DNA of 29,735 nucleotides from a bacterium (GTDB taxonomy: Bacteria > UBP6 > JAFGXH01). This document shows, piece after piece, positions 1-29,735 of this stretch. The stretch's first letter is position 1. Each line of letters opens with the position of its first letter. The notes below the pieces were generated by a model, which was not told where the DNA came from, did not search any database, and worked only from the letters and a program-made list of their open reading frames with translations. The position numbers and the translations under genes were made by a program. The stretch lies in NCBI GenBank assembly GCA_027064085.1, contig JAMOQH010000165.1:1-29735 (forward strand), written 5' to 3'.

Positions 1-157
1 TTTCTTAATTTATCAAGATTTATCATGCTATGTAAATGTGTTTCAGATATATTCTTTTTTATAAATTAGAAACGATTGGAGTTTTGAATAAAAACTAAAA
101 AATTCTTGCAAGGTGAAATCGAAATATCCTCTTTCCTTAAAATTAATAAATAAAAAA

Positions 158-186
158 TTGAAAAAAAAGAGAAAAAAAGCTATATT
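158..186 (+). promoter_or_regulatory. Sigma-70-type promoter of the small membrane protein
   Basis: A -35 TTGAAA (158-163), a 17-base spacer and a -10 TATATT (181-186) are visible; a TATACT at 187-192 is an alternative -10. The predicted start of transcription near 193 lies after the GTG at 113 and just before the ATG at 212, which supports the shorter gene model. Seen in sequence; activity is inferred. Confidence 0.45.
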
Positions 187-211
187 TATACTAGGTAAAG
201 GAGAAAATGTT

Positions 212-529
212 ATGACCATACTTGAAACTACATTAATAATTATTTTGGGAGCGTTAACTTTTGCTTTTATTTTCATAATGAAGTCTAAAATGAATAAGGA
301 TAATAACTTTAATCATGTAGATGCTTTATATTACTTAGAATCTACAGAATTTATAATTGATAACTTTACCGCTCATAAAATAAAATTTGATATGAATAAT
401 CAATCTAATTGGAGAAAATATCAAAACATAGAATTAAAATTTAATAAAAAAACAAACAATTATTCTTTAATAATTAGTTATATTTCAGATGAACATAAAA
501 AAGAAAGCCTAAAAAGAATAGGATTATAA
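212..529 (+). CDS. Small membrane-anchored protein of unknown function
   Basis: I do not recognise this 105-residue protein. Residues about 3-22 form one hydrophobic segment, followed by KSK and a polar, Asn/Lys-rich tail of about 80 residues with alternating beta-like stretches. This fits an N-terminal anchor with a soluble domain. An in-frame GTG at 113 would add 33 Lys-rich residues. I prefer ATG 212 because it is preceded by AAGGAG with good spacing and because a promoter lies between the two starts. The gene is convergent with ccmF, with only five bases between the stop codons. The 211 bases to its left contain nothing else convincing; a frame open from base 1 to a stop at 67-69 could be the tail of a gene lying outside the window. 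Confidence 0.6.
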   Translation: MTILETTLIIILGALTFAFIFIMKSKMNKDNNFNHVDALYYLESTEFIIDNFTAHKIKFDMNNQSNWRKYQNIELKFNKKTNNYSLIISYISDEHKKESLKRIGL

Positions 530-534
530 AATAA

Positions 535-2502
535 TTAAATTTTATATTTTTTTCTAAAAAATAAAGGAAGGGAACTAATCATAATTATAAAACCTCCTAT
601 CCATAACCAAATAATAAGGGGATTTATATATGCTCTTATAAAAATTAGGTTTTTTTCAATATCAAAACCCTCTAATACAACATATAAGTCTTCTGCTAAT
701 GTGGAATAAATTGACACCTCTGAAGTAACTCCTTCTATTGCATTATTATAAAAGTTTTTATGAGGTTTGAGTGTATCAATTTTTTTACCATTTTTATATA
801 AATCTATTAAGGCGTAAACCTGATCTTTGTCAATATTTGAGCTATCAAGATATATTTTTTTAAACTTTAGCTGATATGAATCTATTTTTAAACTTTGGTT
901 AATTTCAAGCATTTTAGCTTTTTCTGTATTAAAAGCTGTTCCTGCCAAGCCAATAAAAATCATTACCATTCCTAAATGAACTAGATATCCGGCATATTTA
1001 CTGTTTCTTTTTACAAAAAGCCAAATAATTGCATTTTTAAATGAATAGTTTTCTTTTTTTAGGTATTTGAATGCCCAAGAAAATTCATAAGTTATAATTA
1101 TTATATTAAAAAATGATAGTGATATTGCTAAAAGAGAGTAAATACTTGATATCTTTTTTATCATTTCTGGTTTAAGTATTATAACTGCAATAGTGAAAAT
1201 AATTGTTAAAGTAAATGCAGGTAGTAGCCTTTTTTTGAAATTATTTTCAGTAATCTTTTTCCATGAAAATGTAGGAGCTAAACCCATTAATAGTAGTATA
1301 AAAAGGCCAATCGGACTAAATACTTGATTAAAATATTCTTTGTTTATGGATATTTTTTCGCCAAAAGCTTTAAAAATATTCGGAGATAATGTACCAAATA
1401 AAACTATAAAAACTCCAACTAGAAAAGCTAAATTAGCAAATAAATAGCTATTCTCTCGGGAAAAGAATGATTTTAAGTTAGCATAGGTTTTTAATTGTTT
1501 TAATCTATAAATAAGTAAAAAGATGGAGATAATAGAAAAAATAATTAAAAATCCTATAAAATACCAACCTATAGTAGATTTTGCAAATGCATGAACAGAA
1601 TCAATAAAACCAGATCTTGTAATAAATGTACCTAAAATTGTTAAGGCATAAGTTATCATTCCTAAAACAATAGTCCATTTTTTAAAAATACCTCTTTTGA
1701 GTTGTAAATTCGCACTATGAATATATGCTGTTGATGTTAACCAAGGTACGAAAGAAGCATTTTCAACAGGATCCCATGCCCAAAAACCTCCCCAACCAAG
1801 TTCTGTATATGCCCATTGAGCACCTAAGATATTACCCATGGTTAGAAATAGCCAAGAAACTAATGCCCAATTTCGTGATAAAATAATCCATTCTGAATCT
1901 AGTTTATTGGTAATCAATCCTGCAAAAATAAAAGCAACAACAATGTTAAAGCCAACATATCCTAAATATAATAGTGGAGGGTGGAATAACATAGAAAATG
2001 TTTGAAGTTGAGGATTTAAACCTACTCCATCTGTTGGTAACTTTTCTTTTAAAGAAAAAATTTCAAAAGGATTAGAAGTAAATAATACTATATAAAGAAA
2101 GAATAATAATGATAAACCTAAAAACCATAAAATATGAGGAAGCATTATTTTTTCTTTTTTAGGATATGTTAATATTAAAATAATTATAAACATTGCTAAA
2201 ATAGCAGTCCAAAATAATAAACTGCCTGCTTGTCCAGCCCAAAGAGCTGATACTTTATACCAAAATCCTGTTGTTGAATCAGAATAATGAGCAACAAATT
2301 TAATAGTATAATCATTAGTTACAAAAGCATAAACTAATGCAATTGTTGAAACCCAAATTAAAAATGAAGAACTTAATATAAGATACTTACTTACTTCAAT
2401 ATATTTTATAGATTTTTTCTTTATAGCAAATACTGCAAATATTATTGAAAATATTAATATTATAAAAGCTAAATAAAGAAATAATTGTCCTAATAATGCC
2501 AA
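535..2502 (-). CDS. ccmF: Cytochrome c haem lyase subunit CcmF
   Basis: CcmF is a polytopic inner-membrane protein that takes haem from CcmE and attaches it to apocytochrome c. The 655-residue length is normal for the family. The tryptophan-rich WWD motif is at about 236-255 (GWGGFWAWDPVEN), and WAGQAGSLLFW is at about 88-98. Histidines H174 (HPPLLYLG), H261 and H304 sit almost where E. coli CcmF has its haem-ligand histidines, and another lies in YLVHLGM near the C-terminus. A periplasmic domain of about 100 residues precedes a final membrane helix. The start is TTG at 2502: AGGAG overlaps the end of ccmE and sits five bases upstream. The gene follows ccmE by nine bases, so the two are co-transcribed. 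CcmH and CcmG are not in the window. Confidence 0.95.
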   Translation of the reverse strand: MALLGQLFLYLAFIILIFSIIFAVFAIKKKSIKYIEVSKYLILSSSFLIWVSTIALVYAFVTNDYTIKFVAHYSDSTTGFWYKVSALWAGQAGSLLFWTAILAMFIIILILTYPKKEKIMLPHILWFLGLSLLFFLYIVLFTSNPFEIFSLKEKLPTDGVGLNPQLQTFSMLFHPPLLYLGYVGFNIVVAFIFAGLITNKLDSEWIILSRNWALVSWLFLTMGNILGAQWAYTELGWGGFWAWDPVENASFVPWLTSTAYIHSANLQLKRGIFKKWTIVLGMITYALTILGTFITRSGFIDSVHAFAKSTIGWYFIGFLIIFSIISIFLLIYRLKQLKTYANLKSFFSRENSYLFANLAFLVGVFIVLFGTLSPNIFKAFGEKISINKEYFNQVFSPIGLFILLLMGLAPTFSWKKITENNFKKRLLPAFTLTIIFTIAVIILKPEMIKKISSIYSLLAISLSFFNIIIITYEFSWAFKYLKKENYSFKNAIIWLFVKRNSKYAGYLVHLGMVMIFIGLAGTAFNTEKAKMLEINQSLKIDSYQLKFKKIYLDSSNIDKDQVYALIDLYKNGKKIDTLKPHKNFYNNAIEGVTSEVSIYSTLAEDLYVVLEGFDIEKNLIFIRAYINPLIIWLWIGGFIIMISSLPLFFRKKYKI

Positions 2503-2511
2503 AATTGCTCC

Positions 2512-2961
2512 TTATTTTTTATCTGTATTTTTTATTTTTATTTCATCAGGGTGTTCATCTCCTTGAGACTCATACTTGGAAGGACATTTCGAAATAATTG
2601 AACTTGCAACAAACTCACCATTTTTATTTAACTCTCCTGTGCAAACAACATCTGCATCTTTTTGGAATGAATCAGGTAATACACCAGTGTAAAGGATAGT
2701 AATCTTAGCAGGATCTTTTTTTATTAGTTTATCCTTTATTTTAAATTTATATACTTTACCTTCTGATGTTAGTTTTTCTTCAAGCTTATCATTTAAAACT
2801 TTACCTGTTATTTTAATTTCTTTACCAATAAAGCTAGAAGGAGAAGCTTTTAAGTCATTTATTGATAAATATGATATTTTGTTATTTACAAATGATGCAG
2901 AAATCAAATATCCAACGGTTGCTAGCATTAATATGATTGCAATTACTATTTTTTTATTCAT
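2512..2961 (-). CDS. ccmE: Periplasmic haem chaperone CcmE, Cys-type (CxxxY)
   Basis: CcmE carries haem covalently from CcmC/CcmD to CcmF on the periplasmic side. The 149-residue protein has an N-terminal signal anchor (about 4-23) followed by the OB-fold core, with landmarks FIGKEIKITGKV (44-55) and ITILYTGVLPDSF (87-99). In most CcmE proteins a His four residues before a Tyr binds haem. Here that position is Cys126, in CPSKY (126-130), giving the CxxxY form known from archaea and some sulfate reducers (called System I*). A His at 137 lies outside the usual site. ATG follows TAGGAGATATAA, and a good promoter sits just upstream. The gene is first in a ccmE-ccmF operon. Confidence 0.92.
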   Translation of the reverse strand: MNKKIVIAIILMLATVGYLISASFVNNKISYLSINDLKASPSSFIGKEIKITGKVLNDKLEEKLTSEGKVYKFKIKDKLIKKDPAKITILYTGVLPDSFQKDADVVCTGELNKNGEFVASSIISKCPSKYESQGDEHPDEIKIKNTDKK

Positions 2962-2988
2962 TTATATCTCCTACAATTCAACTTAAGT

Positions 2989-3017
2989 ATTTAATGATAT
3001 AATTATGATATTGTCAA
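2989..3017 (-). promoter_or_regulatory. Sigma-70-type promoter of ccmE-ccmF
   Basis: Read on the minus strand: TTGACA (3017-3012), a 17-base spacer, then TTAAAT (2994-2989). The -35 is a perfect consensus. Transcription should begin near 2982, leaving a leader of about 20 bases that carries the AGGAG of ccmE. It lies in the 120-base gap after flgG, so ccmEF need not depend on the flagellar transcript. Confidence 0.65.
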
Positions 3018-3081
3018 GTAAGTTTTTGTATTTTAAAAAGACTTCACTTTAAATTCAAAAATAATAAGCTTTTAAATGATC

Positions 3082-3867
3082 TTATTTTAGCTGTGTGGTC
3101 GTTCTTAACATTTGGTCGGCTGTCTGAACTGATTTTGAATTAAATTCATAGGCTCTTTGAGTTGTGATTAAGCTAACCATTTCTTCTACTACTTTAACAT
3201 TAGACGATTCTAAAAAACCTTGTTCAAGGCTACCTAAGCTATTTTCTCCCGGTGTGCCAACAATGGAATCTCCCGAAGCAGATGTTGCTTTATACAAGTT
3301 TTTACCCATAGCTTCAAGACCTGCAGGATTAATAAATGATGCAGTTTGTATATTTCCTACAACGGAAGCTTGTGTTTGTCCTGATTGAATAACTGAAACT
3401 GTTCCATCGCTACCAATATTTACATGCAGGGCATCTTGTGGAATTGTAATATTAGGTTCAAGAGGATAACCATTAGTATTTACAATAACTCCTTGACTGT
3501 TTAAATGAAATGAACCATCTCTTGAGTACCCAAGTTCTCCGCTAGGTAATTGAATCTGAAAAAAACCATCTCCTGTAATTGCAATATCAAGAGGATTGTT
3601 TGTTACTATCATATCACCTTGAAGCATTATTTTTTGAGCATCTGAAGTTCTAACTCCACTACCAATCTGTGTTCCTGTGGGGTTTTCTATACCATCAGCT
3701 GACGATGTACCTGGAGCTTTCATTGTTTGGTAAATCAAATCCTGAAAATCAGCTCTGTTTTTCTTAAAACCTGTTGTGTTAACATTGGCAAGATTGTTGG
3801 AAATAACATCAAGTTTAACTTGCTGTGCTTCCATTCCTGTTGCTCCACTGTGTAGTCCCTTTATCAT
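3082..3867 (-). CDS. flgG: Flagellar distal rod protein FlgG
   Basis: FlgG builds the distal rod of the flagellum in the periplasm. The 261-residue length is typical. The conserved N-terminal rod signature (SNNLANVNTTGFKK, about 28-41) is followed by the FlgG-type stretch about IYQTMKAPG. The core contains the usual GDGFFQI and YSRDGSFHLN segments (about 105-125). The C-terminus ends with GFLESSNVKVVEEMVSLI and a terminal helix that packs against the N-terminal helix. ATG is preceded by GGAGG with four bases between. The gene follows flgF after 20 bases, the normal flgF-flgG order. flgA, flgH and flgI, often next, are not here. Confidence 0.95.
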   Translation of the reverse strand: MIKGLHSGATGMEAQQVKLDVISNNLANVNTTGFKKNRADFQDLIYQTMKAPGTSSADGIENPTGTQIGSGVRTSDAQKIMLQGDMIVTNNPLDIAITGDGFFQIQLPSGELGYSRDGSFHLNSQGVIVNTNGYPLEPNITIPQDALHVNIGSDGTVSVIQSGQTQASVVGNIQTASFINPAGLEAMGKNLYKATSASGDSIVGTPGENSLGSLEQGFLESSNVKVVEEMVSLITTQRAYEFNSKSVQTADQMLRTTTQLK

Positions 3868-3887
3868 AATACCTCCTATAAATTATT

Positions 3888-4667
3888 TTATCCTATTCTA
3901 CCTAAGTCACTAGTTGCTTTTTTATCCATTTCACTAAAGCTTTCAATTGTTTTACCATTTAGTTCAAATTGTCTATGTAATGAAATTAAGTTTACCATTT
4001 CTTGAACAGGGCTTACATTTGATGATTCCAGAAAGCCTTGAAGAACAGTTGCCTTACTTTCTATTTCTTGTTCATTTTTATTAGTTTGTTTAAATAAATT
4101 TTTTCCAATTTTTTCTAATTTACTCAAATCATTAAAGGTTTTAATAGCAAGTTTAGTATTTTTACTTTTATCAAGATAAATAGTTCCATCTTCATTTATA
4201 GTTACTTTTTTACTGTTTTCCAAATCTATTTCTGTATCATTTTCATCTAAAATAGGGTAGCCATCACTAGTAACAAGTAATCCTTCTTTTGAGCGAGTAA
4301 AAGAGCCATCACGAGTATAAAGTATTCCTTTAGGGGTTTTAACCTTTAAGAATCCGTTACCATTAATTGCAATATCAAGCATATTATTTGTTTTTTCTAG
4401 CATTCCTTGAGTAAATTCGGTAAAATTATCGTCTATGATTACATTATACTTATCAATAGGCAATACTCTTGGAGGCATTTCTACATTTTCAGCCTGAAGC
4501 TCGTTTATGTCTTCAAATTCTATTTTTGCCAGTTGGTCTTTAAATATTGTTTTATCTTTTTTGTATCCTGTTGTATTTATATTTGCTAAATTATTAGAAG
4601 TGATATCAAGTTGCTTTGATGTTGCAACACTTCCACTCATTGCTGTATATAATCCTCCGTCACTCAT
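3888..4667 (-). CDS. flgF: Flagellar proximal rod protein FlgF
   Basis: FlgF is a rod component related to FlgG. The 259-residue protein shares the N-terminal motif (SNNLANINTTGYKKDK, about 24-39), the central NGNGFLKVKTPKG and YTRDGSFTRS segments, and the C-terminal GFLESSNVSPVQEMVNLI. It lacks the QTMKAPG stretch of FlgG, and its 45-90 region is more divergent, as expected for FlgF. It is the first gene of the flgF-flgG pair. The ribosome site is unusual: only a GGGGG run about four bases before the ATG, weaker than the GGAGG sites of neighbouring genes. Its upstream region holds two inverted repeats and a TATAAT on the same strand, but no clear sigma-54 or sigma-28 promoter. Confidence 0.9.
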   Translation of the reverse strand: MSDGGLYTAMSGSVATSKQLDITSNNLANINTTGYKKDKTIFKDQLAKIEFEDINELQAENVEMPPRVLPIDKYNVIIDDNFTEFTQGMLEKTNNMLDIAINGNGFLKVKTPKGILYTRDGSFTRSKEGLLVTSDGYPILDENDTEIDLENSKKVTINEDGTIYLDKSKNTKLAIKTFNDLSKLEKIGKNLFKQTNKNEQEIESKATVLQGFLESSNVSPVQEMVNLISLHRQFELNGKTIESFSEMDKKATSDLGRIG

Positions 4668-4737
4668 ATAGCCCCCAAAAGTTCTAATAAGTTTTAAGCA
4701 TTATTTTTTCCTTTTTTTCTTATTTACCGTTTTAACC

Positions 4738-4780
4738 ACTATTTTGTGGGGTAGATATGGCATCCACTCCATAAAATAGT
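4738..4780. repeat. Inverted repeat in the flgF leader region
   Basis: The arms are ACTATTTTGTGG (4738-4749) and CCATAAAATAGT (4769-4780). They pair over 12 positions with one G-T, and C4737/G4781 extends the stem. The loop is 19 bases. There is no T-run after the stem on either strand, so it is not a standard terminator. It lies about 70-110 bases before flgF and could be an operator or a leader hairpin. Confidence 0.5.
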
Positions 4781-4791
4781 GTTTTACACGG

Positions 4792-4818
4792 ATTTTTTAG
4801 CCAAGCAGTCTAAAAAAT
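4792..4818. repeat. Perfect 9-base inverted repeat upstream of flgF
   Basis: ATTTTTTAG (4792-4800) and CTAAAAAAT (4810-4818) are exact complements around a nine-base loop. The stem has a single G-C pair. On the minus strand a TATAAT (4825-4820) directly precedes it, so the repeat would fall near the start of a transcript running into flgF. It could also help end transcription from the lipoprotein gene at 4879-5448. Confidence 0.45.
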
Positions 4819-4878
4819 TATATATTTTTTATGACATAATTTAATTTTAGTCGTTTTTTTGACAATTTTTATTTATTC

Positions 4879-5448
4879 TTATAATTTAACATGAACAGTA
4901 ATTTTATTATCAAAGTCTATATCTTGTGATGGGCAATCTCTTAACTTAGAATCTATTCTTAATTTAAAACCTTTATCTATGTAGCTTATTATATTTTTAT
5001 TTATTATATTAAATTTTAATACAGTTGCTTTTGTATCAGTATTTTTAATATCGGCGAATGAAATCTCTTTACTTCCATCTTTTAAAGAAATATATATATT
5101 CATTTCTGAAATAAAACCAAGAGTATTAGATGAGCTGACTGAATTAGGAATGTTAGTTTGTACCATATTTAATTTTTTTAGAACTATAGAGTCCGCAGGC
5201 CAAGTATCTTGTTTTTTTACTTCTTTAATAATATCATCAAATGAATTGGATATAACATCATTTAACTGAGATGTTAAAGCTTCTTTAAATTCTGCTGGTA
5301 TTTCAAAATCTCCTATACTAGGGGGACATATACTTGGTTTTTCTACTTTTCCTTTTGTACTTGTATCAAAATCAAACTCTATTAATCCACAAGAAACTAT
5401 AAATATTGACATTATTAAAAATGCTAATGTTGGATATAACTTTTTCAT
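4879..5448 (-). CDS. Lipoprotein of unknown function
   Basis: I do not recognise the family. The 189-residue precursor begins MKKLYPTLAF and has a lipobox FIVSC with the lipid-bearing Cys at position 20, so it should be anchored in a membrane and face the periplasm. After a short linker with Cys41 there is a helical region (about 50-80), then a beta-rich part (about 100-189) ending in ITVHVKL. A second late Cys (about 171) could pair with Cys41. GGAGG lies four bases before the ATG, and a strong promoter lies about 20 bases upstream. It is probably a single-gene unit, divergent from the Sel1-repeat gene. Confidence 0.75.
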   Translation of the reverse strand: MKKLYPTLAFLIMSIFIVSCGLIEFDFDTSTKGKVEKPSICPPSIGDFEIPAEFKEALTSQLNDVISNSFDDIIKEVKKQDTWPADSIVLKKLNMVQTNIPNSVSSSNTLGFISEMNIYISLKDGSKEISFADIKNTDTKATVLKFNIINKNIISYIDKGFKLRIDSKLRDCPSQDIDFDNKITVHVKL

Positions 5449-5467
5449 AAAACCTCCAAATAAAAAA

Positions 5468-5495
5468 ATTATAGTACAATTTAAAAAAAAGTCAA
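5468..5495 (-). promoter_or_regulatory. Sigma-70-type promoter of the 4879-5448 lipoprotein
   Basis: On the minus strand: TTGACT (5495-5490), a 16-base spacer, then a perfect TATAAT (5473-5468). Predicted transcription start is near 5461, a leader of about 13 bases. It lies back to back with the promoter of the Sel1-repeat gene. Confidence 0.7.
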
Positions 5496-5524
5496 ATGAT
5501 TACTGCATTAAATTGTTAAATTTC

Positions 5525-5554
5525 TTGCAATAAGTTAAATATATAAACTATAAT
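5525..5554 (+). promoter_or_regulatory. Sigma-70-type promoter of the Sel1-repeat gene
   Basis: TTGCAA (5525-5530), an 18-base spacer and TATAAT (5549-5554). The predicted start near 5562 gives a leader of about 47 bases before ATG 5609. Confidence 0.6.
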
Positions 5555-5608
5555 TGTGTTCAATAGATTAATATTGGAGTTGATTATAAAAATTATTGAG
5601 AGGAATCA

Positions 5609-7477
5609 ATGAAAGAGTTAAATTATCAATACAAAATTATTGAAGAAAAAAATATTAATGGGAAAAATATCTTAAAAATTAAAGACGATATTTATGATAA
5701 AACTATTTTTATGGAAATTTACAAAATTACTGATAGCAATGATTGGGATGAATCAAATGAAGCGGAACAGGAAATAGGCAAACTAAAAGATAGTGGAAAA
5801 ATTAGTGATTATTTTGTTAATGATGATTATTCATCAGGAGTTAAAACCTTTTATAAAATATATGAAGATTATGATGGATACTCAGATAGCTCTACTGATA
5901 ATTTAATACCTCAAGAAGCTGTAAATGAACAAATGCAAGAAGATTTATCTAATATTGCATTTAACGATAATCTATCTGATCCTATTTTTAGAGATGATAA
6001 TAATTATCAATTAGGTGATTTAACTGATACTATTGGCAGTGGATATCAAAAAAATGCTCAAGATTCTTTATCTTCTAACTCAAATGCTGATCGTTTTATA
6101 AATGAAAAGCGGGAATTTGATGCTTTAGGGAATTCTGTAGCATCTCATGAAACAAAAGAAGTTGAAACTGTTGTAAAAAATGATCTTGTTCAAAAATCAG
6201 AGCCTAAGTTAAACTCTTACACTTCAAAAAACAATCAAGCTGAATTAGAAAGAATTAAAAAATTATCAAATAAGCCTAGTTATAAAACCACTAATACTAA
6301 CTCTTATACTTACCGTAGTCAAAACACTAAGAGTAAAAAATCAGGTAAAGGTGGAGGTTTTATATTTTTTATTATTATTATAGGTATAATAGGAGTAATT
6401 TTTTATACTAATAAGCCCCAAAAGCATTACCATAGATATCGTGCTAATATAAACAATTATAGAAAAGGAGCTGATTATTATAAAAAAGCTTCTTATTATT
6501 CTGCTGAAATATACTTTAAGAAAGCCTGTAATTATGACAAAGATAAAAGAGCTTGTTCTATGCTTGGTTTTATTTATGAAACCGGTAAGGTGTATAAAAG
6601 CAAAACAACTAAATATCAAATCGCAGTAGATTATTATATAAAAGGTTGTGTTCTAAATGATGCTTACTCTTGTAAGCAAGCAGGTTTTTTAAGTAGAAAA
6701 AAACTTAAAAACTATAAATATTCTGCTAAGTATTCTCAAAGAGGTTGTGAACTTAATAATGCTGAAAGTTGTACAGATGCAGGCTATGTATTTGAGGTGA
6801 AATTAAAAAATATAGAAAAAGCTAAAACTCTTTACGAAAAAGGTTGTAAGTTGAAAAATAAAACAGCTTGCAATAATTTAGCACTTGTTTATCATTATGA
6901 TAAAATTAAGGGGATAAAAAATATTAAAAAAGCTAAAGAACTTTATGCGAAAGCGTGTAAATTAGGTAATAAAAAATCTTGTAATATTAAATTTGGAACT
7001 AATACTAATGATAAAAAAGATATAGAAATATCTGATAATCCTGAAGAACTTTTTAAATTAGCTTGGACATATCAAAATAAAAAAGATTACTTTAATGCAA
7101 ATTTATTATTTTCTAAAGCTTGTGCAAAAAATCATGTTAAATCTTGTAATAATTTAGGTTATAATTATGAAGTAGGAAATGGTTACTCTAAAAGTCTGTT
7201 GATGGCTAAAAAATATTTTTTACAAGGATGTGCAAAAAAGAGTGGTTATGCTTGTAATAAAATTGGTTATTTTTATGAAACCGGTATTGAATTTAAAAAA
7301 GATTTAAAACAAGCAAGGAAATTTTATAAGAAATCATGTAATTTAGATTATGGTTTAGCATGTAATAATTTAGCAAAAATATTTGAATATGGTAAAGGTA
7401 TTAAAAAAGATATGGCAAGTGCTAAGTTTTTATATAAAAAGGCTTGTAAATTAGGTTATAAAAAAGCTTGTAAGTAG
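5609..7477 (+). CDS. Membrane-anchored Cys-rich Sel1-repeat protein
   Basis: The 622-residue protein has three parts. Residues 1-110 form an acidic domain of unknown fold, and 110-245 are a low-complexity Ser/Asn-rich linker. One transmembrane segment lies at 251-267 after the basic KSKKSGKGGG. The C-terminal 340 residues are Sel1-like (TPR-related) repeats, a scaffold for protein contacts. Nine repeats carry a Cys pair, C-x7-C in eight and C-x8-C in the first (from Cys307), as in Helicobacter cysteine-rich (Hcp) proteins, whose pairs form disulfides. With no signal peptide and a basic flank before the helix, the N-terminus should be cytoplasmic and the repeats periplasmic. GAGAGGA precedes the ATG. 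The stop codon touches that of convergent moxR. Confidence 0.85.
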   Translation: MKELNYQYKIIEEKNINGKNILKIKDDIYDKTIFMEIYKITDSNDWDESNEAEQEIGKLKDSGKISDYFVNDDYSSGVKTFYKIYEDYDGYSDSSTDNLIPQEAVNEQMQEDLSNIAFNDNLSDPIFRDDNNYQLGDLTDTIGSGYQKNAQDSLSSNSNADRFINEKREFDALGNSVASHETKEVETVVKNDLVQKSEPKLNSYTSKNNQAELERIKKLSNKPSYKTTNTNSYTYRSQNTKSKKSGKGGGFIFFIIIIGIIGVIFYTNKPQKHYHRYRANINNYRKGADYYKKASYYSAEIYFKKACNYDKDKRACSMLGFIYETGKVYKSKTTKYQIAVDYYIKGCVLNDAYSCKQAGFLSRKKLKNYKYSAKYSQRGCELNNAESCTDAGYVFEVKLKNIEKAKTLYEKGCKLKNKTACNNLALVYHYDKIKGIKNIKKAKELYAKACKLGNKKSCNIKFGTNTNDKKDIEISDNPEELFKLAWTYQNKKDYFNANLLFSKACAKNHVKSCNNLGYNYEVGNGYSKSLLMAKKYFLQGCAKKSGYACNKIGYFYETGIEFKKDLKQARKFYKKSCNLDYGLACNNLAKIFEYGKGIKKDMASAKFLYKKACKLGYKKACK

Positions 7478-8485
7478 TTAAGGAATAGGTATTTCTTCTA
7501 AAATTCTTTTAATGATGTCTTCTGTTGTGATATTATCGGCTTCTGCTTCATAAGTTAATATAATCCTATGTCTTAAGATGTCAAATGCAACTGTTTTAAT
7601 GTCTTCAGGGATAACATGTCCTCTATGTTTAATAAAAGCATGTAATCTTGCTGCTAAATGCATATAAATTGTTGCTCTTGGAGATACTCCAAAGTCTATG
7701 TAGTCTTTAATATCAGATAAACCATATTTTTCAGGTTCACGAGTTGCAAATGTTATATCTACAATATAATCCATTAAACCTCTTTCATTTGCTCCTCTTT
7801 CTTCTAGGTTAATTTGTTTAACGATTTCTCTTGCTTTTAATAGTTGCTCCGCTGAAATAATTTGATTTACTTTTGGTAAAGCTTCAAGTGCAACTCGTTT
7901 CATTATTTCTTTTTCTTCTAATTTAGAAGGATATCCCACTTTAATTTTAAACATAAATCTATCTAATTGAGCTTCGGGAAGCGGGTAAGTTCCTTCTTGT
8001 TCTACTGGATTTTGAGTTGCCATAACAACAAATGGTTTTTCTAGTTTAAATGTTTCATCTCCAATTGTTATTTGTTTTTCTTGCATTGCTTCAAGTAATG
8101 CAGATTGAACTTTTGCAGGAGCACGGTTGATTTCATCAGCTAAAATAAGATTTGCAAAAATTGGACCTTTTTTAACTTGAAATTCAGACTCTCTTTGATT
8201 ATATACTAATGTTCCAAGTAAATCAGCAGGAAGTAAGTCGGGGGTAAACTGAATTCTTTTAAAATCTAAACTCATAGTATCAGAAAGGGTATTTACTGCT
8301 AAAGTTTTTGCAAGCCCAGGTACTCCTTCAAGTAATATATGACCACCACCAATAAGACCCATTAAAATTCGTTCTATCATATATCTTTGACCTACAAGGA
8401 CCCTAGATACTTCATCTATAACATGGTCAACAAATGCAGATTCTTTTTTTATGTGTTCATTAAAGGCTCTAATATCTTCTAGCAT
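7478..8485 (-). CDS. moxR: MoxR-family AAA+ ATPase
   Basis: MoxR ATPases are cytoplasmic AAA+ chaperones that help mature or activate partner complexes, usually with von Willebrand A proteins. This 335-residue protein has Walker A GVPGLAKT (54-61), Walker B ILADEIN (114-120), and sensor 1 ATQNP followed by the MoxR signature GTYPLPEAQLDRF (about 146-167). A C-terminal lid follows. I place the start at ATG 8485 because GGGAG sits five bases upstream; an in-frame TTG at 8497 lies before that site. The usual downstream DUF58 and VWA genes are absent: the next gene is the convergent Sel1-repeat gene. The partner must be elsewhere or different. Confidence 0.92.
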   Translation of the reverse strand: MLEDIRAFNEHIKKESAFVDHVIDEVSRVLVGQRYMIERILMGLIGGGHILLEGVPGLAKTLAVNTLSDTMSLDFKRIQFTPDLLPADLLGTLVYNQRESEFQVKKGPIFANLILADEINRAPAKVQSALLEAMQEKQITIGDETFKLEKPFVVMATQNPVEQEGTYPLPEAQLDRFMFKIKVGYPSKLEEKEIMKRVALEALPKVNQIISAEQLLKAREIVKQINLEERGANERGLMDYIVDITFATREPEKYGLSDIKDYIDFGVSPRATIYMHLAARLHAFIKHRGHVIPEDIKTVAFDILRHRIILTYEAEADNITTEDIIKRILEEIPIP

Positions 8486-8518
8486 TTTTACTCCCAATAA
8501 AGTTAAAATTATGTATAA

Positions 8519-8538
8519 CTGCTAACATTAGTTGGCAG
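8519..8538. repeat. Inverted repeat upstream of moxR
   Basis: CTGCTAAC (8519-8526), ATTA, GTTGGCAG (8531-8538): an eight-base dyad with one G-T mismatch and a four-base centre. It lies about 35-55 bases before the moxR ATG, downstream of a possible extended -10 (TGTTATAAA on the minus strand). Its size and spacing fit an operator or a short leader hairpin. Confidence 0.4.
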
Positions 8539-8652
8539 ATTGAATTTATAACAATGTTTTACTATTTTTATTCTATAAAAATCAAGGAATGAAAAAAAAC
8601 ATCACAAATAATCATAAAGAATTCTAAAATTTAATATAATAAAATAAAAAAA

Positions 8653-8681
8653 TTGAAAATAAGTTTTAGATAAACTATAAT
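8653..8681 (+). promoter_or_regulatory. Sigma-70-type promoter whose -10 box overlaps an ATG
   Basis: TTGAAA (8653-8658), a 17-base spacer and a perfect TATAAT (8676-8681). The last two bases of the -10 box are the first two of the ATG at 8680. Transcription should start near 8688, so this ATG would not be in the RNA. A GGAGG follows at 8698-8702. The next upstream TATAAT (8635-8640) has no recognisable -35. Confidence 0.55.
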
Positions 8682-9750
8682 GATTTTTATTTATCTTGGA
8701 GGATTTATATACAGTTTAGAGAAGTTTAAAAATAAGCTAACATATAAAAAGTTAAAGATACTTAAGTTAATCCTTGAAGGAAAGTCAATTCTTGATTGGG
8801 ATAGAATGTATTTTGAAACCAAGCAGGATGTCTTGGATTATCTGTTAGTAAATGAATTTAATATTAATTTAGAAAATGATAGAAAAAGGCTTGATTTTGT
8901 ATATAAAAATTCAGTAGACTACTTAAAAGATATTTATCAAATTGATGTGCCGGAATACTTTAGTAATAAAAGTATTATAGATGTTTTCTTGTTAGCATCG
9001 AAACCAGAGGCTGGAAGAGATTTTAGTGTCGCATTAGCATTATTGAAGGTAATGAATATCATAAATCATGTTGATTCTCAAGAATTAATAAGTAAATTAT
9101 CAATGGAAAGTAAAGTTATTGTTGATAAAGTTAAAAAGAAAGTTTTGAAGCATGTTAAGTTTATGCAAAATTCTGATATGTTTCCTGATTTTACTTTTGA
9201 GTGGAGTGTAAAGACAAGAGAGAGTATTATTAGTAAATTTTTAACTAAAAAGCAAGGTTTTCAGGCAAGAATTTTCGATAGAGTAAGATTTAGAGTTGTT
9301 ACTGAAAATAAACAAGATATTTTACCTATTTTATATCATCTTTTTGGTAAATTATTTTCTGTTAATAATTTGATACCTAATGAAATAAAAAATACCCTTA
9401 TAACTATAAATGATGGCTTTGATATTAATGATTTAAATAGTCTTATCGTAGAAAAAAAAGATGGAAAAAAGGATAATCAGTTTTCAGGAGAAACCTATAG
9501 AGTTTTAAATTTCATTATAGATATTCCTGTTCGAGTCGATGATATTATGATTCTTCCGGATGATGAATTATTTGCAAATCATGCTTATGTTTTGTATATA
9601 TTGACGGAAGTTCAAATTTTAGATAAAGTAACAGCTAAAAATAATGAAAAGGGTGAAAATTCACATGATTTATATAAAGAAAGGCAAAAAAAAGCTATTT
9701 TAAAGAGGCTTAACAATACTCTTTATGAGGAGAAATATGGAAATCAATAA
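8680..9750 (+). CDS. TIGR04552-type protein with RelA/SpoT-like nucleotidyltransferase features
   Basis: From memory this matches a conserved family of myxobacteria and relatives (TIGR04552/TIGR04562 type): GKSILDW (34-40), LLKVMNIINHVD (121-132), and TEVQILD plus GENSHDLYKERQKK near the end. Residues about 176-225 and 272-335 resemble the RelA/SpoT synthetase domain. IFDRVRFRVV (198-207) parallels the RelA stretch carrying the catalytic Asp (here D200). TEVQI (309-313) parallels the E-x-Q-I-R segment with the catalytic Glu (here E310), but the following Arg is missing. No reaction is proven. The frame opens at ATG 8680, yet that ATG lies inside a -10 box and has no ribosome site. GGAGG at 8698-8702 points to AUA 8707, so true translation may begin there (347 residues). 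Overlaps mpl by 14 bases. Confidence 0.8.
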   Translation: MIFIYLGGFIYSLEKFKNKLTYKKLKILKLILEGKSILDWDRMYFETKQDVLDYLLVNEFNINLENDRKRLDFVYKNSVDYLKDIYQIDVPEYFSNKSIIDVFLLASKPEAGRDFSVALALLKVMNIINHVDSQELISKLSMESKVIVDKVKKKVLKHVKFMQNSDMFPDFTFEWSVKTRESIISKFLTKKQGFQARIFDRVRFRVVTENKQDILPILYHLFGKLFSVNNLIPNEIKNTLITINDGFDINDLNSLIVEKKDGKKDNQFSGETYRVLNFIIDIPVRVDDIMILPDDELFANHAYVLYILTEVQILDKVTAKNNEKGENSHDLYKERQKKAILKRLNNTLYEEKYGNQ

Positions 9751-11131
9751 AAACATTTACATTATTGGTATTGGAGGAACATTAATGAGTAATGCTGCTG
9801 TATTACTCAAAGATGAAGGCTATAATGTATGGGGAAGCGATAATAAATTGTATCCTCCTACTTCTGATATTTTAAAAGATGCTGATATAAAGGTTATAGA
9901 AGGCTTTAATAAAAATAATATTACTGATGATATTGATATTGTTCTTGTTGGAAATATTGTTTCAAAAGGTCATGATGAAATGGAAGAAGTATTAAAAAAA
10001 GAAATAAAATACTATTCCTTTCCTAAGTTTTTAGAAGAAAACTACTTAGGTAATTATAAAAACTTAGTTGTAGCAGGAACTCATGGTAAAACAACAACTA
10101 CAACTATGGCAATTCATATTTTTGAGAAATTAGGTTTAAATCCAGCATATTTTGTTGGAGCAAAACTAGAAAATAAACCTTCAATTAAACTTACTAAGAA
10201 AAATAGCCCTTTTATTATTGAAGGCGATGAATATGATACTGCTTATTTTGATAAAGTTCCTAAGTTTTATCATTATAAGCCACTGGTTGCTATTTTAACA
10301 TCTGTTGAATTTGATCATGCTGATATTTATAAAGATATTTATGAATTAAGAACTGTATTTCATAATTTAATAGAAATGGTTCCTAAAAATGGCTTGTTAG
10401 TTTTTTGGGATGGAATAGTTAAAGTTGATTCTTTAGGTAAAAACTTTAATGGCAATAAAGTTTCCTATGGCTTTAATCCAATGAGCGATATTTATTGTTA
10501 TAGTTATGCAGTAAGAAAAGGAAAAATGGAAATAAGTGTTAAAGTTTTTAAAAAAGATATGAAATTTTCATTACCTATGTTTGGAAGGCATAATGTATTA
10601 AATTTTTTAGCTGTTCTAGGTGCTTTGTCGTATTATACTGATAATTTTTCTAAAGTTCAAAAGGCTTTAGATAGCTTTATTCCACCTAAAAGAAGGCAAG
10701 AAGTGATACTTGAAAAAAACGGTATTATTGTTATAGATGATTTTGCCCATCATCCAACTGCAATTAGAGAGACAATTTCAGCAATTAAAATGAGATATCC
10801 TAAAAATAGATTAATAACAATTTTTGAGCCAAGAAGTAATACAAGTAGGCAAAAAATATTTAAAGATGAGTATTTGGAGGCATTTTTACAGTCTTCTTGG
10901 GTTATTATAAGAAAGGTAGAGCCTCATAGGCTTATCCCCGATGAGAATTTGTTAGATGTTAGAGAGCTTTTAACTGAGTTAAAAAGTAAAAATATCAGAG
11001 CTGATTTTGGTAAAGATGGAAATGATATTTTAAGTATTTTAAAGGGGCGTTTAAGAAGAGGAGATATTATTTTAATTATGTCTAATGGTGGTTTTGATAA
11101 TATCTATACAAATATTGAAAACATCTTATAA
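9737..11131 (+). CDS. mpl: Murein-peptide ligase Mpl (UDP-MurNAc:tripeptide ligase)
   Basis: Mpl recycles cell-wall peptide by joining L-Ala-gamma-D-Glu-meso-diaminopimelate to UDP-MurNAc in the cytoplasm, using ATP. The 464-residue protein has the Mur-ligase order: an N-terminal nucleotide fold (IYIIGIGGTLM, about 7-17) with the Mpl-like SDNKLYPPTSDIL (34-46), the ATP loop GTHGKT (114-119), EGDEYDTAYFD, the central SVEFDHADIY, and the C-terminal domain with DDFAHHPTAI and EPRSNTSR. YPPTSD and EGDEYDTAYFD separate it from MurC. The start is ATG 9737, four bases after AGGAG; an in-frame ATG at 9725 precedes that site. It overlaps the upstream gene by 14 bases, so the two are translationally coupled. 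Presence of Mpl implies a diaminopimelate-type, recycled peptidoglycan. Confidence 0.93.
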   Translation: MEINKNIYIIGIGGTLMSNAAVLLKDEGYNVWGSDNKLYPPTSDILKDADIKVIEGFNKNNITDDIDIVLVGNIVSKGHDEMEEVLKKEIKYYSFPKFLEENYLGNYKNLVVAGTHGKTTTTTMAIHIFEKLGLNPAYFVGAKLENKPSIKLTKKNSPFIIEGDEYDTAYFDKVPKFYHYKPLVAILTSVEFDHADIYKDIYELRTVFHNLIEMVPKNGLLVFWDGIVKVDSLGKNFNGNKVSYGFNPMSDIYCYSYAVRKGKMEISVKVFKKDMKFSLPMFGRHNVLNFLAVLGALSYYTDNFSKVQKALDSFIPPKRRQEVILEKNGIIVIDDFAHHPTAIRETISAIKMRYPKNRLITIFEPRSNTSRQKIFKDEYLEAFLQSSWVIIRKVEPHRLIPDENLLDVRELLTELKSKNIRADFGKDGNDILSILKGRLRRGDIILIMSNGGFDNIYTNIENIL

Positions 11132-11666
11132 GTTAAAAAGTTTTAAAAAAGAAAGTGATTCAATAATCGACTTTAAAGTTGATTTAGAGATTAAAGAGTA
11201 TTTATTTTTATTATCTTACTCCATTTTTGGAGATATTTCTGAAATAATAATTCCCTACATTGAAAATTTTACCAGTAATTACCAAAGAAAAGACGAATTA
11301 TGGAAAACTACTTGTTTTGAGTTATTTATAGCTAATAAAATCGATAAATCATATTTTGAAATAAATGTTTCTCCTGATTATGGTTATAATACATATTCTT
11401 TCAATGACTATAGATATGGTATGAAAGAGGAGGGTAGTTTGTCTATAAAAAATATAGAAAAGATAAAGGATAATAATAAGTTTAACCTTAAGTTTATCCT
11501 TAAATCAGAAAATTTAATCAATATCGATAATTTACTAGTAAATATTTCTTCTGTAATAAAATATAATAATGGAAAAACAGAGCATTGGGCTTTAAACCAT
11601 TCGGCAGATAAAGCTGATTTCCATGATTTTAATTATTTTCATGATTTTACTAAAAAAAAGCATTGA
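11085..11666 (+). CDS. DOMON-like domain protein
   Basis: The protein (up to 193 residues) matches the DOMON-like family that has been linked to murB-type contexts. Markers are DELWKTTCFELFI, YFEINVSPDYGYNTYSFNDYR and GM, and a late EHWALNHS. DOMON folds are beta-sandwiches that can bind haem or sugar, but the ligand of this subgroup is not known to me. There is no signal peptide, so it should be cytoplasmic. The start is uncertain. The frame opens at ATG 11085 inside mpl with no ribosome site; GTG 11088, TTG 11094 and TTG 11115 are alternatives, and homology appears to begin only after about residue 15. In every case it overlaps mpl and is probably coupled to it. Proximity to a murein-recycling ligase may hint at a wall-related ligand. 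Confidence 0.75.
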   Translation: MVVLIISIQILKTSYKLKSFKKESDSIIDFKVDLEIKEYLFLLSYSIFGDISEIIIPYIENFTSNYQRKDELWKTTCFELFIANKIDKSYFEINVSPDYGYNTYSFNDYRYGMKEEGSLSIKNIEKIKDNNKFNLKFILKSENLINIDNLLVNISSVIKYNNGKTEHWALNHSADKADFHDFNYFHDFTKKKH

Positions 11667-11745
11667 TTATTATTTAATTTTGTTGTAAACTCCACTTTCT
11701 TTAAGTTGAGCAGATATAATCTGTTTATTGAACAATGGAGGAAAA

Positions 11746-12021
11746 ATGACTAAAAATGACCTTATTATAGAAATAGTTGAAAATATTGGTTATTCAAGAG
11801 TAGAAGCTCAAAAGATGGTTGATGATTTCTTTGAAGAAATTAAAGATGCCTTAATAAGAGATAAACAAGTGAAAATATCCGGGTTTGGTATTTTTGAAAT
11901 TGCCCATAAAAAAGAACGAATAGGTAGAAATCCCAAAAATAAAGTTGAGGCAACAATTAAAGCAAGAAATGTTGTAAAGTTTCGTCCAAGCAATAAGCTT
12001 AAAGAAAAAATCAATTACTAA
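11746..12021 (+). CDS. ihfA: HU/IHF-family DNA-bending protein, IHF-alpha-like
   Basis: This is a nucleoid protein that bends DNA as a dimer. The 91-residue protein has the family layout: N-terminal helices (MTKNDLIIEIVENIGYSR), the conserved KISGFGIFEI turn, and the beta-arm with RIGRNPKNK, where the Pro intercalates into DNA. The strand ARNVVKFRPSNKLKEKI is closest to the alpha subunit of IHF. The usual NPKTGE is changed to NPKNKVE. The start is ATG 11746 after GGAGG with four bases; the in-frame TTG at 11728 precedes that site. A TATAAT at 11715-11720 is a likely -10 without a convincing -35. The assignment to IHF-alpha rather than HU rests on C-terminal similarity. Confidence 0.88.
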   Translation: MTKNDLIIEIVENIGYSRVEAQKMVDDFFEEIKDALIRDKQVKISGFGIFEIAHKKERIGRNPKNKVEATIKARNVVKFRPSNKLKEKINY

Positions 12022-12112
12022 ATTTTCATTTTTAAAAATTAAAAGATCTTATTTCCTTGACATTTCTCCTTTAATGCGTACTTTATATTAAGTTTTATTT
12101 ATGGAGTTTAAA

Positions 12113-12298
12113 ATGAATGAAAACTATAAATGTAAAGATTGTAATAAAAAGTTTAATGAATTTAAAGAAAACAAGTGTCCCTATTGTGGTAGTTCAAATA
12201 TAGAAAAGATTATTCCAATGTTTTTTGGAATGAATCCCGTTATAGAAAATGATAGTTGTGAAGGGGGAGTCTGTTCATTTGATAAAAATAAAAGTTGA
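12113..12298 (+). CDS. FmdB-type zinc-ribbon protein
   Basis: The 61-residue protein contains CKDC (about 6-9) and CPYC (about 21-24), a four-Cys zinc ribbon like that of FmdB-family regulators, followed by SSNIEKI and a C-terminal tail with two more Cys (SCEGGVC). Function in this family is poorly known; a nucleic-acid or regulatory role is the usual guess. The start is ATG 12113 with GGAG six bases upstream; an in-frame ATG at 12101 would place that site inside the gene. A -35 TTGACA (12057-12062) with a weaker -10 TACTTT (12079-12084) may drive it. The clpP -35 box begins inside its stop codon region. Confidence 0.78.
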   Translation: MNENYKCKDCNKKFNEFKENKCPYCGSSNIEKIIPMFFGMNPVIENDSCEGGVCSFDKNKS

Positions 12299-12323
12299 TT
12301 ATTTTGTAAATTATATGTATATT
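12295..12323 (+). promoter_or_regulatory. Sigma-70-type promoter of clpP-clpX
   Basis: TTGATT (12295-12300), a 17-base spacer and TATATT (12318-12323). The -35 overlaps the stop codon of the zinc-ribbon gene. Predicted start near 12331, giving a leader of about 24 bases. No heat-shock-type (CIRCE) repeat is seen upstream. Confidence 0.5.
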
Positions 12324-12354
12324 ATGAATTAGTGTTTTAATTAGGAGAAACTAC

Positions 12355-12939
12355 ATGCCTATTAGTGTTATAGAACAAACTCATAGAGGTGAAAGACAGT
12401 ACGATATATATTCAAGGTTACTTAAAGATAGAATTATATTTTTAGGCTATCCAATTGATGATTTTATTGCAAATTTAATTGTTGCTCAGTTATTATTTTT
12501 AGAATCAGAAGATCCTGAAAAAGAAATAGCCCTTTATATAAATAGTCCTGGTGGAGTAATTACAGCAGGAATGGCAATTTATGATACTATGCAATTAATA
12601 ACATCACCTGTTTCAACTATTGTTGTTGGTCAGGCTGCAAGTATGGGAGCAGTGTTACTAACTGCAGGAGAAAAGGGTAAACGATTTGCACTGCCTCACT
12701 CAAGAATTTTAATACACCAACCATTAGGTGGTGTTCAGGGGCAAGCTTCTGATATTGAAATTCATGCAAAAGAGATATTAACAATGAAAGAAAGTTTAAA
12801 TGGGATATTGGCTCATCATACGGGTCAACCTCTTGATAAAATCAAGCATGATACAGAGAGAGATTATTTTATGGATGCTGAAGCTGCTCTTAAATATGGT
12901 TTAATAGATCACATAATTACAAATAAAAATGATTTATAA
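12355..12939 (+). CDS. clpP: ATP-dependent Clp protease proteolytic subunit
   Basis: ClpP forms the two-ring peptidase chamber that degrades proteins fed to it by ClpX or ClpA. The 194-residue length is normal. The catalytic triad is clear: Ser96 in GQAASMGA, His121 in LIHQPLGG and Asp170 in ERD. The segment [19 protein letters not shown] (61-79) shapes the active-site groove. No long propeptide is visible: [23 protein letters not shown] matches the mature N-terminus of other ClpP proteins. AGGAG precedes the ATG. It lies nine bases before clpX and shares its transcript. Confidence 0.97.
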
Positions 12940-12948
12940 GGAGAAATA

Positions 12949-14208
12949 ATGTCAGATAATTTTTTCTGCTCTTTTTGTGGAAAACATCAAAATGAAGTAA
13001 AAAAATTAATAGCAGGTCCAAGTGTTTATATTTGTGACGAATGTGTTATGTTATGTAATGATATTTTAGAGGACGAAGTTTATCCAGAAAGTGAAGCTCA
13101 GGAGTTTGATTTATTAAAACCAAGTGAAATCGCTTCTAAGCTAGATGAATATGTAATTGGGCAAGATGAGGCAAAAAAAGTTTTATCTGTGGCTGTTTAT
13201 AATCACTATAAAAGAATAAACTCTTCTGTTAGGCATATTGAATTACAAAAATCTAACATTTTGATGCTTGGGCCTACTGGTAGTGGTAAAACATTATTAG
13301 CTCAAACTTTAGCAAGAATTTTAGATGTTCCTTTTACTGTTGTAGATGCAACAACATTTACTGAAGCCGGTTATGTTGGTGAAGATGTTGAAAATATTCT
13401 TGTTTCTTTATATTCAGCTGCAGAGCATGATTTAGAAAGAACACAAAGAGGGATTGTATACATAGATGAAATTGATAAAATTACAAGAAAATCAGATTCG
13501 CCATCAATAACAAGAGATGTAAGTGGCGAAGGTGTTCAACAGGCTTTATTAAAAATTATAGAAGGTACTGTTGCGAATATCCCACCTAAAGGTGGCCGAA
13601 AACACCCGCATCAAGAATTTATTCCTATAGATACTAAAGATATTCTATTTATTTGTGGTGGAGCTTTTACTGGTTTAGATGAAATAATTAAAACAAGGTT
13701 AGGTAAAAGGCTTGTTGGTTTTAAAGTTGCTTCTAAAAAAAGTAAAATGAATAATGATTTAAAAAAAGACCTTGGAGAAATATTAAAATTTACAAGGCCA
13801 GAAGATATAGTAAAGTACGGTCTTATCCCAGAATTTATAGGTAGAGTTCCGGTTATTTCAACTCTTGAAGAGCTTAGTGAAGAAGCAATGATAGCGATAT
13901 TAACAGAACCTAAAAATGCTTTAACTAAACAATATAAAGAATTATTTAAAATGGATAGTGTAGCTCTTGAGTTCAGTAATGAAGCATTAAAGGCAATTGC
14001 AAAAATTTCTATGGTTCAAAAAACTGGAGCTAGAGGTTTAAGAAGTATAATGGAAAAGGTTATGCTAGATTTAATGTATGAAATACCATCAAATAATGAC
14101 ATCACAGAAGTGGTTATTACTAGAGAAATGATACTTGAAAAATTTCCAGAACATGAAGATGTGATTTTTGAAGAAAAAGAAATTAAATTGAAGGAAAAAG
14201 CATCATAA
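12949..14208 (+). CDS. clpX: Clp protease ATP-binding subunit ClpX
   Basis: ClpX is the hexameric AAA+ unfoldase that recognises tagged proteins and threads them into ClpP. The 419-residue protein begins with the zinc-binding domain (Cys 7, 10, 29, 32). It continues with Walker A GPTGSGKT (108-115), the pore loop GYVG (141-144), Walker [11 protein letters not shown] (169-178) and the RKHPH loop. Sensor residues are in [10 protein letters not shown], and TGARGLRSI lies in the C-terminal domain. Its AAGGAG sits between the clpP stop and the ATG. All expected motifs are intact. Confidence 0.97.
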
Positions 14209-14259
14209 GCTATTATTTCTCACTAATTCCCATTAAAATAATATGAAATAAAAAAAATA

Positions 14260-14288
14260 TTGACTTTTCATTAATAACATAATATAAA
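14260..14288 (+). promoter_or_regulatory. Sigma-70-type promoter of ccmC-ccmD
   Basis: TTGACT (14260-14265), a 17-base spacer and TATAAA (14283-14288). Predicted start near 14295 gives a leader of about 18 bases with GGAGG. This separates the ccmCD unit from clpPX. Confidence 0.7.
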
Positions 14289-14312
14289 ATTAGAGTTATT
14301 ATTGGAGGTAAT

Positions 14313-15002
14313 TTGAGAAAAAATGTAAAAATTATATTTTATTTATCAGTGATTTTATTATTTATAATTTTGCCTTTAGCAATATATAAAATATACCAAG
14401 CTCCTATAGAATTAAAAATGGGTTTAGTACAAAAGATTTTTTATTTTCATATGCCATCAGCAGTGTTTTCTATGTCTTTTTTCTTTTTTTCTTTTCTATT
14501 TTCTATTTTATATTTAGTAAAGAAGAAAAATATTTTTGATAATATGGCATCTACATCGGTAGAGATAGGAGTATTATTTGCTACATTTGTAATAATATCT
14601 GGCCCCTTATGGGCAAAAAAAGCTTGGGGGGCTTATTGGGTGTGGGATGCTAGGCTAACTTTTACTTTGGTTATGTGGTTGATATACTTATCTTATCTAA
14701 TAATAAGAAGTTCTGAATTAAATCAAAAAATTAAAAAAATATCAGCATCGCTTGCAATTATGGGCTTTGTAGATATTCCGTTAGTTCATTTTAGTACCCA
14801 AAAGTGGGGTGGAATGCATCCTATTGTTACTCAAGATAAAGGAATAAAAAAAGCAATGACTCCTCAAATGGCAAATGCGTTATACTTTTCGTTATTAGCT
14901 GTTCTTTTAATAGCAGTTGTTTTATTTATTTTAAGAGTTTACAGTAAAGAATTGCAAGATAGAGTTGAAAATTTAGAATTTAAGATTATGGAAAATTTAT
15001 AA
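14313..15002 (+). CDS. ccmC: Haem handling protein CcmC
   Basis: CcmC delivers haem to CcmE at the periplasmic face of the inner membrane. The 229-residue protein has six predicted membrane segments and the WWD motif WGAYWVWDARLT (about 105-116). His46 (HMPSA) and His159 (VHFSTQKWGGMHP) flank it and match the two haem-ligand positions of the family. The start is TTG 14313, five bases after GGAGG. It is followed after 11 bases by a CcmD-like gene. CcmE and CcmF lie about 11 kb to the left on the other strand, so the pathway is split; ccmA and ccmB are not in the window. Confidence 0.94.
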   Translation: MRKNVKIIFYLSVILLFIILPLAIYKIYQAPIELKMGLVQKIFYFHMPSAVFSMSFFFFSFLFSILYLVKKKNIFDNMASTSVEIGVLFATFVIISGPLWAKKAWGAYWVWDARLTFTLVMWLIYLSYLIIRSSELNQKIKKISASLAIMGFVDIPLVHFSTQKWGGMHPIVTQDKGIKKAMTPQMANALYFSLLAVLLIAVVLFILRVYSKELQDRVENLEFKIMENL

Positions 15003-15013
15003 TAAAGGGGAGT

Positions 15014-15259
15014 ATGAAATATTTTTATATATTAATGTATTTTTTATTATTTGCAAGTAATTTGTTAGCATCTGATGGTTTTAAAGCTACAAAAATAATA
15101 AAAAAAGAGACTGTATCCGCTGAAAGAATGATAATAATTGCATATATTGCATTTTTTATTTTGCTTTTAAGCTATATTTTATTTATAAGTAGAAAGATTA
15201 ATTTAGTAAGCAATAAATTATCAAAATTAGAGTCATTAAATGATGAAAAATCAGCGTAA
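15014..15259 (+). CDS. ccmD: CcmD-like small membrane protein
   Basis: CcmD is a small one-helix protein that helps release loaded CcmE from CcmC. The 81-residue product has a hydrophobic N-terminus resembling a signal peptide (to about residue 20, LLAS). It then has a single transmembrane segment (about 41-60), a basic ISRKIN, and a short helical cytoplasmic tail (NKLSKLESL). This layout matches the alternative CcmD family in which the helix is followed by a tail like LxxRLxxLE. Sequence conservation is low in this family, so position directly after ccmC is the main support. GGGGAG lies four bases before the ATG. Confidence 0.72.
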   Translation: MKYFYILMYFLLFASNLLASDGFKATKIIKKETVSAERMIIIAYIAFFILLLSYILFISRKINLVSNKLSKLESLNDEKSA

Positions 15260-15309
15260 AACGCATTAATGTGGTTGTAGCTGCATAATAAAAAAAAGCT
15301 AAAAAACTA

Positions 15310-15338
15310 TTGATAGATAGTATTTAATATGATAATAT
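15310..15338 (+). promoter_or_regulatory. Sigma-70-type promoter of thiC, flanked by a repeated 9-mer
   Basis: TTGATA (15310-15315), a 17-base spacer and TAATAT (15333-15338) with TGA just before it (extended -10). Predicted start near 15346. TATTGATAG occurs twice, over the -35 (15308-15316) and just after the start (15348-15356). The first copy lies in the dyad CTATTGATAG. No thiamine riboswitch signature (CTGAGA and the ACCTGA-type core) is seen before thiC. Confidence 0.6.
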
Positions 15339-15376
15339 CCTACATCTTATTGATAGGGTAAGATTTTTGTAAATAA

Positions 15377-16741
<1,365 letters not shown>

Positions 16742-16743
16742 GG

Positions 16744-16811
16744 CCATTTCAACCGCCTAACACTTTGAAGATGGTTCAATTCTAAATAAAAGTAGTGCAT
16801 AAAGGCGTTTT
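16744..16811. other. Possible structured element between thiC and recO
   Basis: This 114-base gap is richer in G and C than its surroundings. Two alternative foldings are visible. One pairs CCATTTCAA (16744-16752) with TTGAAGATGG (16765-16774), with one bulge. The other pairs CGCCT (16754-16758) with AGGCG (16803-16807), enclosing CACTTT against AAAGTAGTG, and ends in TTTT (16808-16811). The second could be a terminator for thiC, but its loop is large. No recognised riboswitch motif. Confidence 0.3.
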
Positions 16812-16855
16812 ACATGGAAAATTTAACCAATAAATTGTTTAAATTTTAGGATATT

Positions 16856-17575
16856 ATGAAAACAGAAATATTACATGGTTATGTGATAAAAATAACTCCA
16901 TATTCTGATTATGATGCTATTTTAATGTTATTTACTCAAGAGATGGGTGGTATTTCTGTTTTCGCAAAAGGATTAAGAAGTAGTCGCAAGAGGTTTCAAG
17001 GGAGTATTGATAGGTTTTTATACAATGAATTTGAGGTTTTATTAAAAGATCGTGATAAGTTAAGTATTTTAAAATCAAGTAAAATTATTAATGCTTTTTT
17101 TAATATTAAAAATGAATCTCAAAAGCTTATTTTTGCAGAACATTTAATAGAATTATATAATAATTTATTAACACAATTTACTTCTAATAATTTTATATAC
17201 TTTAATTCAATGTTAAGATATATAAATAATGCTAAAAAGATAAATTATTCATCTTTACTGGTTTTAAGATTTAATACACTGAAAATTGCAGGTATAATGC
17301 CCCGAGTTGACAACATAGATGATAAATTATTTTCAACTAATCAATTTATTTTTTTTAACAGTGAAGTTGAGAGTAATATGATTAAGCTAACAATTAATCA
17401 AGTTGAATTTTTAATAGGATTTCAACAAGAAAATCAGAAAATTCTTAGTTTTGAATTTAATGAAGAAGAGAAAAGGAGTTTTGGAAAGTTATTTTCTACA
17501 TTATATTACTCAATATCAAATAAAAAACTTCTAACTATTCCTCTTTTAATGCAGTTTTTTGAAAAAACAATCTAA
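16856..17575 (+). CDS. recO: DNA repair protein RecO
   Basis: RecO works with RecR (and RecF) to load RecA on single-stranded DNA in gap repair. The 239-residue protein has the N-terminal OB-fold (HGYVIKITPYSDYDAILMLFT, then GGISVFAKGLRSSRKRF and LYNEFEVLL) and a helical C-terminal half. The four-Cys zinc site of many RecO proteins is missing: in the matching region only MPRVDN is kept before a Cys-free stretch. AGGATATT lies before the ATG, a modest ribosome site. It is the first of five closely packed genes running to 21196. Confidence 0.87.
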   Translation: MKTEILHGYVIKITPYSDYDAILMLFTQEMGGISVFAKGLRSSRKRFQGSIDRFLYNEFEVLLKDRDKLSILKSSKIINAFFNIKNESQKLIFAEHLIELYNNLLTQFTSNNFIYFNSMLRYINNAKKINYSSLLVLRFNTLKIAGIMPRVDNIDDKLFSTNQFIFFNSEVESNMIKLTINQVEFLIGFQQENQKILSFEFNEEEKRSFGKLFSTLYYSISNKKLLTIPLLMQFFEKTI

Positions 17576-17609
17576 ATTATGCTATATCTATAATGTTGTA
17601 GGGAGAGTT

Positions 17610-17825
17610 ATGGATTTTATTGATTATTATAAAGTGAATAGAAAGGATATTAATAAACTGGAAATGATATTACAATCCTATGAAAATTTAGCCATGTTCT
17701 CAACAATGGATAGTAAGATTGCTGTTATAAGAATAATGAGTGATATTAATAATAATGACATAATAACCGATATACTTAATAGTGTTGATGTTGAGCTAGA
17801 AAAATTGGAGAACTATGGCGAATAA
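17610..17825 (+). CDS. DUF4911-like small protein
   Basis: The 71-residue protein fits the pattern of DUF4911: Y..NRKDINKLEMILQSYENLAMFSTMD followed by a hydrophobic strand and an acidic C-terminal helix (VDVELEKLENYGE). Function is unknown; related proteins are small and cytoplasmic. The start is ATG 17610 with GGGAGAG upstream; the frame is open further back to 17559 inside recO, but no ribosome site supports that. It overlaps the next gene by 11 bases. Assigned by recall of the family pattern, not by search. Confidence 0.6.
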   Translation: MDFIDYYKVNRKDINKLEMILQSYENLAMFSTMDSKIAVIRIMSDINNNDIITDILNSVDVELEKLENYGE

Positions 17826-18813
17826 TAAAAATTATGCATCATTTATATTAAACGATTTAGATCCTAATATAAAAACTGATTTAGATTCTGTACATGCTTA
17901 TATGGGGAAAATATTAAACCATGTAACTTTTCCTGCCTATGTGATACCAGAAGTTACCTCTAAATATTTAATTGGTCTAGACAAATTAAAGAAAAAAATG
18001 TATAGAGAAAAGTTATTTGGTGATATTAAAATAAATGAAAAAAAACTATATAATCTTAGAGATTTACATGTAAATGAATTAGTGGAAATAGGAACAAGAG
18101 AACTTGCAAGAAATGATGTTTTATATGCCTATGAGCATAGTATTAATTTAAGTATTGCTATAGAAAATAACCAGTTTTATATTATTTGGGTTTATAATAA
18201 AAATTTAATTAAATACTCAGATTTTAATGTTATGAGACTAGCTATTTCTAAACATAAATTAACCGAATTTAAAGTTATTGATAATTACAGAAATCATAAT
18301 AGAAATCGCAGGAATGAACCATTATTTGCATTTTATATTAAAGGTCCCATTTTTAAAATAAGGCAGATAATTTCTCCTTTATCATTCCATATAATTGAAT
18401 TTAATCATATTTTAACTTCTAAATCTATGCCTAATGCTTTACATTCAGATGATTATATTACAAATCTTTATTTTAATCCTGTAAGTTTTATAGAAATGAA
18501 TAATTATCCACCACGAATATTAGATAAAAAATCATTACTATCTGCGATGAAAGACATTATGCTTATTGTTGAAAGATATGTTGGAGATTTAGCTGTTGCA
18601 AATATAATACTAGTACCCGAAACAAAATATCATAGACCTTTTGAAAAGATTGTTACTAGTGGTTTAAATTTTTCACTAGGTTCATATATATTATTAGATT
18701 TTAATCCAGAAACATTAAAATGGAAATTAAAAATATCTATACCTTATGATAGTAAAGATTTATTTTTTAGTTTTGATGATTTTAAAAAACAAGTGATTAA
18801 ATGGATATTGTAA
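17815..18813 (+). CDS. Unrecognised 332-residue protein in the recO operon
   Basis: I do not recognise this protein. It has no signal peptide and no transmembrane segment, and is rich in Asn, Ile, Lys and Tyr. It seems to have a helical N-terminal part (about 1-110, with LRDLHVNELVEIGTRELARND), a mixed middle with the basic run NHNRNRRNE (about 161-169), and a C-terminal part about 235-332 with MLIVERYVGDLAVANIILVPETKYHRP. A GGAG four bases before the ATG and overlaps on both sides (11 and 13 bases) show that it is translated as part of the operon. The regular mix of predicted strands and helices argues for a folded enzyme or scaffold. Confidence 0.75.
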   Translation: MANNKNYASFILNDLDPNIKTDLDSVHAYMGKILNHVTFPAYVIPEVTSKYLIGLDKLKKKMYREKLFGDIKINEKKLYNLRDLHVNELVEIGTRELARNDVLYAYEHSINLSIAIENNQFYIIWVYNKNLIKYSDFNVMRLAISKHKLTEFKVIDNYRNHNRNRRNEPLFAFYIKGPIFKIRQIISPLSFHIIEFNHILTSKSMPNALHSDDYITNLYFNPVSFIEMNNYPPRILDKKSLLSAMKDIMLIVERYVGDLAVANIILVPETKYHRPFEKIVTSGLNFSLGSYILLDFNPETLKWKLKISIPYDSKDLFFSFDDFKKQVIKWIL

Positions 18814-20171
18814 TATTTTATATATTTTCTTTGGTATATTTAAATAATAATGCCAATATGATTTTAGAAAACTCTAAGTTTATTAATGATAAGCAGATAA
18901 CCAATGCTTCCAAAGACTTAGTTAATTATATTGAAAATACTAAAAATTTAACAGTTGTTAGCTCTCAAAAAATAAGAAATATTTTAAAGCACAATCGTGT
19001 ATATTCCTATCAAACACTTCCTTTCTTGCATTTAACAAATAGTGATAAACTTTTAGATGATATAAATATTTTTATTTCTTTAAATAAAAAAAATTATAAT
19101 AAAATAGGTTATTATTTAGGGAAAAAATATATTGCAGTAATACTTGTTAATGAATTAGTTAAAATTAATATAAATCCTAAGAAAAATATATATAAAAAAT
19201 ATGAGTATATTAATATTTATGGAGAAAATATTAAAAAAGGAGTTAAATTATTTTCTTTATATATTAATCCTCCATCAAATAAAATAAAAAAAATACTTTT
19301 ACCAATAATTAATCATAAGTTTTCATTTAAATATAAGTTAAAGGAAAGTGGAAAATATATCTTTGAAATAATAAGCGAAAGGAACAATGATCCTAAAATA
19401 ATATCAAAATTTATTGTAAATACAAATAAAAACATCTCTAATTTAACTTGTAATAAAAGTATTAATAATAAAGAAGAACTTTTGAAAGATATAAATAGAA
19501 TAAGAATTACAAATGGTTTAAAAAAAGTTGAAGAATTATATTCCCTTTCAAAAGTAGCATTTTCTCATAGTAAAGATATGGCTGAAAAGAACTTTTTTTC
19601 ACATATTTCTAGTAAGGGATTGAGTCCATACCAAAGAGTTAAAAATTCTAGTATAAATTTTAGAAAAATATCTGAAAATATATCGCAAGCTCCAGAACTA
19701 TGTTTAGCTCATAATGAAATTTTAGAATCTCCTGGACATTTAAAAAATTTATTGGATAATAAAATAAATAAAATTGGTATTGGAATATATCAAAAAAATG
19801 ATTTATTTTATTTAACAGAAGATTTTATATTGTTTGATAATAAAAAAACAATAAAAGAATATAATAAGATTTTTTATAAATCTATATCACATTTTAACAT
19901 TAATAATAATAGCTTTTTAAATAGAATTGCAAAAAGAAAAAATTATAATGAATACTACTTAGTTAAACGAATACCTAAAAAACTTCCTATATATATAAGT
20001 AAATTTAAAAGTATTAAATCATATTTTTTTATACTTAACAGTATTGATTCTGAATTAATAGATGAAATTAAAAATATTACAGCTTTTAATTATTTTGGTT
20101 ATAATATTTCAAAGTTTAAAATTAAAAATAAAACATATTTATTTTTAACTGTTATTTTAGGCAATCTATGA
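18801..20171 (+). CDS. Exported CAP (SCP/PR-1) domain protein
   Basis: CAP-domain proteins are secreted proteins of varied function; bacterial ones are often linked to the envelope. The 456-residue protein starts with a short hydrophobic segment (MDIVIFYIFSLVYL) that looks like a signal peptide or anchor. The CAP domain spans about 225-345: AFSHSKDMAEKNFFSHIS with His256 and His268, SENIS with Glu292, and SPGHLKNLL with His313, followed by KIGIGI. These match the conserved His/Glu cavity residues. Residues 35-210 (possibly two beta-rich domains) and 350-456 match nothing I know. No clear ribosome site is seen; the 13-base overlap with the preceding gene suggests coupling. Codons are extremely AT-rich. 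Confidence 0.8.
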   Translation: MDIVIFYIFSLVYLNNNANMILENSKFINDKQITNASKDLVNYIENTKNLTVVSSQKIRNILKHNRVYSYQTLPFLHLTNSDKLLDDINIFISLNKKNYNKIGYYLGKKYIAVILVNELVKININPKKNIYKKYEYINIYGENIKKGVKLFSLYINPPSNKIKKILLPIINHKFSFKYKLKESGKYIFEIISERNNDPKIISKFIVNTNKNISNLTCNKSINNKEELLKDINRIRITNGLKKVEELYSLSKVAFSHSKDMAEKNFFSHISSKGLSPYQRVKNSSINFRKISENISQAPELCLAHNEILESPGHLKNLLDNKINKIGIGIYQKNDLFYLTEDFILFDNKKTIKEYNKIFYKSISHFNINNNSFLNRIAKRKNYNEYYLVKRIPKKLPIYISKFKSIKSYFFILNSIDSELIDEIKNITAFNYFGYNISKFKIKNKTYLFLTVILGNL

Positions 20172-21196
20172 ATTCAAGAATAAATCCTATAAAAGCTAAC
20201 TCTATAATTACTCTTTCCTCGTTAGTTATAATATTGGCAGGAATGAAACTAGCTGTATCAATAATTGCTCCTTTTTTATTTGCGATGTTTATTAGTGTAA
20301 TTGCATTATTCCCTTTATTTTGGCTATATAAAAAAGGAATAAAGAAAAGTATAGCTATCACAATTTTAATTATCTCAATGTTTTTAATTGGTTTAGTTTT
20401 TACATTTATACTTGGAAGTTCAATTAGTGAATTTATAGCATCTTTGCCTAAATATGAATCAATGTTGAGAACTAATATTGATATATTAATAAAGTATTTA
20501 TCTGATTTTGGTATAGATGTTTCTAAGTCAACTGTAATAAAATATATAAATCCAGCCTCCGCATTTAAAACTATAGGTAATATAGTAGGACAATTAGGAA
20601 ATTTATTGACAAATTTATTTTTAATAACATTTATTTCTATATTTATTCTATTAGAAGCCTCTTCAATGCCTGAAAAATTAAAATATATTTTAAAGGATTC
20701 TGTTTTATCTTTAAACAATTTAAAAGATATAGGAGAAAGCATAAAAAATTATCTTTTAATAAAAACTTATGTAAGTATTTTAACAGGAGTAATAGTAGGC
20801 ATCTCATTATATTTCTTAGGAATCGATTTTGCTGTGTTATGGGGTGTAATTGCCTTTTTATTAAATTATGTTCCAAATATAGGCTCTATTATGGCTGCTT
20901 TTCCAGCTTCTTTAATGGCATTAGTTCAATATGGCATAACAAAATTTATTATAGTTGTAATACTATATTTATTGATAAATGTAGTAATTGGAAATATTAT
21001 AGAACCAAAGTTTCTAGGCAAGGGATTAGGGCTTTCACCATTAATTGTTTTTTTATCATTAATTTTTTGGGGGTGGCTTCTCGGAATTGTTGGAATGTTC
21101 TTATCTATACCTTTAACAATGATAGTTAAAATCATATTTTCTGTAAGTAAAGACAAAAAATGGATATCAGTCCTACTATCTGATAAAGTGGACTAG
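20168..21196 (+). CDS. AI-2E/PerM-family transporter
   Basis: This is an inner-membrane protein of the AI-2 exporter/PerM family (TqsA, YdiK, YtvI relatives), which includes exporters and Na+/H+ antiporters. The 342 residues contain about seven or eight membrane helices: two near the N-terminus (about 10-55), one at 60-80, a soluble stretch (about 85-140), then the conserved NYVPNIGSIMAAFPASLMAL (about 236-255), GNIIEPKFLGKGLGLSP (about 273-289) and a final GWLLGIVGMFLSIP. ATG overlaps the CAP gene stop by four bases (ATGA). Substrate cannot be read from sequence. It ends nine bases from the convergent ybeY. Confidence 0.88.
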   Translation: MNSRINPIKANSIITLSSLVIILAGMKLAVSIIAPFLFAMFISVIALFPLFWLYKKGIKKSIAITILIISMFLIGLVFTFILGSSISEFIASLPKYESMLRTNIDILIKYLSDFGIDVSKSTVIKYINPASAFKTIGNIVGQLGNLLTNLFLITFISIFILLEASSMPEKLKYILKDSVLSLNNLKDIGESIKNYLLIKTYVSILTGVIVGISLYFLGIDFAVLWGVIAFLLNYVPNIGSIMAAFPASLMALVQYGITKFIIVVILYLLINVVIGNIIEPKFLGKGLGLSPLIVFLSLIFWGWLLGIVGMFLSIPLTMIVKIIFSVSKDKKWISVLLSDKVD

Positions 21197-21205
21197 TTTT
21201 TATAA

Positions 21206-21640
21206 TTAATTAAATAGTTTCATAAAAATATCAGTTTCTTTTTTTCTCATGGTAAGCTCATCTTTAGTAGTTATATGATCATAACCTATTAAGTGTAAAA
21301 TAGAATGTATAATAAGCACAATAATTTCTTCATAAATTGTATTATCAGAATCCGGGGCTTGTTTTATCGCTTGTGGATAGCAAATGACTACATCTCCAAG
21401 AATATTAATGTTTATATTGCTTAAAATTCCTTCATTTTGTGGGAAAGATAAAACATCGGTAATTTTATCTTGTTTTCTGTATTGTTTGTTTAACTGTTGT
21501 ATTTTATTATAATCAACAAAAAGAATGGATAGTTCAGCATCTTCTAAATTTAATATATTTAAAATTTTTTTAGTATCATTTTTTATGTTTGAAATATCAG
21601 ATGATGGTATATCTACTTCTGAGTTAATCAATATATCCAT
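21206..21640 (-). CDS. ybeY: Endoribonuclease YbeY (16S rRNA maturation)
   Basis: YbeY is a zinc-dependent RNase needed for 16S rRNA 3' end maturation and ribosome quality control. The 144-residue protein has the zinc motif HSILHLIGYDH, with His112, 116 and 122, plus the family stretches TDVLSFP (61-67) and LGDVVI (81-86). The ATG shares one base with the stop codon of the upstream outer-membrane gene (TAATG), so translation is coupled. It has no ribosome site of its own beyond that junction. phoH and ybeX/corC, the usual neighbours, are absent. Confidence 0.95.
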   Translation of the reverse strand: MDILINSEVDIPSSDISNIKNDTKKILNILNLEDAELSILFVDYNKIQQLNKQYRKQDKITDVLSFPQNEGILSNININILGDVVICYPQAIKQAPDSDNTIYEEIIVLIIHSILHLIGYDHITTKDELTMRKKETDIFMKLFN

Positions 21641-22593
21641 TAAAAATCAAAACCTATTTTTGTATTTATTCCCCATACATTTTCTGTAGTAAAGTAAATT
21701 TCAGGAGTGAATATAAATGCTGCATTATGTAGTCTTACACCGAAAATAAATCTATGAGCAGATTTATTAAACTGTTTAAATTTATCAACTCTGCTTTCAT
21801 AAGTTTCTGTATTTTCGTAATCACAGTAATCTGTCTTCTCATCACATGTATAAGGAGATTCTTTACTATTTATAACAATTTCATTTGAGTTGGCAGTCAT
21901 TTTAGTTAATGAGTAAGCAAAATACGGAGCAATTGCCATCATTCCAGCAAGGCTAAAGTCATAGGAAATTATTGCATCGAGTGTTACAACATCCATACTA
22001 ACTTCTTTTGAGCCAAATAATGAGTTATATGTTGCTCTTATTGATAAATCAGGAGCATAACCAACAGATTCTATAAGTGCAAATTTTCCACTTACTCCAA
22101 AAACAAACATATGGCTACCAAAGATATATGAAATTCTGCCACCCATTTCAAAACTTGCAGGTAAACCTTTTCTTGCCTCTATGGTAATAAGATTTAATCC
22201 ACCAGGATTTTGCCCTCCGTAGGTTCCTTCCCATGGGGATTCATCATTTACTTTGTTTGCTCCTACTTTAGTAAAGCCATAAGTTACTCCTAGTTCATAT
22301 CCTTTTGAGCCAAGAGTTTCTGCAGGCTGCGTGAATGTTGGTGCTATGGCAAGTCCATATTCAGTCATTAATTTATCAAATTTTGCTTCTGCATCTTCTC
22401 CAAATCTAAGAGGTGTACCCGTTGCTCCAGTTGTAGTAATGCAATCTGGGTCATCACTTGCCTCGCCTGTACAAATTTGTTTGTCATGATCAGGGCTTAA
22501 GTTTTTTAAATAAAAATCATTATCCCAATTATCATTATTCGCAAATAATGACATGGTTATGAGTAAAGCAAAAATAATAGTAATCGTTTTCAT
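21640..22593 (-). CDS. Predicted outer-membrane beta-barrel protein
   Basis: The 317-residue precursor begins MKTITIIFALLITMSLFANN, a signal peptide likely cut after SLFA. The rest has alternating beta strands with Gly and aromatic residues (ELGVTYGFTKVG, FEMGGRISYIFGSHMFVFGVSG, IAPYFAYSLTKM) and ends IGFDF; a terminal Phe is typical of barrels assembled by BAM. Two acidic loops carry Cys pairs (QICTGEASDDPDC and PYTCDEKTDYC). The start is ATG 22593 after GGAGACGATTTT. An earlier in-frame ATG at 22620 lies upstream of the predicted transcription start and is excluded. I cannot name a specific porin family. It forms an operon with ybeY. Confidence 0.8.
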   Translation of the reverse strand: MKTITIIFALLITMSLFANNDNWDNDFYLKNLSPDHDKQICTGEASDDPDCITTTGATGTPLRFGEDAEAKFDKLMTEYGLAIAPTFTQPAETLGSKGYELGVTYGFTKVGANKVNDESPWEGTYGGQNPGGLNLITIEARKGLPASFEMGGRISYIFGSHMFVFGVSGKFALIESVGYAPDLSIRATYNSLFGSKEVSMDVVTLDAIISYDFSLAGMMAIAPYFAYSLTKMTANSNEIVINSKESPYTCDEKTDYCDYENTETYESRVDKFKQFNKSAHRFIFGVRLHNAAFIFTPEIYFTTENVWGINTKIGFDF

Positions 22594-22618
22594 AAAATCG
22601 TCTCCATAATAACAGCTC

Positions 22619-22647
22619 ATTTTAACAGAATCATAAATTCATGTCAA
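22619..22647 (-). promoter_or_regulatory. Sigma-70-type promoter of the outer-membrane protein and ybeY
   Basis: On the minus strand: TTGACA (22647-22642), a 17-base spacer, TAAAAT (22624-22619) preceded by TGT (extended -10). Predicted start near 22612, giving a leader of about 19 bases. Confidence 0.75.
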
Positions 22648-22665
22648 GAAATGCCTTGCAATAAT

Positions 22666-24528
22666 TTAATTTTTACATTTTGTAGCACCAATTCTCTTAA
22701 GTTCTGAAATAATATAATTTCTTTTGGCTTTAATTGCAATATCTAAAGCACATTCGTGATTATTATTAATAAAGTCAGTTCTAATATCTTTTTTAATTAA
22801 ATAATCAAAAATATCTTTATAACCCCATAAAATAACTTTCTCTAATGCTCGATTATTATATGCATCAGGCCTATAAAACTCTTGTCTATGCTTTGAATTT
22901 ATTGATTTTACAATAGAAAGATTATCTTCTTTGATAGCAACATCTAAAGGGAATTCATTTCTTTTATTAACTTTATAAATATTTTCATTATGATTAATTA
23001 AGAAATTAAAAAACCATGGATTTTTTTCTTGTGCAGCCATGTGCAATAATGTTTCTCCATTCTTTAATACTATGTTAGAATCAACTCCTCTGTAGTATAA
23101 ATATAAAAATAATGCTTCTGATTTGCTTAATATTGCAAAGAACAGACTATTTTCTCCATACAGACTTTTAGTGTTTATATCTATATTTTGTGAAAAAAGG
23201 TAATTTATTGTTTTAAATTTGTTCCCTAATACCGCATAATGGAGAGGAGTTAAACCATTACTGTCTTTAAGCTCGGTAAATGAGAGGTCGGTTAGCATTT
23301 CTTTTAGATTTTCCAGATTAAGATATCTGAATGCTAGTAAAACAGGAGTTTGTTTGTTTTTATTTTCTTTTTTTATATCCAGCCCCAGTGAAATTAAATC
23401 TCTTACAGCATTCAGCTTTTCATTTTTGATTGCATAGTGTAAAGCGGAGTTTCTAATTGTATCTAATTCAAATTTTTGATTAATTTTTAGAAATTTTTTA
23501 ATATAGCCTTCTTTATTGGCCATTACTGAATAAAAAATATAATTTCTATGGAATTTGTCGAATTGATTTTTATTAAGTTCAAAGCCTTTTGTCTCTAAAA
23601 GTTTTGTAATTTGTTTAAAAAGTTCAAAATTTCCTGATTTACTTGTAAAATGTAAGATATTTTGACCTAGTTTTGTAATTTGTAATAATTGTTCTTTATT
23701 TTTTTCATATATAAAGTTAAATGCATCTATATTTCCAGATTCTGCTACAAATTGTAGTGAATTTCTGTTGTATTTATTTTTATCTCCTAATGAGAATCCA
23801 TTATTTAAAAGGAATTTTATTAATTCAATATTACCGGAAATAAGGGCATAATGTAAAAAATTATCTCCTGAATCTGATTTCATATAGTTTAAAAAGTTGA
23901 AATAAAACTTTTTAAAAAGTTTTAAATTGCCCCACATTGCAATTCTGTGTAGTGGTGTAATGTTATTGATATCACCATCATAAATGATTTTAGTATTAGC
24001 AAGCAGGTATTTAACCAAGTTATATTTTTTTTTAAAAAGAGCATAGTTCAAGGCAGTCATGTTCAGTCCATTGAGTTTCGATAAATTCTTTTTATTTTTA
24101 GCAAAATGTTTTAATAATCTTATATTTTCTTCATCAATAGCCTGAAAAATATCTATAACATTATAATTATATAAGTTAATTAAAGCATTTCCTTTTAGAG
24201 TAAGATCTTCAAATGAGGATGCTGTTAGGTCATTATTGAAAGAATAAATTTTATTTCCTGTTTTAGTTTCATAAATACTTAAATATAATGTTTTATCTTT
24301 TATTTCAAAATAATATAAGTAGGATTGATATAAACTTTCAGAAAGCATGCACTGTATATTACATGATTTATCATATTTTTTAAATTCAATTAGATTTTTT
24401 TTCTTTTCCTCTATTTTTTTTATTGTTTCTTTACCATGAAACATAGGGGGATTTTCATAAATTACAATGTCTAATGGTAAAATATTTACTGAATAAACAC
24501 AAAATATTAACAAAATGTATAATCTCAT
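22666..24528 (-). CDS. Exported ankyrin-repeat protein
   Basis: The 620-residue protein starts MRLYILLIFCVYSVNILPLD, a likely signal peptide, so it should be periplasmic. The first 120 or so residues form a separate domain with two Cys (SCNIQC) and a strand pair (TLYLSIYETKTGNKIYSF) like those in TolB-type N-terminal domains. From about 125 to the end there are about a dozen ankyrin repeats (for example TPLHRIAMWGNLKLF, NFLHYALISGNIELIKFLL, TPLHYAVLGNKFKTINYLF, TLLHMAAQEKNPWFFNFLI), which bind other proteins. The start is ATG 24528, with AAGG six bases upstream; an in-frame GTG at 24534 is less likely. It has its own strong promoter and lies divergent from a lipoprotein gene. Confidence 0.87.
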   Translation of the reverse strand: MRLYILLIFCVYSVNILPLDIVIYENPPMFHGKETIKKIEEKKKNLIEFKKYDKSCNIQCMLSESLYQSYLYYFEIKDKTLYLSIYETKTGNKIYSFNNDLTASSFEDLTLKGNALINLYNYNVIDIFQAIDEENIRLLKHFAKNKKNLSKLNGLNMTALNYALFKKKYNLVKYLLANTKIIYDGDINNITPLHRIAMWGNLKLFKKFYFNFLNYMKSDSGDNFLHYALISGNIELIKFLLNNGFSLGDKNKYNRNSLQFVAESGNIDAFNFIYEKNKEQLLQITKLGQNILHFTSKSGNFELFKQITKLLETKGFELNKNQFDKFHRNYIFYSVMANKEGYIKKFLKINQKFELDTIRNSALHYAIKNEKLNAVRDLISLGLDIKKENKNKQTPVLLAFRYLNLENLKEMLTDLSFTELKDSNGLTPLHYAVLGNKFKTINYLFSQNIDINTKSLYGENSLFFAILSKSEALFLYLYYRGVDSNIVLKNGETLLHMAAQEKNPWFFNFLINHNENIYKVNKRNEFPLDVAIKEDNLSIVKSINSKHRQEFYRPDAYNNRALEKVILWGYKDIFDYLIKKDIRTDFINNNHECALDIAIKAKRNYIISELKRIGATKCKN

Positions 24529-24547
24529 TTGCACCTTAAAATAAAAT

Positions 24548-24575
24548 AGTATATCATAAGCTTATTGTATGTCAA
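24548..24575 (-). promoter_or_regulatory. Sigma-70-type promoter of the ankyrin gene, with a palindrome in the spacer
   Basis: On the minus strand: TTGACA (24575-24570), a 16-base spacer, TATACT (24553-24548) preceded by TGA. The spacer contains the perfect 10-base palindrome ATAAGCTTAT (24556-24565). AGCTTAT recurs at 24591-24597 beside the ribosome site of the divergent lipoprotein gene. The palindrome could be an operator. Confidence 0.65.
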
Positions 24576-24607
24576 ATTTTTTTAATTTGTAGCTTATAGG
24601 AGTTTTT

Positions 24608-25279
24608 ATGAAAAGATTATTTTTATCCTTAGTTCTTTTATCCATGTTTATGGCTTGTGCATCTCACAAAGAGTATAATACAGCTTCATTTAAATATAGG
24701 TCATATAGGCCCGCAATACAAAATATTGCTTTAAGTCCCAATGGCTTAACGCCACAGCAAATAAAAGCTATTTCCTCAACCAAAGCCCCTGAAGGCTTTC
24801 CTCTTGATATTTCTGTAATTTTTCTTACTGATGGGTATATTGATTCTGATTTAAAGGATATTTTACAGTTTGGAATAATAAGTCAGCTAAAAACAAATCC
24901 TAAAATAAGTAGAATCACAATTATCCCCGATTTTATTATTCCTAAAAATATTAGTTTTGTTGCTATTCAAGAATTAGGAATTCGTTCTTTATCTCAATTA
25001 GTGATTATATTTAATATGAATAGCAGTGATATTTTTAAAGAATATATATTCATGGAAGGTAGTAAAATCAAGATAACTTCCAAAATAGATTATATGATTG
25101 TTGATAGTTATACATCAGCAATACTTACAACAGACAGATTATACAGTGAAAAAATTTATAATGATGAAGCATTCAAAGCTGGAGAGAGGGAAAAAGCTAC
25201 GAGGGAGATATTTAAGGAACAGGCTATTATTTTGGGAAATAGTATTAATTCTTTATTTGAAAATACCGATAAACAATAG
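24608..25279 (+). CDS. Lipoprotein of unknown function
   Basis: The 223-residue precursor has a lipobox FMAC with the lipid-bearing Cys at 17. The mature protein has a Tyr/Arg-rich linker (to about 40), then a mixed alpha/beta domain (about 65-215) with LDISVIFLTDGYIDSD, TIIPDFIIPKN, LSQLVIIFNMNSSD and a long C-terminal helix with GEREKATREIFKEQ. This layout recalls periplasmic lipoproteins such as LpoB or the TolB N-terminal domain, but I see no diagnostic motif. AGGAG lies five bases before the ATG. It is divergent from the ankyrin gene and may share control with it. It is separated from flhG by an independent promoter. Confidence 0.72.
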   Translation: MKRLFLSLVLLSMFMACASHKEYNTASFKYRSYRPAIQNIALSPNGLTPQQIKAISSTKAPEGFPLDISVIFLTDGYIDSDLKDILQFGIISQLKTNPKISRITIIPDFIIPKNISFVAIQELGIRSLSQLVIIFNMNSSDIFKEYIFMEGSKIKITSKIDYMIVDSYTSAILTTDRLYSEKIYNDEAFKAGEREKATREIFKEQAIILGNSINSLFENTDKQ

Positions 25280-25324
25280 AATTATGGTTTTATTTATTAA
25301 AATTTAGTAAAAAAAATAACAAAT

Positions 25325-25353
25325 TTGACAAATGTATTGAATTTTAATATTAT
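25325..25353 (+). promoter_or_regulatory. Sigma-70-type promoter of flhG-fliA
   Basis: A perfect TTGACA (25325-25330), a 17-base spacer and TATTAT (25348-25353). Predicted start near 25360 with a leader of about 16 bases. The in-frame TTG at 25325 is part of the -35 box, so it cannot be the start codon. Confidence 0.8.
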
Positions 25354-25375
25354 TCATAAATTATTGGAGGTGATA

Positions 25376-26191
25376 ATGAACCTTGTACCTAAGGTAATAT
25401 CTATAACTAGTGGAAAAGGTGGAGTTGGTAAAACTAATATTGCAGTAAATTTAGGTTTATCCTTAGTTCAAAAAAATAAAAAAGTATTAATTATAGATGC
25501 AGACTTAGGTTTGGCAAATGTTAATGTATTATTTAATTTAAAAGCTAATAAAACAATTAATGATTTAATAGAAGGAAGTTCAACTATAGATGATATTTTA
25601 ATAGAAGGGCCAGGTGGAATAAAGATTTTGCCTGCATCAAGTGGTATCTTTTCAATGTCACAAATAGCAGATAGTTCTCAACATATTTTATTATCTCATT
25701 TAAGTTCTTTAAGTGATACATTTGATTACATATTAATTGATACAGGGGCAGGAATAGGTAAAAATGTTTTATTTTTTAATTCAATATCACATCATGTTAC
25801 AATTGTTGTTACATCAGAGCCTACTTCCATAACTGATGCCTATGCCTTAATTAAAGTATTAAATTCAAAATCTAAAATTAAAAGATTTAAAATAATAATT
25901 AATCAAGTGTCTTCATCAGGTGAAGGTAAAAAAATATATGGTGCACTATATGGGGTTGTATCTAAATTTTTAACAGTTTCTTTAGATTATTTAGGTTATA
26001 TTGTTACTGATAAAAACTTACAAAAATCAGTATTGAATCAAAAACCTGTGATCTTATATGCACCTTCATCGCCTTCATCTTTATGTATAAACACAATAGC
26101 AACTAGAGTTGAAGATAAACTTCAAAAGGTCTCTCAAACAGGAAGTATTCAGCTTTTTTGGGAGAAAATGGTAAAAAATGCAGATTTCTGA
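25376..26191 (+). CDS. flhG: Flagellar number regulator FlhG (MinD/ParA-type ATPase)
   Basis: FlhG is a membrane-associated P-loop ATPase that limits flagellum number with FlhF. The 271-residue protein has the deviant Walker A SGKGGVGKT (12-20), the switch DADLGLANVNVLF, and YILIDTGAGIG as Walker B region. A C-terminal stretch (QLFWEKMVKN) may be the membrane-binding helix. The start is ATG 25376 with GGAGGTGAT five bases upstream, the strongest ribosome site in the window. It overlaps fliA by 14 bases. flhF, normally just before it, is absent: a lipoprotein gene takes that place. MinD is less likely because fliA follows and no minC/minE is present. Confidence 0.9.
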   Translation: MNLVPKVISITSGKGGVGKTNIAVNLGLSLVQKNKKVLIIDADLGLANVNVLFNLKANKTINDLIEGSSTIDDILIEGPGGIKILPASSGIFSMSQIADSSQHILLSHLSSLSDTFDYILIDTGAGIGKNVLFFNSISHHVTIVVTSEPTSITDAYALIKVLNSKSKIKRFKIIINQVSSSGEGKKIYGALYGVVSKFLTVSLDYLGYIVTDKNLQKSVLNQKPVILYAPSSPSSLCINTIATRVEDKLQKVSQTGSIQLFWEKMVKNADF

Positions 26192-26891
26192 AAAAGAATT
26201 AGTAGAGCAATATATACCACTCGTTAAAAAAGTGGCAACTAGAATTTTTTATAGAGTACCTAATAAAATAGAGTATCAGGAGCTTGTTTCTGCTGGTATT
26301 TTAGGTTTAGTTGATGCCGCTACCAAATTTGATGCTAGCAAAAACACCGAATTTAAATCTTATGCTGAATGGCGAATTAAGGGTGCTATTTTAGATGATT
26401 TAAGGTCAAGGGATTTTATTTCAAGGCAACAAAGACAACGCTATAAAAAATATGAGCAACAAAAATTAGTATTACAAAATAAGTTAGGTCGTTCAGTTAC
26501 AACTGATGAATTGGCAGATGAATTAAAAATACCGGTTAGTGAAATTGAAAAAACATATTTTCATGCAACAACTTCTCATCATTCAGAAATGAATGAAGCT
26601 ATAAAATATACAAGTAATGATGAAGGTCTTGATCATAGGGAAGTATTTAGTAGTGGAGTAGGTATTTCACCATTTAAAAAATTATTTTACAAAGAAATGA
26701 GAGAAGAAATGGCTCAGGTAATAAAGGATTTACCAGAAAGAAATCAATTAATTATGGCTTTGTATTATCAAGATAACATGAGTTTTAGAGAAATTGGATT
26801 AATTATTGATTTAACAGAATCAAGAGTATCACAATTACATAAACAATCAATTAAAAAACTAAGAGAAAAGCTAAATGTAGAAAAAGATTGA
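26178..26891 (+). CDS. fliA: Flagellar sigma factor FliA (sigma-28)
   Basis: FliA directs RNA polymerase to late flagellar promoters. The 237-residue protein has region 2 (YQELVSAGILGLVDAATKFDASKNTEFKSYAEWRIKGAILDDLR, about 33-76, with the RIKGAI-DDLR signature of the FliA/WhiG group). Region 3 is GRSVTTDELADELKIPVSEIE, and region 4 is DLPERNQLIMALYYQDNMSFREIG with the helix-turn-helix LTESRVSQLHKQSIKKLRE. It overlaps flhG by 14 bases, and both come from a sigma-70-type promoter. No anti-sigma FlgM is in the window. Confidence 0.94.
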   Translation: MQISEKELVEQYIPLVKKVATRIFYRVPNKIEYQELVSAGILGLVDAATKFDASKNTEFKSYAEWRIKGAILDDLRSRDFISRQQRQRYKKYEQQKLVLQNKLGRSVTTDELADELKIPVSEIEKTYFHATTSHHSEMNEAIKYTSNDEGLDHREVFSSGVGISPFKKLFYKEMREEMAQVIKDLPERNQLIMALYYQDNMSFREIGLIIDLTESRVSQLHKQSIKKLREKLNVEKD

Positions 26892-26945
26892 ATATTTTTT
26901 CTGTAATTTAGTCTAATATATGTATTTTTATTTAAGGAGAATAAT

Positions 26946-27578
26946 ATGAAAAGATTAATTTTAATGTTACTTTTAGTAACAACAATGGTAATGGCTGGTT
27001 TTGATGAAGAAGAATTTGATGAAACTCAATTTCATTCAGGTGTAAAAGTTGGTTTAACTATGGCTAATATTACAGGTGATGATGCTAAAGATAATGAGAA
27101 TTTCAGTCTTGATTTTAATTTTGGTTTTGAAATTGGTGCTTTTACTATTTATCATATTAATAATCAAATGACATTAACACCAGAAATTTTATTTACACAA
27201 AAAGGTTATACTGTGAGTCCAAAAGGATACGCTAGTGACATTAACTACTCATTAAACTATATTCAATTACCTGTACTACTTGGTTTTAAAACAGCTCCTG
27301 GTTTAAAATTGTATGGTGGTGGTTATATTTCTTATTTTACTAGTGCTTGGGTTAGTTCTAGTGATGCTACTTCTTCTCAAGAATCTGATGCTGAAAAAGA
27401 GCTTGAAAAAGATACTTCTGATTTTGACATGGGAATTGTTGTTGGTGCAACATTTAAAGGTACTGATAATTTAATATTCGATTTCAGATACGAAAGAGGA
27501 TTCACTACACTAGATAAAGATGGTGACGCAGATGCTTTTAACCATAGTTTTAATTTATCTGTTGGTTGGTTGTACTAA
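26946..27578 (+). CDS. Outer-membrane beta-barrel protein (PorT-like family)
   Basis: The 210-residue precursor begins MKRLILMLLLVTTMVMA, a signal peptide cut before GFDEEEF. The mature part has an acidic start and then strands typical of the beta-barrel domain family OMP_b-brl: SGVKVGLTMANITGDD, FGFEIGAFTIYHINNQMTLTPEILFTQKGY, IQLPVLLGFKTAPGLKLYGGGY, and DMGIVVGATF near the end. It finishes NLSVGWLY with a terminal aromatic. AAGGAG lies before the ATG. It lies 54 bases after fliA and may be co-transcribed or have a weak promoter of its own. It ends overlapping the WYL gene stop by three bases. Specific function unknown. Confidence 0.85.
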   Translation: MKRLILMLLLVTTMVMAGFDEEEFDETQFHSGVKVGLTMANITGDDAKDNENFSLDFNFGFEIGAFTIYHINNQMTLTPEILFTQKGYTVSPKGYASDINYSLNYIQLPVLLGFKTAPGLKLYGGGYISYFTSAWVSSSDATSSQESDAEKELEKDTSDFDMGIVVGATFKGTDNLIFDFRYERGFTTLDKDGDADAFNHSFNLSVGWLY

Positions 27579-28408
27579 GAATAATTTTTTAATGCTTCTT
27601 GCAGTTCTCTTTTTATCCAATTTCTTAAGGAAATTGGTTCTATAATTTCAACTTCTTTTAAAAAAGCTCTAAAATATACTTTGGCTGCCATTTCTGTAGC
27701 TTCTAGAGTGTAAGTATTATCTTTTTGTTCTAAAATTTTAGGTCTATTATAAATTAATATATTATTAAAGAGTTCTTTTCCTTGTTTGGTAAATCTTACT
27801 TTTACTTTTTGGCCATAGGATAAAAAAGGGTCAAAGTTTTTTTCCATAGTTTTAATATATTCTGCATTGTAATTCTCTTGTTTTTGCGTTATTTTAAGAA
27901 ATGCTTCTTCTATTTTAGATAGTTTATATACAGAATGCTCTTTTCTTTTATAACAGTAGGCAAAAATATAGTTAGTTGATTCATTTTTTACATTTTTAAA
28001 AAAATATGGTTCTATCAATCTTAGAGTTCCATTATATCTTATTTTTACTTTCAATTTATTTTTGATAGCATCTTCTATAATTTCATAATGCTTTTTAAAT
28101 AAAATTTTTTCTCTTTGGTATCTTGGCATAGAGCAGTATTTATCAAAAATTTCCCTAAAAAATATACTATCACTTTCTATAATTTCATCTCCAAGTAAAT
28201 CATCATATTTATTTCTATTAGATTTATTCAAATTAAACTGTATTTTATCTGTAAATTTCTTTTTAGGAATTTTTTCATAATTTTTAGTTAATCTTTCAAA
28301 AATTGTATTACAGAGATTATTTTTTTTTATATTAAAGTATTCTGTATCATTTTTAATTGTTTGAGATATATAATTAGGAACAGATATTTTTATTTTTTTT
28401 TCATTCAT
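27575..28408 (-). CDS. WYL-domain regulator with ribbon-helix-helix-like N-terminus
   Basis: WYL-domain proteins are mostly transcription regulators that sense a ligand, often nucleic acid or nucleotide, through a Sm-like domain. The 277-residue protein has an N-terminal strand and two helices (KKIKISVPNYISQTI then KNNLCNTIFERL, about 4-41) resembling a ribbon-helix-helix DNA-binding unit, not the usual winged helix. The WYL domain lies at about 111-165 (IKNKLKVKIRYNG, RLIEPYFF, then YKLSKIE). The WYL tripeptide itself reads YIF. A WCX-like C-terminal part follows. I choose ATG 28408; GGAG lies rather far upstream (11 bases), so an in-frame GTG at 28429 or TTG at 28447 remains possible. It lies 69 bases downstream of the DHH gene. 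Confidence 0.8.
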   Translation of the reverse strand: MNEKKIKISVPNYISQTIKNDTEYFNIKKNNLCNTIFERLTKNYEKIPKKKFTDKIQFNLNKSNRNKYDDLLGDEIIESDSIFFREIFDKYCSMPRYQREKILFKKHYEIIEDAIKNKLKVKIRYNGTLRLIEPYFFKNVKNESTNYIFAYCYKRKEHSVYKLSKIEEAFLKITQKQENYNAEYIKTMEKNFDPFLSYGQKVKVRFTKQGKELFNNILIYNRPKILEQKDNTYTLEATEMAAKVYFRAFLKEVEIIEPISLRNWIKRELQEALKNYS

Positions 28409-28477
28409 TATTTTATTTTCTCCAGCCACTTTTGTAGGGGTTAACAATTTGCTAAAAGAAGATCTATTTATTTGATA

Positions 28478-29404
28478 TTAACCATTTTTATTAATGATGT
28501 TAATTAGTTCACTTAAGACAGTATCTACTTTATCATTATCAATTTGACATGTTCCGGCATTTTTATGACCACCTCCACCATATTTAAGCATTAATTCACC
28601 AATATTGGTTTTTGAAGTTTTATTTATAATTGAGTTGCCTACCGTTAAGACTGTCTTACTAGGGTCTTTTGCTCTCATTTTTTGAATAGAAATATTACAT
28701 TCTGGGTATAAACCATATTTTAAAAATCTATTGCCAGTATAAATAACATCCTTTTCCCTTAAGTCAATTAAAACAATATTGCCATAAACTGTGGCACTTT
28801 CATTTATTAGATTTCTAAAGCCTTTTTGATGTTCAAAATATAAATCCACTCTTTCTTTTACATCAGGTATTTCTAATATTTCTTTAATAGACATTTCTCT
28901 GCAATAATCAATTAGATTTTCCATAAGTTGAAAATTAGAAATTTTAAAATCTCTAAAGCGACCTAAACCTGTTCTTGAATCCATTAAAAAACTAAGTAAT
29001 ACCCAATCTGTTGGATTAAGAATATCATCAAGGGTAAATTTTGCAGAATCTGCTTTATCAACAGCTTCCATCATTTCATCAGTGATGTTTTTCAAATTAT
29101 TTTCTTTTTTATAGTAATCATATACCACTCTTGCCGCAGAAGGAGCTGTTGAATCAATAATATGTTTTTCATTCCATGCGGTATTTCTGATTGTTTCACT
29201 TAAGTGGTGGTCAAAGCATAAAAAACAACCATCAACATAAGGTAAATTTGTGATTATATCCCTATTTGTTATGGGAACTAAGCCATCCTGCATATCTTTA
29301 GGATGTGCAAAATATATTTCATTTATTATATCAAGTTCTTTTAATATTGCTGCACATACTAAGCCATCAAAATCACTTCTTGTAACAAGCCTTTTCTTTT
29401 CCAT
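28478..29404 (-). CDS. DHH-family phosphoesterase
   Basis: DHH enzymes use two metal ions to cleave phosphodiester or phosphoanhydride bonds; relatives include exopolyphosphatases, nanoRNases and cyclic-dinucleotide hydrolases. The 308-residue protein has motif I TRSDFDG (8-14, Asp11 and Asp13), the signature FDHHLSE (64-70), a later motif around DKAD (about 116), and the DHHA1-type GGGGHKNAGTC (about 276-286) that holds substrate. There is no signal peptide or membrane segment, so it is cytoplasmic. AGGAG lies six bases before the ATG, and a promoter is close. Substrate cannot be settled; similar proteins are often labelled exopolyphosphatase without proof. Confidence 0.88.
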   Translation of the reverse strand: MEKKRLVTRSDFDGLVCAAILKELDIINEIYFAHPKDMQDGLVPITNRDIITNLPYVDGCFLCFDHHLSETIRNTAWNEKHIIDSTAPSAARVVYDYYKKENNLKNITDEMMEAVDKADSAKFTLDDILNPTDWVLLSFLMDSRTGLGRFRDFKISNFQLMENLIDYCREMSIKEILEIPDVKERVDLYFEHQKGFRNLINESATVYGNIVLIDLREKDVIYTGNRFLKYGLYPECNISIQKMRAKDPSKTVLTVGNSIINKTSKTNIGELMLKYGGGGHKNAGTCQIDNDKVDTVLSELINIINKNG

Positions 29405-29432
29405 TATTACTCCTAATCATTAACTGCGTTAA

Positions 29433-29462
29433 AGTATATTTTATATTTTATATTAATGTCAA
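29433..29462 (-). promoter_or_regulatory. Sigma-70-type promoter of the DHH phosphoesterase gene
   Basis: On the minus strand: TTGACA (29462-29457), an 18-base spacer, TATACT (29438-29433). Predicted start near 29426, a leader of about 22 bases. The WYL gene downstream may use the same transcript. Confidence 0.7.
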
Positions 29463-29488
29463 GAATAGAAATACATTTAGCTATAAAT

Positions 29489-29517
29489 TTGTAAAAAATA
29501 TATTTTTCTGATATAGT
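29489..29517 (+). promoter_or_regulatory. Sigma-70-type promoter of the Cys-rich lipoprotein
   Basis: TTGTAA (29489-29494), a 17-base spacer and TATAGT (29512-29517) with TGA before it (extended -10). Predicted start near 29525. It diverges from the DHH-gene promoter, with about 25 bases between the two -35 boxes. Confidence 0.6.
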
Positions 29518-29543
29518 ATTTTCAATTATTGATAGGAGTTAGC

Positions 29544-29735
29544 GTGAAGTATTTATTTGTTTTATTATTATTTTCAATATTTACAATTGCCTGCAGTGAT
29601 AATCTAGGAACGGGAAATGAAAACTGTAATGATAAATGTAGTGTTGAAAATGAAAAAACATGTACTGAAAATTCAGTTATGCTTTGTAGAAAAGATGAAA
29701 AGGGTTGTTTTATTTTAGAAAAACTGGAAGATTGT
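29544..29735 (+). CDS. Cys-rich lipoprotein, cut by the window end
   Basis: The frame runs from GTG 29544 to the last base, 64 codons, with no stop, so the gene is partial at its 3' end. AGGAG lies five bases before the GTG. The product starts MKYLFVLLLFSIFTIAC, with the lipobox TIAC and the lipid-bearing Cys at 17. The mature part is acidic and has seven Cys (counting Cys17) in 48 residues, spaced as in NENCNDKCSVENEKTCTENS, VMLCRKDEKGC and LEDC. Short Cys-knot modules of this kind are common in surface lipoproteins of Myxococcota-like bacteria. Function unknown; a larger C-terminal domain may follow outside the window. Confidence 0.75.
   Translation, partial: MKYLFVLLLFSIFTIACSDNLGTGNENCNDKCSVENEKTCTENSVMLCRKDEKGCFILEKLEDC

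Follow-up and report, generated by a model that had tools for sequence, protein, structure and literature searches.

The window analysed here, a stretch of 29,735 nucleotides from a bacterium of the UBP6 lineage (contig JAMOQH010000165.1, assembly GCA_027064085.1), carries a genuine and conserved open reading frame at 8680-9750 on the forward strand, followed by a gene for a Mur ligase. The features of this locus are as follows.

8680..9750, + strand: TIGR04552 family gene, 356 aa, with a helical N-terminal domain followed by a RelA/SpoT-type synthetase domain
8680..9171, + strand: all-helical N-terminal domain, residues 1-164 (alignment A5 and model)
9190..9711, + strand: RelA/SpoT-type synthetase domain, residues 171-344 (model, VIA-align, hhalign and a subthreshold Pfam match)
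9211..9237, + strand: donor motif K178-x3-S182-x3-K186, invariant in 45/45 members
9277..9294, + strand: D200 (Mg-binding catalytic Asp) and R205 (adenine-stacking Arg), invariant in 45/45, roles assigned by equivalence
9388..9393, + strand: K237-N238, a basic residue and an Asn at the RxKD position of Rel (K/R in 45/45, N in 45/45)
9496..9498, + strand: Y273, aromatic residue of the acceptor (G-) loop, Y in 41 and F in 4 of 45, aligned to the Tyr of GYQS
9607..9624, + strand: E310-V-Q312-I-L-D315, second metal/adenine carboxylate motif (E310, Q312 and D315 invariant in 45/45)
9664..9678, + strand: H329-x2-Y332-K333, counterpart of HWxYK in Rel (Y332 and K333 in 45/45, H329 in 44/45)
9737..11131, + strand: mpl/murC-like Mur ligase (TIGR01081 319 bits, cut-off 388.7; TIGR01082 300 bits, cut-off 335.1)

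The first in-frame ATG of the TIGR04552 gene lies at 8680 and relatives begin at about residue 18; the true start may be located downstream of this ATG, nearer to residue 18. Using the NCBIfam models the protein was identified as a member of TIGR04552 with 249.4 bits (cut-off 125), and it also passes the cut-off of TIGR04562 (239.2 versus 140 bits). The Pfam scan returned a single match, RelA_SpoT (PF04607), over residues 177-336 with an E-value of 2.5e-4, at a score of 21.7 bits that lies below the curated gathering cut-off of 27. All nine TIGR04552 members scanned from the first alignment were matched by the same model (best E-value 1.6e-5), a few members elsewhere exceed its cut-off (27-28.4 bits), and in most UBP6 genomes the TIGR04552 protein is its second match. 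In the reverse search, the TIGR04552 model matched a Rel-sized ORF (719-780 aa) in three genomes, and two of these ORFs were confirmed as Rel by PF04607 matches within the same ORF. Standard annotation leaves the similarity of this family to RelA/SpoT unnamed. Nevertheless, the similarity that a preliminary description of the DNA had seen by eye across 9205-9690 (residues 176-337) is true, and each motif named there is present.

Further evidence for this relationship comes from a comparison of profiles. A profile of 31 TIGR04552 members was aligned by hhalign to a profile of 18 Rel synthetase domains with an E-value of 2.4e-5 and a score of 42.8, which clearly exceeds the best score of 21.9 obtained among 100 column-shuffled Rel profiles. 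The hhalign probability was just 75% despite this low E-value and the stretch from R205 to Y273 is poorly aligned; the alignment sets each motif of the window protein opposite its Rel counterpart. Searches of the PDB by sequence yielded no matches for the window protein and chance matches only for a nine-member profile, and no RelA/SpoT chain was recovered by these sequence-profile searches. The structural comparison relies on an AlphaFold2 model built from alignment A3 (pLDDT 85, pTM 0.81). A Foldseek search of the PDB with this model placed SaRelP, BsRelP, BsRelQ and Rel on top, with a best E-value of 2.7e-6 (6fgj), and VIA-align gave Z-scores of 11.8 to RelP (6fgk_A, 152 residues, rmsd 2.9) and 11.7 to 7oiw_A. 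The next distinct group, DNA polymerase X, follows at a Z-score of about 8. The predicted fold is thus that of RelA/SpoT enzymes and not a different one, and together with the profile match and the invariant residues it bears out the earlier proposal of a synthetase-like protein. We conclude that the assignment of residues 171-344 as a RelA/SpoT-type synthetase domain is well supported.

The N-terminal domain contains the conserved residues S36, D39, S107, L122 and H130 (alignment A5) and was also modelled separately with a mean pLDDT of 77. It matched no known fold, with a best E-value of 1.0 in Foldseek and a best Z-score of 4.5 in VIA-align, which does not show that the fold is new. A degenerate HD domain was considered as an origin of this part of the protein and rejected, as the hhalign comparison with the Rel HD domain gave an E-value of 0.13 and a score of 15.9; the Pfam scan of the window protein also contained no HD family.

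Within the synthetase domain, the residues K178, S182, K186, D200, R205, E310, Q312, Y332 and K333 are invariant across 45 TIGR04552 members. This set includes both D200 and E310, the two residues on which the preliminary description had staked its assignment in advance and which presumably form a catalytic Asp/Glu pair of the D264/E323 type of RelSeq. The donor motif R-x-K-x3-S-x3-K plus D-x4-R is incomplete, since all positions are invariant save the first Arg of RxK, which is replaced by S, N, E or P in the 45 members, a loss that had escaped the preliminary description. In SaRelP, AMPCPP is contacted by R78, K80, S84, K88, R91 and R112, of which K80, S84 and K88 bind the phosphates, and Mg is held through D107 and E174 (PMC5794853). 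The equivalents in FaRel2 are R64, K66, S70, K74, R77, R95, Q147, E145 and D90, with K66, S70 and K74 at the phosphates (PMC11782079). The D-x4-R spacing of D200 and R205 is the same as that of D107 and R112 in SaRelP and of D90 and R95 in FaRel2. The missing first Arg stacks on the adenine in both enzymes (PMC5794853; PMC11782079). Judged from these conserved positions, the ATP/Mg donor half of the TIGR04552 site looks intact.

The acceptor half presents a different picture. The aromatic residue of the G-loop, which serves the acceptor base, is present as Y273 in the window protein, and K237-N238 can be placed opposite RxKD by eye from the motif, in a stretch that hhalign leaves unaligned. 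The Lys and the His of the Rel motif K-x-N-G-Y-x-x-x-H are not conserved in TIGR04552, with Q or N in place of the His, and the Arg of ExQIR is replaced across the family by L, I, V, M or F, mostly L or I. In the window protein, E310-V-Q312-I-L-D315 stands where Rel has ExQIRT, so that the loss of this Arg had been described correctly (L314). Furthermore, the TIGR04552 proteins have an insert ahead of the G-loop and new invariant residues, namely K190, N238, N266, D315, G325, Q336 and R343. A changed GYQS loop, which had also been proposed, holds for the sub-clade of the window, where it reads Y273-R-V-L-N, but not for most of the family, which keeps Y-x-[S/A]-x-Q. In detail, this sub-clade (three UBP6 genomes and L063) is a divergent branch with a G-loop of the type Y-[RK]-V-L-N, and F-K-M-T-N in L063. 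Since the acceptor-side Lys and His, the Arg of ExQIR and the first adenine-stacking Arg are gone, it seems plausible from the sequence that the acceptor half has been rebuilt and that a molecule other than GTP may serve as acceptor. The earlier suggestion of a substrate other than GTP/ATP is likewise plausible for the acceptor side, where several residues have changed, whereas the donor site is kept.

A comparison with known enzymes places TIGR04552 next to the small alarmone synthetases RelP/SAS2 and RelQ/SAS1, which are the best Foldseek and VIA-align matches of the predicted fold and with which it shares the absence of HD, TGS and ACT domains as well as K-x3-S-x3-K, D-x4-R, the G-loop aromatic residue and ExQ. 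Unlike RelP and RelQ, it lacks the first Arg of RxK, the Lys and His of the acceptor loop and the Arg of ExQIR, it has an extra helical N-terminal domain and the insert before the G-loop, and identity is only about 15-24%. The long RSH proteins Rel, RelA and SpoT are linked to it by the profile-profile match and by H-x2-Y-K after ExQ (compare HWxYK), but TIGR04552 has no HD, TGS or ACT domain, its N-terminal domain does not match HD, and the window protein stays below the Pfam cut-off. A synthetase fold with an altered acceptor site is also found in the toxSAS proteins (FaRel2, CapRel) and in Tas1, and FaRel2 has N-terminal helices as well. In contrast to these toxins, which are recognised by a paired antitoxin or immunity gene and a patchy, mobile distribution, TIGR04552 is a single-copy core gene that has no antitoxin or immunity partner and is not part of a defence or secreted cassette.

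All 28 genomes of the candidate phylum UBP6 contain one copy of TIGR04552. About 120 of 144 genomes of a Myxococcota set, a label that was deduced, partly from family hits, carry the family, and 140 of the 144 carry a RelA_SpoT protein. TIGR04552 is also present in Bdellovibrionales, in Kiloniella, in other MAGs labelled Proteobacteria and, in a sampling of the domain Bacteria, in certain additional families; the 14 control genomes all lack it. It is therefore a core gene of UBP6 and of most Myxococcota, and a family that is deeply conserved in bacteria yet has no functional characterisation. A mobile toxin was rejected on the basis of this single-copy distribution (28/28 UBP6 and about 120/144 Myxococcota). 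An origin in defence or from phages was also discarded, as PADLOC gave no match for the gene and PHROGs gave merely weak ones; viral contigs searched with the single window protein contained no relatives. Among the papers searched, none names TIGR04562 and one names TIGR04552, listing an indel in the gene among the mutations of evolved Bdellovibrio sp. NC01 and giving no explanation for it. Of six populations that had evolved with one prey only, a single one carried this small indel, in DOE51_RS08710 (PMC9888234); loss of the gene may be tolerated or favoured in this setting.

The Mur ligase downstream starts with an ATG at 9737 that is preceded by GAGGAG at 9727-9732 and overlaps the stop of the TIGR04552 gene by 14 nt. 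At 9737-11131 it stays under the curated cut-offs of both mpl and murC. The coupling to mpl noted previously exists in the window and in two relatives of the same family (L065, L066), where mpl also comes next, separated by some 125 nt, but not beyond these three genomes. Other UBP6 genomes show different neighbours, with gene names read by eye from the sequence: DJ-1/PfpI in several genomes, and GH57 together with glucose-1-phosphate adenylyltransferase-like (glycogen-type) genes in genus g3. The neighbours are different again in Myxococcota, Bdellovibrionota and Kiloniella. Control by mpl as a theme of the whole family was rejected, as the neighbours change from lineage to lineage, and the proposed link to wall recycling is local and weak because the mpl neighbour is restricted to the window's own family. 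No match in Pfam, NCBIfam or PHROGs was found for the gene that had been called DOMON-like. The 193-aa ORF after mpl (11085-11666) has no match in these three collections.

The Rel proteins of the same genomes were compared as well. The genome of the window also encodes a complete and intact Rel (L068), and an intact-looking Rel coexists with TIGR04552 in most UBP6 families and in Myxococcota. A different situation was found in the UBP6 genus g3, where the sole long Rel of 14 genomes (L090-L103) has in all cases exchanged the catalytic Asp for Asn, the Ser of KxxxS for Tyr or Ala and the Arg of ExQIR for Cys, and has lost HWxYK. The D, S, first R and H/Y positions are thus lost together, and the synthetase domain is retained free of stops despite its destroyed site. 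The HD residues H, HD, E, D and N are intact in 14/14. Judged by these residues, the synthetase is dead and the hydrolase intact in all 14 Rels examined. A PF04607 search of the g3 genomes found just Rel and TIGR04552, which makes the latter, by its conserved residues, the sole intact RelA/SpoT-type protein found there. That the hydrolase is intact implies that its substrate is supplied in some way. Organisms with alarmone hydrolases and apparently without a synthetase have been described before, and unknown synthetases were suggested for them (Atkinson et al., 2011; PMC3153485); TIGR04552 is a candidate for such enzymes. In two MAGs of 4.1-4.6 Mb (L053 and L064 in G046 and G053), TIGR04552 is present and neither RelA_SpoT above the cut-off nor HD_4 was detected, so that either the lineage has no Rel or the MAGs are incomplete. 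Furthermore, extra RelA_SpoT-type proteins of 233-518 aa occur besides the long Rel and alongside TIGR04552 (L104 in G001, L119, L146 and L147).

Taken together, we consider it probable that the TIGR04552 proteins are divergent, free-standing relatives of RelA/SpoT synthetases and act as ATP-dependent pyrophosphokinases with a rebuilt acceptor side. The fold and the conservation of the donor site suggest that the protein is probably an enzyme that transfers pyrophosphate. ATP and Mg2+ would be bound as in SAS and Rel enzymes by K178, S182, K186, D200, R205, E310 and Q312, and a nucleoside-containing acceptor, stacked on Y273, would receive the beta-gamma pyrophosphate at a ribose hydroxyl. This acceptor is probably bound in another way than GDP/GTP in Rel, in view of the insert, the lost Lys, His and Arg and the new N238, N266 and D315, and the helical N-terminal domain may regulate the activity or bind the acceptor. 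As the protein lacks the acceptor-site features of (p)ppGpp synthetases, namely the ExQIR Arg and the Lys/His pair of K-x-N-G-Y-x-x-x-H, and the activity is a predicted one, we class the window protein as a TIGR04552 member and not as a (p)ppGpp synthetase.

It could be argued that TIGR04552 makes (p)ppGpp (or pppApp) in the ordinary way, as a small alarmone synthetase beside Rel, which would be the sub-case of the favoured reading with the usual acceptor. The Tyr/Phe of the G-loop and the basic residue at the RxKD position, both of which are kept, fit this idea, and in g3, where Rel has a dead synthetase and an intact HD domain (14/14) and TIGR04552 is the sole other PF04607-type protein, the family would supply the alarmone that Rel merely degrades. 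We regard this as rather doubtful, because the acceptor-side Lys, His and Arg are lost and because an intact-looking Rel is present in most UBP6 families and in Myxococcota; the two MAGs that carry TIGR04552 without detectable Rel or HD_4 are awkward for it as well, although they are possibly incomplete. Moreover, relA null mutants of Myxococcus xanthus are not known to make detectable (p)ppGpp on starvation, which also counts against it. Another sub-case of the pyrophosphokinase reading is the pyrophosphorylation of RNA, for example of the 3'-terminal CCA of tRNA, which FaRel2 and CapRel modify, with the N-terminal domain holding the RNA. In FaRel2, a helical N-terminal extension anchors the tRNA near the G-loop and the positive acceptor patch is smaller (PMC11782079), and TIGR04552 combines a conserved helical N-terminal domain of unmatched fold with the loss of acceptor-side residues. 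Members known to modify tRNA are either antitoxin-paired toxins or defence proteins, whereas TIGR04552 is a single-copy core gene with no conserved partner and no PADLOC match, and we consider this option unlikely.

A catalytically dead protein that retains the RelA/SpoT fold as a nucleotide sensor or scaffold would account for the two missing arginines, the first one of RxK and that of ExQIR, and the preliminary description had likewise allowed for an inactive enzyme. This is decidedly unlikely, as the ATP/Mg donor site and the G-loop anchor are kept across the 45 members: nine donor, metal and pocket positions, among them D200, E310, K178, S182, K186, R205 and Q312, are invariant across phyla, whereas the truly dead synthetase domains of the g3 Rels lose several such positions together. 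Finally, the alignment of DNA polymerase X chains could indicate nothing but the general nucleotidyltransferase (polymerase beta) fold, with nucleotidyl transfer as the reaction. We consider this very improbable, since RelA/SpoT enzymes score about three Z units higher and occupy the top of both the Foldseek and the VIA-align rankings, and the conserved residues are those of the RelA/SpoT set (KxxxSxxxK, DxxxxR, ExQ and HxxYK).

In bacteria, growth and stress responses are governed by RelA/SpoT-type enzymes, which produce (p)ppGpp as an alarm signal of starvation. That (p)ppGpp is their only product is a view overturned by variants that use new acceptors (ppApp, tRNA). Against this background, we tentatively put forward the possibility that TIGR04552 forms an overlooked branch of pyrophosphokinases, which would take pyrophosphate from ATP and use something other than GDP/GTP as acceptor, and that in g3 it would be the sole intact synthetase-type partner of a hydrolase-only Rel. 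The residue conservation points to a conserved and apparently active RelA/SpoT branch in social and predatory bacteria, and if the Rel hydrolase of g3 still has a substrate, TIGR04552 would be, of all the proteins found, the one most likely to produce it.
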